Shown: positions 1 to 64,000 of the stretch, piece after piece
How positions within the stretch are numbered: the stretch's first letter is position 1
Layout of the letters: the number at the start of each line of letters is the position of its first letter
DNA from: Thalassovita gelatinovora
GTDB taxonomy: Bacteria; Pseudomonadota; Alphaproteobacteria; Rhodobacterales; Rhodobacteraceae
Length of the DNA: 64,000 nt
Assembly (NCBI RefSeq): GCF_001458355.1
Contig: NZ_CYSA01000003.1
Location: 62,001-126,000 of the forward strand
Direction of reading: 5' to 3'
Notes under the pieces: generated by a model
Told to the model about the DNA's origin: nothing
What the model saw: only the letters and a program-made list of their open reading frames with translations
Database searches by the model: none
Program-made: the position numbers and the translations under genes

Positions 1-237
1 CTGCAAAGCGGCAACAGCCTGTTACCAGCGGGCGTTTCGGGGATCGCCGGCGTGTTTGGGCGTGGCGACCCGGTGGCGATCCTTGGGCCGGATGGGCACA
101 AGTTGGGGCAGGGGCTGACGCGCTATACCGCGCAGGAAGCCTTTACCATCAAAGGACACCGCTCGGACGAGATCGAGGATTTGCTGGGTTATCCGGGCCG
201 CGCCGCATTGATCCACCGCGATGATATGGCGCTGTGA
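1..237 (+). CDS. proB: Glutamate 5-kinase, C-terminal part (cut by window edge)
   Basis: The open frame runs in from the left edge and stops at TGA 235-237. The visible residues end with [14 protein letters not shown] and HRDDMAL, typical of the PUA RNA-binding-like domain that closes ProB. ProB phosphorylates glutamate, the first and feedback-controlled step of proline synthesis. The next gene, 45 bp downstream on the same strand, is proA, which reduces the product, so the two probably form one operon. The kinase domain lies outside the window. Confidence 0.9.
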
Positions 238-282
238 CCGGACGCCATGATAGAATGAACGGAAGATTCCGAGGGCCACGAC

Positions 283-1542
283 ATGAAAGACATCGACGAT
301 ATTCCCGCCCTGATGGCCGGGATCGGAAAACGCGCCAAGGTGGCTGCGGCGGAACTGGGTTTTGCCAGTGCCGAGACCAAGCGCCAAGCACTTGAAGCGG
401 CCGCCGATGCGGTTTGGTCCAATCGGGCCGAGATCATCGAGGCCAATGGCGACGACATGGCGTTCGGCCGCGACAAGGGGTTGAGCCCGGCGATGTTGGA
501 CCGGCTGAAGCTGGACGAAGATCGCATTCAGGGCATTGTGAACGGTCTGCGTGCGGTGGCAGCGCAGGATGATCCGGTGGGCGAAGTGATCACCGAATGG
601 GATATGCCGACGGGCCTGCATATCCGCCGGGTCCGCACGCCGCTGGGCGTGATCGGCGTGATCTATGAAAGCCGCCCCAACGTGACCGCAGATGCCGGGG
701 CCTTGTGCCTGAAATCGGGCAATGCGGTGATCCTGCGCGGCGGATCGGAAAGTTTCCATTCCAGCCGGGCGATCCATGCTTGTCTGGTCGCCGGGTTGAA
801 AGCTGCGGGTTTGCCCGAAGACGCGATTCAACTGGTGCCGACCCGCGACCGTACAGCGGTGCAGGAAATGCTGACCATGACCGACACTATCGATGTGATC
901 GTACCACGCGGCGGCAAAGGCTTGGTCGGATTGGTGCAGCGCGAAGCGCGGGTGCCGGTTTTCGCCCATCTTGAAGGGATCGTGCATATCTTCGTCGATA
1001 AAGCCGCAGATCCGGCAAAAGCCTTACGCGTTGTGTTGAACGCTAAAACCCGCCGTACCGGTATATGCGGGGCCGCCGAATGTCTGCTGATCCATGCCGA
1101 TATCGCCGAAACTCTTGGTGCGGACCTGATCCGCGCCTTGTTAGAGGCGGGTGTCGAGGTGCGTGCCGAAGGCCTGCCAGTGGACGGTGTCGTCCCGGCG
1201 ACCGAAGAAGACTGGGGTAAGGAATATCTCGACAGTATCATTGCGGCCAAAGTGGTTGCGGATGTCGATGACGCCATCGCTCATATCCGCCGCTATGGGT
1301 CCAAACATACCGACTGCGTGATTACCGAAGATGATACCGTTGCAGCACGGTTTTTTGAACGCTTGGACAGCGCAATCCTGATGCGCAATGCCTCGACCCA
1401 GTTCGCCGACGGTGGCGAATTTGGCATGGGGGCCGAAATCGGTATCGCCACTGGAAAAATGCATGCCCGTGGACCGGTCGGCGCAACCCAGTTGACCAGT
1501 TTCAAATATCTGGTCGAAGGCGATGGCAGCATCCGCGACTGA
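283..1542 (+). CDS. proA: Gamma-glutamyl phosphate reductase
   Basis: This cytosolic enzyme reduces gamma-glutamyl phosphate with NADPH to glutamate semialdehyde, the second step of proline synthesis. At 419 aa it has the usual family length. The catalytic cysteine is visible at about residue 262 in the motif [14 protein letters not shown], and the N-terminal nucleotide-binding part contains [14 protein letters not shown]. The ATG at 283 follows proB by 45 bp, and the start matches the family. It is followed by a convergent chpT-like gene only 6 bp away. Confidence 0.97.
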
Positions 1543-1548
1543 GCGGTT

Positions 1549-2142
1549 TCAAAACGTGATGGTGATGGTGCCGTCGCTGACTTCGACTTCTGCTGCCCGG
1601 CCGAGCTGTTCCAGCGCGTCGGGCAACAGCGCAAAATGCACCTGATTGGCGGTGATGTCGCCGGGGCGCCAAGGGCCTTGCCACAGCGCCGTATCCCAAT
1701 CCACCCGCCGTCCGCTGCCCCGGATGTGCCAGCGGTCTGCAGCTTGGTCAATTGTGATCTTGCCGCCGAACGGCAGCGCACTTTCCATGCAAAGCACCGC
1801 CAAAAAAACTGCCCGTGCTTCGCGCCTTTCGTAGTCCGTGGTCGGCAGCCATTCGAACGAAAGGCGACCACTTCGCGTCAAATCGTTCAAAATTTGCTGC
1901 ACGTCTTTTGCGCTTAGGATCTGACCATTCGAAGCTAGCCCGAAAGCGACACGAAAAAACCGGATTCGCGCATTGGCGCTTTCCAGACTTTCGGTAATCA
2001 ATTGCATTTCCGGGGAATGGGGGGTGGAGGGTTCCATCTGAAGCAGTTCTAATCCGTTGCCAATCGCCCCGATCGGGCTGATAAGATCGTGACAAAGGCG
2101 CGATGCGATCAACTGGGGCAAGTAGGAATTATTCTGCTCCAT
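1549..2142 (-). CDS. chpT: ChpT-like histidine phosphotransferase
   Basis: A 197-aa protein with a short DHp-like helix near its N-terminus, SRLCHDLISPIGAIGNGLE, in which His18 is the likely phosphorylated residue. A degenerate ATPase-like fold follows. This is the pattern of ChpT, which in alphaproteobacteria passes phosphate from the hybrid kinase CckA to CtrA and CpdR. ctrA and its inhibitor sciP lie 3-4 kb away, which fits the role. The ATG at 2142 is preferred to one 26 codons upstream: a GGGGGAA ribosome site stands before it, and the longer start would run through the divergent DUF3553 gene. The function is inferred from the DHp motif and the context. Confidence 0.8.
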   Translation of the reverse strand: MEQNNSYLPQLIASRLCHDLISPIGAIGNGLELLQMEPSTPHSPEMQLITESLESANARIRFFRVAFGLASNGQILSAKDVQQILNDLTRSGRLSFEWLPTTDYERREARAVFLAVLCMESALPFGGKITIDQAADRWHIRGSGRRVDWDTALWQGPWRPGDITANQVHFALLPDALEQLGRAAEVEVSDGTITITF

Positions 2143-2165
2143 GTCTGTTCCCCCGAAAGGATGAA

Positions 2166-2351
2166 ATGATGACGAACCTGAATAGCTTTCTGGAACCGGG
2201 AATGCGGGTGCGACATCCAACCCAGCCCGATTGGGGCATCGGGCAGGTGCAGTCGAATATCGGCGGTAAAATTACGGTTAATTTCCGTGAAGCTGGAAAA
2301 GTTGTCATTGAGGGGTCTCGTATAGAATTGGTACCCGTTTTTGATGAATGA
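2166..2351 (+). CDS. DUF3553 small protein, Tudor-like
   Basis: A 61-aa protein with the pattern FLEPGMRVRHPTQPDWGIGQV...GGKITVNFREAGK. This is the DUF3553 signature and resembles the small Tudor-like domain at the C-terminus of UvrD/PcrA helicases, so binding to RNA polymerase or nucleic acid is possible but unproved. An AAAGGA ribosome site at 2155-2160 serves the tandem ATGs at 2166 and 2169. It is divergent from chpT with only 23 bp between the start codons, so the two share a regulatory region. Alphaproteobacterial genomes often place this gene beside chpT. Confidence 0.8.
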   Translation: MMTNLNSFLEPGMRVRHPTQPDWGIGQVQSNIGGKITVNFREAGKVVIEGSRIELVPVFDE

Positions 2352-2369
2352 GATAGGTTAGTAAATCAC

Positions 2370-2395
2370 TAACACCACTCTAGAGTGTTATTTTG
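2370..2395 (+). terminator. Possible intrinsic terminator after the DUF3553 gene
   Basis: TAACAC (2370-2375) can pair with GTGTTA (2385-2390), followed directly by TTTT. The stem is short and an alternative ACTC/GAGT pairing exists inside it, so this is only a weak candidate. Confidence 0.35.
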
Positions 2396-2462
2396 GCTTT
2401 GAAAGCTCGCAATGGTGCGCCCGGTTGCCAAGCCACGCCTGCTTGCCTAAAACCCCAGTCTA

Positions 2463-3263
2463 ATGCGGGATAAGAAAGAACTGATGGCCATGAGCGCGCC
2501 GCAATTTTCTGTAAAACTGGCGGAAACCGAGGCGGAGTTACAAAGCGCACAGCACCTGCGCTACCGGGTTTTTGTCGAAGAGCTTGGCGCTGGGGGTGCC
2601 TTGGTCGATCATGATCAGGGGCTGGAAAAAGACCAGTTCGATCCATTTTTCGATCATCTAATCTTGCGCGATGAAGCCCGTGAAGGTGACGCTTCGCAAC
2701 AGGTGGTCGGCGTTTACAGGGTGCTTCGCTCCGATCAAGCCGTGAAAGCGGGACAGTTCTATTCGGAAGATGAATATGATCTGACCGTTCTGAAAAACAG
2801 CGGGCGCAAATTATTGGAACTGGGTCGATCCTGCCTGCATCCCGATTATCGGGGCGGGGTGGCGATGCATCATCTGTGGACTGCGCTGGCAGCCTATGTT
2901 TTCGAGCATGAGATCGAGGTTCTGTTCGGTGTGGCCAGCTTCCACGGAACCGACCTGCACTCCTTGGCGCAGCCGTTATCGATGCTTTATCACAATCATC
3001 TGGCACCCGAAGATCTGCGGGTACGGGCGCAACCGGATCATTATGTGGATATGAATTTGGTCCCCAATGATCAACTCGACCGGCGCCGGGCCATGTTGGA
3101 AGTGCCGGCGTTGATCAAGGCCTATCTGCGTCTGGGTGGTTTTGTCGGTGATGGTGCCTTTGTCGATCACAGTTTCAACACTACGGATGTGTGTCTGATC
3201 ATGGATACGAAACGCCTGAACGAAAAACAGAAAAACATTTATACCAAAAGGGTTGCGCGGTGA
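2463..3263 (+). CDS. olsB: L-ornithine N-alpha-acyltransferase (OlsB-like)
   Basis: A 266-aa protein of the GNAT-like OlsB family. In this family the enzyme transfers a 3-hydroxyacyl chain from acyl carrier protein to ornithine, giving lyso-ornithine lipid, a phosphorus-free membrane lipid common in marine alphaproteobacteria. Supporting blocks are LRYRVFVEELG near residue 38, ELGRSCLHPDYRGG near residue 120 and a long C-terminal substrate-binding part. Its stop overlaps the GTG start of an acyltransferase by four bases (GTGA), the olsBA arrangement. Such lipids are usually induced by phosphate limitation, but I saw no clear Pho box upstream. Confidence 0.87.
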   Translation: MRDKKELMAMSAPQFSVKLAETEAELQSAQHLRYRVFVEELGAGGALVDHDQGLEKDQFDPFFDHLILRDEAREGDASQQVVGVYRVLRSDQAVKAGQFYSEDEYDLTVLKNSGRKLLELGRSCLHPDYRGGVAMHHLWTALAAYVFEHEIEVLFGVASFHGTDLHSLAQPLSMLYHNHLAPEDLRVRAQPDHYVDMNLVPNDQLDRRRAMLEVPALIKAYLRLGGFVGDGAFVDHSFNTTDVCLIMDTKRLNEKQKNIYTKRVAR

Positions 3264-4090
3264 CTTCAACGTGGGACATGCCGCCGGAACCCACGCCCGA
3301 ACCGATTCCGCCGATGGGATGGGTCCGGGTCGCCCTGCGGGGCGGCGCGTTGGCGATCCTTGTCTTTGGTGGTTTGCTGATCTTGTTGCTTGTGCGCGTT
3401 TTCGAACGTCCGATCTATGGCTTGCGACGCCCGGTTACACCGCACGTTACTCAATTCGTCTGTCGCAATGCGTTCCGCGTTCTTGGGATGGGGTTCGCCA
3501 CCCAAGGCCAATGGATGAAACAGCGCGGTGCGGTGGTGGCGAACCATTCGTCCTGGCTTGATATTTTCACGCTGAACGCCCGCAAGCGGATCTATTTCGT
3601 ATCGAAATCCGAAGTCGCCGGGTGGCCGGGGATCGGTTGGTTGGCCCGCGCGACCGGAACCGTGTTCATCAACCGAGATCCAAAAGAGGCAAGAGCACAG
3701 AAGCAAATTTTCGAGGACAGGCTTCTGGCTGGTCATAAGTTGCTGTTTTTCCCAGAAGGCACGTCGACCGATGGAATGGTTGTTTTACCTTTTAAATCAA
3801 CGCTTTTTCAGGCGTTTTTCAGCGATCACCTGAGGCACGAGATGCACATTCAACCCGTAACCGTTGTCTATCATGCCCCAGACGCGGCGGATGACAGATT
3901 CTATGGCTGGTGGGGCGAAATGGATTTCGGATCACATCTGCTCAAGGTGTTGGCCGCGCCGCGGCAGGGAAAAGTAGACGTAATTTATCACGATCCGGTC
4001 GCAGTTGACGATTTTCCAAACCGCAAAACGCTTGCCGCCCATGTCGAAGCGACGGTGCGATCGGGCATGCCAAACGATCGGCAGGGGTAG
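3260..4090 (+). CDS. olsA: Lyso-ornithine lipid O-acyltransferase (PlsC family, OlsA-like)
   Basis: This PlsC/LPLAT-family enzyme is 276 aa from the GTG at 3260. It has an N-terminal membrane helix rich in L/V (about residues 23-43), the catalytic motif NHSSWLD (HX4D) and the glycerol-phosphate-binding motif FPEGTST. With OlsB it would complete ornithine lipid by adding the second acyl chain, and some homologues also acylate lysophosphatidic acid. The GTG start overlaps the olsB stop (GTGA), which argues for translational coupling. A start 23 codons further upstream would lie deep inside olsB and is less likely. Confidence 0.85.
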   Translation: MTSTWDMPPEPTPEPIPPMGWVRVALRGGALAILVFGGLLILLLVRVFERPIYGLRRPVTPHVTQFVCRNAFRVLGMGFATQGQWMKQRGAVVANHSSWLDIFTLNARKRIYFVSKSEVAGWPGIGWLARATGTVFINRDPKEARAQKQIFEDRLLAGHKLLFFPEGTSTDGMVVLPFKSTLFQAFFSDHLRHEMHIQPVTVVYHAPDAADDRFYGWWGEMDFGSHLLKVLAAPRQGKVDVIYHDPVAVDDFPNRKTLAAHVEATVRSGMPNDRQG

Positions 4091-4111
4091 CGGTCGTCTA
4101 ATCATCCAGAA

Positions 4112-4145
4112 AACAGACCGAAATCCGTTGCGATCCCGGTCTGTT
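4112..4145. terminator. Inverted repeat between convergent olsA and mnmA
   Basis: AACAGACCG (4112-4120) is perfectly complementary to CGGTCTGTT (4137-4145), a 9-bp stem with a 16-base loop. On the minus strand it is followed by TTTTC. Its place between two convergent genes suggests a shared, rather weak terminator. Confidence 0.5.
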
Positions 4146-4150
4146 CGCGT

Positions 4151-5290
4151 TCAGCCTTTCCATATCCAACCGCCGCCACAGATGCGGCTGCCATCGGTTT
4201 CATAGAAAACGCAGGCCTGCCCCGGCGAAACGCCTTCTTCCGGGGCCAGAAGCTCAACCTCGGCTTCGGTGGCCGATAGCGGCCGAACGATCGCTTCGCG
4301 TGGCGGTCGGGTGGACCGGACCTTGACCGACAGATGCCATTCGGGCCGCGACTCGAATGGTTCGTCGCCAAGCCAGTTGATTTCGCGTACCGGTACGCGG
4401 CGGGTGGCCAGCATTTCCTTGGGTCCAACGACGACCTGTTTTGCGTCGACATCCAGCTTGACCACATACAGCGGATCGCTCAATCCGCCGATACCAAGCC
4501 CGCGGCGTTGACCGATGGTGTAATGGATCACACCTTTGTGCCGGCCCAGAACATGGCCTTCCAAATCCACGATATCGCCCGGTTCCGCCGCGCCGGGGCG
4601 CAATTTTTCGATCACGCTGGCGTAATCACCATTCGGGACAAAGCAGATGTCCTGACTGTCGGGTTTGTCGGCCACCGCCAATCCGTATTTTTCTGCCAAC
4701 GCCCGGGTTGCATCCTTGGACGGCAAATGGCCCAGCGGGAAGCGCAGGTATTCCAGTTGTTCGGGTGTGGTTGAAAACAGGAAATAGCTCTGATCGCGAT
4801 TTGCATCCGCAGCACTGTGCAGTTCCGGGCCGTTTGGCCCATTTTTGCGCTGAATGTAATGACCGGTGGCCATGCAATCGGCCTCCAGATCGCGGGCGGT
4901 TTGCAACAGATCCTTGAACTTCACCCGTTCATTGCAGCGGATACAGGGCACCGGGGTGGCTCCGCCCAGATAACTGTCGGCGAATTCGTCGATGACTGCA
5001 TCCTGAAAGATATTTTCGTAATCCAGAACGTAATGGGGGAAGCCCATTTCTTCGGCCACCCGGCGGGCGTCATGGATATCGATCCCGGCACAGCAGGCAC
5101 CTTTCTTGGCCAAAGCCGCGCCATGGTCGTAAAGTTGCAACGTGACACCGACCACGTCATAGCCTTCTTCCGCCAGTTGCGCCGCAACGACGGAACTGTC
5201 GACGCCGCCCGACATCGCAACCACTACCCGTGTTTCCGACGGGGGTTTGGCAAAGCCAAGCGAATTGAGTTTGGTGCTATCGTCCAACAT
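4151..5290 (-). CDS. mnmA: tRNA-specific 2-thiouridylase
   Basis: MnmA makes the 2-thiouridine at position 34 of Lys, Glu and Gln tRNAs, using ATP and a persulfide carrier. The PP-loop SGGVDSS is at residues 27-33. The two active-site cysteines are seen at Cys116 (PVPCIRC) and Cys216 (DICFVPN), about 100 residues apart as in the family, and the C-terminal beta-barrel domain is present. The ATG at 5290 has a strong AGAGGAG ribosome site and gives 379 aa. A start 19 codons upstream has no such support. Confidence 0.96.
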
Positions 5291-5414
5291 GTAAACGACT
5301 CCTCTGGAAAGTCTGCGAGAATATAGGAAAATTGCAGATACTCTCAAGGCCCGCTTTCACTTCCCGTTAAACCTGTAACGCAACACTGCCTTGCATCAAA
5401 GAAGGAGCAGGACA

Positions 5415-5693
5415 ATGTATCTGAAAAAGGTGGAAGGTCCGCGCGCGATAAGGTTGCCGGACGGCACGGTGATGACCATGGCGGATTTGCCTTCGACCAA
5501 AACCCGCCGTTGGGTCGCCAGCCGTAAAGCCGCAGTGGTGCGTGGGGTTCTTTACGGTTTGATTTCAAAAGATGACGCCATGTCTCGCTATGGGCTCAGC
5601 GATGAAGAATTCCGGGAATGGACTTTGGCTATGTCAACCTATGGCGAGCACGCGTTAAAGGCGACTACATTGAAAAGGTATAGACAACCATAG
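5415..5693 (+). CDS. sciP: SciP-like CtrA inhibitor (DUF1153)
   Basis: A 92-aa DUF1153 protein with the conserved blocks IRLPDGTVMTMADLP, TRRWVASRKAAVV and a C-terminal LKRYRQP. In Caulobacter, SciP binds CtrA on DNA and blocks recruitment of RNA polymerase in G1 cells. The protein is a small trihelical HTH-like fold. The ATG at 5415 follows an AAGGAGCAGG ribosome site. It lies directly upstream of ctrA, whose likely promoter overlaps its last codons, so regulator and inhibitor sit side by side. Confidence 0.88.
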   Translation: MYLKKVEGPRAIRLPDGTVMTMADLPSTKTRRWVASRKAAVVRGVLYGLISKDDAMSRYGLSDEEFREWTLAMSTYGEHALKATTLKRYRQP

Positions 5694-5708
5694 GTAGGTA
5701 TCTATAAT
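5681..5708 (+). promoter_or_regulatory. Candidate ctrA promoter
   Basis: TAGACA (5681-5686) and TATAAT (5703-5708) are 16 bp apart and would start transcription about 80 bp before the ctrA ATG. The -35 element is inside the last codons of sciP. Two TTAA half-sites (5733-5736 and 5753-5756) lie in the leader. Their spacing does not match the TTAA-N7-TTAA CtrA box, so autoregulation is not shown by the sequence. Confidence 0.5.
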
Positions 5709-5797
5709 CTGTCTTACGGCGATAACGGGCGGTTAACCTTTTTTGTTCACGGTTAATTCCAGCGAAATCTGTCTAGGGCCGATTATGGAGAATTATA

Positions 5798-11258
<5,461 letters not shown>

Positions 11259-11331
11259 CCTGTATTTTTCCTGCTGCCTGTGGTTGATGTGGTGCTTTTA
11301 GTCTGGTCGCGTATTCTTTTTGTTCGCAAAT

Positions 11332-11346
11332 GTTCTCAAAAAGTTC
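11332..11346 (+). promoter_or_regulatory. LexA (SOS) box, GTTC-N7-GTTC
   Basis: GTTC at 11332-11335 and GTTC at 11343-11346 are separated by exactly seven bases (TCAAAAA). GTTC-N7-GTTC is the established LexA-binding motif of alphaproteobacteria. A third GTTC lies at 11322-11325, with a six-base gap to the second. The site is 64 bp before the start of a 40-codon gene and 73 bp after recG, so it most likely controls the small gene. Confidence 0.75.
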
Positions 11347-11410
11347 TTTACTCGACTCGATTGATATGAGAACAAAAGGGCAACAAGCGAGTTGCCAAGG
11401 AGAGCCGCCC

Positions 11411-11533
11411 ATGTTTCGCGAAATCAAATCCATTATCGACCGGTCACAAGATACCCTGTTGTCCGACGCGATTGGCGCGGCGGCCCTGATCACCATGTTC
11501 GTGATCGGTTTGCATCTGCCGTTGATTGCCTGA
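11411..11533 (+). CDS. Small membrane peptide behind an SOS box
   Basis: A 40-aa open frame with a good ribosome site (AAGGAGAG at about 11397-11404). The N-terminal half is polar (MFREIKSIIDRSQDT) and the C-terminal half is one hydrophobic helix (about residues 20-39, IGAAALITMFVIGLHLPLI). It is followed by a strong terminator, so it is a complete transcription unit. The family is not one I can name. The LexA box upstream suggests DNA-damage induction. Caulobacter SidA, a 29-aa SOS-induced membrane peptide that blocks division, is a functional precedent but not a demonstrated homologue. Confidence 0.7.
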   Translation: MFREIKSIIDRSQDTLLSDAIGAAALITMFVIGLHLPLIA

Positions 11534-11680
11534 GTTTCTGCCCGCACGGTCCTGCCAGCCCCGTCTGTCGCGCGATCTGTCCCCATGATGCGCATCGTGA
11601 CACTGCCTGTCCCACGTCACCGGGAATTGCCTCTTCCCTTTTGACGGGTCACTGGAACTGCACAGGACCGTGTATCTTCT

Positions 11681-11717
11681 CCGCCGCCACCCAAACGGGT
11701 GTGCGGCGGTTTTTTTT
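11681..11717 (+). terminator. Strong intrinsic terminator
   Basis: CCGCCGC (11681-11687) plus CACCC pairs with GGGTG plus GCGGCGG (to 11709) with one bulged T, followed by eight T. It closes the transcription unit of the 40-aa gene. The 147 bp between that gene and the hairpin hold nothing I recognise. Confidence 0.85.
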
Positions 11718-11734
11718 GGAATTTGGCAAAGGGG

Positions 11735-12190
11735 TCAGGCGCAGTTGCTGGCGTCACGCGCTTGATCGAAGGCTTCTAGAGTCGCTTCGAGAACCAGCAT
11801 GATCGAGGCATGGCGATTTTTGTATTCCCGTGCTGGGCGCAGCACCTCAAGCCCGTCAAAAGGGGCCGAGGGTGTCGGCCCGTCGGATTTCAGCATCTCT
11901 TTCAATTCGTCTCGAGCGCGTTCTATCTGATCGCGGTTGCAGCCTTGGATATGCGCCCCGACAACGGAGGCCGCAGCCTGACCCAAGGCGCAGGCTTTGA
12001 CATCCTGTCCGAACTGATCAATCTTGTCGTCCTTCAGCGTTATATCCACCGTCACTGTCGAGCCGCAAAGCGGCGAACGACGCTTGACGCTGGAATCGGG
12101 ATGATCGAGCCGATCCGTATGCGGAATGTTGGCGGCCAGTTCCAAAATTCGTGCCGAATACAGTTTAATCAGATCGTTAGTGTCGCTCAT
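11735..12190 (-). CDS. NifU/IscU-like iron-sulfur cluster scaffold protein
   Basis: A 151-aa protein of the NifU N-terminal (IscU/SufU-like) fold. Conserved cysteines appear in SPLCGSTVTVD and DVKACALGQAA, with a third at the very C-terminus (SNCA) that may or may not be a ligand. The family assembles or passes on Fe-S clusters. The ATG at 12190 has an AAGGAAAAG ribosome site; an upstream start 22 codons earlier would run toward the divergent hisI. The paired position beside hisI is often seen in Rhodobacterales. The exact client proteins are unknown. Confidence 0.8.
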   Translation of the reverse strand: MSDTNDLIKLYSARILELAANIPHTDRLDHPDSSVKRRSPLCGSTVTVDITLKDDKIDQFGQDVKACALGQAAASVVGAHIQGCNRDQIERARDELKEMLKSDGPTPSAPFDGLEVLRPAREYKNRHASIMLVLEATLEAFDQARDASNCA

Positions 12191-12256
12191 GGCTTTTCCT
12201 TTTGGCCGCTTCCCCATAGATAGGCGGCGGATACGAAGATGCAAAAGGTTTTTCAC

Positions 12257-12616
12257 ATGTCCTTCGATGCTGCGACACTAAAGTATGATGCCAATGGGTT
12301 GATCCCTGCGATTGCTCAGGATGACGCGTCAGGCGAAGTTCTGATGATGGCCTGGATGAACCGGGAATCGGTCGAACGCACGCTGGCCAGTGGTAAGGTG
12401 ACCTATTGGAGCCGGTCGCGGCAAAGCTTCTGGGTCAAGGGCGAAAGTAGCGGCCATGTTCAAGAACTGGTCGATTTTCGGGTCGATTGCGACCGCGATT
12501 GCCTGCTGGTGGTGGTGAAACAGACCGGACCGGCCTGCCACACCAACCGGCGCAGTTGTTTTTTCACTGCGGTGCGCAATGGCGAAGAAGTCGAGTTGAT
12601 GAAGCCCGAAATTTAA
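12257..12616 (+). CDS. hisI: Phosphoribosyl-AMP cyclohydrolase
   Basis: HisI opens the purine ring of PR-AMP in histidine synthesis, with Zn and Mg. The 119-aa protein shows the metal-binding [10 protein letters not shown] and the C-terminal [13 protein letters not shown] motif, and the family's [13 protein letters not shown]. The ATG at 12257 has AAAAGG nine bases upstream and is preferred to the ATG at 12239. The fused HisE part seen in enterobacteria is absent. A GC-rich imperfect inverted repeat at about 12625-12660 may end the transcript. Confidence 0.93.
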
Positions 12617-12668
12617 CGGGCACTGCCCCGGTCGCGCTTTGAGTGACTACCGGGGGGCAAGATGAAAA

Positions 12669-13541
12669 TCACAGACCGACCATCCGGCGGATGTCCCGTG
12701 GTGTTGCCCCCTCGGCGCGGTATTTGGCGATGGCGCGGGCGTCGTCGCGTTTGGCGAGACGTTTGCCAGTCTCGTCGCGGATTAGTTTGTGATGGGTATA
12801 GATCGGGGTCTCGAGACTCAGCAGATGTTGCAGGATGACATGGATTTTGGTCGCCTCGAACAGGTCTTTGCCCCGGATCACATGACTGATTCCCTGAACT
12901 GCATCATCTAACACCACTGACAAATGGTAAGATCCGATAAAATCTTTGCGCGACAGGACGATATCGCCAACGGTAGCGATCATGTCCTGCGCTGTGAACC
13001 CTAAACGCGACGGTGGGTCGGTCGCGACAGGGCCGGTTTCATCGAACCCGAACGACGTGTCGGTCGGCAGTTGCCACAGGGCAGCCTGCATATCCAGACG
13101 CAAGGTGGTGTTTTCTGGCATCGGACCAGTCCGGAGCGCGGCGACCCTGCAGGTGCCCTGATAGATCAGCCCATCAGGCCCGTGGGTCGGTTCGCTGCCT
13201 TCCTGCGGCGCACTTGACGCGGCGACAATATCGCGCCGGGTGCAATGACAGGGATAGAGCAGACCGCGATCCCACAGGGAGTGCAGAGCGGCGAGGTAGG
13301 CCGACAGACGATCAGATTGCCGCATCGGGGTGTCGTCCCATTCGATGCCCAACCATGTCAGGTCTTCGTAAATCCGGTCTTCCCATTCGGGGCGTGACCG
13401 GGTGGTATCGATATCTTCGATCCGGAGTAGGAATCGCCCGCCCACTGTGCGCGCGGTATCGTGCGCCAGCAGAGCGGAATAGGCGTGCCCCAGATGCAGC
13501 GGCCCGGTCGGGCTAGGTGCGAACCGGGTCGCGAATTTCAT
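12669..13541 (-). CDS. gluQ: Glutamyl-Q tRNA(Asp) synthetase
   Basis: A 290-aa paralogue of glutamyl-tRNA synthetase that lacks the anticodon-binding half. It attaches glutamate to the queuosine base of tRNA(Asp). The class I signatures [13 protein letters not shown] (HIGH) and GKRLAKRDD (KMSKS-like) are visible, with a CHCTRRD zinc-site segment. It starts inside the trmFO stop (ATGA overlap), forming a tRNA-modification operon. The short length separates it from GltX. Confidence 0.92.
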
Positions 13542-14884
13542 TCATCTTGACCTTTAAGCCATTGAGAAAATTCCGATTTGGCACGGTCAGTATAAGCCTT
13601 GTAACGGTCTTTGCGACCACGGCGTCCGCCTTTCAACCCGTCCACCGGGCGAAACAATCCGAAATTCACGTTCATGGGTTGGAACGTTTTGGCTTCGGCA
13701 CCGCCGGTGATGTGATGGATGAGCGCCCCCATGGCACTGTCCTGCGGTGCGGTATCCAAGTGGATGCCGAGGATTTCGGCCGCAGCCAGCCGGCCCGCCA
13801 AAAGCCCCATCGCCGCGCTTTCGACATAGCCTTCGACGCCGGTAACCTGACCGGCAAAGCGAATATTTGGCTTCGACTTCAACCGCATCTGGTCGTCCAG
13901 CAGCGTTGGTGAGTTCAAAAAGGTGTTGCGGTGAATGCCGCCCAGCCTAGCGAAGCTGGCATGTTCCAGCCCGGGGATCATCCGAAACACGTCTGTTTGG
14001 GCGCCGTATTTCATTTTTGTCTGGAAACCTACTATGTTATAGAGCGTTCCTAATGTATTGTCGCGGCGCAACTGCACCACTGCATAGGCTTTTTCTTCAG
14101 GTTTGTGGCTGTTGGTCAGGCCGACGGGTTTCATCGGTCCGTGGCGCAGGGTTTCGCGGCCGCGTTCAGCCATGACTTCGATCGGCAGGCAGCCGTCGAA
14201 ATATCCGGCGGTTTCGCCGTCATGGAATTCGGTCTTTTCAGCGGCCAGCAAAGCGTCGATGAAAGCTTCGTACTGATCTTTGGTCATCGGGCAGTTGAGA
14301 TAGGCCTTTTGTTCTTCTTCGGTTTCGCCCTTGTCATAGCGAGATTGTAACCAAGCCACGTCCATATCGATGCTTTCGGCATAAACAATAGGAGCGATGG
14401 CATCGAAAAAGGCCAACCGTTCAGCCCCGGTTTCAGCCTGAATCGCGGTCCCAAGCGCGCTTGAGGTCAAGGGTCCGGTGGCGATGATCCAATGTCCATC
14501 TTCTGGCAGGTCGCGGATCTCTCCCGGCTCTACAGATACATTGGGATGATCCATCAACGTGTTGGTAACAAAGTCGGAAAATGATTCTCGATCTACCGCC
14601 AAGGCGCCGCCAGCGGGCAGGCGGCAGCGATCTGCCATCGCCATGATCAACCCGTTCGCGGCGCGCATTTCCCAATGCAACAGGCCCACCGCATTTTGTT
14701 CGTCATCGTCCGAGCGGAACGAATTGGAACATACCATTTCGCCCAATTTGCCGGTCTGATGGGCAAAGGTTTCGATTTCGGGACGCATTTCGTGGATGAC
14801 CACCTGAACGCCCATATTCGCGGCCTGCCATGCCGCTTCGGAACCGGCCATTCCGCCGCCGACGATATGTAATTTTTTATCCAT
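13538..14884 (-). CDS. trmFO: Folate-dependent tRNA m5U54 methyltransferase
   Basis: TrmFO uses methylenetetrahydrofolate and FAD to make 5-methyluridine at position 54 of tRNA. The 448-aa protein begins with the FAD-binding motif [15 protein letters not shown] and contains the family blocks [22 protein letters not shown], given here only as a landmark near residues 42-60, and [15 protein letters not shown]. It resembles GidA/MnmG but is shorter. It overlaps gluQ by four bases. Confidence 0.95.
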
Positions 14885-14924
14885 GTCGCGCGATGTAGGC
14901 CAAGCCGCGCGGTTTGGGAAGCCC

Positions 14925-16238
14925 TCAGCGATCCACAGGCAGGCCCGAGGGCACTGTTTCGGGGATACCCAGACGGCCTTTGGTGGATTCCGCGTCGGTC
15001 AACGCATTCAGGAACGCCAGAATATCGTCGACTTCACCATCGCTCAACTCCGTCGGTTCCAGTTCGATCGCGGCGGCGATGAAGGCGACTTCCAGACCTT
15101 CATCGAAGGCTTGCCAGTCATTGATGACATCAACATCGTGCAAGATGGCCTGCCTGCGGTCATATTGGACCAAGGACTTCACCGGATCTAGGTGATGGCG
15201 CACCATGCCTTCGAGTGTTGGAAAGGCCCCGGAATGACCATAGGGCGCGGTCAGCGCCACATTGCGCAGCGATGGGGTGCGGAAGCGATAGCTGTCACGC
15301 GGATCCCCGGTCACCATTTCGCGGCCCAGATCGACATAGGGACGGTCATCCAGTTCGTCATCCCCTTTGCCTGGGCCGAACTGCGGCACGCCGATGGCGT
15401 GAAAATCCTGGTCGCTTTGAAAGGTGCCTGAATGACAATCTGCACACCCGGCTTTGCCGTAAAACAGGTCCATTCCGCGCTTTTCTTTGTCGTTCAGTGC
15501 CGTTTCATCGCCAGCCAGATAAGCATCGAACGGGCTTTCGCAGGCTTGGAATTCGAAATTGATGAATTCAGCCATGGCAATGGCGATATCGGTGATATGG
15601 ACAGGTGTGTCAGAACCAATCAAAGTATCGAACTGGGTCCGGTATTCCGGAATGGCGTCAATCCGCGCGGCCAGAATTTTCCATCCTTTTCTTTCATTTC
15701 CCCTCTCCAGCGCATCTGCGACCGGGTTTTCACCGTCCTGCCCAAGCATTTCTTCAGCAGAGAGCAGCGGCATCAAAGCCTGCACAGCCAAGGATGATGG
15801 CATCAACCGGTCAAGCGGACGGTCCCTTGGGGTCATGAAACCAAATGTGGCGTCGTCTTCGACTTCAACCCGGCCATCATGAAATTGGGCAGTGTATTCC
15901 ACCGCGCCGACATTCCAAAGCGCAGGCGCATTTCGCGGCACGCGGTTTTCCACATTGGCACCGTTGAGCAGCTTTCGATCTGGCCCCAATCCAGTCCCGC
16001 CTTCGCCGATCGACAAGGATACGCCGTCAGCACTGCCGAACTTGGGGTGGTGACAGGTGGCGCAGCTGATATTTTCGTTGCCCGAAAGAACCGGATCGTA
16101 AAAAAGTTGCTGACCCAGTTTGACGCGCGCCATGTCGGGTTCTGGAAAGGTGTCATGGTCGACCGGAGCGGGCAGGTTAGCGGCTTGTAGCAACCCGGCC
16201 TGAAGCGTCAATGCGCCAACCGCAATCCAATTTTTCAT
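14925..16238 (-). CDS. Di-haem cytochrome c peroxidase / MauG-family protein
   Basis: A 437-aa exported protein with a signal peptide (about residues 1-20) and two CXXCH haem sites, CATCH at 59-63 and CADCH at 265-269, in the layout of bacterial di-haem peroxidases and MauG-type enzymes. These act in the periplasm, either reducing hydrogen peroxide or oxidising a partner protein. It is longer than classical CcpA peroxidases. No substrate protein is adjacent. The ATG at 16238 is preferred for its GGGAA site; an ATG at 16253 also has an acceptable site because the sequence GGGAATTTTTA occurs twice there. It is separate from trmFO by 40 bp. Confidence 0.88.
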
Positions 16239-16413
16239 GGTAAAAATTCCCATCCAATAAAAATTCCCTGTCGGGACGCTTGCCAGAATAGCAGATCGGG
16301 CCCTGTGTCGAAAGGTTTCTGCAACAGAATGAAATCGATATCATCCTGTCAGCAAGATCCTTTCAACAGATTAATGGAGTTGAGCCGAAAGGTTGCGCAG
16401 CCCTTTGCTGGTT

Positions 16414-17199
16414 TTACTGGTTCCAATCAGGGGGACGTTTTTCCAGAAAAGCCGAAATGCCCTCGGCCGTGTCGCGGTAAAGCATGTTTTGCGCCATTAC
16501 ATCGCCCGCGTAATCATAGGCTTCGGAAACCGGCATCTGGATCTGATTGTAAAAGGCTTCTTTGCCGATCTTGACCGCGGCCCCCAGTTTCGACGCCACC
16601 AGTTCCGCCAATTCCAGCGCCGCCGCATCGAGTTGATCATGCGGTACAACCTTGTTCACCAAACCAAGCGTTTCCGCTTTGTCGGCGGGAATAAATTGGC
16701 CGGTGGTCAACATCTCGAAGGCCTGTTTACGCGGAATGTTGCGCGACAAGGCCACCATCGGTGTCGAACAAAAAAGTCCGATATTCACACCATTGACGCC
16801 AAAGCGGGTGCCTTCGGCAGCGATGGCCATATCGCAGGCCGCGACAAGCTGGCAACCTGCGGCGGTGGCAATCCCATGCGCCTGAGCAATAACGGGTTGT
16901 GGCAGCTTCTGGATCGACATCATCATCCGCGCGCAACGTTCGAACAAGTCCTTGAAATAAGCCTTGCCGCCGTCTTCGGCCTGACGGCCTGCGGTCATTT
17001 CTTTCAGGTCGTGTCCGGCGCAGAACACCTTGCCAGCCCCGGACAGAGTGATGGCGCGAATCGTCGTGTCATCGGCGAGCCGGTCAAATTCATCCTGCAG
17101 CGCCGCTAGCATGGCATCGCTCAGCGGATTGAGCTTGTCGGGATTGTTCAGTGTCAGTCGCGCAACCGCGCCGGTGTCGTGACGTTCCAATAATGCCAT
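16414..17199 (-). CDS. Enoyl-CoA hydratase/isomerase family protein
   Basis: A 261-aa crotonase-fold protein with LSGAGKVFCAGHDLKEM (oxyanion-hole segment) and IAQAHGIATAAGCQLVAACD. These fit the enoyl-CoA hydratases of the ECHDC3-like kind, used in fatty-acid or related acyl-CoA breakdown. The substrate cannot be told from the sequence. The ATG at 17199 follows GAGGAGG. It is divergent, over 57 bp, from a PaaI-type thioesterase, suggesting shared control of acyl-CoA metabolism. Confidence 0.87.
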   Translation of the reverse strand: MALLERHDTGAVARLTLNNPDKLNPLSDAMLAALQDEFDRLADDTTIRAITLSGAGKVFCAGHDLKEMTAGRQAEDGGKAYFKDLFERCARMMMSIQKLPQPVIAQAHGIATAAGCQLVAACDMAIAAEGTRFGVNGVNIGLFCSTPMVALSRNIPRKQAFEMLTTGQFIPADKAETLGLVNKVVPHDQLDAAALELAELVASKLGAAVKIGKEAFYNQIQMPVSEAYDYAGDVMAQNMLYRDTAEGISAFLEKRPPDWNQ

Positions 17200-17256
17200 C
17201 TTGTCCTCCTCGATTTCTCGGGCAAGTCTACGCACAGAGTTTGAGGGAGGGAAGAG

Positions 17257-17676
17257 ATGGCCGCAAAAATGACCGGACCGGAATTGATGGATTTTCTGGA
17301 AACCGTGTTTCCGCAGGTGAAAGACGATTTCGAAATCGAAGAAGTCACCGACATGCGGGTGAGGGTGCGGATGAAAATTGCCGAGCGGCATCTGCGCCCG
17401 GGCGGTACGGTTTCCGGCCCATCGATGTTCGCATTGGCCGATTGTGCGGTTTATATGGCGGTGCTGGCGATGATCGGTCCCGAAGCTTTGGCCGTCACCA
17501 CTAACTGTTCGATGGATTTCATGCGCAAACCTGCCGCACGGACCGATCTGATTGCAGAGTGCCGGTTGTTGAAACTGGGCCGCGTGTTGGCCGTCGGCGA
17601 CGTTCTGATTTATTCCGAAGGGGGAGAGGCACCAGTGGCACGCGCAAGCATGACATATTCGGTCCCGCCGCGTTGA
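17257..17676 (+). CDS. PaaI-type hotdog thioesterase
   Basis: A 139-aa hotdog-fold protein with the family signature HLRPGGTVSGPSMFALADCAVY and a mid-domain TTNCSMDFMRK. Such enzymes hydrolyse acyl- or phenylacetyl-type CoA thioesters in the cytosol. The ATG at 17257 follows GGGAGGGAAG. It is divergent from the enoyl-CoA hydratase gene. The substrate is not deducible. Confidence 0.85.
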   Translation: MAAKMTGPELMDFLETVFPQVKDDFEIEEVTDMRVRVRMKIAERHLRPGGTVSGPSMFALADCAVYMAVLAMIGPEALAVTTNCSMDFMRKPAARTDLIAECRLLKLGRVLAVGDVLIYSEGGEAPVARASMTYSVPPR

Positions 17677-17737
17677 TCTTTGCGCGACTGGTGAGGCGTG
17701 CTAGGACCAAAACACAGGCTTGGTAAGGATATTTTAC

Positions 17738-18859
17738 GTGGCAGCCACCGACATCGCGGACGATCTGGATCGCAATGCCGCGTTTCAAGCTTATCGCGCC
17801 ACCACCCGTTTCGGCAGCCTCGACGGGCTGCGCGGCTTATGCATCGGGGCGGTTTTGTGGCACCATTCGCCACTGACCCCGATCTATCTGGATCATCTGC
17901 AACTGGCAGGGCGGGGCTTTGCCGGGGTGGATTTCTTTTTCGTCCTCAGTGGATTTTTGATCACAACGCTGTTGCTGCGGGAAGAGGTGGCAAAGGGGGG
18001 CTTTTCCCTGCGCGGCTTTTATCGGCGGCGTTTGCTGCGGATTGTGCCTGTCTATTTTCTGGTTGTGACACTGGTGGCTGCCTATTTCATTGGCTGGAAA
18101 GGGCAGGGGCAGTGGTTGGACATGCTGCCGTATTATTATCTGTTCCTGTCGAATTTTCTGGTCGGAGACATCCCGCTTCTTGATCCTACTTGGTCGCTTG
18201 CGGTCGAGGAGCAGTATTACCTAATCTGGCCCTTGACGCTTTTGGTTCTGCCACGGCGCTGGATCGTCCCTGTTCTGACCGTCGGCATCACGCTGAATGT
18301 CGTGGGTGGAGCCGGGTTGTTGCAACGGGTCGGGATCGCAGCCTTCGATATAGGCCCCCTGCATATTGCCCTGCCGACGGCGACTTACGCACCGATCCTG
18401 ATCGGGTCACTGTTGGCGTTGACGCTGCACGCATCGCGCGGATTTACGATGCTGCACAGGCTATGCGGCGGGCGTTTCGCCGCGCTGTTATGGATGCTGG
18501 TGGTGCTGTTTGCGCTACAGTTTTTGCCCTTCGATCTGAACGGTTGGCCCAATCTGGTGCTGCATCTAACGATGGCATTGGCGTTGGCGTCACTGGTGGT
18601 GCGTGAAGATAACGGATTGCATTCGGTCCTGAACTGGTTTCCGCTGCGGCGGGTGGGGCAGGTCAGCTATGGCATCTACCTCTACCACCTCATCGCGTTG
18701 CATTTCGCCACCGTCGGTTTGACGGCGTTCGGAGTAGCGAATGGCTGGATTGTGTTGGTGTTTTACGTTGCTCTGTCGAGTTTGATCGCCGAATTGAGCT
18801 TCCGTTTCTTTGAAGCGCAATTTCTGGCACTGCAACGGCCACAAAAAAAGCCGGGGTAA
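17738..18859 (+). CDS. Acyltransferase family 3 membrane protein
   Basis: A 373-aa integral membrane protein of the acyltransferase-3 (OafB/NodX-like) family. It begins with the hallmark SLDGLRGLCIGAVLWHHS, where the His is the proposed catalytic residue, and carries FAGVDFFFVLSGFLIT and DPTWSLAVEEQYYLIWP. About ten hydrophobic helices follow. Members add acetyl or other acyl groups to polysaccharides, lipids or antibiotics; the acceptor here is unknown. The GTG at 17738 has TAAGGA eight bases upstream; an in-frame TTG at 17720 is less likely. Confidence 0.88.
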   Translation: MAATDIADDLDRNAAFQAYRATTRFGSLDGLRGLCIGAVLWHHSPLTPIYLDHLQLAGRGFAGVDFFFVLSGFLITTLLLREEVAKGGFSLRGFYRRRLLRIVPVYFLVVTLVAAYFIGWKGQGQWLDMLPYYYLFLSNFLVGDIPLLDPTWSLAVEEQYYLIWPLTLLVLPRRWIVPVLTVGITLNVVGGAGLLQRVGIAAFDIGPLHIALPTATYAPILIGSLLALTLHASRGFTMLHRLCGGRFAALLWMLVVLFALQFLPFDLNGWPNLVLHLTMALALASLVVREDNGLHSVLNWFPLRRVGQVSYGIYLYHLIALHFATVGLTAFGVANGWIVLVFYVALSSLIAELSFRFFEAQFLALQRPQKKPG

Positions 18860-18870
18860 AAACCCCGGCT
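18841..18870. terminator. Bidirectional terminator between acyltransferase and DUF1127 genes
   Basis: GCCGGGG (18850-18856) and CCCCGGC (18863-18869) form a 7-bp stem that includes the acyltransferase stop codon. On the minus strand it is followed by seven T, so it works best for the DUF1127 gene, while also closing the plus-strand gene. Confidence 0.75.
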
Positions 18871-18899
18871 TCCAGTACGTCCCGGCACGGACGGGGATG

Positions 18900-19133
18900 T
18901 CAAGCGCGCCAGAACGGGCGACGGGCCTCCGTATAAGCCGCGTCACGTGTCAAACCGATGTCGCAAAGCAGGCTGTCAGGCAGCTGTGCCAGTGCTTTGC
19001 GGGTGCTATTTCGCATGTGCCATTTGGTGACCGTCACAGCAAACGCCAGCGCAAAACGAGCCACGACCGGCGCGTTCAGGTTCAGATCATAGTTGATGAT
19101 CTGTGCGGCGAAGACAGGCTGTTGTTGTGACAT
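18900..19133 (-). CDS. DUF1127 (YjiS-like) small protein
   Basis: A 77-aa protein whose C-terminal half carries the DUF1127 pattern: TRKALAQLPDSLLCDIGLTRDAAYTEARRPFWRA, with the LAQLPDxLLxDIGLTR core. Small arginine-rich DUF1127 proteins have been linked in alphaproteobacteria to RNA metabolism and to phosphate and carbon physiology, but no function can be claimed for this one. It is divergent from a MocR regulator, which probably controls it. A terminator with a T tract follows. Confidence 0.85.
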   Translation of the reverse strand: MSQQQPVFAAQIINYDLNLNAPVVARFALAFAVTVTKWHMRNSTRKALAQLPDSLLCDIGLTRDAAYTEARRPFWRA

Positions 19134-19154
19134 GGAACAAATCCTTCAATTGTA

Positions 19155-19183
19155 TTGACACAATGTAACTGCATTGCTACAAA
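19155..19183 (+). promoter_or_regulatory. Promoter of the MocR gene
   Basis: TTGACA (19155-19160) and TACAAA (19178-19183) are separated by 17 bp, a good sigma-70 match pointing to the MocR gene. The -35 element overlaps one copy of a repeated TGACACAAT, so the regulator may repress itself. Confidence 0.6.
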
Positions 19184-19209
19184 AAAACGGATACAATTTA
19201 TGACACAAT
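19156..19209. repeat. Direct repeat TGACACAAT, likely operator
   Basis: TGACACAAT occurs at 19156-19164 and again at 19201-19209, in the same orientation with starts 45 bp apart, in the region between the DUF1127 and MocR genes. MocR-type regulators bind spaced direct repeats in such divergent regions. One copy overlaps the MocR -35 box. Confidence 0.55.
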
Positions 19210-19229
19210 AGGTCCAGAAAAACATTGTT

Positions 19230-20606
19230 ATGGGTACAAATTGGGCGCCTGACCTCGCTTCAACTGGAAAATCGAAATACAAGGCCTTGGCAGATAATAT
19301 TCGTAACGCGGTCGCCGAAGGGCTGTTGCCTAGCGGTGAAAAACTGCCTCCGGTGCGCGAATTAGCCTATCAGCTGTCGGTGACGCCAGGCACTGTTGCG
19401 CGCGCTTATTCGATCCTCACGGAAGAAGGTGTTTTGCAGGCGGGTGTTGGGCGCGGCACATTTGTTGCTGAAATTCAGGCCCGAACCGATCCTGCACATG
19501 CCTGGCCGCAGATGTTGAACCTGCGCAGCCCGCAATTGCCGGATGTTGGTCAAAGCCAATTGCTGCGCGATGCGTTGCGCGAAACTGCGGATACCGTTGT
19601 TTCCGAAGATCTGCTTTCCTATCCCAGCCGGGCAATGGATTTGCCGCTACGCCGGGCACTGCGCCGTTGGATGGCCGACCTTCCCATCGGGACCTTCACA
19701 GCAGAAGACATGGTGTTGACCCACGGTGCGCAAAGCGCAATTTCACTTGTGATGCAGACCGTGTTGCGTGGGCGTGATCCGGTGGTGGCCGTGGAAAACC
19801 TGACATATCCCGGGTTTCGTCGTGCCGCTGAATTGTGCCGGGCCCGAGTGGTAGGGATCGATTGCGATGACGAAGGGCCGCGAGTTGATCATTTGGAACA
19901 AATGGTCCGCGATCACGGGGTACAATTGTTTTGCACCTCGTCCGAAGTCAGTAATCCCACAGTGCGCTTTACCACTGATCGTCGTCGCCGCGAAATTGCG
20001 GCTATGGCGCAGCGTCTTGGGCTGCATGTTTTGGATGACGATTGTTATGCTCTTGGAACACATCGCGCCGAAAGTTACCATTCGTTGGTGCCTGAGTTCG
20101 GCTGGTACGTGTCTTCTTTGTCGAAAACACTGACGCCGGCTTTGCGCATCGGGTATGTGGTTGCGCCGCGCGATCGGGTGAAGGATTTGGTGCGCACCAC
20201 GGCGTTCAGCCATTTTGGAATGTCGCGTCCGCTGACCGAGTTGGCCCTGAACTTCATGTCCGATCCGCGTTTGTTAAGCGTTGCTGCGCGGGGACGGGCA
20301 CGGATCAATGAACTGGTTCGGATGACCGTTAATCATCTGGGGCGTTATGACGTGACCTGGAACGAAGATGTTCCTTTCCTTTGGTTGCAATTGCCGAAGG
20401 GGTGGCGGGGCCCCATTTTCGTGCGTGCCGCCGAGGAACAGAATGTCATCCTGAAGGGCGCCGAGGAATTTACCCTGCGCGATGCCCGAACACCCCATGC
20501 CGTGCGTATCGCAGTTAACGGGTTGGTCGATCCGGCTTGTTACGAGGCTGGAATCGTCCGTCTGCGCAATCTTTTGGACAATCCGAGAGAAGAAATCACA
20601 GTTTGA
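19230..20606 (+). CDS. MocR-family GntR/aminotransferase regulator
   Basis: A 458-aa transcription factor made of an N-terminal GntR winged helix (about 15-82; LPPVRELAYQLSVTPGTVARAY) and a fold-type I aminotransferase-like effector domain (about 100-450). The PLP lysine is visible as Lys299 in SSLSKTLTP. MocR proteins sense PLP or an amino compound. Here the partner is the divergent DUF1127 gene, an arrangement common in Rhodobacterales. There is no clear Shine-Dalgarno before the ATG at 19230, so translation may be weak or the start may lie slightly further on. Confidence 0.88.
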   Translation: MGTNWAPDLASTGKSKYKALADNIRNAVAEGLLPSGEKLPPVRELAYQLSVTPGTVARAYSILTEEGVLQAGVGRGTFVAEIQARTDPAHAWPQMLNLRSPQLPDVGQSQLLRDALRETADTVVSEDLLSYPSRAMDLPLRRALRRWMADLPIGTFTAEDMVLTHGAQSAISLVMQTVLRGRDPVVAVENLTYPGFRRAAELCRARVVGIDCDDEGPRVDHLEQMVRDHGVQLFCTSSEVSNPTVRFTTDRRRREIAAMAQRLGLHVLDDDCYALGTHRAESYHSLVPEFGWYVSSLSKTLTPALRIGYVVAPRDRVKDLVRTTAFSHFGMSRPLTELALNFMSDPRLLSVAARGRARINELVRMTVNHLGRYDVTWNEDVPFLWLQLPKGWRGPIFVRAAEEQNVILKGAEEFTLRDARTPHAVRIAVNGLVDPACYEAGIVRLRNLLDNPREEITV

Positions 20607-20692
20607 GCCGCCAGATGCTGAAATGAGTGGGGTAAAATAATACCTATTTTATAAGTTATTGAAATTGTGCAATATATTGAGCATTGTTGCGC

Positions 20693-20720
20693 TTGACGTG
20701 AAATTTGCGCCCTGTATAAC
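20693..20720 (+). promoter_or_regulatory. Promoter of rplM-rpsI
   Basis: TTGACG (20693-20698) and TATAAC (20715-20720) with a 16-bp spacer, about 70 bp before rplM. This fits strong expression of a ribosomal-protein operon. Confidence 0.65.
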
Positions 20721-20787
20721 CCGGCAATCGAATTCGGAACGCGGGACTGACGCCTGCTTCCATAACTGAACCAAGGGTAATCCCGCG

Positions 20788-21249
20788 ATGAAAACTTTCT
20801 CTGCTACTCCGGCAGACATCGAGAAGAAGTGGATCGTGATCGACGCCGAAGGTGTCGTTCTGGGTCGTCTCGCCTCGATCGTTGCCATGCGCCTGCGCGG
20901 CAAACATAAAGCGACTTTCACCCCCCATATGGATATGGGCGACAATGTGATCGTCATTAATGCTGACAAGATTCAGCTGACCGGCAAAAAACGCTCGGAC
21001 AAAAACTATTACTGGCACACCGGCCATCCGGGCGGCATCAAAAGCCGTACCGCAGGTCAAATTCTGGAAGGTGCCTATCCTGAACGTGTCGTGACCGCCG
21101 CGGTCAAGCGCATGTTGCCGGGCAACCGTCTGAGCCGTCAGCAAATGACCAATCTGCGCGTCTATGCCGGTGGTGAGCACCCGCATGAAGCCCAGAACCC
21201 TGAAGTTCTGGACGTTAAATCCATGAACTCGAAAAACACCCGGAGCTAA
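20788..21249 (+). CDS. rplM: Ribosomal protein L13
   Basis: L13, 153 aa, an early-assembly protein of the large subunit. It shows [16 protein letters not shown] near the start and the conserved [20 protein letters not shown] toward the end. It is first in the conserved pair rplM-rpsI, with three bases between the genes. An AAGGG site precedes the ATG. Confidence 0.98.
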
Positions 21250-21252
21250 TCG

Positions 21253-21741
21253 ATGACCGATCAAATCAATTCGCTCGAAGAGCTGGGTGCAGTGGCCGGC
21301 GAAGTCGCCGCTGTAGTCGAAGAAACCATCATTCGCGAACCCGTTCGTGATGATCTGGGCCGTTCCTATGCCACCGGCAAACGGAAAGACGCGGTCGCCC
21401 GCGTCTGGATCAAGCCGGGTTCCGGCAAGGTCACCGTCAACGGTAAGGACCAAGACACCTATTTCGCCCGTCCGGTGCTGCAGCTGATCCTGCGTCAGCC
21501 GTTTCAGGTTGCCGGTGTCGAAGGGGAATTCGACGTGGTTGCCACTGTCAAAGGCGGCGGTCTGACCGGTCAGGCCGGTGCGGTGAAGCACGGCATTTCC
21601 AAGGCTCTGCAACTTTACAATCCCAGCCTGCGTGGCGCTCTGAAAGCCGCCGGCTTCCTGACCCGCGATAGCCGCGTTGTGGAACGTAAGAAATACGGTA
21701 AGCGCAAAGCCCGTCGTTCGTTCCAGTTCTCGAAGCGTTAA
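21253..21741 (+). CDS. rpsI: Ribosomal protein S9
   Basis: S9, 162 aa, with an N-terminal extension of about 35 acidic residues typical of alphaproteobacteria. The conserved body has [14 protein letters not shown] and the C-terminal tail ends [11 protein letters not shown], which reaches the P-site tRNA. It is the second gene of the rplM operon and is followed by an intrinsic terminator. Confidence 0.98.
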
Positions 21742-21767
21742 TCTGCTTTCTACGGAACAGAAATTTC

Positions 21768-21796
21768 AGAAAGGTCGCCTTTTGGGCGGCCTTTTT
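21768..21796 (+). terminator. Terminator of rplM-rpsI
   Basis: AAAGGTCGCC (21770-21779) pairs with GGCGGCCTTT (21785-21794) with one G-T pair and a five-base loop, ending in a T tract. Confidence 0.85.
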
Positions 21797-21818
21797 GCTT
21801 TCTGAGCATTCGCCTGAC

Positions 21819-21848
21819 CAAAAAAAAGGCGGGCCACAAGGACCCGCC
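21819..21848 (-). terminator. Terminator of the envelope-protein gene
   Basis: GGCGGG (21828-21833) and CCCGCC (21843-21848) form the stem. Read on the minus strand it is followed by eight T-rich bases. It terminates the gene ending at 21875. Confidence 0.8.
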
Positions 21849-21874
21849 AGCGCTTGATTGAAACCTTGGGGGGA

Positions 21875-22519
21875 TCAGCCGCCCATGAGGTTGAAATCGT
21901 AGGACACGGTCAGCGACAGCGTGCCGGCGCTGTCATCGGCGTCTTCGTAAAGCAGTTCGATTGCTGCGCTATCAGTCAGCGCATAGGAGACGCCGATTTC
22001 ACCGAAGATGTTGCCATCCGCTTCGCTGTGACCGATTTCACCGGCCAGCGTGAATTTGTCATTCAGCGCGTGTTCCAGACCCAGGGTGGTTTCGATCGTT
22101 GAAGCATCCGGATCCCAAGCGAATCCGAGCGCGCCGCTGGTGCTGTCGGTCAGCGCCGCCGAAAGTTCGAAGGCGATGTCATAGCTCTGATAGCCACCAT
22201 TGTTCAGATAATAGCCGGTTGTGGTGATGTCATAGCCGAGCGTGTCATTGATATCGGCACCATAGCCGAGCGAAAGTTCGATTTCTGCATCATCGGCTGG
22301 ATCTTTATACAGCGACCCAATCCAGATGCCGCCGTGGAAACCGTTCAGTTCGCCTTCGATATAGCCCTCGACGGTGTTTTCTGCGTGCTCCAGCCCGTCT
22401 GAAGTGTCGAAAGCAGCTGTTGCCGCAACGCCGGCGCTCAGCACCAAGCCGTCAGCCTGTGCCATGATGGGCAGAAGAGAATACGCCGATACTGCGACAA
22501 TGGTCATTTTGATGTTCAT
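21875..22519 (-). CDS. Exported acidic protein, probably an outer-membrane beta-barrel
   Basis: A 214-aa protein with a signal peptide (about residues 1-23, cleaved near AQADG). The rest is rich in alternating hydrophobic and polar stretches and Gly/Asp, as in small beta-barrels (ELSLGYGADIN, LGLEHALNDKFTLAGEIGH, LSLTVSYDF). It resembles the loosely defined TorF/Gcw_chp-type putative porins, though I cannot name a family with confidence. It has its own promoter region and terminator. No functional partner is adjacent. Confidence 0.65.
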   Translation of the reverse strand: MNIKMTIVAVSAYSLLPIMAQADGLVLSAGVAATAAFDTSDGLEHAENTVEGYIEGELNGFHGGIWIGSLYKDPADDAEIELSLGYGADINDTLGYDITTTGYYLNNGGYQSYDIAFELSAALTDSTSGALGFAWDPDASTIETTLGLEHALNDKFTLAGEIGHSEADGNIFGEIGVSYALTDSAAIELLYEDADDSAGTLSLTVSYDFNLMGG

Positions 22520-22699
22520 GTTTGCGTCCCTTATTCGGTCAAAAGTAATTCCCTCGCAGCGCTTTATGCGTTGCGATTGGGGTCGTTTTTGACTGGCTGG
22601 GAAGCTGGCTAATAAACCTGATTAAATTAATTAGTTAAAGCCGGTGCAAAGGTCCAGAGGCGAAGCGTGGAGGTGGTATTTATATCAGTCCGGTGGGCG

Positions 22700-23317
22700 T
22701 CACTGATCCGGGTCGATCAGGCCAAGCCCGCGCAGATAAATCCCGATACCGGATTCCAGCAGGTCTTCGGGGGAAAAAGGCGATTGGCGTCCGGGGGAAT
22801 TGCGGGCAAACAATTCGACAACACCATGGCTCAGCGCCCAGATATGTGCGGAAAACATGCTGGCAGGGGGGCGTTTTTCCGGTGGGATATGTTGTGACAG
22901 ATCCGAAGCGGCCTTTTCCAATACGCCCCAGGCCCGTTGCGCGACCGCGGCCAGTTCGGGGGTCCGATTCACCGATACGCCGCTTTCGAACATCGCGATA
23001 TAATGGCCGGGATATTTACGCGCAAATGCGAGATAGGCTCGTCCGGTCGCTTCGAATGCGGAAAGCGCCGACGGTTGGCCTTTGTCATAGGCATATTGCA
23101 TCACATCGGCGAAAATTTCATACCCCTGCCGCGCGGCTTCTGCGATCAGGTCTTCGCGGCCATCGAAATGCCGATAGACCGCAGCCGGCGTCACGCCCGC
23201 CTGCTTGGCCGCTTCTGACAGGGTAAAGCCGGTCGGACCCTTTACTTCGATCAGTTGCAGCGCGGCTTCGACCAGTGCCTGACGCAGATTGCCATGATGG
23301 TAGCCGCGTTTAGCCAT
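22700..23317 (-). CDS. TetR-family transcriptional regulator
   Basis: A 205-aa regulator with an N-terminal HTH ([27 protein letters not shown], about residues 29-55; quoted as a landmark) and a C-terminal ligand domain of the TetR_C type with [10 protein letters not shown]. The start ATG at 23317 lies inside the end of ppk2 (ATGGCTAA, an 8-bp overlap). The two are therefore probably co-transcribed and translationally coupled. The ligand is unknown. An upstream start at 23362 would lie deeper within ppk2 and is less likely. Confidence 0.85.
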
Positions 23318-24179
23318 CCCAGAGTTCCGGACCACCACAAATCGAGGCATCGATTGATCCAATCGCTTTCAAATTCTTGCGGTCATAGTCGATCGCGCTC
23401 AGGACTTGGCGCATCGCCGCCAGCCGGGCGCGTTTCTTGTCATCGGACCGGATCACGGTCCAAGGGGCGTGTACGGTATGGCTCAGTGACAGGGTTTCAC
23501 CGATCGCTTTTGAATACTCGTCCCATCTCTTCAGCCCCTCGACATCGATCCAGCTCAACTTCCACTGTTTCAACAGATCGTTTTCGCGGGCGAGAAAGCG
23601 TTTCAACTGTTCGGCGCGGCCGACATTGAGCCAGAATTTGAACAGCAAAATCCCTTCGTCCACCAACATTTTTTCAAATTCCGGTGCCTGACCGAAGAAG
23701 TGTTCGCGCTGTTCATCAGTGCAAAATCCGAATACCTTTTCCACTACGCCGCGATTGTACCAACTGCGATCGAAGAACACGATTTCACCGCCTGCGGGCA
23801 AGTGATCAACGTAGCGCTGGAAATACCATTGGGTGGCTTCCTTTTCGGTGGGTTTGGACAGCGCCACCACACGCGCACCGCGCGGATTGAGGTTTTCGCG
23901 GAACCGTTTGATCGTTCCGCCCTTGCCGGCCGCATCACGGCCTTCAAAAAGGATCGCAACACGCACGCCGGTGTCGCGGGCCCAGCCCTGCATTTTTGCC
24001 AGCTCGATTTGCAGGGCCCGCAATTCTTTTTCATAGTGTTTTCGACCCATCCGTTCCGAATGCGGGTATTTCGGGTTCAAAATATCGTCTTTATCGCCCC
24101 GCTTGATCGTGTCGCGGATATGTTTGGGGGCGTCATTTTCGAAAAACTTGGTGATCGCGCCGTCAAAGGGCAAATCCAT
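23310..24179 (-). CDS. ppk2: Polyphosphate kinase 2
   Basis: A 289-aa class I (single-domain) PPK2. These enzymes use polyphosphate to phosphorylate nucleoside diphosphates, or run the reverse reaction. Walker A is [11 protein letters not shown] near residue 80 and the Walker B/lid region has [13 protein letters not shown] 24179 has GGAGAG just upstream; an ATG four codons earlier is possible. A TetR regulator gene overlaps its 3' end. No ppk1 is nearby. Confidence 0.92.
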
Positions 24180-24376
24180 CTGTCTCTCCATTATTCTTTG
24201 TTTTCAATATGGGGGGATATGGTGGTCAGCGCAATCCAGCACTTTGTGCGGCCGGTGAATGGCTGCGGTCACATCGTCCCAGACGGTATGGTGTGGGTAT
24301 TGCCGATACCTGAACAGCGGTATCGGCATCGCGACGAACAATTTCTGTCGGGTCCGCGATCTTGTCGCAATACGGG

Positions 24377-25318
24377 TTACTTGCGCCAGTCGGTGCTGGC
24401 CTGCCCTATCTGTTCCATATCAAAAGGCGTGGTCAGATAGATTTCAGACACCCAGTTGCCAAACAGCAGATGCGCATGGCTGCGCCAGCGGTTTTGTGGT
24501 GTCTTGCTCGGATCGTTGTCGGGGTAATAATTTGCCGGAACATTGATCGCTGTACCCGACGCGACATCGCGGTCGTATTCTTCCTTCAACGTGTTGCTGT
24601 CATATTCAAAATGGTTGAAGACATAGAGCGCGCGATGCGCTGTATCTTCGACCAGTGCCGGGCCGGTTTCGTCGGAATCGATCAGGATCGGCAGGCCGGC
24701 AGCTTCGATTTCATCGCGCCGCAGTTCGGTCCAACGGCTGACTGGGATCACCATATCGTCAGAAAAACCGCGCAAATAGGGCGAGGATGGCGCGCAATTG
24801 CGGTGCCGGATACAGCCAAAGGCCTTGTGGCCTAGGATGTGTTTGGGCACACCGTGGAAGTAATTGATCATCGCCATACCGCCCCAACACACGCCGAACG
24901 TGGAATGCACATGGGTCTGAGTCCAGTCGAAGATCCGGGTCAATTCATCCCAATACGTGACGTCTTGGAAATCCAGATGTTCGATCGGCGCGCCGGTGAT
25001 GATAAGCCCATCGTACTTGGTGCCCGCCGCTTCGACTTCGCTGAAGGGGCGATAAAATGCCTCCATGTGATCGGCGGCGGTGTTCTTGGCTTGGTGTTCG
25101 CTCATCCTGATTAGATGAAATTCGATTTGCAGCGGTGTGGCACCGATCAGCCGGGCGAATTGGTTTTCCGTCTGGATTTTCTTCGGCATCAGGTTCAAAA
25201 GCCCGATCCGAATCGGTCGGATATCCTGTTGTGCCGCGCTGTGTTCCGGCATGACCATGACACCCTCGCGCGACAGCACGTCGAAGGCAGGCAGGTCAGC
25301 GGGAAGTTTAATCGGCAT
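24377..25318 (-). CDS. metA: Homoserine O-acyltransferase, probably acetyl-specific
   Basis: This MetA-family enzyme of 313 aa starts methionine synthesis from homoserine. The catalytic Cys144 is in FGVCWGG, and the His-Glu pair is in FNHFEYD. In MetA proteins a Glu in the motif TGAPxE is associated with acetyl-CoA use, and a Gly there with succinyl-CoA. Here it is ITGAPIE (Glu113), so acetyl transfer is predicted despite the usual succinyltransferase label. The 52 bp upstream hold no SAM-II riboswitch that I can see. A P-loop protein gene precedes it on the same strand and may share its transcript. Confidence 0.9.
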
Positions 25319-25370
25319 TGGTCAGGCTCCGGTTATGGATGAAACGGGAAAGGCTATGTACGGTCAGGGA

Positions 25371-26231
25371 TCAGTCGCGTTCAAGTGCGGTGGCGATCAA
25401 CTTATTGAAATCCTCTACGGTTTTGACATTGGCGATCTCGTCGGCGGTGACTGTGACACCCCAGTTTTTTGCCATCGCTTCGTAGCGCGGTTGGCGGTGG
25501 GCCAGCGCCTGAGCATAGGTCCAGCGGATAAAGTCGTCTGGATCGACCTGTTTTTCGGTCAACTGAAACAACGCAAGATATTCTTGCCAGACCCGATCCA
25601 GAAATGCCGGCTGATAGGACATTGGCTTGGGCATCTTGTCGAACCGTCGGATCAATTCATCTGTATGGGCGTCATCACCTTTGATCCAGACCATCAAGGT
25701 CGTGTTGGCCAGCGATCGCAGTATCGTGTCGCTGGAATCTTCGGGATCGACCCATTCGCAGATCGATCCGCCGGTATCACAGATGAAATGCGGATAGCCG
25801 TACAGCGCCTCGGCTCGTTCAATGAAATAGGACGTGTCGGTCAGCGCCTTAATTTCGGCCTGACGAAACTGGTCCTGGCGACGGGTGAATTCACCAAAGG
25901 GCAGCCCGCCTTTGGCCGGATCGCCCGGCTTGCCAAGATAGGCCGCGACCGGGGTGAGATTGTCAAAGGTGATATTTGATCCAATATAGATTGAATCCGA
26001 CATCAATAGGTCGCGCAGGAACGGTACCTTCATCGCCTCGCGCTTGGCGTTATCGGCGATATATTCGCCCATGTAGCGGGTACCGATGCGGTAATCGATG
26101 GAATAATGGAACCAGTCGCCGTGATCTCGCAGGATGTTGGAGACATAGGTTTTTCCCAAACCAGACATGCCGAAAAACAGCACGCGTTTTTGCGGTGCGT
26201 CCAACCAGTCTTTTCCGCTCTGGTAGATCAT
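25371..26231 (-). CDS. P-loop NTPase of unknown function
   Basis: A 286-aa soluble protein with a single clear Walker A motif, LFFGMSGLGKTYVSN, near residue 20. It has a kinase-like arrangement of Asp/Arg residues after it (SIDYRIGTRYMGEY) and a later CDTGGSICEW. The family appears in other Rhodobacterales as a conserved ATPase without a defined role. It lies 52 bp upstream of metA on the same strand and may be co-transcribed with it, but no link to methionine is visible. A Gly-rich P-loop followed by a tyrosine-rich segment would fit a small-molecule or nucleic-acid kinase. Confidence 0.6.
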   Translation of the reverse strand: MIYQSGKDWLDAPQKRVLFFGMSGLGKTYVSNILRDHGDWFHYSIDYRIGTRYMGEYIADNAKREAMKVPFLRDLLMSDSIYIGSNITFDNLTPVAAYLGKPGDPAKGGLPFGEFTRRQDQFRQAEIKALTDTSYFIERAEALYGYPHFICDTGGSICEWVDPEDSSDTILRSLANTTLMVWIKGDDAHTDELIRRFDKMPKPMSYQPAFLDRVWQEYLALFQLTEKQVDPDDFIRWTYAQALAHRQPRYEAMAKNWGVTVTADEIANVKTVEDFNKLIATALERD

Positions 26232-26315
26232 TGCGTCACCTCACTATCCTGTCTAGTCCCCTTAACTTCGACCGGGGAAAGGGTCAAATCATTATGCTTT
26301 TCTCAAATCGCAATG

Positions 26316-26345
26316 AAAAAGGCCCCGTCGCAGGGCGGGGCCTTT
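26316..26345 (-). terminator. Terminator of the FadL-like gene
   Basis: AAAGGCCCCG and CGGGGCCTTT (26318-26327 and 26336-26345) form a 10-bp stem with a short loop. On the minus strand it is followed by further T (AAAAA on the plus strand). Confidence 0.8.
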
Positions 26346-26366
26346 CGATGATGTGTTTTAAGCAGT

Positions 26367-27440
26367 TCAGAACATGTGGGTGATCTTTAGACCTGCCGCC
26401 ACGGCGCTGTTGCCGGAAAAGTCGGAAAACAGCGTCTTGGTGGTGGCATCGCCCACCCAGACATAGCGGACACCCCCCGAAATTGCGGTGGAATCGTTGA
26501 CTTGGTATTTCAAACCCAACGCGATCGAAGTGTAACCGTCAGTCGGGCCGAGATTCCCTGTCAGGCCACCACCCTGATCCTCAAATCCGAACATGACCGT
26601 CCCAGACAACTTGTCGTTGAAGCGACGCCCCAAGCCCAGACTATAAGAAATCGTGTCTTTGCTGTAATCCACCAGTGCGCCGTTCACCGATGTATAGGCG
26701 GCTGGCGAAATGTTGAACGACGTCCAGTCGACCCAACGCGCCGAAAACATCAATAACGTATTTGCCGCGATTCCGGTCTGGAAATCGAAATTCACCGATT
26801 TGGGCATTTCGGTGGGCATCACCGACGTCGGCAAGGTGACGCCGCCCACTGTTTCGACGACGTTCAAGTTGTGGGAGACCTCGGAATTATAGGTCAGGGC
26901 CGCCCGCAATGCGATATCGGGTATCTCGTAGGCGGCACCGATCAGGTAGCCATAGTCGGTCTGTGTGTCAGAGGTCATCGAATACCCCGAGGCCGGCAGA
27001 GCCACTTTTCCCGATGTCCGGATTGCACGGACACCGCCGTGAATGCTGAACCTTTCGCCGGTCTTGTAACGCAAAACAGCGGTGAGCGAATTCGTGTCGA
27101 TCGTGCCAGTGGAGCCAGCTAGCGGGTAGCCGGTGCCGCTGGGATAGGCGACATCGGCCCCAAAGGGCTGATCCCAGATCACCGCCATCGATAACTTGTC
27201 GTTCAGGTCGCGTTTATATCCAAGGCCGAACTGGTTGTAGGCATCCGACATATTGCCGGACCCAGCAAGACCACTGAACACGCCCGATACGCTTGGCGCC
27301 ACGTGGCCGAAAGAAAAGTCGATTACGTTGCCGCTTTCAAAAAGAATGCCGATGCTCTGACCCGAACGGTCCACACCTCCGGCAAAAGATGCCCCAGCAG
27401 TTAACATAACTGCAGAAACCGCTATTGCGATTTTTTTCAT
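26367..27440 (-). CDS. FadL/OMPP1-type outer-membrane transporter
   Basis: A 357-aa protein with a signal peptide (MKKIAIAVSAVMLTAGASFAGG region, residues 1-20) and a beta-barrel body. It ends in a phenylalanine (LKITHMF), as expected for an outer-membrane protein. It belongs to the FadL/TodX family, which lets long-chain fatty acids or other hydrophobic compounds cross the outer membrane. The ATG at 27440 has GGGAGGAG upstream. A second FadL-like gene lies at 30354-31601; the two are distinct paralogues. Confidence 0.82.
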   Translation of the reverse strand: MKKIAIAVSAVMLTAGASFAGGVDRSGQSIGILFESGNVIDFSFGHVAPSVSGVFSGLAGSGNMSDAYNQFGLGYKRDLNDKLSMAVIWDQPFGADVAYPSGTGYPLAGSTGTIDTNSLTAVLRYKTGERFSIHGGVRAIRTSGKVALPASGYSMTSDTQTDYGYLIGAAYEIPDIALRAALTYNSEVSHNLNVVETVGGVTLPTSVMPTEMPKSVNFDFQTGIAANTLLMFSARWVDWTSFNISPAAYTSVNGALVDYSKDTISYSLGLGRRFNDKLSGTVMFGFEDQGGGLTGNLGPTDGYTSIALGLKYQVNDSTAISGGVRYVWVGDATTKTLFSDFSGNSAVAAGLKITHMF

Positions 27441-27659
27441 TTTAACTCCTCCCAAAGTCGTATCGGAAAGAGTATCGGCATATATTCGCCAGTCAATTAC
27501 TGACCACACGTCATGCTTGTATCAACAGTACGGACTGTTTGGTCCCCGTTTTGGTTCGTAGCGGCGCTTTTCTGAATTTTGGATCAGGCTTCAGGGGGGG
27601 GCGCATTCTGCCCCAAGGATCTGTGGGCGACCCCTTGATGCATTTCACGCCCGTTCTGA

Positions 27660-28526
27660 TTACCGCCGCGTTTCGCCCCAGATATTCAGGTAATTTCCGG
27701 CAAAGATCGCCAGCGCCCCGACGACGACCCAGATATCCACCATTTCACCATAAACCAGCATTCCTACCACCGCGACAATCGGCAGCCGGGTGAAATCGAT
27801 CGGCATGACAACGCTGGCCGGGGCCAGCGACAAAGCGGTGGTCAGGCAAAAATGCGCCAGCAGACCGGCGCATCCGATCAGTATCAACCAAGGCAGCGAC
27901 TGCATCGAGGGAACCGTAATGTCGCCATCATATCCGGCACAGATTACACCGAACACTGCCTGCATAACGGTCAGGTAAAACAGAATGCTGATAATGGTTT
28001 CACTGCGGGTCAGCTTGCGGGTGAAAATCGCCGTGAAGGCAAAGGCAATTGCCGTCATCGCAGCCGCTACCTGTCCGAATTCAAGCGTCGCGGCCGTTGG
28101 TCGGGCGATGATCAGGATACCGATGAACCCGATCAAGGCCGCCAGCGCGCGGATCGAGGTTATCCTTTCACCAAGCAATAGTGGCGACAGTACCACCACC
28201 CAAAGCGGCGCGGTGAATTCCAGCGCAAAAACCTGGGCCAAGGGAATGACCGTAATGGCGAAAAACCACAGATTTTGACCTGTGAAATGGCACAGGTTTC
28301 GGATCAGATGCAGACGCAAATTGCGCCTGTGGATTTGCCCCAGAGTACCGCTGCCCGCCGCAACGATCAAAACGATGAAGATGCCGACGAAACTGCGATA
28401 CATCATGATTTCAAAGGTATCGAGTTCGAAACTGATCGCGCGGCCCGCCACCGCCATCGAGGTGAAGGAAGCAATCGCGCCACTCATCCAAAGCGCCGCT
28501 TTGAAAACATCCGCTCCGGCTGTCAT
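27660..28526 (-). CDS. EamA/DMT-family exporter
   Basis: A 288-aa membrane protein with about ten hydrophobic helices in two repeated halves, the EamA fold. The first half has LGERITSIRALAALIGFIG and the second has SLAPASVVMPIDFTRLP. These transporters move amino acids, drugs or metabolites across the inner membrane. The substrate cannot be assigned. The gene stands alone, 113 bp from guaA on the same strand. Confidence 0.87.
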   Translation of the reverse strand: MTAGADVFKAALWMSGAIASFTSMAVAGRAISFELDTFEIMMYRSFVGIFIVLIVAAGSGTLGQIHRRNLRLHLIRNLCHFTGQNLWFFAITVIPLAQVFALEFTAPLWVVVLSPLLLGERITSIRALAALIGFIGILIIARPTAATLEFGQVAAAMTAIAFAFTAIFTRKLTRSETIISILFYLTVMQAVFGVICAGYDGDITVPSMQSLPWLILIGCAGLLAHFCLTTALSLAPASVVMPIDFTRLPIVAVVGMLVYGEMVDIWVVVGALAIFAGNYLNIWGETRR

Positions 28527-28639
28527 TTTTCCGTCAACTTCTTCTGTTCACAAATATCCCGGGGGGCAATGTGTTGAAAATCCGCATGATTTTAAACGCA
28601 GAAGGGGCAGCGCCCCCTTAATCCTCCGCCCAAGGTCCG

Positions 28640-30211
28640 TTATTCCAGTTCGATCGTCCCCGGTGGTTTCGAGGTGCAATCGTAAAACACCCGGTTCACC
28701 CCCTTCACCTCGTTGATGATCCGCGTCGCGGTTTCGCCCAGAAATTCATGGCTATAGGGATAGTAATCTGCCGTCATCCCATCGACGCTGGTCACTGCGC
28801 GCAGTGCCAAAGCGTAATCATAGGTCCGCCCGTCGCCCATCACGCCGACGGTCCGCATCGGCAGGATAGCAGCAAATGCCTGCCAGATTTCGTCATAAAG
28901 CCCGTGCTTGCGGATCTGGTCGATATACACCGCGTCAGCTTCGCGCAGGATATCGAGTTTTTCGCGGGTGATTTCACCGGGACAGCGGATTGCAAGTCCC
29001 GGTCCGGGGAAGGGGTGTCGGCCGATGAAAGAGGCCGGAAGACCCAATTCATGCCCCAAAGCGCGCACTTCGTCCTTGAACAATTCGCGCAAGGGCTCGA
29101 CCAGTTTCAAACCCATCTTTTCCGGCAATCCGCCCACGTTGTGATGCGACTTGATCGTCACTGACGGCCCGCCCGAAAAACTGACCGATTCAATCACGTC
29201 AGGATAGAGCGTGCCCTGAGCTAGGAATTCGGCATCGTCAATCTGATCGGCATATTTCTGGAACACGTCGATGAACAGCTTGCCGATGATCTTGCGCTTG
29301 GTTTCGGGGTCGGACACGCCGTCCAGTTCGCCCAAAAACAGGTCCGATTCATCGGCATGGATCAGCGGAATATTGTAGTGGTCGCGGAACATCGACACGA
29401 CTTCGTCGGCTTCGTTCTTGCGCAGCAAGCCGTGATCGACAAAGACGCAAGTGAGCTGATCACCGATCGCTTCGTGGATCAGAACGGCGGCGACCGAACT
29501 GTCGACTCCACCAGACAGACCGCAAATCACATTTTTATCGCCGACCTGTTCGCGGATCTGCTTGATCGCTTCTTCGCGATAGGCCCCCATGGTCCAGTCG
29601 CCTTTGAAACCGGCGACACGGACGAAATTTTCATACAGCGTTTTGCCATTCGGGGTGTGATGGACTTCGGGGTGGAACTGAACCGCATAAAAGCGGCGAT
29701 TCAGATCTGCCGTGATCGCGAAGGGCGCCCCTGGCGATGTGCCGAACACTTCGAAGCCCGGTGCGATTTCAGAAACATGATCGCCGTGGCTCATCCAGAC
29801 TTGTTCGCGGCCCGCCCCATCCATGAACCACCCGGTCAGCAGGTCCGTGCGCGCTTCGGTCGGAGTCACATAGGCGCGACCGAATTCTGCAGTGGCATGT
29901 TCACCCGCTTCGACCTTGCCGCCAAGATCGTGCATCATCACCTGCTGGCCATAGCAGATGCCCAAGATCGGCACCCCAAGATCATAGACCGATTTGGGTG
30001 GCCGCGGTGACCCATCGCGCATTACGCTGTCGGGACCGCCCGAAAAAATCACTGCTTTCGGCGCGAATTCGGCCAAGAAAGCGTCGGTGACTTTTTGATA
30101 GGGGTGAATTTCGCAATAGACATTCAGTTCACGCAGGCGGCGCGCAATCAGCTGCGTCACCTGGCTGCCGAAGTCGATGATAAGAAGGCGGTCATGCGAT
30201 GTCTGTGTCAT
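28640..30211 (-). CDS. guaA: GMP synthase (glutamine-hydrolysing)
   Basis: GuaA converts XMP to GMP. The 523-aa protein has the N-terminal glutaminase (catalytic Cys86 in ILGICYGQQ), the ATP-pyrophosphatase P-loop [10 protein letters not shown] and the C-terminal dimerisation domain ending in [11 protein letters not shown]. Length and motifs match the family. A GC-rich inverted repeat at about 28604-28622 is a weak terminator candidate. Confidence 0.98.
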
Positions 30212-30297
30212 ATTTGCCTAGTAGGGCCGAAGCCGCGCAAGGTCAATGCAGGACAGACCGCCGTGCGCATTCGGATCGATTTTCCGGTGCGTGACGC

Positions 30298-30330
30298 AAA
30301 AAAAACGCGAGGCCCCGTAGGGCCCCGCGC
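30298..30330 (-). terminator. Terminator of the second FadL-like gene
   Basis: CGCGAGGCCC (30306-30315) pairs with GGGCCCCGCG (30320-30329) with one mismatch. On the minus strand eight T follow. Confidence 0.8.
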
Positions 30331-30353
30331 CGTAAGCTTTGGCATTCAGCGGC

Positions 30354-31601
30354 TTACCACTTCCAGGTCATCGCGAAGGACAATTCGTCCTGGCTCATCT
30401 GGGTGGATATCGGTGCGGCGCCGGGGAAAGGCGGGCTGGGAAGAACTCCTGACAAAGAATTGTCGAAAGCATGGGTGTAAGCGATGTGGAATTCGCGCCG
30501 GTCGTTGATCCGCATCGTACCACCGATCGAGGCGTGCCATTGCGGCGTCGCTGGGGCCAGAGCATTAAGCGTGGTCTGACTGGAATCGGTGAAACTCGTG
30601 TTATAGGAAAGGCCACCGCGTACCGTCCATTTCGGGTTCATTTGGTATTCGGCCCCGATGCGGATCACGTCCATGTCTTTCCAGCCGAAACCTGGACCAT
30701 TCGCGGCACCAAGCGGACCGGCTGATGGGAATTGGTTTCCCAAGGCGGCGACCTTGGAATAGAAAATCCGTTCCCATTCTGCGGTGAAGGTCCAGGCTGC
30801 ATTCGCTTGTGGGTTGTAGGACAGGCCGAGTTTGGCAGTGGCCGGGATGTCGAAATCGCCGCCTTCGGCGAACAGGCCCGAATATTTTTCGAAAGGCTCC
30901 ATATAGATCCGCGACCGGTAGCTGGCCCCGAATGTGAAGCCGTTTCCAGCATCGACTGTGGCACCGATCATTGCACCTGCACCGAAAGACCAATCATCGC
31001 CGTTATCGGTCAATGCTGCCGGGTCCGCCGAAAAACCGCTGAACCCGGACAGGCCGGTTGCCGAGAACCGCTGCGCGGCCAAGATCGGCGCGAAGCCGAG
31101 CGAAACGCCGTTGCCCAAATCCTTGGCATAGTTCACCTGGATGAAAAGCTGTTCAAGATTAACCCCCAACGGCCCGGGCACCACACCACCGCCAAAGAAG
31201 TTGGTTGGATATTCGGTGTTCATGCCGCCATTCCCGTACATCAGCACGCCGAGCGTCGCGTCGTTCTTGAGCCGGAAATTGGCACCACCACAGGGGACAG
31301 CAAAAAATTCCTTGTCGCTTTCAAACGTGCCCATGCCGGTGATCGTGGTCGAACGCTTGGGCGAAAACAAACTCAGGCAGCCTTCTGCCTGATCTGGATA
31401 GCGGGTGCCCATGGCCGGGTTGGCGGTAAGACCCATAATACCGGTGCCGATAGCAACGCCGCTCCCGGCCATGCCCTTTGATGCAACGCTAGTACCGTTG
31501 GAAAAATAGCCGTTAGTAGCCGCAGCCGGCGCCGCGGCGAACGCAAGTGTCGTGGAAGCCAAAACGCACCAATGGCGTCGGCTGGCGAATAGTCTTATCA
31601 T
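30354..31601 (-). CDS. FadL-type outer-membrane protein
   Basis: A 415-aa exported protein (signal peptide about residues 1-28, cleaved near AAAT) with the FadL N-terminal hallmark ATNGYFSNGTSVASKGMAGSG, in which NGY...G..S..KGMAG matches the hatch region. It ends in WKW, a typical outer-membrane C-terminus. A role in hydrophobic-compound uptake is likely. It is divergent from the MttB-family gene over a 324-bp intergenic region with a tandem repeat. Confidence 0.87.
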   Translation of the reverse strand: MIRLFASRRHWCVLASTTLAFAAAPAAATNGYFSNGTSVASKGMAGSGVAIGTGIMGLTANPAMGTRYPDQAEGCLSLFSPKRSTTITGMGTFESDKEFFAVPCGGANFRLKNDATLGVLMYGNGGMNTEYPTNFFGGGVVPGPLGVNLEQLFIQVNYAKDLGNGVSLGFAPILAAQRFSATGLSGFSGFSADPAALTDNGDDWSFGAGAMIGATVDAGNGFTFGASYRSRIYMEPFEKYSGLFAEGGDFDIPATAKLGLSYNPQANAAWTFTAEWERIFYSKVAALGNQFPSAGPLGAANGPGFGWKDMDVIRIGAEYQMNPKWTVRGGLSYNTSFTDSSQTTLNALAPATPQWHASIGGTMRINDRREFHIAYTHAFDNSLSGVLPSPPFPGAAPISTQMSQDELSFAMTWKW

Positions 31602-31925
31602 GTTTTCTCCTCCCTTTGGGGATGATCCCCAGAAGCCCGGATCGCGAAGATTTCTTTCGCTTGGCCGGTTCTTCCCGCAACATGATTAAATGCGAATGTT
31701 TTAATGTAAACATAAAATGCGTTTTTTCGAATATAAGACGGCAAGCCGTTACAATTTTCGACTTTCTGACGGACCTGCAATGGTCGAACGTGCCAATGTC
31801 ATATTTTTCAATGTCGTATTTTTCCCCCGAAAGCCGCAAATCGCGCAAGCAATGGCACCCCGTTGGCTTAAACATAAAGCAGCGGTGGGTTCCGCTTCGC
31901 GCAATGGACAAGGGCAATACGAACG
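31602..31925. promoter_or_regulatory. Intergenic region between FadL-like and MttB genes
   Basis: A 324-bp AT-rich region with no gene. It must hold the promoters of both divergent genes. The one clear structure is a 15-bp tandem repeat at 31794-31823. I found no convincing sigma-70 pair. Confidence 0.5.
31794..31823. repeat. 15-bp tandem repeat, possible operator
   Basis: CAATGTCATATTTTT (31794-31808) is followed directly by CAATGTCGTATTTTT (31809-31823), with one mismatch at position 8. It lies about 100 bp before the MttB-family start, a place typical of an activator or repressor site. Confidence 0.55.
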
Positions 31926-33470
31926 ATGAACGAAACATCAGCACGGCGGCGGACGAGATCAGGCGGCGGCGCGGCGCGGCGGGCGGAACGTTCTGCGGTG
32001 TCGTTTGAAACCGCTAAATATATCGAACGCAATATCCCGAATTTCGAAGTGCTGAGCGAAGAAGCGCTGGAAATCATTGAAACCAATGCTGAAACGATTT
32101 TGGAAGAAATCGGTGTTAACTTCGTCAATAATCCCGGCGCGTTGCAACTGTGGCGCGACGCTGGAGCGGATATAAGGGGCGAACGGGTGCATATCCCGCG
32201 CGGGTTGGCGCGTGCGCTGTGCAAGACTGCGCCGTCCAGCTTTACCCAGCATGCCCGCAATCCGGACCGCAATGTGGAAATCGGCGGCAAGTCTCTTGTT
32301 CTGGCCCCGGTTTATGGTCCGCCTTTCGTGCATGACGTCAAAGGTGGACGCCGATATGCCACGATGGAAGATTTCCGCAATTTCGTAAAGCTGGGCTATA
32401 TGTCGAAATGGCTGCACCATTCTGGCGGCACGGTGTGCGAACCGACCGATGTGGCGGTGAATAAACGCCATTTGGACATGTTGCACGCCCATATGACGTT
32501 GTCTGACAAACCCTTCATGGGGTCAGTGACGGAACCCAGCCGGGCGCAGGACAGTGTCGATATGTGCGGCATCCTGTTCGGCAACGATTTCGTGCAGAAC
32601 AACACGGTGATGACATCACTCGTCAATATCAATTCGCCAATGACCTTTGACGATGTGATGATGGGCGCGCTTGAGGTTTATGCAAAGAATAATCAAGCCT
32701 GTATCGTGTCACCTTTCATAGTTGGCGGTGCGATGGCTCCGGTATCGGTGGCGGGAACTTTGACGCAGGTATTGGCCGAAGTTTTGGCCGGCGTCGCCTA
32801 TAGCCAACTGGTCCGCAAGGGCGCGCCGGTGATCATGGGGGCCTTTGTAACCTCGATCGATATGAATTCGGGGGCGCCGACCTTCGGGACGCCCGAGGCT
32901 AGTCATATTACTTATGGTGCGGGTCAACTGGCCAGGCGGTTGAACCTCCCGTTCCGGTCGTCTGGATCATTCTGCGGGTCGAAACTACCCGATGCGCAAG
33001 CGGCTTACGAAACCGCCAACAGCCTGAATATGGGACTGTTGTCGGGGGTTAATTTCATGCTGCATGCCTGTGGCTGGCTCGAAGGTGGGCTGGTTGCGTC
33101 TTTTGAAAAATTTGTCATGGATGCCGACCAGTTGGGCGCGTTGCACAAATTTGCCGCCGGTATTGCCATCGATGAAAACGCCCAAGCGATGGACGCGATC
33201 CGCGAAGTCGGTCCCGGCGGTCACTATCTGGGATGCGCCCATACGCAGGCGAATTTCAAATCGGCGTTCTGGCGGTCTGATTTGTTTGATTACAAACCGT
33301 TTGAAACATGGGCCGAAGAAGGCAGCCGCGATACCATGGCTTTGGCTTCGGCGCGGGTGACGAAGTTACTGTCTGAATACCAGCCGCCTGCCATGGACCC
33401 GGCGGTGAATGAAGCGCTGGCAGTCTATGTCGCAGAAAAGAAAGCCGGAATGCCAGACGCCTTGGGGTGA
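31926..33470 (+). CDS. MttB-family methyltransferase without pyrrolysine
   Basis: A 514-aa protein of the trimethylamine/glycine-betaine methyltransferase superfamily (MttB/MtgB, COG5598). The TIM-barrel core shows LAPVYGPPFVHD, FGTPEASHITYGAGQLARRL and a C-terminal GGHYLGCAHTQANFK. It has no in-frame TAG, so it is not a pyrrolysine enzyme and probably acts on quaternary amines such as glycine betaine. Cobalamin-protein partners and a methyltransferase activator are not beside it. Rhodobacterales carry many such paralogues for osmolyte use. Confidence 0.87.
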   Translation: MNETSARRRTRSGGGAARRAERSAVSFETAKYIERNIPNFEVLSEEALEIIETNAETILEEIGVNFVNNPGALQLWRDAGADIRGERVHIPRGLARALCKTAPSSFTQHARNPDRNVEIGGKSLVLAPVYGPPFVHDVKGGRRYATMEDFRNFVKLGYMSKWLHHSGGTVCEPTDVAVNKRHLDMLHAHMTLSDKPFMGSVTEPSRAQDSVDMCGILFGNDFVQNNTVMTSLVNINSPMTFDDVMMGALEVYAKNNQACIVSPFIVGGAMAPVSVAGTLTQVLAEVLAGVAYSQLVRKGAPVIMGAFVTSIDMNSGAPTFGTPEASHITYGAGQLARRLNLPFRSSGSFCGSKLPDAQAAYETANSLNMGLLSGVNFMLHACGWLEGGLVASFEKFVMDADQLGALHKFAAGIAIDENAQAMDAIREVGPGGHYLGCAHTQANFKSAFWRSDLFDYKPFETWAEEGSRDTMALASARVTKLLSEYQPPAMDPAVNEALAVYVAEKKAGMPDALG

Positions 33471-33477
33471 TCCGGAA

Positions 33478-33780
33478 TCAGGACACGTTGAAATTATCGG
33501 TTGATGTGCGCAACAAGCGCGCCTCGCCCATCATGGCAATCAGGACCTCAATGTGCCGTGCGCAGGAATAGCTTGCGCGGTCCTCTTTGCGCTGATGATC
33601 CAAATCATCCTCGATATCCATAAGGAGCGTCAACGCCGGGCCATTCGTTGGCAAGGATGCGGTCAACAGAAGACGGCGCAAATGCAGGTTTCGATTGTAT
33701 TGTGTCACGCCATGCCGTGCCGCGCGTATCAGGAGGGCAGGGCGCCGCAAATGGCTCAATAGATCAAGTTGATCGGTCAT
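33478..33780 (-). CDS. DUF6477 family protein
   Basis: A 100-aa protein with the pattern LLSHLRRPALLIRAARHG...YNRNLHLRRLL, the signature of DUF6477, a small family restricted to Rhodobacterales. No function is known. It is divergent from a DUF6456 HTH gene over 236 bp and converges with the MttB-family gene, whose stop is 7 bp away. Confidence 0.8.
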   Translation of the reverse strand: MTDQLDLLSHLRRPALLIRAARHGVTQYNRNLHLRRLLLTASLPTNGPALTLLMDIEDDLDHQRKEDRASYSCARHIEVLIAMMGEARLLRTSTDNFNVS

Positions 33781-33918
33781 TTTCAGAACTCCAAATCGAA
33801 AATTCCGAGACCTCAGTAATACTACTTATGAGAGTGTTGCGCTTTTTGCGAACTCTGCGCACGGGCGTTTCCGACACTGTTCATTATTTGGAAACAATGA
33901 TTGCGAACGAGGAAACCG

Positions 33919-33933
33919 TTAACCAACAGTTAG
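33919..33933 (+). promoter_or_regulatory. Possible CtrA-type site TTAA-N7-TTAG
   Basis: TTAA (33919-33922) and TTAG (33930-33933) are seven bases apart. The established CtrA box is TTAA-N7-TTAA, so this has one mismatch. It lies between the divergent DUF6477 and DUF6456 genes, 84 bp before the latter's start. Chance occurrence cannot be excluded. Confidence 0.4.
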
Positions 33934-34016
33934 CAATACCATCTCTAGGTTGTGGATTGTCTTGGGGGAAAGCTGTGCATAAGCAGGGAGTTACCTCTGA
34001 CCTAAAGGAATGGAGC

Positions 34017-35144
34017 ATGTCGGACAGAGTGGCATCAGATATCAGACCTAAGCTATTTCCCGGTTGGGTGCCTTCTGCGGCATTGCTATATCTCGAACAT
34101 ACTGAAAAAGGTCTTTCGATGCGCCAACTCGCGCAGCGCGCCGGGGTGCATGCATCAACCGTGATGCGGCAAATCCGAAAATTGGAAAACCGACGTGACG
34201 ACCGTTTGGTTGATGAGGCGCTGAAACGATTGGGTCGGCAATATTGCAAAACTGGCAAAGCGGAATCCTCGCCCCCCTATAAGCAAAAGGATTCCGTGAT
34301 GAATATGCAAAATACCACAGTTCCCCCGTTGCCTGACGAAGCTTATCTGAATGACGAGGCCGTGCGTATTTTACGCCGACTGACCGAACATGCCGCCGTG
34401 TTGGCCGTGTCTGCAGAATTGGAAAAGGCTGTGGTGGTACGTGAAATAGACCGCAGTATAAGCATCCGTACCGCCGTGGTTGATCGACGTGTAGCCGAGG
34501 TAATGGCGCTGAAGAACTGGATTGATTGCGGCGCACCGGGTCGAATTTCCAGATATCACATCACGTCAGATGGACGCGCGGCGCTGACTCAATTGTTGGC
34601 ACAATCTGAATCGCGGATCCGGAACGGGTTTACCGAATCCCAAACGCCCTTTGTAGGTCGGGACAACGATGCAAATGGACAAATCGACGGCACGGCGCGC
34701 AGGCTTCGCTATAATACGGTGGAATCGCCTTTGACGCTGTTGGCTCGGCGGAAGGACAAAGACGGAAAGCCATTTTTAGCCACCGATCTGGTTGCGGCAG
34801 GCGAAAGACTGAGGGAAGATTTCGAACTTTCCCGGCTCGGGACGCGAAGTGTGCAGAACTGGGATCGGTTTCTGACCGAGGCGGACCGTTCGGGTTCGCC
34901 CGTTGCGGAACCGGGCTATGGTCCTGCCGCCGCCCGCGAGCGCGTTACCGGGGCGCTTCGGGATTTGGGGCCCGGTCTAGGCGATGTTGCCCTGCGGTGT
35001 TGCTGTTATCTGGAAGGGTTGGAGGCGGCGGAGAAACGGATGGGATGGTCGGCACGTTCTGGCAAGATTGTGCTGAGAATCGCTTTGCAGCGGTTGAAAC
35101 GGCATTACGAATTGCTGGGCGATGCCGCTGCAATGATCGGGTAG
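34017..35144 (+). CDS. HTH protein with C-terminal DUF6456 domain
   Basis: A 375-aa protein. A helix-turn-helix lies near residues 36-58 (MRQLAQRAGVHASTVMRQIRKLE), a variable middle follows, and the DUF6456 domain occupies about 235-370 (SPLTLLARRKDKDGKPFLATDLVAAGERLREDFE..., quoted only as a landmark). The family is restricted to alphaproteobacteria and is presumed to bind DNA. The ATG at 34017 follows AAGGAATGGAG. An open frame continues upstream to 33648, but it overlaps the DUF6477 gene and has no ribosome site. Confidence 0.78.
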   Translation: MSDRVASDIRPKLFPGWVPSAALLYLEHTEKGLSMRQLAQRAGVHASTVMRQIRKLENRRDDRLVDEALKRLGRQYCKTGKAESSPPYKQKDSVMNMQNTTVPPLPDEAYLNDEAVRILRRLTEHAAVLAVSAELEKAVVVREIDRSISIRTAVVDRRVAEVMALKNWIDCGAPGRISRYHITSDGRAALTQLLAQSESRIRNGFTESQTPFVGRDNDANGQIDGTARRLRYNTVESPLTLLARRKDKDGKPFLATDLVAAGERLREDFELSRLGTRSVQNWDRFLTEADRSGSPVAEPGYGPAAARERVTGALRDLGPGLGDVALRCCCYLEGLEAAEKRMGWSARSGKIVLRIALQRLKRHYELLGDAAAMIG

Positions 35145-35150
35145 GGCGTT

Positions 35151-35867
35151 TCAGCCGCCCACCAACCAGCCAACGAAAAACGCCACCGCCGCGCAGACCG
35201 ATCCGACCCCCAATGTTTCGGTCACTGCGCGGCGATAGTTTTCCTGCGTCGCCCAGCCGCGCAACACACCCAACAAAGTCAGGGCCAGTAGCGTGGTGCT
35301 GAGAGAAAGTTGAAAACTGGTCTGGTCCGCATCTCGAATGAGATATGGCAAGATCGGCAGCAGCCCGAAAACCACGAAGGCCCCGAACGTCACCAACCCG
35401 TTGATTGCCGGATTGTCGCGTTCGGGTGCCATGCCCGCCTTTTCATGGCTAAGCAACATATCGGCCATCATCGGCGCGTGGTTGGATATTGCTTCGGCCG
35501 CTTGCCGTGCCTGCGAAGGCTGCAATCCACGTTTGCCGAATTGATCGGCCAGACTGTCAGTTGCTTTGTTTCGGTCCTGATGTATCTGCTCCAACCGTTC
35601 TGCCCGACGTCGGCGATACATTTGGTGTTGGGACCGTGCCGACAAAAATTCCCCCAATCCCATGCTGACAGCATCCGCAAAAAGATTGGCAAGACCGAAG
35701 ACAACCACTGCCAACCCACCAATCTGCGCAATACCTTCGGCCCTTGCCCCGGCAAAGCCAGCGACGATTGCGAATGTGGTAACGATGCCATCATTGCCAC
35801 CATATACGATCTGTTTCAGATAATCGCGGATACGGTCGAAGGTTGAGTTCGGTTTGGTGTTTGGCAT
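35151..35867 (-). CDS. VIT1/CCC1-family metal transporter
   Basis: A 238-aa inner-membrane protein of the VIT1/CCC1 family, which moves Fe2+ or Mn2+. The signature GGNDGIVTTFAIVAGFAGA is near the N-terminus, followed by MGLGEFLSARSQ and about five hydrophobic segments. ATG 35867 is preferred because the family begins shortly before this motif; an upstream ATG would add 37 unlikely residues. It is divergent from oxyR, so export or storage of reactive metal may be tied to oxidative stress. Confidence 0.87.
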   Translation of the reverse strand: MPNTKPNSTFDRIRDYLKQIVYGGNDGIVTTFAIVAGFAGARAEGIAQIGGLAVVVFGLANLFADAVSMGLGEFLSARSQHQMYRRRRAERLEQIHQDRNKATDSLADQFGKRGLQPSQARQAAEAISNHAPMMADMLLSHEKAGMAPERDNPAINGLVTFGAFVVFGLLPILPYLIRDADQTSFQLSLSTTLLALTLLGVLRGWATQENYRRAVTETLGVGSVCAAVAFFVGWLVGG

Positions 35868-36121
35868 GTTGGTTGCTCTGCGGTTTGAAGGTATTCGACT
35901 ATAGGTCTCTGTGCAGGGCTTTGCTTGGTTTGGCACGACCAATACGCCGCTTTGCACCGTTTGTGTCACAGATCCCACGTTTTACCGTGTTTGGGGTGGG
36001 AAATGTAACACAGATGCAAACAGCAATGTCGGCAGGATGGGACCAATTTCACAATGCCAATTCCGCATGTAAAATTATAACTATATCTTGTAAAAATTAC
36101 TTCTTATGGTTGCTGATAGTT

Positions 36122-37057
36122 ATGAACATTACTCTCAAACAGCTTGAATATTTCGTCGCTCTGACCCGGCATCGCAATTTCGGTCGGGCGGCTGATTCTG
36201 TTCATATTTCTCAACCTGCCTTGTCAGTGCAGATCCGGGAACTCGAGACACAGTTGGGGCAGCCTCTGGTCGAACGTAAAACCCGCGACATCGCCTTGAC
36301 ACCGTTCGGTCGGACGATTCTGGATCACGCGGAACGGGTTTTGGCTGAAATGCGGTCCCTGAAAGAAAGCGCGCGCTGGAATGATGGTTTGTCAGGGCAA
36401 TTGCGGCTTGGTGTTATCCCAACCGTCGCGCCGTATATTTTACCGGCCGCGCTTGCGGCGCTGCGCGCGCGCGATATTTCGCTCGACGTGCAGGTGCAGG
36501 AAACCGTGACGGCCCGGTTGATCGACGGTCTGCGCTCCGGGGCTCTCGACGTGGCCCTGATGGCGTTGCCCGGCAGCGAAGAAGGTTTGACCGAAATTCC
36601 GCTGTTCGAAGACCGGTTCGTTCTGGCCGGAAGCCAATCGCGGCTTGATGCCTTGGGGCCACTCAGGGAAAATTTGCGCCCGACCGAGTTGGGTCAAAAT
36701 CCCTTGATGTTATTGGAAGACGGGCATTGTTTGACCGATCAAGCGCTCGAGGTCTGCGGCCGGAACAGGGGGCATTCCCAGATCAACATGGGGGCCTCAT
36801 CGCTAGCAACGCTTTCGCGCCTCGTCGAAGCGGGCTTTGGTCTGACATTGATGCCGGAACTGGCGCTGAGGTCCGAAGCGTTAGCAACACCTAATCTGCG
36901 GCTGGCCCGGTTTGCCGATCCGCAACCGGCGCGGCAAATCGGTTTGGTGCATCGGAAAACCACCAACGAAGGCAAATGGTTGCAGGAACTGGCGGAAATT
37001 CTGACCGAAGCAGGTCAAGAACAAATCGCTTGTGCCAAAGACCTTGTCAGGACCTGA
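36122..37057 (+). CDS. oxyR: OxyR hydrogen-peroxide sensor
   Basis: A 311-aa LysR regulator. The HTH is at about residues 18-42 (NFGRAADSVHISQPALSVQI). The redox pair is present as Cys203 and Cys212 in EDGHCLTDQALEVCG, the arrangement of OxyR, in which peroxide forms a disulfide and turns on antioxidant genes. It converges with a peroxiredoxin gene 88 bp downstream. The ATG at 36122 is set by the LysR N-terminal pattern MNITLKQLEYFVAL. The AT-rich 254 bp upstream are its control region. Confidence 0.92.
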   Translation: MNITLKQLEYFVALTRHRNFGRAADSVHISQPALSVQIRELETQLGQPLVERKTRDIALTPFGRTILDHAERVLAEMRSLKESARWNDGLSGQLRLGVIPTVAPYILPAALAALRARDISLDVQVQETVTARLIDGLRSGALDVALMALPGSEEGLTEIPLFEDRFVLAGSQSRLDALGPLRENLRPTELGQNPLMLLEDGHCLTDQALEVCGRNRGHSQINMGASSLATLSRLVEAGFGLTLMPELALRSEALATPNLRLARFADPQPARQIGLVHRKTTNEGKWLQELAEILTEAGQEQIACAKDLVRT

Positions 37058-37088
37058 TTGTTGCGCCCTGATCGTGGTGAGACGGTTA

Positions 37089-37124
37089 AAAAATACGCCC
37101 GCGGGTTTCGTGACCCGCAGGCGT
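37089..37124 (-). terminator. Terminator of the peroxiredoxin gene
   Basis: ACGCCCGCGGGT (37095-37106) and ACCCGCAGGCGT (37113-37124) pair with one mismatch. Six T follow on the minus strand. It sits between the convergent oxyR and peroxiredoxin genes. Confidence 0.8.
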
Positions 37125-37145
37125 TAATTGGATTGGATCGGGTTC

Positions 37146-37697
37146 TTATTCCGCAGCCACGGCAGAGGCGGCGTTTTCCAGGTATTTCATCAGGTTTTCC
37201 GGCGAACTTTCACCATAGGGATCTTCGCCGTGATTGTCGGCACGACCGGGTTCTTCGAACCAGGCTTCGACTGTGCCATCGTTCACGACCGCAGCATAGC
37301 GCCAAGACCGCATACCGAACCCCAGATTATCCTTGGCCACCAACATGCCAACCTTGCGGGTGAATTCACCCGATCCATCGGGGATCACATTGACGTTTTT
37401 GATTCCTTGGGCTTCGGCCCATTTGTTCATCACGAAACTGTCATTCACGGACATGCAGTAGATTTCGTCGATGCCCAGATCCCGAAACTTGTCGGCATTG
37501 TCTTCGAAACCGGGCAGTTGATATGTCGAACAAGTCGGCGTGAAAGCGCCGGGCAGGGAAAACAGGATCACCCGCTTGCCGGAAAAATAGTCGGCTGTGG
37601 TCTTGTCCTGCCAGCGGAATGGATTCGAACCCCCGACGGATTCATCACGAACGCGGGTATGGAAGGTCACGTCAGGCAGTTTCAGGCCAGCTTGCAT
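37146..37697 (-). CDS. Prx5-type peroxiredoxin
   Basis: A 183-aa peroxiredoxin with the peroxidatic Cys56 in LPGAFTPTCST and a second cysteine in EIYCMSVND. This is the Prx5 subfamily, which reduces peroxides with thiol partners. Some bacteria fuse it to a glutaredoxin, but that domain is absent here. Its neighbour, convergent on the other strand, is oxyR, which supports a peroxide-defence role. The N-terminal ATG at 37697 fits the family. Confidence 0.9.
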   Translation of the reverse strand: MQAGLKLPDVTFHTRVRDESVGGSNPFRWQDKTTADYFSGKRVILFSLPGAFTPTCSTYQLPGFEDNADKFRDLGIDEIYCMSVNDSFVMNKWAEAQGIKNVNVIPDGSGEFTRKVGMLVAKDNLGFGMRSWRYAAVVNDGTVEAWFEEPGRADNHGEDPYGESSPENLMKYLENAASAVAAE

Positions 37698-37951
37698 TTT
37701 GGTATCCTCTAAATTGGTTCAGTCCCAGTTAATAATCGTTCTAAAACTGACGGCAATTATTTTCTGCACTTGCACATTTGAGAAAACAATTTGAATTCAT
37801 TGGATTGCGATCCATAGTCACGTGATTTCATTCAAAAATGCTGCAATCGCATTGCGATGCTCTTTGCTTTGTGCATAGCCGCTATGCGGCTCTGGCGGTT
37901 CAGGCGCGGCTCGAATATAGTAAGGATTGAAAAAACAGCAGGACAGACCCC

Positions 37952-38905
37952 GTGCGCGATCTAAAAATCCCCCAGCAGCGGCACCCCGAAAAGGCACATC
38001 GCCCGGATAATGCTCAGCCCAAAAAGCCAACGTGGATTCGCGTCAAAGCGCCGGTTTCCGAGGGCTATAAGCAAACCCACAAGATCATGCGAGAACACAA
38101 GCTGGTCACGGTTTGCGAAGAAGCAGGCTGTCCCAATGCGGGCGAATGCTGGAGCCAGGGCCACGCCACCATGATGATCATGGGCGAGGTCTGTACCCGG
38201 GCCTGCACCTTCTGCAATATCGCCACCGGCAAACCGCCCGAAGCGCTGGATGCTTTCGAACCGGGCCGGGTGGCGGATGCAGTGCAAAAACTGGGGCTGA
38301 ACCATGTGGTGGTGACGTCCGTGGATCGCGATGACATCACCGATGGCGGAGCGGAACATTTTGCCCAGACGATCCGCGCCATCCGGCACCGCAGCCCGAA
38401 AACCACGATCGAAATCCTGACCCCGGATTTCATCAAATGCGACCCGTCGGTGCTTGAAGTGGTGGTCGAGGCCAAACCCGACGTTTTCAATCACAACCTG
38501 GAAACCGTGCCTGGGCTTTACCCCGAAGTGCGGCCCGGTGCGCGCTATTTCCATTCCTTGCGGCTGTTGCAGCGGGTCAAGGAACTGGACCCGACAATGT
38601 TCACCAAATCGGGCATTATGGTGGGGCTTGGTGAAGACCGGCAGGGCGTTCATCAGGTGATGGACGACATGCGTGCCGCCGATATCGATTTCCTGACCAT
38701 CGGGCAATATCTGCAACCGACACCGAAACACCATGCGGTCGATCGGTTCGTGCATCCAGATGAATTCAAATCCTACGAAAAAACCGCCTATGGCAAGGGG
38801 TTCCTAATGGTCTCGGCAACCCCGCTGACCCGGTCGTCCTACCACGCTGGCGACGATTTCGCCCAGCTGCGCACGGCGCGTCTGAAAAAGCACGGTCAGA
38901 TGTGA
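37952..38905 (+). CDS. lipA: Lipoyl synthase
   Basis: LipA inserts two sulfurs into the octanoyl chain on E2 or H proteins. The 317-aa radical-SAM enzyme has the auxiliary cluster motif [12 protein letters not shown] and the radical-SAM motif [11 protein letters not shown] is the start, with GCAGGA eight bases upstream. The N-terminus ([19 protein letters not shown]) matches alphaproteobacterial LipA. A 3' intergenic region with several inverted repeats follows. Confidence 0.96.
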
Positions 38906-38940
38906 TCTTTGTTACCACCTGAAACTGCTGGCGCATGGGG

Positions 38941-39060
38941 CCCTGCCTCCATACGCCCAGAATATTTGGTCCCTCAGAAACGGCATCGTCTGCGTTTCAT
39001 CTTGCGGTAAATACGCCCGCCGGAGGCAGGCCCGAAGGAAAATTCAGCAGGGATTTTCCC
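38941..39060. repeat. Palindrome-rich intergenic element after lipA
   Basis: CCCTGCCTCC (38941-38950) faces its near-inverse CGGAGGCAGG (39021-39030), and ATACGCCC occurs at both 38951-38958 and 39011-39018. A second hairpin pairs GGAAAAT with ATTTTCC around 39037-39059. The stretch reading TTTCATCTTGCGG...ATACGCCCGCCGGAGGCAGG resembles an intergenic repeat I recall from other Rhodobacterales genomes; that recall is unverified. The end of the region (39070-39091) may help terminate the minus-strand cytochrome gene. Confidence 0.45.
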
Positions 39061-39098
39061 GAGATATCAAGCGCGCCCGGAACGGGCGCCCCTTTTGA

Positions 39099-39989
39099 TC
39101 ACTCTACGGCGGGCACTGCTTTCAGATAAGCCGCGATCGCTTGGCGGTCTGCCAGCGGCAAATGCGCCAAGTTTTGCACGACCTCTGCCATTTCGCCGCC
39201 GGCACTATCGTATTCAGGCGTGAATCCGGACGTAAAATATTCCACCAGATCTGTTTCCGACCAATCAAGCTTCGCGGGGGTGATATTGGGTATCTTGCCT
39301 TTTCCGGACGGGTTCGGCGCGCCGCCCAGCCAGCGGTCGTAATCAATCCCGCCAAGCGCATTGCGTGGGCTATGGCATTCGCCGCAATGGCCCAACCCTT
39401 CGACCAGATCGCGCCCACGGGCGGCTTCGGGCGACAGATTCCCGGTCAAAATCCGTGGCGGGCCGCCGAACAGGATTTTCCACCCGCCCAACGCGCGCCG
39501 GATGGAGAACGGAAACCCAACTTCATGCGCTTTGCTGGGAATGTCGGAGGCTGGTAGTGTTTGCAGGAAGGTCCAGAGGTCGGCGACATCCTGGGGGCTG
39601 GCCCTTGCATAGGATGTATAGGGAAAGGCCGGGTAGTAATGTTGCCCCGCAGGAGATGTGCCATGCAGCATCGCATTTGCCAAATCACCGGTTTTCCATG
39701 TCCCAAGTCCGTGCTCAGGGTCGGGTGAAATATTTGGGGCGTAAAATGTGCCAAAATCGGAGACAAAGCTCCGCCCGCCCGACAGGACGATCCGGTCTGT
39801 GCCTTCGGCCTGCGGCGGCGAATGACAGGCAGCGCACCCCCCCGCCCAGAAAACGATTTCCCCACGTGCTACATCGCCTCTCAGAGCTGCGAATTGTGCT
39901 TCGGGGACGCGTTCAGGCGCGGTGGCCCACCAGCCGACCGCGCCCGCCAAGAGGCCAAACAGGACGCCATATCGCAAAGGGCGTTTCAT
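39099..39989 (-). CDS. Di-haem c-type cytochrome
   Basis: A 296-aa periplasmic or membrane-anchored protein with an N-terminal hydrophobic segment (about 8-25) and two CXXCH haem sites, CAACH and CGECH. Both halves resemble the cytochrome subunit of membrane alcohol/sugar dehydrogenases (GTFYAPNISPD, NITPAKLDWSE). It probably feeds electrons to an oxidase. It is downstream of a cytochrome c' gene on the same strand, 19 bp apart, and the two are probably co-expressed. The dehydrogenase partner is not in the window. Confidence 0.85.
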   Translation of the reverse strand: MKRPLRYGVLFGLLAGAVGWWATAPERVPEAQFAALRGDVARGEIVFWAGGCAACHSPPQAEGTDRIVLSGGRSFVSDFGTFYAPNISPDPEHGLGTWKTGDLANAMLHGTSPAGQHYYPAFPYTSYARASPQDVADLWTFLQTLPASDIPSKAHEVGFPFSIRRALGGWKILFGGPPRILTGNLSPEAARGRDLVEGLGHCGECHSPRNALGGIDYDRWLGGAPNPSGKGKIPNITPAKLDWSETDLVEYFTSGFTPEYDSAGGEMAEVVQNLAHLPLADRQAIAAYLKAVPAVE

Positions 39990-40008
39990 TCGTGGGGGAT
40001 GCTCCGAA

Positions 40009-40482
40009 TCAATTTTCCGGAGCACGATACGCCTTGTGGCAACCGCCGCAGGCCCCGCCAAGCGGTCCCATTGCCCCTTGCAGGGATTCGAGGCTGGTGC
40101 CTGACGCGATTTCCATCGCTGCCGCCGCTTCGGAAAGCGCCATGGCCTTCTTCATCACATCGTCCTGATTATCCCAAAGGTCGGGCAGGGCGCGGGTGTT
40201 GTCGGCCGACATTTCATCGGAACCTTGTGGCCACAACCTAGACGCATCGAGTTGGGTCAGCAGAACCAGGCTTGAGGCCGCAGCCTTCGCCGCGTCTGCA
40301 TTATAGGGAACGGCGCCTTTGGCCATACCGCCCAGAAGTCCGAGATTATGCGCATAGAGCTGCATCTGTCCCTGACGGGCCTTGATCACACTGTCGGTTG
40401 CAGCATCGTTTTCGGCAAAAACTGCGCTGCCAAGTCCGGTGACAAAGGCCGCAGCTAGAACGCATTTGGAAATGACTTTCAT
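40009..40482 (-). CDS. Cytochrome c'-type haem protein
   Basis: A 157-aa exported protein with a signal peptide (about 1-23, ending SAVFA) and a single haem site CGGCHKAYR close to the C-terminus, the layout of four-helix cytochrome c' / c556 (class II). These bind NO or carry electrons in the periplasm. The ATG at 40482 has CAGGAG upstream. It leads into the di-haem cytochrome gene. Confidence 0.87.
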   Translation of the reverse strand: MKVISKCVLAAAFVTGLGSAVFAENDAATDSVIKARQGQMQLYAHNLGLLGGMAKGAVPYNADAAKAAASSLVLLTQLDASRLWPQGSDEMSADNTRALPDLWDNQDDVMKKAMALSEAAAAMEIASGTSLESLQGAMGPLGGACGGCHKAYRAPEN

Positions 40483-40564
40483 CGGCGAAACTCCTGTTGA
40501 ATGAAACACCCGCGCAGCTTAGCGGGACGAAGAAGAAATGGTGTTCACAAATTCGTCAACGATA

Positions 40565-40741
40565 CTAGCGGAGCGGGAAACGGCCTGTGCCTCCTTCAAT
40601 CGTCATCCAGTCTGGCCAGCCGATCCAGCGTTCCACTGCATAGATCATGAAACACACCGCAATCACCGCCAGAACCAGCTTGACCTGACGTTCAGAGGGC
40701 GGGTTGCGGGCCCATTTCGACATGCGAAACAGCCAATGCAT
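40565..40741 (-). CDS. Small one-helix membrane protein coupled to hpt
   Basis: A 58-aa open frame that is easily missed because it is short. Its ATG shares a base with the hpt stop codon (TGATG), a sign of translational coupling. It has a basic N-terminus ([19 protein letters not shown]), one membrane helix (about residues 20-38, VKLVLAVIAVCFMIYAVER) and a tryptophan-rich tail WIGWPDWM. I have no family name. Downstream of hpt on the same strand, its role is unknown; protein evidence would be needed. Confidence 0.65.
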   Translation of the reverse strand: MHWLFRMSKWARNPPSERQVKLVLAVIAVCFMIYAVERWIGWPDWMTIEGGTGRFPLR

Positions 40742-41292
40742 CAGCCGTCATCGGTATCGACAAAGCGGACTTTGCCGATAAAGGGCAGATTGCGGTCGCG
40801 CTGTGCGAAGTCAATGCCAAAGCCGACGACGAATTCGTCGGGGATTTCGAACCCGATCCAGTCGGCCTTCACGTCGGCTTCGCGCCGTGATGGTTTGTCT
40901 AGCAATGCAATCGTTTTCAAGCGTTTCGGATTGCGTGAATGAAGCAGGTGCAGCACATGGCTGAGTGTGTAGCCGGTATCGACGATATCTTCGACCACCA
41001 GAACGTCGCGGCCTTCGATTTCGCCGCGCAGATCCTTTAGAATGCGCACTTCACGACTGCTTTCCATGGCATTGCCGTAAGACGAGGCTTCAAGGAAATC
41101 CACTTCGACCGGCAGGTCCAGTTCGCGCACCAGATCAGCAATGAAAACAAAACTGCCGCGCAGCAACCCGACCACGATCAATTTGTTGGTAGCGGCGAAT
41201 TCGGTTTCGATTTCGCGCGCCAATGCTTCGATTCGCGCTGCGATCTGCTTGGCCGAGATCATTTCGTCGATGACATATGGACGCTCTGGCAT
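40741..41292 (-). CDS. hpt: Hypoxanthine phosphoribosyltransferase
   Basis: This salvage enzyme joins hypoxanthine or guanine to PRPP. The 183-aa protein has the PRPP-binding motif [15 protein letters not shown] and the C-terminal [13 protein letters not shown]. The ATG at 41292 has an AAGGGGG site and fits the family; a much longer frame upstream overlaps the divergent coq10-like gene. A 58-aa membrane protein gene overlaps its stop by one base. Confidence 0.93.
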
Positions 41293-41361
41293 AACACCCC
41301 CTTGCAATTTCGCGCCCAGTCTACGAAATGATCCCCCACTGTCACGCGAAAAAGGGGCGAC

Positions 41362-41817
41362 ATGCCGACCCATTCCGAAACCCGGCCCCTGCCTTACTCG
41401 GCACAGCAGATGTATGATCTGGTGGCAGATGTTGCGGCCTATCCGAAATTCCTGCCTTGGTGCGCCGCTGCGCGCATTCGCAAGGTCACGCCGCAGAGCG
41501 ACGGGACAGAGGTGATGGAAGCCGATCTGGTGATCAGCTTCAAGGTGTTCCGTGAACGCTTTGGCAGTCTCGTAGTTTTGCATCCGCAAGATTTGAAAAT
41601 CGACACCGAATACTTGGACGGACCGTTCAAATACATGAAATCTACCTGGTCTTTTTCTGAGGCTGAAGGTGGTTGCGAAGTGTCATTCTTTGTCGATTTC
41701 GAATTCAGGAACGCCGTATTGCAGGGCATCATCGGCGTGGTGTTCAACGAAGCAATGCACCGGATCGTGCGGGCGTTCGAAAGCCGTGCTGAAGCGCTTT
41801 ACGGGCCTTCAAGCTGA
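41362..41817 (+). CDS. COQ10/RatA-type START-domain protein
   Basis: A 151-aa member of the polyketide cyclase/START superfamily (COQ10, RatA). The pattern [21 protein letters not shown] near residues 19-39 and the C-terminal [20 protein letters not shown] fit COQ10-like proteins, which bind ubiquinone and support respiration. The toxin name RatA is a homology label only. In Rhodobacterales this gene lies between lipA and cinA, as here. Confidence 0.88.
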
Positions 41818-41880
41818 GTATGATGCCTGATTTGAAATCAAATAACGGTCAATTTCATCTGAAACAGAACCCGTCTGGAT

Positions 41881-41907
41881 AAAAAAACGGGCCCTGACCG
41901 GGCCCGT
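41881..41907 (-). terminator. Terminator of amtB
   Basis: ACGGGCCC and GGGCCCGT (41888-41895 and 41901-41908, approximately) form a stem with a five-base loop, followed on the minus strand by seven T. Confidence 0.8.
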
Positions 41908-41930
41908 CGAACGCGTAATTTCAGGACCGG

Positions 41931-43109
41931 TCAGGATCGGTGATCATAGGCCCGTTCGCCGTGAACGCTAAGGTCCAGGCCGTTGGTTTCGGTTTCTGCA
42001 TCCACCCGCAACGGGGTGATCAGGCCAACCAGCTTGGCAAGGATGATCGAGCCCCCCAAGGTGAAGGCCCCGACGATGGCCAGGCTGCCCAGTTGCGCCA
42101 CCCAGGAACCTGCGCCGAAAGCGGCAATCATAATGGTGCCGAAGATGCCACCGACACCATGTACGGCAAAAACATCCAGCGTATCATCGACGTGCAGCTT
42201 GTTGCGGATCACGTTGACCATTTCCTGACACAGAACCCCGGCGATTGCGCCGATGATCAGCGCCTCAACGGGACCTACGAATCCACTGGCTGGGGTGATC
42301 GAGGCAAGACCAGCGATAGTGCCAGTGACCAGCCCTACCAGCGATGCCTTGCCGAATTTAATCCGTTCCCACAAAGCCCAACTCAGCGACGCGGTGGCGG
42401 CCGAGATATGGGTCACGGTCAGCGCCATTGCAGCGCCGCCATCAGCGGCCAGCTGCGACCCCCCGTTGAAGCCGAACCAACCGACCCAGAGCATCGCAGC
42501 GCCGATCATGACATAGCCGGGATTGTGTGGCGGCGTGGTCTGATTGCGGCGTGCGCCCAGCATGACGGCCAGAACCAGCGCCGCGATACCTGCGGTTTCA
42601 TGCACAACGATACCACCGGCAAAATCTTTGACGCCGGTTTCGCCGAAGATGCCGCCATCGGCCAGAAAACCGCCGCCCCAGATCCAATGTGTAACCGGCG
42701 CATAGACCAGCAGCATCCAGAGAGCCGAGAATAACAGCACGAAACCAAAGCCGATCCGTTCGACATATGCGCCGACGATCAGTGCCGGGGTGATGATGGC
42801 AAAGGTCATCTGGAAGGCAAAGAACAGCACTTCGGGCAATGTTCCCGACAAGCTGTCGGCATTGATGCCGTCAAGGAAGGCTTTGCCCAATCCACCCCAG
42901 TAGGCATTGTCATCGCCAAAGGCGATGGAATAGCCCGCGATGAACCACAAGACGCTCATCAAACAGGCGATGGCATAGCAATGCATGAAAACGCTCAGCA
43001 CGTTGCGCGCGCGCACCAAACCACCGTAAAACAGCGCCAGTCCGGGCAACGTCATGAACAGCACAAGAGCCGTTGCAACGATGATCCAAGCGGTATCCGC
43101 TCCGTTCAT
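41931..43109 (-). CDS. amtB: Ammonium transporter
   Basis: A 392-aa Amt-family channel with about eleven helices. It carries LPGLALFYGGLVR in the first helix, the twin-histidine helix WIWGGGFLADGG/VVHETAGIAAL and NKLHVDDTLDVFAVHGVGG. It takes up ammonium and can signal nitrogen status with a PII protein. The usual upstream glnK is absent. The gene lies between the coq10-like gene and cinA, and ntrBCYX are 3 kb away, which fits nitrogen control. I saw no sigma-54 promoter upstream, in line with the altered NtrC. The ATG at 43109 follows GGGGAGG. Confidence 0.95.
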   Translation of the reverse strand: MNGADTAWIIVATALVLFMTLPGLALFYGGLVRARNVLSVFMHCYAIACLMSVLWFIAGYSIAFGDDNAYWGGLGKAFLDGINADSLSGTLPEVLFFAFQMTFAIITPALIVGAYVERIGFGFVLLFSALWMLLVYAPVTHWIWGGGFLADGGIFGETGVKDFAGGIVVHETAGIAALVLAVMLGARRNQTTPPHNPGYVMIGAAMLWVGWFGFNGGSQLAADGGAAMALTVTHISAATASLSWALWERIKFGKASLVGLVTGTIAGLASITPASGFVGPVEALIIGAIAGVLCQEMVNVIRNKLHVDDTLDVFAVHGVGGIFGTIMIAAFGAGSWVAQLGSLAIVGAFTLGGSIILAKLVGLITPLRVDAETETNGLDLSVHGERAYDHRS

Positions 43110-43263
43110 TAATCCATCCTCCCCTAGTTGGTTGGCGTGGATCAATCGAAGAATTGATGCAAAAGAAAGAAGCGACTTGCCTTTTAATAGGTTAAAAATA
43201 ACTCATTTCTAAAACTGACCGCCAATTAAGCTACTAAATGGCGTAATGTTGAAATTATAATCG

Positions 43264-43737
43264 TTAAATGTCTGCTGCATTAAGCAGCAAGTCGAGTGAT
43301 TTTTGAACGGATTGAGCGCGCACATTCGCCCGCCCCAACGGGCCGAATTCAATGGTTTCTGTTGCCGTGGCGTGATCTTTGATTGCGATGCCAAAGCAGA
43401 CACGCCCTTCGGGTTTGAATTCGGACCCTCCCGGACCGGCGATGCCGGTGATGGCTACCGCGACATCGGCGTCAGACCGGGCCAGCGCCCCTTCGGCCAT
43501 TTCTTGGGCAACCTGTTCCGACACTGCGCCATAAGTGTCGAGCGTGGTTTGCGCCACGCCCAGCATCTGCACTTTTGCGGCATTGGTATAGGTGACAAAA
43601 CCTCGATCGACCACGTCGGAAGACCCCGGCACATCGGTCAACGCGGCCATCACCAAACCGCCGGTACAGCTTTCGGCGGTGGCAATATGCAGCCCCAAAG
43701 TCCGGTAACGGTCAAGGACGTCTGAGGTGGCATTCAT
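43264..43737 (-). CDS. pncC: CinA C-terminal domain protein (NMN amidohydrolase)
   Basis: A 157-aa stand-alone CinA C-terminal domain, which in characterised bacteria deamidates nicotinamide mononucleotide in NAD salvage. Motifs HIATAESCTGGLVMAAL and AITGIAGPGGS are clear. It overlaps pgpA by four bases and completes the conserved run ispDF-pgpA-cinA. Competence-linked naming (cinA) refers to the longer protein. Confidence 0.9.
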   Translation of the reverse strand: MNATSDVLDRYRTLGLHIATAESCTGGLVMAALTDVPGSSDVVDRGFVTYTNAAKVQMLGVAQTTLDTYGAVSEQVAQEMAEGALARSDADVAVAITGIAGPGGSEFKPEGRVCFGIAIKDHATATETIEFGPLGRANVRAQSVQKSLDLLLNAADI

Positions 43738-44225
43738 AGCCCCAAAACCCCGTGTGAAATACCGGCACCGATTACCACAAGAACGGCTGCGAAAACACCA
43801 GCAATGACGTCATCCAACATCACGCCCAACGCGTCACCACGCCGGTCGGCCCATCCGATGGGGCCAGGTTTCCAGATGTCGAACAGGCGAAACCCCAAAA
43901 AGGCAGTGACCCAGCCGGGCCAAAGCGCCAGAACATCCGCCCCGGCATGGGCCGCGCCGATCAGGGCGGGGGCCAGCGCAATCCATTGACCGGCGACTTC
44001 GTCGATCACGATTTCGCTGGGGTCGTGGTCGTGCTTGCCTGCGGTTTCCTGCGCTGTTGCCCACCATCCAAGAGCAAAAACAAGAACGGTTGCGATCAAG
44101 AACAGCGGCACACCACCCAGAATGTAAACCGCATAGCCAACGGGCAGGGCGGCCAGCGATCCCCAAGTGCCGGGGGCAGGGCGCAGATGGCCGACATAGA
44201 AAAAAGTCGCAATCAGATGTGTCAT
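43734..44225 (-). CDS. pgpA: Phosphatidylglycerophosphatase A
   Basis: PgpA dephosphorylates PGP to phosphatidylglycerol in the inner membrane. The 163-aa protein has the motif [13 protein letters not shown] near the start, and [20 protein letters not shown], whose acidic residues are typical of the family. About four hydrophobic segments follow. It overlaps both ispDF and cinA by four bases. Confidence 0.93.
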
Positions 44226-45361
44226 GGTTTCACCAATGTTGCAGTTGCCAACGCCGCGATGCCTTCACCGCGACCGGTAAAGCCCAACCGTTCGCTGGTG
44301 GTGGCTTTGATCGATACCTGGTCAGGGGCCAGCCCCATGATCCGGGCCATTTCCTGCTGCATCGCGGCGGCGTGCGGGCCAATTTTGGGATATTCGCAGA
44401 TCAGCGTACAATCGACATTGCCGATCGCATATCCCTTCGAGACTGACAAATCGACCGCATGGCGCAGGAAAATTTCGCTTGCCGCACCTTTCCATTGCGG
44501 ATCGGACGGCGGGAAATGCCGACCAATGTCGCCTTCGGCCAAGGCACCGTAAATGGCATCGGTCACCGCGTGCATGCCGACATCGGCATCGGAATGGCCT
44601 TGCAGCCCACGATCATGCGGCACCGCGATACCGCACAGAATCACATGATCGCCGTCGCCGAAACGGTGCACGTCATATCCATTGCCCAATCGTATATCCA
44701 TCTGACCCCGCAGAATGTTTTCGGCCCGGATGAAATCCTCGGGCCGGGTTATTTTTAGATTTTGGTCCTCGCCCGGAACGATGGCAACCTCGATACCAGC
44801 AGCGCGGGCGACCTCGACATCATCGGCAGCCCCCCCTGAATGCGTGCGGTGCGCCGCCAATAGTGTTGCAAAATCGAACCCTTGTGGCGTCTGCGCCCGA
44901 AATAGCCCGCTGCGGTCCTGCATGCCCTGCACCAATCCATCCGCCCCCTGCCAAAGCGCGTCGACCACCGGCAGGGCCGGGGCTGCACCGAGATGGGTGT
45001 CCAGCGCAGCCAAGACCGCACCGATCAGATCCGGGCTAAGACAAGGGCGGGCAACATCATGGATCAGAACCTTACCGATCCCGTCTTTGGTCAGCGTTTC
45101 CAGCCCATTTCGAACAGAAGCGACTCGAGTCGCACCGCCGTGGCAGATTCGGATCTTGTGATGATCTGCCCAATCAGCAATTTGACCGTAATCGTCGGGA
45201 TGGATAACCAGCACGATCAGATCGATCGCGCCATGGTTCGCGAAAGCTTGCAACGTCCAGTCCGCTACACGGCGTCCGGCCAGCGCACGCCATTGCTTGG
45301 GCTGGCCGCCGCCGGCCCGGATGCCACGGCCCGCAGCAACAATCAAAGCGGCGGTCTTCAT
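44222..45361 (-). CDS. ispDF: Bifunctional isoprenoid enzyme IspDF
   Basis: A fusion of IspD (residues about 1-220; [23 protein letters not shown] cytidylyltransferase) and IspF (about 222-379; [34 protein letters not shown] as metal-binding landmark). They are non-consecutive steps of the MEP isoprenoid pathway. The fusion is common in alphaproteobacteria. The first gene of the ispDF-pgpA-cinA operon, with overlapping starts and stops, divergent from dusB. Confidence 0.97.
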
Positions 45362-45566
45362 ATCGCTCCGGTCCCTTGGAATGAACTTGTTTTAAGCATG
45401 TCTGTGCATAGGTGTTGTGAACCCGAAGGGCAATCCATCCGATGGATGCGGCCTGAATGCCCAATAATTAGGCGAACATAAGGGCGCAGGTATAAAACTG
45501 GGCGGGTTTCATTGATGCTGCCTCGGTACTGAGGTAGCCAGAGGCAAATGCACAAGGATTAGGCAT

Positions 45567-46550
45567 GTGTCTCTGACGCTCGCTGACAACATTCTCTCTC
45601 CCCCGGTTTTCTTGGCTCCGCTGGCAGGAATTACTGATTTGCCGTTCCGTGATCTGGTGGCAAGTTTCGGTGCTGGGCTGGTGGTTAGTGAAATGGTCGC
45701 CAGTCAGGAAATGGTGCAGGCCAAGCCCGGTGTGCGGGAACGGGCCGAACTTGGTTTTGAAAAGGCCAACACCGCTGTTCAGTTGGCCGGGCGTGACCCT
45801 GAATGGATGGCGCTGGCCGCACGCATGGTCGAAGACAACGGCGCCCGGATCATCGACATCAATATGGGATGCCCGGCAAAGAAGGTGGTGAATGGCTACT
45901 CCGGGTCGGCTTTGCTGAAAGATCTGGACCATGCCCTGACCCTGATCGAAGCCGTCGTGGATGCGGTTGATCTTCCGGTTACGCTCAAGACTCGTCTCGG
46001 TTGGGACGATGATTTGCTAAATGCGCCAGAATTGGCGAAACGGGCCGAAGATGCAGGTATCCGCATGATCACCATTCATGGCCGTACCCGGTGCCAGTTT
46101 TACAAAGGCCGCGCCGATTGGGCGGCGATCCGGGCGGTAAAAGATGCGGTGTCGATTCCGGTCATCGCCAATGGGGATATCTGTTCGGCCGATGATGCCC
46201 GCCGGGCGATGGCACAATCCGGTGCCGACGGGGTGATGATCGGGCGCGGCGCGCAGGGGCGGCCGTGGCTGTTGGCGCAGGTGGCCGCCGATTTATTCGG
46301 TCATACGCCACCGCATATACCAAAAGGACGGGAACTGGCCGATATGGTGGTCGCCCATTACCAGGCGATGTTGGATTTCTACGGTCTGGATTTGGGCCTG
46401 CGCGTCGCGCGTAAACATCTGGGCTGGTACATGGACGCAGCCGGAACCGGGTCTGGCCGTCGCCGTACCATTCTGACGCAACGCGACCCGGCAAGGGTAA
46501 TCGTTGAATTGTCTGAAGCGATGTTAGAATCGGAGCAAGAAGCGGCATGA
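45567..46550 (+). CDS. dusB: tRNA dihydrouridine synthase B
   Basis: DusB reduces uridines in the D-loop of tRNA with FMN. The 327-aa protein has VFLAPLAGITDLPFR, the NMGCPAKKVV loop with its catalytic cysteine, and HGRTRCQFYKG. The GTG at 45567 has AAGGA upstream. It is the first gene before ntrB and overlaps its start by four bases, an arrangement conserved in alphaproteobacteria (the nifR3-ntrBC operon). Confidence 0.95.
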   Translation: MSLTLADNILSPPVFLAPLAGITDLPFRDLVASFGAGLVVSEMVASQEMVQAKPGVRERAELGFEKANTAVQLAGRDPEWMALAARMVEDNGARIIDINMGCPAKKVVNGYSGSALLKDLDHALTLIEAVVDAVDLPVTLKTRLGWDDDLLNAPELAKRAEDAGIRMITIHGRTRCQFYKGRADWAAIRAVKDAVSIPVIANGDICSADDARRAMAQSGADGVMIGRGAQGRPWLLAQVAADLFGHTPPHIPKGRELADMVVAHYQAMLDFYGLDLGLRVARKHLGWYMDAAGTGSGRRRTILTQRDPARVIVELSEAMLESEQEAA

Positions 46551-47644
46551 TTGAAGATGACGAAGACAATATGATTTGGTCGTCTCTCCCGATCCCGGGC
46601 GTGATCGTCGACCCACAGGACAAGATCACCGATATCAATTCGGCAGCGGAAGGTTTCCTGAATGCGTCCTCGAAGACAATTATAGGCGAACCGCTCTGGG
46701 ATCGGGTCATGATAGATGCACCGCTTGAAGAAGCTTTTGAGCGTGCCCGAAGCAGCAATTCCCCGCTTTTCGTCAACGATGTGGATGTCGGCACCGGCAG
46801 CCGGGCACCGTTGCACTGCAACTTGCAGATTGCGCCGTTGCAGGGCCGGCCCGGATACATGATTTTCCTGATTTCCCCGCGCGAATTGGCCGGTCGCATG
46901 ACCCAAAGCCATTCGGTGAAATCGGCAGCAAAATCGGCTATCGGCATGGCCGAAATGTTGGCGCATGAGATCAAGAACCCCTTGGCAGGCATCACCGGGG
47001 CGGCACAGTTGCTGTCAATGAGCCTGAGCGCCGAAGATATGGAACTGACCGATCTGATCGTGGCCGAAAGCCGCCGTATCGTGAAGCTGTTGGAACAAGT
47101 GGAACAGTTTGGAAATCTGAGCGAACCGCACCGGGTTCCGGTCAATGTCCATGATGTGCTGGATCGTGCTCGCCGTTCCTCCTTACTAGGGGTCGGGGCG
47201 CATATGAAGATCGTCGAAGATTACGATCCGTCGCTTCCCATGGCGATGGGCGATCCCGATCAACTGCTTCAAGTGGTTTTGAACTTGATTAAGAACGCCT
47301 CGGAAGCGGCGGATAAAAAGGGCGGAACCATTCGCCTGCACACTTTCTATGAACATTCCTTCCGGCTGCGTCGCGCTGATGGCACCGGGCAATCGTTACC
47401 TTTGCAGATTGAAATCATCGATGACGGTCCCGGCCTTCCTGACGATATCAAGGGCGATATATTCGATCCCTTCGTGTCGGGGCGTGAAAACGGCACCGGA
47501 TTGGGCTTGGCCTTGGTTAGCAAAATCATATCCGACCATGACGGATGGATATCCGTCGATTCCGTGCCCGGTCGCACGGTGTTTAAAATTTCCCTTCCAA
47601 TGGCGCCCGACCCCGCTCGGCGCAATAAAAAGGAGAGCAGCTAA
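46547..47644 (+). CDS. ntrB: Nitrogen-sensing histidine kinase NtrB
   Basis: A 365-aa cytosolic sensor with an N-terminal PAS domain ([23 protein letters not shown]), the phospho-His in [18 protein letters not shown] and a C-terminal ATPase ([25 protein letters not shown]). It phosphorylates NtrC under nitrogen limitation and is controlled by PII. Its stop (TAA) shares a base with the ntrC start (TAATG). Confidence 0.96.
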
Positions 47645-49014
47645 TGGACGGTACAGTCCTTGTCGCAGATGATGATCGTACGATCCGTACGGTTTTAACT
47701 CAGGCCCTGACGCGGGCGGGATGCAAGGTGCACGCCACGTCGTCGCTGACCACGCTGATGCGATGGGTAGGCGAAGGCAAAGGCGATGTGGTGATTTCGG
47801 ATGTGATGATGCCAGACGGCAATGGGTTGGAAATGCTGCCCAAGATTGCTCAGGATCGCCCCGGCCTGCCGGTCATCGTGATTTCAGCCCAAAACACGAT
47901 CATGACCGCCATTCAGGCGGCCGAGGCAGAAGCCTATGATTATCTTCCCAAGCCATTCGATCTTCCCGACCTGATGAAGCGGACCGCCAAGGCGCTGGAA
48001 CAGCGCCGCCGTGCTTCTCCTGCGGCCCAGGTAGAGCAGGAAAAAGAACGTCCCGACGATCTGCCTCTGGTCGGACGTACGGCCGCGATGCAGTCGCTTT
48101 ACCGGTTGGTTGCGCGGGTGATGAATACCGACCTGCCGGTGCTGATCGCTGGGGAATCGGGTACCGGAAAGTCTTTGATCGCCCGGGCGATTCACGACTT
48201 TTCCGACCGCCGCACCTTGCCCTTCATCACCGTTACAGCGGCCGATTTGCAAGATATCGAAGGCCCGGCACGGGTTCTGGCACGGGTCAAGGGGGGGACG
48301 GTTCTTTTCGATGAAATCGGCGATGTCGACGCGGACATTCAAGCCCGTATCGTGCGGATGATGGACAATCCCGGCGATCACGTTCCCCGATTCATGGCCA
48401 CCAGCCAGAACGATCTGTCCGACGCGCTGGACAAGGGGAAGATGCGGCAGGATCTCTACTACCGCCTCAGCGGTGCCACGATTCAGGTGCCGTCATTACG
48501 CGAACGGGTTGAAGACATCCCGCTTCTGGCAGAACATTTTCTGCTGCGCGCCGAACGTGACGGGGCGCCATCGCGCAGCTTGTCGTCGGAAGCTGTGGAA
48601 TTGATGCGCGCCTATAGCTGGCCGGGCAATGTTCGGCAGTTGGAAAACGCGGTGCGGCGATTGGTTCTGACCTCGCGGGCAGAAGAAATCACCCGGTCCG
48701 AAGTTGAAATGGTGTTGGGGAACCAACCCGAAATGGAACCGGTTCTTGGAAGTGGCGATACTGAAAAATTGTCGGCCTCGGTTGCACGGCATTTGCGCCG
48801 CTATTTCGACCTGCATGGCAACATGTTGCCGCCGCCTGGCTTGCATGCGCGGATACTGCGGGAAGTCGAACAGCCGCTTATTGAAATCGCACTGGAAGCG
48901 ACCGGCGGAAATCAGGCGAAATGTGCCGATCTGCTGGGTATAAACCGAAATACGCTGCGCAAGAAGATCAACGATCTGGATATTCGCGTGACACGCCGAC
49001 GCAAATTGATGTAA
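47644..49014 (+). CDS. ntrC: Nitrogen regulator NtrC lacking the GAFTGA loop
   Basis: A 456-aa AAA+ response regulator. The receiver (1-120) has Asp in [13 protein letters not shown]; the AAA+ domain has Walker A GESGTGKS and Walker [12 protein letters not shown]; a Fis-type HTH lies at about 410-450. Between them, where other NtrC proteins carry ELFGHEKGAFTGA, there is only [19 protein letters not shown]. The loop that contacts sigma-54 is therefore deleted. Rhodobacter capsulatus NtrC is known to activate sigma-70 polymerase and lacks the same motif, so this protein probably works alike. Confidence 0.96.
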
Positions 49015-49112
49015 AACCGCAACATAACGTGGCATATAGGCGTCTAAAACGCCTTGGCCCGCAAAATTAGCGGTAAGCCGCGCATAGCGGCACATCAGGA
49101 AGAGGGCAGCGG

Positions 49113-51368
49113 GTGGCAACCCGGGCACATAAAAAACGCGGCTGGGCGAAAATCAGTAGATTGCGGCGTCAGCGCCGGGTTCAAACCATGGCTACGATCG
49201 GTCTTGTGGTTCTTGGCCCGGTTTTGGCGATCGCAACGTTCATGATTCTGGGCCCCCTGGATCAGGGTGCCGCCTCGACCAGCCTGCGGATGATCCTGCT
49301 GGCCGATTTCGTTTATGTTTTATTGGTGGCGGCGTTGGTTCTGCAACGGATCGTGGCGCTGGTTTCGGCACGGCGGGCCCAATCGGCAGGATCGCGGTTG
49401 CACATGCGGTTGACTGGTGCTTTTGCCATTCTGGCGCTGCTTCCGACTGTAACGGTAGCCATCTTTGCCGCCCTTACCGTGAATATTGGGCTTGAGGGGT
49501 GGTTTTCCGATCGGGTGCGGCAAGTCGTCGGAACCTCGCTGGAAGCGGCACAGGCCTATGAGGGTGAACACCGACGCGATCTGACCGTCGATGTCGAAGC
49601 GTTGGCAGCCCATATCAACCAGACCAGTAAAACCACCTTCTTCATGACCGATGCCGATATCCGTCAGGTTCTGACATCGGGACAGACACAGATTCAGCGC
49701 GGGTTACGAGAAGCCTATGTCATTGACGGAACCGGTGAAATCCGCGCCCGTGGCGACCGATCCTATTTGTTCGATTTTGAACGACCGACACCGGACCAGA
49801 TTGAACTGGCCAGTTCCGAAGGCGTTCAGATCATTGAGGATTGGGCCAATAACGAATTCCGCGCCCTAGTGCGGCTTGATGCCTTTGTCGACCGGTTTCT
49901 CTATGTCAGCCGTGCCGTAGACGGCGAACTGCTGAGCCTGTTGGACGATACGCAGGAAACCGCGCAATTCTATCAACAACTCGAAAGCGAACGGGGCAGG
50001 GTCCTGTTTGAATTCGGTCTGATCTATCTGGGCTTCGCGGTGATCCTGATTCTGGCGGCGATCTGGCTGGGGCTGTGGTTCGCCGAACGGCTGTCGCGTC
50101 CGGTCGGGCGGCTGACCGGTGCGGCGCAGCGCGTTGGTGCAGGCGATCTGGATGTGCAGGTGGTCGAAGAAGAAGGCGATGACGAAATCGCCATGCTGAG
50201 CCGCTATTTCAATCAGATGACCCGTCAGTTGAAGGGGCAAAGAGACACGCTGCTGAAAACTACCCACCAGATCGAACGCCGCCGTCGGCTGTTTGATTCC
50301 GTGCTCAGTTCGGTTACATCGGGCGTGGTCGGGCTTGATTCCGACGGCCGGGTGACCTTCGTCAATCGGTCAGCCGAACGCTTGCTTGATTGGAACGAAG
50401 ACCAGCAGTCAGTGGTACTTTCCGTCGCGGTGCCGGAATTCAGCACTTTGTTCGCACGGTTGCAATACAGCGAACTGCATTCGGTGCAGGAAGAAATCAA
50501 AGTGACTCGGGGGGGGCAGTTGGAAAACCTGCTGGTGCGAATGGCCACCCGGTATAACGAAGACGGTTTGCTGGAAGGCTATGTTGTCGCCTTTGATGAT
50601 GTCAGCGATCTGGTCACGGCACAAAGGATGGCCGCTTGGGGCGATGTGGCGCGTCGTATTGCCCATGAAATCAAGAACCCGCTGACCCCGATTCAGCTGT
50701 CCGCCGAACGGATCAAACGTAAGTTCAGCTGTCAACTTGACCCTTCAGAGGCCGAAGGACTGGAACAGTTGACCGAAGTAATTGTTCGTCAAACCAATGA
50801 CTTGAGGCGCATTGTTGATGAATTTTCAAAGTTTGCCCGGATGCCAGAACCCGAACGGCGGCCCGAAAGCCTGACGCAGTTGATCAAGGATGCGGTCCTG
50901 TTGCAACAATCCGGTCAGCCTGATGTCGAATTCGTCACCGATCTGACCGAAGATTCTTTGCTGACCGAACTGGATGCAACGATGATCCATCAGGCCCTGA
51001 CAAATCTATTGAAGAATGCCGGGGAAGCAATTGAAAGCTATGTGAATTCCAATGATATAACGGGGTATCGCGGGGTCATTCAGATCAGTAGTAAAATCGA
51101 GGGCCGCAGTGCTGTTTTACGGATCAGCGACAATGGTATCGGCCTACCCGAAGACCGGTCCCGGCTTTTCGAACCCTATGTGACCACACGATCGGAAGGC
51201 ACCGGACTTGGGCTTCCGATTGTGAAGAAGATCATCGAAGAACATGGTGGCACTCTCATCCTTGAGGATGCGCCGGTGTTTGATCCCAACCAACCCAATG
51301 CCCACGCGGGTGCAATGGCTGTGATCCGGATTTCGCTGAGCGAAGCCCGGGACAAGGCCGCTGAATAA
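49113..51368 (+). CDS. ntrY: Membrane histidine kinase NtrY
   Basis: A 751-aa sensor kinase with several N-terminal membrane helices (about residues 30-110 and 300-325), an extracytoplasmic part between them, a HAMP domain, a PAS domain, the phospho-His in [19 protein letters not shown] and a C-terminal ATPase. It pairs with NtrX, encoded 30 bp downstream, in control of nitrogen and redox metabolism. The GTG at 49113 has AGGAAGAGGG upstream. Confidence 0.94.
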   Translation: MATRAHKKRGWAKISRLRRQRRVQTMATIGLVVLGPVLAIATFMILGPLDQGAASTSLRMILLADFVYVLLVAALVLQRIVALVSARRAQSAGSRLHMRLTGAFAILALLPTVTVAIFAALTVNIGLEGWFSDRVRQVVGTSLEAAQAYEGEHRRDLTVDVEALAAHINQTSKTTFFMTDADIRQVLTSGQTQIQRGLREAYVIDGTGEIRARGDRSYLFDFERPTPDQIELASSEGVQIIEDWANNEFRALVRLDAFVDRFLYVSRAVDGELLSLLDDTQETAQFYQQLESERGRVLFEFGLIYLGFAVILILAAIWLGLWFAERLSRPVGRLTGAAQRVGAGDLDVQVVEEEGDDEIAMLSRYFNQMTRQLKGQRDTLLKTTHQIERRRRLFDSVLSSVTSGVVGLDSDGRVTFVNRSAERLLDWNEDQQSVVLSVAVPEFSTLFARLQYSELHSVQEEIKVTRGGQLENLLVRMATRYNEDGLLEGYVVAFDDVSDLVTAQRMAAWGDVARRIAHEIKNPLTPIQLSAERIKRKFSCQLDPSEAEGLEQLTEVIVRQTNDLRRIVDEFSKFARMPEPERRPESLTQLIKDAVLLQQSGQPDVEFVTDLTEDSLLTELDATMIHQALTNLLKNAGEAIESYVNSNDITGYRGVIQISSKIEGRSAVLRISDNGIGLPEDRSRLFEPYVTTRSEGTGLGLPIVKKIIEEHGGTLILEDAPVFDPNQPNAHAGAMAVIRISLSEARDKAAE

Positions 51369-51398
51369 GCAAAATAACAAGATACATTTGAGGACGAC

Positions 51399-52814
51399 AT
51401 GAGTGATATTTTGATCGTGGACGACGAAAAGGACATTCGGGAACTTATCTCGGATATTCTTCAGGACGAAGGTTTCACAACCCGCTTGGCTGGCACCTCC
51501 GATCAGGCGATGAGCGAAATAAATCGCGAACCACCGTCGCTGCTGATCCTCGATATCTGGCTGAAGGACAGCAAAATGGACGGAATTGATATTCTCAAGA
51601 CCGTCAAGCGCGACAATCCAGATGTCCCTGTGGTGATCATTTCCGGCCACGGCAACATCGAAATCGCGGTCGCTGCGATCAAGCAGGGGGCCTATGATTT
51701 CATCGAGAAGCCATTCAACATCGATCAGTTGTTGGTGGTGATCCGGCGGGCAATGGAAACGGCGCGGTTGCGGCGGGAAAATCAGCTGTTGCGCCGAAAT
51801 GATTTCCAAAACGCTGAAATGATCGGGAATTCGGCGTCGTTCCGGGCAATGATCGGACAATTGGAAAAGGTGACCAAATCCAACGGCAGGGTGATGCTGT
51901 CGGGTCCGTCCGGCGTCGGTAAGGAAGTTGCTGCGCGCTATATTCATGCGCATTCCAACCGCTCCGACGGGCCGTTCGTGACCGTGGGTTGCGCCACCAT
52001 CGAACCGGAACGAATGGAAGAGGTCCTTTTTGGTCGTGAAACACCGGAACGCGGGGTCGAACCGGGATTGCTGGAACAGGCCCATGGCGGCGTAATCTAT
52101 TTCGATGAAGTGGCCGACATGCCTCCCGGATCGCAATCAAAGATTTTGCGCGTGTTGGTCGATCCGCAATTTCAGCGTGTCGGTGGTGCTGACAAGGTCC
52201 GGGTCGATCTGCGGGTGATTTCTTCAACCAGTCGCGATTTGGATTCCGAAATTAATGCCGGGCGGTTTCGTCAGGAATTGTATCATCGGCTCAACGTTGT
52301 GCCGATCGCGGTCCCGTCGTTGGAGGAACGGCGGGAAGATATTCCCGTTCTGGCGGCATATTTTATTGAAAACCTGAACAAATCCCAAGGATTACCACAA
52401 CGTATCCTGAGCGAAGACGCCGCTGCTTTGATGCAAACGATGGTGTGGCCAGGCAATGTGCGCCAGCTACGCAACCTGATCGAACGGGTCTTGATTCTGG
52501 GCGAGGGCAGCGGTCCGATCGAAGCCAGAGAATTGCCCGCTAGCGAAGAAAACACCGCCGAGGAAGACCGGGTCGTTCTGACAGGGTCGTTGGCCACCTT
52601 GCCGCTGCGCGAAGCGCGTGAAGTGTTCGAACGGGAATATCTGCTGACCCAGATCAATCGCTTTGGCGGCAATATCAGCCGTACAGCGAATTTCGTCGGG
52701 ATGGAACGCAGCGCCTTGCATCGCAAGCTGAAATCACTCGGGGTGGTAACCACCAGCAAATCCGGCGCCCGGGTGGCGCGGGTGGAAAAAATGGAAGAAG
52801 AAGAGACCGAATAA
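51399..52814 (+). CDS. ntrX: Response regulator NtrX
   Basis: A 471-aa AAA+ response regulator. Receiver Asp is in LLILDIWLKD, Walker A reads GPSGVGKE, Walker B VIYFDEVADMP and a Fis-type HTH is at the end (ISRTANFVGMERSALHRKLKSL). Where GAFTGA would be, the sequence has LFGRETPERGVEPGLL, so it too probably does not act through sigma-54. It closes the dusB-ntrBCYX operon and is followed by a hairpin terminator. Confidence 0.94.
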   Translation: MSDILIVDDEKDIRELISDILQDEGFTTRLAGTSDQAMSEINREPPSLLILDIWLKDSKMDGIDILKTVKRDNPDVPVVIISGHGNIEIAVAAIKQGAYDFIEKPFNIDQLLVVIRRAMETARLRRENQLLRRNDFQNAEMIGNSASFRAMIGQLEKVTKSNGRVMLSGPSGVGKEVAARYIHAHSNRSDGPFVTVGCATIEPERMEEVLFGRETPERGVEPGLLEQAHGGVIYFDEVADMPPGSQSKILRVLVDPQFQRVGGADKVRVDLRVISSTSRDLDSEINAGRFRQELYHRLNVVPIAVPSLEERREDIPVLAAYFIENLNKSQGLPQRILSEDAAALMQTMVWPGNVRQLRNLIERVLILGEGSGPIEARELPASEENTAEEDRVVLTGSLATLPLREAREVFEREYLLTQINRFGGNISRTANFVGMERSALHRKLKSLGVVTTSKSGARVARVEKMEEEETE

Positions 52815-52816
52815 AA

Positions 52817-52848
52817 CGGCCCCGCCCTTGTTGCAAGGGCGGGGCCTA
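52817..52848. terminator. Terminator of the ntr operon
   Basis: GGCCCCGCCCTTG (52819-52831) and CAAGGGCGGGGCC (52835-52847) form a perfect 13-bp stem with a three-base loop. The tract after it is only weakly T-rich on the plus strand; GTTTTAT follows on the minus strand, so it may serve both the ntr operon and the DUF2892 gene. Confidence 0.75.
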
Positions 52849-52876
52849 ATCCGAGCCGTACAAGACCGGTCTTGGG

Positions 52877-53065
52877 CTATTTCCGGGGGCAGGTGGATAT
52901 GCCGAAGATCGAATAGATCAAGCAGCTTCCCATCAGCCCCGTGGCCAAGGGGATCACCCCGATCCACATCCACATTCCATAGCCCATCAATGCGCCAAAA
53001 ATCAAAAGCGCACCGATCACGATACGCAGAATCTTGTCAACCGAACCAACATTTTTTCCAAACAT
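52877..53065 (-). CDS. DUF2892 small membrane protein
   Basis: A 62-aa protein with two hydrophobic segments and the DUF2892 pattern: MFGKNVGSVDKILRIVIGALL at the start and GLMGSCLIYSIFGISTCP at the end. The family (YgaP membrane part) sometimes accompanies rhodanese domains and may bind sulfur species at the cysteines. It stands alone here. The function is not established. Confidence 0.82.
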   Translation of the reverse strand: MFGKNVGSVDKILRIVIGALLIFGALMGYGMWMWIGVIPLATGLMGSCLIYSIFGISTCPRK

Positions 53066-53134
53066 TTAAAAGCTCCAATCATATTCTTCATATTTACCTT
53101 ATCTGAATATGCTCGGGGTCGAATATGATATGGA

Positions 53135-55051
53135 TCAATCGCGCCCGCGGTTTTCGAACCGGGGCAGCATGGCACTGAAATCCATGCCTTTACCACCTTC
53201 GTTTTCGACGAACTGTTCATATAGCGCCTTGGCCATTTGCCCCATCGGCGTGTCAGCATCCACCGATTCTGCCGCCTGTTGTGACAACCGCAGATCCTTC
53301 AGCATCAATTCCGAGGCAAACCCGGGTTTGTAATCGTTGTCTGCTGGTGATTGCGGCCCGACACCGGGGGCCGGACAATAAGCGTTCATCGTCCAGCTAT
53401 AGCCGGACGAAGTCGATACCACATCGAACATCTTCTGCCGGTCCAGTCCCAACTTGTCGGCCAAGGCAAAGGCTTCGCAGGTCGCGATCATGGTGACGCC
53501 CAAAATCATGTTGTTGCAGATCTTGGCCGCTTGTCCGGCTCCTGAAGCACCGCAATGCACCGCCTTTTGCCCCATGATGGCAAACAAGGGTTCGACCGTG
53601 GCGAAAGCCTCTGCGCCGCCGCCAACCATGAAGGTCAAGGTTCCGGCCATCGCGCCGCCAACGCCGCCCGAAACAGGCGCGTCCAGCGCGCCCAGACCCG
53701 CAGCGTCGGCCAGAGTCGCCACGGCGCGGGCACTATCCACGTCAACAGTGGAACAATCGCACAACACCGCGCCTTGTCGCATCGCCGGGATGATCTGATC
53801 TGCGACGGATCGCAGGATATCACCGTTTGGCAGCATCGTGATGACAACATCAACGCCATTAACTGCGGCTGTGGCACTATCGGCCTTGCTGACGCCTTCG
53901 GGCATGGGGGCGGTCAGGTCGAAGCCCGTCACCTCATGCCCCGCCTTGACCAAATTGGCGGCCATTGGCCCACCCATATTGCCCAACCCGATGAATCCGA
54001 TCTTCATGGTCTTCTCCTCCTTGAAACTCAGTGTATCTTTGCCCAATGGCATCAGCATTTTCGAAACGGCGATGGCGGGCAGGCTGTCATGCTCATGACG
54101 CCATTGCGGATTGCGATCCTTGTCGATGATCTGCGCCCGGATACCTTCGAGAAAATCGCCATGTTCCATGATCCGGTGCGACACCCGGTATTCCATTTCC
54201 AACGCTTTGCGGATGGTGAGCGACGGGCCGCGCAGACGGTGGATCATTTCGATCGTTACCGCCATCGACAGTGGCGCGTTGCGCATCAGGGTTTTCAGCG
54301 TCTTGGCTGCGAAATCGCTGTCCGATGCGCGCAGGAGGTTCAGCACATCTTGCAGTGCTTCGCCGCCGAACAGGCCGTCGATATCGTCCTGTTGCGTGGC
54401 CATCGGGCTTTCAGGGGCAGGGGATGCCATATTGGTCAACACTGCGATGTCGCCGGTTTCACAAAGCCGGGCAATCAGGTCGGGCCAACGGTCCTGCGGG
54501 ATGAAATGATCGGCGAAACCTGCATAGATCGCATCACCGGGCCCCATCCGTGCAGCGGTCAGGCCCAGATATTCGCCCAATCGGCCCGGTGCACGCGCCA
54601 GCAGGAAACTGCCGCCGACATCGGGCACGAAACCGATGCCGCATTCCGGCATTGAAATCTGCGACGTTTCACAGACCACCCGGTGGCTGACATGACCACC
54701 AAGCCCAACGCCGCCGCCCATCGTGAAACCCTGCATCAAACTTATGATCGGCTTGGGATATTCCGCCAGCTTGGCATTCATCCGGTATTCGTCGCGCCAG
54801 AATTTACGGCCGTAATCGAAATCGCCCGCAATCCCGGTGCGATACATTTCGGCAATGTCGCCGCCAGCGCAGAACGCCTTGTCGCCCTCGGCATCAATCA
54901 CGATCAACGCGACATCGTCATTTTCCCGCCAGGCATCCAACGCCTTTTCAGTGGCCATGCACATGTCATAGCTAAGCGCATTCAGAGCTTTGGACCGGGT
55001 CAGGGTGATATGACCGACCCGGCCTTCGATACGGATAGAGATGTCACTCAT
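53135..55051 (-). CDS. Fused 3-hydroxyisobutyryl-CoA hydrolase / 3-hydroxyisobutyrate dehydrogenase
   Basis: One 638-codon frame. Residues 1-348 are a crotonase-fold hydrolase (FCAGGDIAEMY, QGFTMGGGVGLGGH, MPECGIGFVPDVGGS) of the 3-hydroxyisobutyryl-CoA hydrolase type. Residues 349-638 are an MmsB-type dehydrogenase (IGFIGLGNMGGPMAANL, DAPVSGGVGGAMAGTL, Lys in GQAAKICNN). They catalyse consecutive steps of valine breakdown. The linker FKEEKT is encoded by AAGGAGGAGAAGACC, a perfect ribosome site directly before the old mmsB ATG at 54007. This points to loss of the hydrolase stop codon, so both a fusion and free MmsB could be made. A sequencing error is the alternative. It overlaps the upstream acyl-CoA dehydrogenase by ATGA. 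Confidence 0.88.
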   Translation of the reverse strand: MSDISIRIEGRVGHITLTRSKALNALSYDMCMATEKALDAWRENDDVALIVIDAEGDKAFCAGGDIAEMYRTGIAGDFDYGRKFWRDEYRMNAKLAEYPKPIISLMQGFTMGGGVGLGGHVSHRVVCETSQISMPECGIGFVPDVGGSFLLARAPGRLGEYLGLTAARMGPGDAIYAGFADHFIPQDRWPDLIARLCETGDIAVLTNMASPAPESPMATQQDDIDGLFGGEALQDVLNLLRASDSDFAAKTLKTLMRNAPLSMAVTIEMIHRLRGPSLTIRKALEMEYRVSHRIMEHGDFLEGIRAQIIDKDRNPQWRHEHDSLPAIAVSKMLMPLGKDTLSFKEEKTMKIGFIGLGNMGGPMAANLVKAGHEVTGFDLTAPMPEGVSKADSATAAVNGVDVVITMLPNGDILRSVADQIIPAMRQGAVLCDCSTVDVDSARAVATLADAAGLGALDAPVSGGVGGAMAGTLTFMVGGGAEAFATVEPLFAIMGQKAVHCGASGAGQAAKICNNMILGVTMIATCEAFALADKLGLDRQKMFDVVSTSSGYSWTMNAYCPAPGVGPQSPADNDYKPGFASELMLKDLRLSQQAAESVDADTPMGQMAKALYEQFVENEGGKGMDFSAMLPRFENRGRD

Positions 55052-56193
55052 GCGCGGTCGCTCAGCAATTGACGCGCCACGATCAGGCGCATGATTTCAT
55101 TGGTGCCTTCAAGGATTTCATGAACTCGCAAATCGCGCACGATCTTTTCGATACCGTAATCGGACAGGTAGCCATAACCGCCATGCAGTTGCAGGCATTG
55201 ATTGGCGACTTTTGATCCGGTTTCGGTGACGAAACGCTTGGCCATGGCGCAGAATTTGGTGGCATCCGGTGCGCCCTGATCCAGTTTCCATGCCGCTTGC
55301 CGCAGGAAAATCCTTGCGGCCTGCATTTCTGTTTCCATATCAGCCAGACGGAATTGAAGCGCCTGAAACTGGTCGATGGATTTTCCGAAGGCTTTGCGTT
55401 CGCCCATATAGGTCAGGGTTTTGTCCAAGGCAGATTGTGCCGCCCCCAGTGAACAGGCCGAAATGTTCAGCCGCCCGCCATCAAGCCCCATCATCGCGTA
55501 TTTGAACCCCTTGCCTTCTTCCCCGACAAGATTTTTGGCCGCAACGTTGCAATCGTCGAATTGCACCTGACGGGTGGGTTGGCTTTTCCAACCCATCTTG
55601 TCTTCCAACCCACCAAAGCTGAGCCCGTCAGCGCCATTTTCGACGACCACGGTGGAAATACCCTTGGGGCCGTCATTGCTTGTCCGGCACATCACGACGT
55701 AAGCATCCGAATAGCCGCCACCGGAAATGAACGCCTTGGTCCCGTTCAGCACATACCCATCATTGCTGCGTTCGGCCCGGGTTTTAAGGGCTGCCGCGTC
55801 GCTGCCCGATCCCGGTTCGGTCAGGCAGTAGGACAAAACCGTGTCCATGCTTATCGCCGGGGTCAGATAGCGGGACTTCACATCGTCGTTGCCGAAACTG
55901 TCCAGCATCTTGGCGCACATGTTGTGGATCGACAGGAAAGACGCGACCGATGCGCAGGACATCGACAACGCTTCGAAAATCAGCGCGGCATCCAACCGTG
56001 ATAATCCCGAACCGCCGCTTTCCTCTGATACATATATACCACCGAATCCCAAGGCACCGACTTCGGTCCAAAGGTCTTTGGGGATGGTCCCTTGTCTTTC
56101 CCAGTCCAGCGCGAAGGGGGCGATTTTTTCTTCGCCGAACGCTTTCGCCATATCGAAAATGGCGGTTTGTTCCTCGGTCAGTGCGAAATCCAT
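55048..56193 (-). CDS. Acyl-CoA dehydrogenase, probably isobutyryl-CoA dehydrogenase
   Basis: A 381-aa FAD enzyme of the acyl-CoA dehydrogenase family: YCLTEPGSGSDAAALKTRA, the SGGGYSDAYVVMCRTS segment and the C-terminal QLHGGYGYLSDYGIEKIVRD...EGTNEIMRLI. Its product would feed the hydratase and then the fused hydrolase-dehydrogenase directly downstream (4-bp overlap). This makes it the valine-pathway isobutyryl-CoA dehydrogenase rather than a general one; the substrate is inferred from context. Confidence 0.88.
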   Translation of the reverse strand: MDFALTEEQTAIFDMAKAFGEEKIAPFALDWERQGTIPKDLWTEVGALGFGGIYVSEESGGSGLSRLDAALIFEALSMSCASVASFLSIHNMCAKMLDSFGNDDVKSRYLTPAISMDTVLSYCLTEPGSGSDAAALKTRAERSNDGYVLNGTKAFISGGGYSDAYVVMCRTSNDGPKGISTVVVENGADGLSFGGLEDKMGWKSQPTRQVQFDDCNVAAKNLVGEEGKGFKYAMMGLDGGRLNISACSLGAAQSALDKTLTYMGERKAFGKSIDQFQALQFRLADMETEMQAARIFLRQAAWKLDQGAPDATKFCAMAKRFVTETGSKVANQCLQLHGGYGYLSDYGIEKIVRDLRVHEILEGTNEIMRLIVARQLLSDRA

Positions 56194-56362
56194 TCGTCTC
56201 CTCCCAAATGGCGTGTCTCAACGTTATTGAACGTATGTTTAATTATGAAATGCTACAGAAGTTTTGCAGGTTTCACCAGAGTATCTCTTGTTTCGGCAAA
56301 GTGTTTTCTGATGCGCCTGATGCATACAGATTTGGGCGATGGTAGGCGGCCACTTCGCGCAG

Positions 56363-57496
56363 TCAGAGATCGGCGTGATATTCTTCGATCAGATGTTTGA
56401 CGACGCGTTTCAGAGCGTCTTGCTTCGTATCTTCGGCATGAATGGCGTCTTGATAAATCTGTCGTTGCACTTGGGCTGCGGTTCCCCGGTTCAGGATCAA
56501 CCGGGCATTTTCCACCTCGGCGGTGCAATTCAGCGCGGCGGCATCTTCGGCAACGAGGGTTATCAATTCCTCCACCAGCGTATCGAAGGGGACGATTTCA
56601 TGCGCGCCATAATCGATCAACCCGGATTCGACCCCGTATCGTTGTGCCCGCCACCGGTTTTCAGCAAGCAGGAAATTGTCATAGATGCGCCACCGCTGGT
56701 TCTTTTGTGACAAACGCCACAACATCCGGGTCAACGATTGGATCAGGGCGGCGAGGGTCAGCGTGGTTTCCAACCGGGGGGACACATCGCATATCCGCGC
56801 CTCGATGGTGGGGAACCGCGACGACGGGCGCAAATCCCACCAGATTTTCGAAGCGTCGTCGATCAATCCCATATCAACCAACGCGTGAACGGATCTGTCG
56901 AAACTGGACCAACTGTCAAATTGCGGCGGCAAGCCGGTGCGCGGCAGGTTGTCGAATACGGTCAAGCGGTAACAGGACAGACCGGTATCTTCTCCCTGCC
57001 AGAATGGCGACGAAGAACTGAGCGCCAGAAGATGCGGCAGAAAATACTTCAACTGGTTCATTAGATCGATACGCTGATCTTCATAAGCGATACCGACATG
57101 AACATGCATGCCACAGATCAACATGCGCCGCACCACACCGGCCAGATCGTCGCGCAAATGGTTATAGCGCTCCTTGTCGGTATGATGCTGATTGCGCCAA
57201 TCCGAAAACGGATGGCAAGAAGCCGCGATCGGGGCAAGATTATAGTCTTTTGCCACCCGCGCCACTGTTGAACGCAGGCGTTTCAGATCGTCGCGCGCCT
57301 CGGCCACATTCGCGCAAACGCGGCTACCGATTTCCACCTGACATTCCAGAAATTCCGGGCTGAACTGGCCTTCCAATTCGGCACTGCAGCGGGTCATCAA
57401 CTCGACCGGCGCGGGGGCAAGATCAAGGGTGTCGAGGTCAACCAACAGATATTCTTCTTCCACGCCAATGGTGAAATCAGGTTTGGGGATCGACAT
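56363..57496 (-). CDS. YbdK-type carboxylate-amine ligase
   Basis: A 377-aa GCS2-family enzyme, with the start signature [19 protein letters not shown] and the conserved block [14 protein letters not shown]. YbdK has weak glutamate-cysteine ligase activity; other members make different gamma-glutamyl amides. No glutathione synthetase gene is adjacent, so the substrate is open. It is divergent from a DsrE protein over 160 bp that contain a 12-bp palindrome (57574-57585). It lies between the two blocks of valine genes. Confidence 0.85.
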
Positions 57497-57656
57497 GCCG
57501 CTGGCTCCCGTTTTTGTCGGTATATTGAGGTGACTAGATCATGCTCACCGGGGCCGTGCAACCACAGCAACCTTCCAGCGCTGGAGGGTTTGATCTGTAT
57601 CATGGTGGCTTTGACCGTCACAATGGAAAGTGCGGTTGCAACAAAGGAGTATTCTC

Positions 57657-58118
57657 ATGAAAAGAATCACGATGGCTGTTTTGGCCATAGCGTTGATGGC
57701 GTTGACCATTTTCGCACCGGCTCAGCAAGCTTCTGCCGAGGAAGGCAAACTGGGTCTGTTCGTCAATTTGACCACAGATGACACTTGGGCCGCGTCCAAG
57801 GCGATCCATTTCGCCCATGCAAAGGCGCTTAAGAACGGGCACGAACCAGTGGTGCTTTGGCTGAATGTGCGCGGCGTTTATCTGGCCGACAAGAAGCGGG
57901 CAAGCCATGTGCCGGGCCTGATGCGCGACGCCGAAAAATCGATTCAGGATATGCTGAAAGATTTCATGGCCGATGGCGGCCAGGTGATCATGTGTCAGGC
58001 CTGTTCAAATGCGGCGGGGCTGACGCTGGAGGATTATATAGACGGTGTAACTATGGGTAGCTGGCCGGTTGTCGAAAAGTACCTGTTTGACCCGAACATG
58101 AAGACCCTATCCTGGTAA
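57657..58118 (+). CDS. Periplasmic DsrE-family protein
   Basis: A 153-aa protein with an N-terminal signal peptide (about 1-26, ending QQASA) and a DsrE/DsrF/TusD-like domain (LGLFVNLTTDDTWAASKAIHFAHAKALKNGH as a landmark). A short motif MCQACSNAAG holds two cysteines suitable for sulfur carriage or metal binding. The cytosolic DsrE proteins pass on sulfur, while exported ones are uncharacterised. ATG 57657 has AAAGGAG upstream. A hairpin follows the stop. Confidence 0.8.
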   Translation: MKRITMAVLAIALMALTIFAPAQQASAEEGKLGLFVNLTTDDTWAASKAIHFAHAKALKNGHEPVVLWLNVRGVYLADKKRASHVPGLMRDAEKSIQDMLKDFMADGGQVIMCQACSNAAGLTLEDYIDGVTMGSWPVVEKYLFDPNMKTLSW

Positions 58119-58138
58119 AGCAGGTTCAGAACTGGAAC

Positions 58139-58162
58139 ATCCCCGGCGCTTGCGCCGGGGCA
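58139..58162. terminator. Hairpin between the DsrE gene and a convergent gene
   Basis: CCCCGGCG (58141-58148) and CGCCGGGG (58153-58160) form an 8-bp stem with a four-base loop. There is no T tract, so it may be a weak, bidirectional terminator. Confidence 0.5.
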
Positions 58163-58192
58163 AGGCATGTAAGAAACTGTCAACAACGCGAT

Positions 58193-58633
58193 TTAAGATC
58201 TGCTATGGATCTGCCCCTCGGAGAATTCGCCTTCGATCAATGCGTCCCAAGTGTCCTGTTCGATCCCCAGATGGATCAACAATTCGATGTCGGATTTGAA
58301 AATCTGAAAGGTCACCTGCGGGTATCCATCCCATAGTCCGCGTAATAATTGCGCCATTGAAACGCTGGTTTCAGTGGGGGCCAGCACAACGATCCTACCA
58401 CCATCGCGGGGGAAGTTGCTGCCGACTTTCATAACCTTGTCCGAACTGCGAGTCACATCGATCTTTATGGACTTCAGCTGAGACAGATCGAAAATGATGG
58501 TATCACTGCGTTCGAATTCTTTATCCGCAGTGAAGGTCGCCACCATGTCGTCCGCCTTGCCGAACTGGAAGGGATCCTCGAATCTGAGATAGAGGCAGCC
58601 ATGTTGGGGAAGAAATCTATATCTGGCCGGCAT
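58193..58633 (-). CDS. Uncharacterised protein, STAS-like, tandem paralogue 2
   Basis: A 146-aa soluble protein. It begins YRFLPQHGCLYLRFEDPFQ and has alternating strands and helices in the size of a STAS or SpoIIAA-like domain (TIIFDLSQLKSIKIDV, GRIVVLAPTETSV). The upstream neighbour on the same strand has the same start pattern, length and strand order (FRIIPPRGLVYVRYEG; TLAVYYAPSPLT), so the two are diverged paralogues. The start at 58633 has AGGAC upstream; a start 14 codons earlier is possible. Function unknown. Confidence 0.6.
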   Translation of the reverse strand: MPARYRFLPQHGCLYLRFEDPFQFGKADDMVATFTADKEFERSDTIIFDLSQLKSIKIDVTRSSDKVMKVGSNFPRDGGRIVVLAPTETSVSMAQLLRGLWDGYPQVTFQIFKSDIELLIHLGIEQDTWDALIEGEFSEGQIHSRS

Positions 58634-58721
58634 GTGTTGTCCTAAATTTCGAGACACGGTCGACTGTTGTTCCAATCGGGGCCGCTATGGAGTTCTTTAC
58701 TGCCACGCATTGGGGGCGTGA

Positions 58722-59141
58722 TCAGGCCGTGTGTTCCAGCAGTTCTTCAAAACTTTTCATCTGCATACCGAGAATCGAAAGCGCGCCGGCTTCGGTATCC
58801 TGAATTACAGCGACAACACCGGGAAAAGGTTCCCAGCTGCGTTCGATCATCTGTGCGATCTTGCGGGTCAAAGGGGACGGCGCATAATAGACAGCCAGAG
58901 TTTGAACACCTTCAGCAAGGAACACATCGGCCTTGCGGGCCTGCAATTCCATCAACTTGGGAAAATCGCCGTCAAATCCGGTGACACAGGCAAGATCAAT
59001 CAGTTGTTTCTGTCCTGGGCGGCAATCGGGATGGTGCGCATAGTCGTTGAACGTCGCAGCACTATCTGCGGTGTTGATGTTGCCTTCGTAACGGACATAG
59101 ACCAATCCGCGAGGCGGTATGATGCGAAAACTGACGGACAT
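58722..59141 (-). CDS. Uncharacterised protein, STAS-like, tandem paralogue 1
   Basis: A 139-aa soluble protein: FRIIPPRGLVYVRYEGNIN at the N-terminus, KQLIDLACVTGFDGD in the middle and PGVVAVIQDTEAGALSILG toward the end. The alternation of beta strands and helices fits a SpoIIAA/STAS-like fold, which in other proteins binds partners or lipids. It is first in a pair with the paralogue at 58193-58633. No enzyme motif is visible. The pair lies within the split valine locus with no evident connection. Confidence 0.6.
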   Translation of the reverse strand: MSVSFRIIPPRGLVYVRYEGNINTADSAATFNDYAHHPDCRPGQKQLIDLACVTGFDGDFPKLMELQARKADVFLAEGVQTLAVYYAPSPLTRKIAQMIERSWEPFPGVVAVIQDTEAGALSILGMQMKSFEELLEHTA

Positions 59142-59169
59142 AAAATGATGTTATCGTGTAAATACAAAT

Positions 59170-59201
59170 AGTGAAGGGGGCATGAAGCATGCCCCCTTCA
59201 G
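59170..59201 (-). terminator. Terminator of mmsA
   Basis: TGAAGGGGGCATG (59172-59184) and CATGCCCCCTTCA (59188-59200) form a perfect 13-bp stem with a three-base loop, followed on the minus strand by CTATTTGTATTT. Confidence 0.8.
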
Positions 59202-59222
59202 AAAATTTCTCAGCGTTGCAGA

Positions 59223-60722
59223 TCAGTCCATCGCCTTGAAGGCAAACTCGCCGCCATCCTTGATGCCCGAGAACCACCGCGCCGTGACGGTCTTGGTCTT
59301 GGTGTAGAAACGGAACGCGTCGGGGCCATATTGGTTCAAATCGCCAAAGGCCGACTTTTTCCATCCGCCAAAGGTGAAATAGCTCAGCGGAACCGGGATC
59401 GGGAAGTTGATGCCGACCATACCGACATTCACCTTGGCAGCAAAGTCGCGCGCGGTGTCACCATCGGCTGTATAGATCGAGGTGCCGTTACCGTAATTAT
59501 TTTTCATGATCAGATCCAGCGCTTCATCATAGGACTGCGCACGCACCTGGCTCAGAACCGGGCCAAAGATTTCTTCTTTGTAGATATCCATGTCAGGGGT
59601 GACATTGTCGAACAGCGACGGACCTACAAAGAAGCCGTTTTCGTAGCCCTGCAGATTGAAATCGCGGCCATCGACCACCAGATTGGCGCCTTGATCCACG
59701 CCGCTATTGACCAAACCGTTGATCCGATCCCGCGCTTGGGCGGTGATGACCGGGCCGAAATCAACGTCGTCGCCTGCTGTATAGGGGCCGACTTTCAACG
59801 CCTCGATCCGCGGCACCAAACGTTCGATCAACGCATCTGCCGTCTTGTCACCAACCGGAACCGCGACCGAAATCGCCATGCAGCGTTCGCCTGCGGCGCC
59901 AAACCCGGCACCGACCAGAGCATCGGCGGCCTTGTCCATGTCGGCGTCGGGCATGATGATCATGTGGTTCTTTGCACCACCAAAACACTGGGCGCGTTTG
60001 CCATTGGTGGCGGCGCGGCCATAGATATACTGGGCGATCGGGGTCGAACCGACAAAGCCGACGGCCTGAATGGTGTCATTGTCGAGGATCGCATCGACGA
60101 CTTCCTTATCACCGTTAACGACTTGCAGCACACCGTCGGGCAGACCCGCTTCTTTCAGCAGTTCGGCCAGCATCAAGGACGTGGTCGGGCAGCGTTCCGA
60201 CGGTTTCAGGATCATCGCGTTGCCGCAAACCAGCGCCGGGGCCATTTTCCACAGCGGGATCATGGCAGGGAAGTTGAACGGGGTGATGCCGGCAACAACG
60301 CCAAGCGCCTGGCGCATCGAATAAAGGTCGATGCCCGGCCCGCCGTCATTCATGTATTCGCCCTTCAGCATGGCAGGGGCACCGATGCAGACTTCGACCA
60401 CTTCCAGACCACGCTGCACGTCGCCACGGGCGTCAGGCAGGGTTTTCCCATGTTCGCGGCTCAATGTTTCGGCGAGCTTGTCCATGTTTTCGTTGATCAG
60501 TGCGGCGAATTTCATCATCACACGGGCGCGGCGTTGCGGGTTGGTGGCACCCCAGGCAACTTGTGCTGCGGCGGCTTTTTCGACCGCTGCATCCAGTTCA
60601 GCTTTGGTCGCCAGCGACACTTTAGCCTGAACCTCGCCGGTGGCGGGGTTATAGACATCGGAAAAGCGCCCCGAAGTCCCTTTGACTTCCGAGCCGTCGA
60701 TATAGTGATGAATTTCTTGCAT
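59223..60722 (-). CDS. mmsA: Methylmalonate-semialdehyde dehydrogenase (acylating)
   Basis: MmsA oxidises methylmalonate semialdehyde to propionyl-CoA with NAD+ and CoA, the step after 3-hydroxyisobutyrate dehydrogenase. The 499-aa protein has the aldehyde-dehydrogenase Glu/Cys core, with the family-specific GAAGERCMAIS in which Cys is catalytic, and PFNFPAMIPLWKMAPALVCGN (landmark). ATG 60722 is preceded by GGAG. It has its own terminator and a divergent LysR gene. The other valine genes are 3 kb downstream. Confidence 0.95.
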   Translation of the reverse strand: MQEIHHYIDGSEVKGTSGRFSDVYNPATGEVQAKVSLATKAELDAAVEKAAAAQVAWGATNPQRRARVMMKFAALINENMDKLAETLSREHGKTLPDARGDVQRGLEVVEVCIGAPAMLKGEYMNDGGPGIDLYSMRQALGVVAGITPFNFPAMIPLWKMAPALVCGNAMILKPSERCPTTSLMLAELLKEAGLPDGVLQVVNGDKEVVDAILDNDTIQAVGFVGSTPIAQYIYGRAATNGKRAQCFGGAKNHMIIMPDADMDKAADALVGAGFGAAGERCMAISVAVPVGDKTADALIERLVPRIEALKVGPYTAGDDVDFGPVITAQARDRINGLVNSGVDQGANLVVDGRDFNLQGYENGFFVGPSLFDNVTPDMDIYKEEIFGPVLSQVRAQSYDEALDLIMKNNYGNGTSIYTADGDTARDFAAKVNVGMVGINFPIPVPLSYFTFGGWKKSAFGDLNQYGPDAFRFYTKTKTVTARWFSGIKDGGEFAFKAMD

Positions 60723-60827
60723 AGCACATCTCCATTGCGGGTTTGGCGTTACAATAGGCTTGCAAATTTCGTCTGAAAAGACTGAAATTATCAAAAAGAT
60801 TTTGCAATATTGCAGGATGAGGGAAGA

Positions 60828-61718
60828 ATGAATTGGGATGATCTAAAGGTTTTTCTGGCCGTAGCGCGCTTTGAAAGCCTATCAGCGGCAGGGCGTGAAT
60901 TGAAGGTTGATCCGGCGACGGTTGGCCGACGTATCGCGCGGCTGGAAGAAAAACTGGGCGCACCCCTGTTTGGGAAATCACCTCAGGGCTATGCCATGAC
61001 GGATGCCGGGCAGAGGCTTTTGACCCATGCGGAACGCGCCGAACAGGCAACAGCCGGTGCGGTGGAAGAATTGGCCGGACAAGCGGGCGATCTGTCGGGC
61101 CAGATTCGGATTGGTGCGCCGGATGGCTGCGCAAATTACCTGTTGCCGCAGGTCTGTTCCAAAATCATGGATGAAAACCCTAATCTAGAAATCCAGATCG
61201 TCGCGTTGCCGCGTGTGTTCAACCTGTCGAAACGCGAAGCAGATATGGCCATCGGGGTCAGCCCACCGACTGCGGGGCGACTGACTGTGCAAAAGATCAC
61301 CGATTACAAACTGCATCTGGCCGCAGCGCGGCGATATCTAATCAAGCATCCAAAGATAAATTCCATCGAGGATTTGAAAGGCCATCGGGTTATTGGTTAT
61401 ATTCCTGATCTCATTTTCGACAAGGAACTGGATTATCTGGGCGAAGTCGGTGTCGACCTTGTCAACTTGGCTTCGAATTCGGTTTCGGTACAGTTCAATT
61501 GGGTGCGCAACGCTTGCGGGGTAGGCGTCGTGCATGATTTTGCCATTCCGTTCGGGCGCGGTATTCGCAAGGTCCTTACCGACGAGTTGAGCTTGACGCG
61601 AAGTTTCTATTTGATCCGTCACGCCGATGATCGGCGGCTGGAACGGCTGAACCGGTTTGCGGTCTTGCTTGGCGACGGTTTGCGCACCGAAGTGGCCCGG
61701 CTTGAAGCCATGACTTGA
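60828..61718 (+). CDS. LysR-family regulator divergent from mmsA
   Basis: A 296-aa LysR protein with the N-terminal HTH (WDDLKVFLAVARFESLSAAGRELKVDPATVGRRI as landmark, residues 3-36) and an effector domain. ATG 60828 has GAGGGAAG upstream. Its head-to-head position with mmsA over 105 bp suggests it controls valine degradation, though the classical MmsR is of the AraC type. The inducer is unknown. Confidence 0.87.
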   Translation: MNWDDLKVFLAVARFESLSAAGRELKVDPATVGRRIARLEEKLGAPLFGKSPQGYAMTDAGQRLLTHAERAEQATAGAVEELAGQAGDLSGQIRIGAPDGCANYLLPQVCSKIMDENPNLEIQIVALPRVFNLSKREADMAIGVSPPTAGRLTVQKITDYKLHLAAARRYLIKHPKINSIEDLKGHRVIGYIPDLIFDKELDYLGEVGVDLVNLASNSVSVQFNWVRNACGVGVVHDFAIPFGRGIRKVLTDELSLTRSFYLIRHADDRRLERLNRFAVLLGDGLRTEVARLEAMT

Positions 61719-61776
61719 CAGGTTGTCGCAGCTGGGTGACGCTTGGAACGTAATGTTATTGCGGAGGAGGCCCGCC

Positions 61777-62211
61777 ATGCTTGTCCATCAGATTTTGAAA
61801 GCCAAAGGAGACGACGGTGTTGTCACTGTAAAACCGGGTACACCGGTTTCGGATGTGGCAAAGATATTGGCGGAACGCAGGATTGGCGGGATCGTAGTGT
61901 CCAAGGATGGCCAAAACGCCGAAGGAATCATTTCCGAACGCGACATCGTGCGGGCGCTGGCCGTGAAGGGGGCCATTTGCATGCAGGAAAACGTCGAAGA
62001 CATGATGACCCGCAATCCGGTTTGCTGTACCCGAAACGATAACGCCGATCACGTTCTGACCCAGATGACCGAAGGTCGATTTCGCCATATGCCCGTCGTC
62101 GAAGACGGTGTTTTGATTGGGATTGTTACCATCGGCGATATGGTCAAGGCGCGGCTGGAAGAGCTTTCCATGGAACGAAATGCGCTCGAAGGCATGATCA
62201 TGGGGCATTAA
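61777..62211 (+). CDS. Two-CBS-domain protein
   Basis: A 144-aa protein made of two CBS domains (residues 8-65 and 72-130): GTPVSDVAKILAERRIGGIVVSKDG...GIISERDIVRAL and MPVVEDGVLIGIVTIGDMVK. CBS pairs bind adenosine nucleotides and sense energy state. The ATG at 61777 follows GGAGGAGG. It is the first of a run with coaD and a membrane protein. The family is widespread and no target is known. Confidence 0.88.
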   Translation: MLVHQILKAKGDDGVVTVKPGTPVSDVAKILAERRIGGIVVSKDGQNAEGIISERDIVRALAVKGAICMQENVEDMMTRNPVCCTRNDNADHVLTQMTEGRFRHMPVVEDGVLIGIVTIGDMVKARLEELSMERNALEGMIMGH

Positions 62212-62303
62212 CGCTGCGAAAAGCGTTATTCTCTCTTGCATTCTGCGGCGCAATATTATTGCGTGCACTCAACTTAAAACGCCGTGTTTAAAGGGGGAGT
62301 TCC

Positions 62304-62798
62304 ATGCGCATAGGCCTTTATCCGGGTACGTTCGATCCAATCACTTTGGGGCATATCGATATTATCCGCAGATCGGCTACGTTGGTCGACCGTTTGGTGA
62401 TCGGGGTTGCAATCAACCGCGATAAGGGACCGCTTTTCACGCTGGAAGAACGCGTTGAAATGATCGAAATGGAAATTGCTCGGTTGCAGCAGGAAACTGG
62501 CGTGGAAATCGTGGTTCACCCGTTCGAAAATCTGCTCATCAACTGCGCTCATGATGTTGGCGCACAGATGATCGTACGCGGCCTGAGGGCTGTTGCTGAC
62601 TTCGAATACGAATTCCAGATGGTTGGCATGAACCGTGCATTGGACAGTTCAGTCGAGACAGTGTTCCTGATGGCGGAAGCGAAGCATCAGGCCATTGCCT
62701 CGAAACTGGTCAAGGAAATAGCACGGCTCGACGGCGACGTTACCAAATTCGTCACTCCCACGGTAAAGGAGAGGCTGCGAGCCAAACTAGATAAGTGA
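62304..62798 (+). CDS. coaD: Phosphopantetheine adenylyltransferase
   Basis: CoaD makes dephospho-CoA from phosphopantetheine and ATP. The 164-aa protein carries the nucleotidyltransferase motif YPGTFDPITLGHIDIIRR and the C-terminal ISS-like block VTKFVTP. GGGGGAG precedes the ATG. A membrane protein gene follows after four bases. Confidence 0.97.
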   Translation: MRIGLYPGTFDPITLGHIDIIRRSATLVDRLVIGVAINRDKGPLFTLEERVEMIEMEIARLQQETGVEIVVHPFENLLINCAHDVGAQMIVRGLRAVADFEYEFQMVGMNRALDSSVETVFLMAEAKHQAIASKLVKEIARLDGDVTKFVTPTVKERLRAKLDK

Positions 62799-62802
62799 GG
62801 CA

Positions 62803-63294
62803 ATGCGACAGTCTTCTCAGGCGGTTGAAAACGAAGTCATCCTGGGTATTCCCCGCAAACGCATGGTGCTGTGGCTGACCATCGCGCCAATGATCCTGAT
62901 GCTATGTTGGGTCAGCTGGAGCGTATCCAAAAACCGTTATGTGGTTACTGCCGAAATGGTGGAAATGGATGCGCCCAGCGAATGCTGGGCGGCCAGTGAT
63001 GGCGGGATTTTCAGCGATGCCCGCGACGCCTTTCGAAGTCGCCAACCGTTGCGCCCGTATCTGGGGTTTTGCGGTGTGGCACGCACAACGATGGGGGATT
63101 TCGCGCTGCCCCCCAGCAAACCGCAGCCTTGGTTGGGGCAAAAACGGTCCGATATCTACACCCGGTTAAATCCGGGGTGTAAATACGATCTGATCGTAAT
63201 TAGCCCGAATGGCCGGCCAACGGAACGTAACCGGGGCAGGGGATCACCCAATCCGCCCCTGATCCGACGGATCCTGTTCACCTATCCCTGCTAG
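62803..63294 (+). CDS. Membrane-anchored protein of unknown function
   Basis: A 163-aa protein with one N-terminal membrane helix (about residues 22-41, VLWLTIAPMILMLCWVSWSV) and a mostly periplasmic remainder with four cysteines (ECWAAS, GFCGVA, GCKYDL, YPC). I do not recognise the family. It follows coaD after 4 bp and is probably co-transcribed. Its last 51 bp overlap the end of a convergent alpha/beta hydrolase gene. Confidence 0.65.
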   Translation: MRQSSQAVENEVILGIPRKRMVLWLTIAPMILMLCWVSWSVSKNRYVVTAEMVEMDAPSECWAASDGGIFSDARDAFRSRQPLRPYLGFCGVARTTMGDFALPPSKPQPWLGQKRSDIYTRLNPGCKYDLIVISPNGRPTERNRGRGSPNPPLIRRILFTYPC

Positions 63295-64000
63295 CCCTGC
63301 TTCGGCGTCGCGAATGAAGCTTTCGCAGGTCTCCGGCTGGGTAACCGGCAACATATGCCCGCCTTCGATCAGCGTCAGGCTGATTTTCGGGTTTTGCCGG
63401 GCGAATTCTGTGCCGTGCAAAGCGGGATCAAGAATTCGATCGTCACGGGCGAACAGCACAGAAACCGGCACCGGCAATTGAGCGTATTTACTGTTCATCC
63501 ATTTAAGGTCCCTAGCCGACGCCAAAAAGTCCCGGCAGGTGTTGCGAAAGGAAACCGGTCGCAACCCCAACAAGCCGCCACCTTGAACGGAATAGGCTTT
63601 GGGGACCGTTTCCGGGCCGAAGGTATAATCGAGAACCATATTGGTATTGCGGATGCTCATCGGAATAGCGAGCGTCCAGCTCAGCAAGAAACGCTTAAGG
63701 TGCGATGTGACCGTGAGCCCCTTAAATGGCGGTGCAACTTCGCCGCCACGCATCGTGAGTGGGGCGAGTAGCGCGAGACCTTTGGTTTTCATGGGGAAAT
63801 CCAACGCCAGGCAGAGTGAAATCGCACCGCCCAGTGAATGCCCGACAACCAATGGCTGATCGAGGCCCAGCGCATCGATCAGTTCGACGATCTGGGCAGC
63901 TTGGGCGCGTGGGTTGGCGGGTGTTTCATCTTCGCGTTCCGACCACCCCATACCGGGGCGGTCAAGTGCGATGACCCGGTGGTCGCGGGCAAGCCCATCA
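63244..64000 (-). CDS. Alpha/beta hydrolase, N-terminus beyond the window
   Basis: The frame is open from the right edge to TGA at 63244-63246. The visible 251 codons include LARDHRVIALDRPGMGWSERED before the first internal Met, and the nucleophile elbow VVGHSLGGAISL. The last residues with GGHMLPVTQPE include the catalytic His. This fits a general alpha/beta hydrolase of esterase or haloperoxidase type. The N-terminal strands lie outside the window. It overlaps the convergent membrane-protein gene by 51 bp. Confidence 0.85.
   Translation of the reverse strand, partial: DGLARDHRVIALDRPGMGWSEREDETPANPRAQAAQIVELIDALGLDQPLVVGHSLGGAISLCLALDFPMKTKGLALLAPLTMRGGEVAPPFKGLTVTSHLKRFLLSWTLAIPMSIRNTNMVLDYTFGPETVPKAYSVQGGGLLGLRPVSFRNTCRDFLASARDLKWMNSKYAQLPVPVSVLFARDDRILDPALHGTEFARQNPKISLTLIEGGHMLPVTQPETCESFIRDAEAGLAGIGEQDPSDQGRIG

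What the first reader, a model, noticed from the sequence alone, without database searches (positions are those of the whole stretch)
53990..54060. Valine-pathway hydrolase fused to its next enzyme through a translated ribosome-binding site
The 348-residue hydrolase and the 290-residue MmsB, normally separate, share one frame. The joint FKEEKT is encoded by AAGGAGGAGAAGACC, an intact Shine-Dalgarno directly before the ancestral MmsB ATG. Stop-codon loss thus turned adjacent genes into a fusion of consecutive steps, while the internal start may still yield free MmsB. A TGA in another frame lies just upstream of the joint, so a one- or two-base change suffices.
Basis: partly seen in the sequence, partly recalled or inferred. 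Interest (0 to 1): 0.75.

Follow-up and report, generated by a model that had tools for sequence, protein, structure and literature searches.

The report
Fused valine-pathway enzymes, nested start retained
In this bacterium and in dozens of related genera, two neighbouring valine-breakdown genes are read as one long protein, yet the second gene's own start signal inside it has been kept almost letter for letter, which suggests that cells make both the joined and the separate enzyme.

Summary
In detail: window 53135-55051(-) is one 638-aa ORF joining 3-hydroxyisobutyryl-CoA hydrolase to 3-hydroxyisobutyrate dehydrogenase (MmsB), with an intact Shine-Dalgarno (SD) and ATG at the joint. It is no sequencing error: 45 of 394 genomes across the family, this one included, are fused; 42 more are collinear with stops. 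A local stop-codon loss, as first read, is not supported: fused/split has changed many times (tree minimum 17-20, at least 10 on well-supported branches), and the window gene is a mosaic, hydrolase half nearest a lineage with a fused member, MmsB half nearest a split congener, the switch near the joint. That the internal start still works is strongly supported by comparison, not by expression data: a start codon survives in 53 of 53 distinct fused genes, a good SD in 49; linker codons favour the SD beyond what the peptide needs; among 17 fused rows of one clade the SD core and ATG have no changes against a mean of 4.8 at 4-fold sites. Best reading: one gene, two products. Whether fusion or fission is commoner is not settled.

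The parts
53135..55051 (-). Fused ORF, 638 aa: 3-hydroxyisobutyryl-CoA hydrolase + 3-hydroxyisobutyrate dehydrogenase (MmsB)
   Evidence: only full-length match in its genome, the other listed matches at most 36% identical
54047..55051 (-). Hydrolase domain, residues 1-335
   Evidence: ECH_2 and PRK05617 matches; nearest solved chains 4j2u and 4hdt
54008..54046 (-). Hydrolase tail and linker, which holds the purine-rich SD AAGGAGGAG (54022-54014)
   Evidence: duplex energy with the anti-SD -10.0 kcal/mol (L001)
54005..54007 (-). Internal ATG (Met349), start of free MmsB
   Evidence: no changes at ATG among 17 or 19 fused rows of its clade
53135..54007 (-). MmsB domain / predicted 290-aa nested product
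   Evidence: TIGR01692 equivalog above cut-off; product not observed
55048..56193 (-). Upstream acyl-CoA dehydrogenase, overlaps the fused ORF by 4 bases; its joint with the hydrolase served as control and was never fused

Best explanation
The locus is one gene with two products. Ribosomes that start at 55051 make a 638-residue hydrolase-dehydrogenase fusion; other ribosomes start at the retained SD and ATG (54022-54005) and make free 290-residue MmsB. Because the MmsB ribosome-binding site often already lies inside the 3' end of the hydrolase gene in split relatives, losing or gaining a stop, or a small indel between SD and ATG, switches between fused and split genes while MmsB is still made. 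That would make the switch cheap and frequent. Shown here: the fusion, its spread, repeated switching on gene trees, constraint on the nucleotides of the internal start site, and a mosaic origin of the window copy. Inferred: that both products are made, and that mild consequences explain the frequency of switching.
For: Start codon at or within 9 bases of the MmsB start in 53 of 53 distinct fused genes (47 ATG and 1 TTG at the aligned place, 5 ATG 9 bases upstream; searched in frame from -15 to +6); SD energy -5 kcal/mol or better in 49 of 53, against 115 of 123 split genes and 236 of 1158 other in-frame ATGs inside the same fused ORFs. Synonymous recoding of the same linker peptides gives a mean of -4.49 against the observed -7.76, reached in 0 of 500 runs; linker Arg is AGG/AGA in 22 of 30 codons against 57 of 1748 elsewhere, linker Glu is GAG in 65 of 80 against 744 of 1615. 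Among the 19 fused rows of a 24-row clade (its 5 split rows left out), agreement between rows is 120 of 120 for AGR in the linker against 14 of 127 in the body, and 254 of 254 against 1584 of 3076 for GAG; 4-fold sites there are 51% identical, 42% expected if fully randomised (ordered pairs of rows, not independent events). On the tree of 17 of these rows GGA at -10 to -8 and ATG have 0 steps, against a mean of 4.82 at 149 four-fold columns, of which 3 had 0. In five fused rows the ATG lies 9 bases further upstream with an SD-like match 4-8 bases from it, and the old Met column is L, P or T. RNA around the internal start is weakly folded: -5.1 kcal/mol against -12.5 elsewhere in the same ORFs and -5.4 at split MmsB starts.
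Against: No proteomic, ribosome-profiling or enzyme data were available, so neither product has been seen. One fused Marivita gene (L091) has no SD (+0.1 kcal/mol) although its ATG stays, and three more are weak (-3.7 to -3.8). Part of the weak folding comes from lower G+C (0.48 against 0.64). The SD is inherited from the split arrangement; if fused rows were converted only recently from split ancestors, conservation could have built up before fusion. Under equal rates the window's own four-row group has only 0.36-0.56 probability of a fused ancestor, and the 21-row clade around it 0.34-0.36 on the joint tree; a 17-row subclade (15 fused, support 89) is inferred fused under that model, and free rates, which fit better, make all of them fused.
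Confidence: 0.75

Rival explanations
1. Only the fusion protein matters; the internal start is a relic of the separate gene that has not yet decayed.
For: The SD and ATG descend from the split arrangement seen in relatives; one fused gene has lost its SD (L091); under equal rates several fusions could be recent.
Against: Synonymous sites around it are close to randomised while the SD core and ATG have no changes; in five rows SD and ATG sit together at a shifted place while the old Met has drifted.
Confidence: 0.12
2. The SD-like linker is a programmed translational pause that lets the hydrolase domain fold before MmsB; no initiation occurs there.
For: SD-like codons are conserved in a linker between two domains.
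Against: A pause needs neither an ATG near it nor a weakly folded RNA window, and both are kept.
Confidence: 0.08
3. A sequencing or assembly error removed the stop between two ordinary genes.
For: Two congeners with a similar hydrolase have a stop or frame break here (G006, G005).
Against: 45 of 394 family genomes are fused, 53 distinct sequences with different joints.
Confidence: 0.02
4. The fusion spread because tethering channels 3-hydroxyisobutyrate or fixes a 1:1 ratio of the enzymes; the internal start is secondary. (Compatible in part with the best explanation.)
For: The neighbouring acyl-CoA dehydrogenase/hydrolase joint is fused in 0 of 163 readable loci, 33 of them in frame, while this joint is fused in 53 of 176 of the same set, so fusion is particular to this pair.
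Against: Repeated switching, and no fusion outside the family among 385 genomes of the class at E <= 1e-100, argue against a large benefit; no channel has been shown and no structure could be modelled.
Confidence: 0.2

Closest known systems
Cas8/Cas11 genes with internal in-frame translation (cas8b/cas11b of Haloferax volcanii, PMC11899642; abstract, section list and section 4.1 seen)
   Same: One reading frame gives a long protein and, from an internal Met, its C-terminal part as a separate protein
   Different: There the short product was demonstrated and serves with the long one in the same complex; here both parts are metabolic enzymes and the short product is inferred from conservation
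Bacterial N-terminal proteoform pairs mapped in Salmonella by Ribo-RET (PMC11005335; abstract and outline seen)
   Same: In-frame alternative start inside an ORF
   Different: There the pair are isoforms of one gene; here the short form is a complete second enzyme that is a separate gene in relatives
Translationally coupled, overlapping operon genes (ATGA overlaps; PMC10666635 and PMC12548453, only the start of the abstracts seen)
   Same: Many split relatives have this arrangement (stop at +1 in 19 of 37 out-of-frame pairs)
   Different: The fused form has no termination event, so termination-reinitiation cannot supply MmsB
Separate 3-hydroxyisobutyryl-CoA hydrolase and MmsB proteins (nearest solved chains 4j2u, 4hdt, 5y8g)
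   Same: Both domains, matched over nearly their whole length
   Different: Joined in one chain by a short linker

Membership tests
3-hydroxyisobutyryl-CoA hydrolase (PRK05617, ECH_2) | Scores above the curated cut-off over the whole domain | tested here: met
   379.3 bits, cut-off 274, residues 3-336; ECH_2 370.3 bits, cut-off 27.2
3-hydroxyisobutyryl-CoA hydrolase (PRK05617, ECH_2) | Hydrolase activity on 3-hydroxyisobutyryl-CoA | not testable with these tools
   No assay; the nearest solved chain, 4j2u, is deposited as 'Enoyl-CoA hydratase'
3-hydroxyisobutyrate dehydrogenase (TIGR01692) | Scores above the equivalog cut-off | tested here: met
   375.6 bits, cut-off 291.6, residues 353-629
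Genes with a nested in-frame start (one gene, two proteins) | SD and start codon at the internal site, under nucleotide-level constraint | tested here: met
   one of 53 fused rows (L091) lacks the SD
Genes with a nested in-frame start (one gene, two proteins) | Short product detected as protein | not testable with these tools
   needs ribosome profiling, N-terminomics or a blot
Sequencing or assembly artefact | Fusion confined to one assembly | tested here: not met
   45 of 394 genomes

The most novel reading that the evidence does not exclude
The nested start is obligatory: fused and free MmsB chains assemble into mixed oligomers, so the ratio of the two initiation sites sets how many hydrolase arms each dehydrogenase carries. 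The fused/split state would then be an evolutionary dial on enzyme tethering that has been turned many times in one bacterial family.
Probability: 0.2. Interest if true: 0.7.

Novelty: new member of a known kind. Interest (0 to 1): 0.5.

Why it matters
Gene fusions are commonly read as steps that create one bifunctional protein. Here a single enzyme pair has switched between fused and split many times in one family (tree minimum 17-20 changes), and the fused form still carries a constrained start site for the second enzyme. Fused genes may therefore be more reversible, and less single-product, than annotation suggests. The pair offers natural fused and split alleles for testing what fusion does to flux, and the footprint test used here could be applied to other operon fusions.

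Tried and rejected
Sequencing error: rejected by the spread over genera. Stop-codon readthrough in the in-frame split relatives: considered and set aside, because TAA, TAG and TGA all occur there (table); stop contexts were not tested formally. Direction of change: not settled. With a flat root the free two-rate model fits best with 0 fusions and 34 fissions (lnL -59.45 against -69.31 for equal rates), which implausibly makes the split outgroups into fissions; with the root fixed as split it gives 1 fusion and 30 fissions (-60.84 against -68.72); equal rates give 13 fusions and 5 fissions (134-row joint tree). The first set (176 rows; one search gave 3 fusions and 21 fissions) was enriched in in-frame pairs, so 60 further loci were fetched and used; all 60 are split out of frame. 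The counts rest on gene trees of halves that recombine, which can inflate them. Fusion outside the family: among 385 genomes of the class the only fused matches at E <= 1e-100 were G000 and G087, both of the family; weaker ones would be missed. Plasmid records: 77 of 72,556 records match; of the 20 listed, 7 are annotated at the match and show two separate genes, the rest have no annotation there; three rhizobial rows that align in one piece have a stop inside. The other 57 records were not looked at. Papers on this fusion: searches (8 of 8 listed; 6 of 6; 20 of 117 listed) showed none by title or start of abstract; only open-licence PubMed Central papers are held. General searches gave analogues; none of their listed titles names this pair.

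Full report
What is there. Window 53135-55051 on the minus strand is a single open frame of 638 codons. Residues 3-336 match 3-hydroxyisobutyryl-CoA hydrolase and residues 353-629 match 3-hydroxyisobutyrate dehydrogenase (MmsB), each above its curated NCBIfam cut-off (Pfam domains). The joint reads TTC AAG GAG GAG AAG ACC ATG, so the MmsB Shine-Dalgarno (SD) and ATG are intact inside the frame. An acyl-CoA dehydrogenase gene lies directly upstream and overlaps the ORF by four bases; an aldehyde dehydrogenase gene (59223-60794; MmsA by my inference) lies nearby. The genome shows no other close copy: the best other MmsB-like and hydrolase-like matches are 33% and 36% identical.

Is it real. In 394 genomes drawn across the family (393 genera) 87 have one collinear match at E <= 1e-200; 45 of these, the window's own included, have no stop inside and 42 have one or more (my tally of the table). 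One of the 45, G276, is cut by a contig end in the MmsB half. Named fused members include Thetidibacter halocola, Pelagimonas varians, Thalassovita taeanensis, Tropicibacter naphthalenivorans, Sulfitobacter brevis, Marivita hallyeonensis, Thalassococcus profundi and Maliponia aquimaris. Nine of ten loci titled Ruegeria are in frame with a stop six bases before the ATG; the tenth is out of frame. In 385 genomes drawn across the class no fusion was seen outside the family at E <= 1e-100. An error in one assembly is excluded as a general account.

How often it switched. Among 176 distinct hydrolase-MmsB pairs, 53 are fused, 86 split in frame and 37 split out of frame. On a tree of both proteins, linker left out, fused/not fused needs at least 20 changes (shuffled mean 45.6; 10 are forced by well-supported branches); the hydrolase tree alone gives 19 and the MmsB tree 22. 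That set was enriched in in-frame pairs, so I took the 116 family genomes whose hydrolase is most like the window's, all states included: 41 fused, 12 split in frame, 63 split out of frame. With 8 congeners and 10 outgroup rows (134 rows) the minimum is 17 changes on the joint tree and 18 on the hydrolase tree, with shuffled means of about 36. Ranking by similarity to the window's hydrolase may still favour fused rows, and recombination between the halves may inflate the counts. The direction depends on the model: free rates with a split root favour one fusion and 30 fissions, equal rates 13 fusions and 5 fissions; free rates fit better by about 8 log units. Even under equal rates a 17-row clade (15 fused, 2 split; support 89) is inferred to have been fused in common.

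A control in the same operon. The joint between the upstream acyl-CoA dehydrogenase and the hydrolase also has short overlaps. It is fused in 0 of 163 loci that could be read, although 33 of these are in frame; 13 of 176 had no readable match. The hydrolase-MmsB joint is fused in 53 of the same 176. Fusion is thus particular to this pair.

The window copy is a mosaic. Its hydrolase is nearest G007 (fused), G006 and G005 (both split); its MmsB is nearest G001 and the other congeners, which are split. The nearby NtrX and acyl-CoA dehydrogenase are also most like G001 (88% and 91%), though for the latter G005-G007 (87-88%) come before G002, G003, G004 and G008 (identities only, no tree). Holding MmsB of G000 with G005-G007 is rejected (p-AU 0.006), and so is holding its hydrolase with G001-G004 and G008 (p-AU 1.5e-5); these groups were named after the first trees had been seen, which weakens the tests. 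Sites that tell the two sources apart favour the G005-G007 side 99 to 11 in ORF bases 1-1020, and the G001 side 32 to 23 from base 1081 on, so the MmsB half leans only modestly at single sites. The change of lean falls near the joint (last G005-G007 site before it at 1025, next G001 site at 1048, internal ATG 1045-1047), but lone sites of either kind lie on both sides. The joint has the length of the G006/G007 joints, one base more than G001. The fused frame therefore most likely came in with the hydrolase segment, not by loss of a stop in place. Whether the donor was itself fused is not shown.

The nested start is kept. All 53 distinct fused genes have a start codon at the MmsB start or 9 bases before it (52 ATG, 1 TTG), and 49 of 53 have an SD of -5 kcal/mol or better. 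Split genes reach this in 115 of 123 cases, and other in-frame ATGs inside the fused ORFs in 236 of 1158. Drawing synonymous codons for the same linker peptides from each gene's own usage gives a mean of -4.49, against -7.76 observed (0 of 500 draws as strong); linker arginine is AGG or AGA in 22 of 30 codons against 57 of 1748 elsewhere. Among the 19 fused rows of one clade (5 split rows of it left out), 4-fold sites agree in 51% of comparisons (42% expected if fully randomised), while linker AGR and GAG codons agree in 120 of 120 and 254 of 254 comparisons, against 14 of 127 and 1584 of 3076 in the body (ordered pairs of rows, not independent events). On the tree of 17 of these rows the bases GGA at -10 to -8 and ATG have no changes while most bases around them change; some bases of the first MmsB codons are also unchanged, as their amino acids are conserved; 3 of 149 four-fold columns are equally still. 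In five rows of the Sulfitobacter/Roseobacter group the ATG lies 9 bases further upstream with an SD-like match at 4-8 bases (weak, -3.7, in L086), and the old Met column is L, P or T, so Met there is not needed for the fold. RNA around the internal start is weakly folded, -5.1 against -12.5 kcal/mol elsewhere in the same ORFs, as at split MmsB starts (-5.4); part of this reflects lower G+C. Exceptions: L091 (Marivita) has no SD but keeps its ATG, and three rows are weak.

Reading. In 68 of 123 split pairs the hydrolase frame already runs over or up to the MmsB SD (stop at -7 or later; tallied), so a translated ribosome-binding site is an ordinary starting point and not the novelty. What is unusual is that the frame goes on and the start is still kept. 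The simplest account is that full-length and internal initiation both occur. All 53 fused linkers have a codon one base from a stop among their last four, which makes splitting easy. Protein products were not observed, and no structure could be modelled. Known relatives in kind are Cas8/Cas11 genes with internal in-frame starts (PMC11899642, abstract and section 4.1 read) and N-terminal proteoform pairs (PMC11005335, abstract and outline). A study of frame transitions in prokaryotes notes that adjacent genes of one genome can be fused in another (PMC3711429, passages read). I saw no paper on this enzyme fusion in the searches.

Noticed in passing
window 58193-58675 and 58722-59141 (-): Two adjacent small proteins with no Pfam match that look like distant copies of each other (19% identity over 136 residues, E 2e-08).
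   Followed up: partly
window 53135-55051: The fused gene looks like a recombinant whose change of source falls near the domain joint, which hints that this joint may be a tolerant crossover point.
   Followed up: partly
L091 2501-4417: A fused Marivita gene that has no SD at the joint but keeps the ATG; its relative L087 still has an SD.
   Followed up: no
fused loci: In fused genes the SD lies mostly 5, 8 or 11 bases from the ATG (47 of 51 with a match, of 53), one codon register, whereas split genes use spacings from 4 to 12.
   Followed up: no
plasmid record NC_011370.1 8890-10760 (hit H9): A Rhizobium leguminosarum plasmid carries the split pair at 61% identity, closer to the window's family than the other rhizobial rows listed (45-49%), which hints at transfer.
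   Followed up: no
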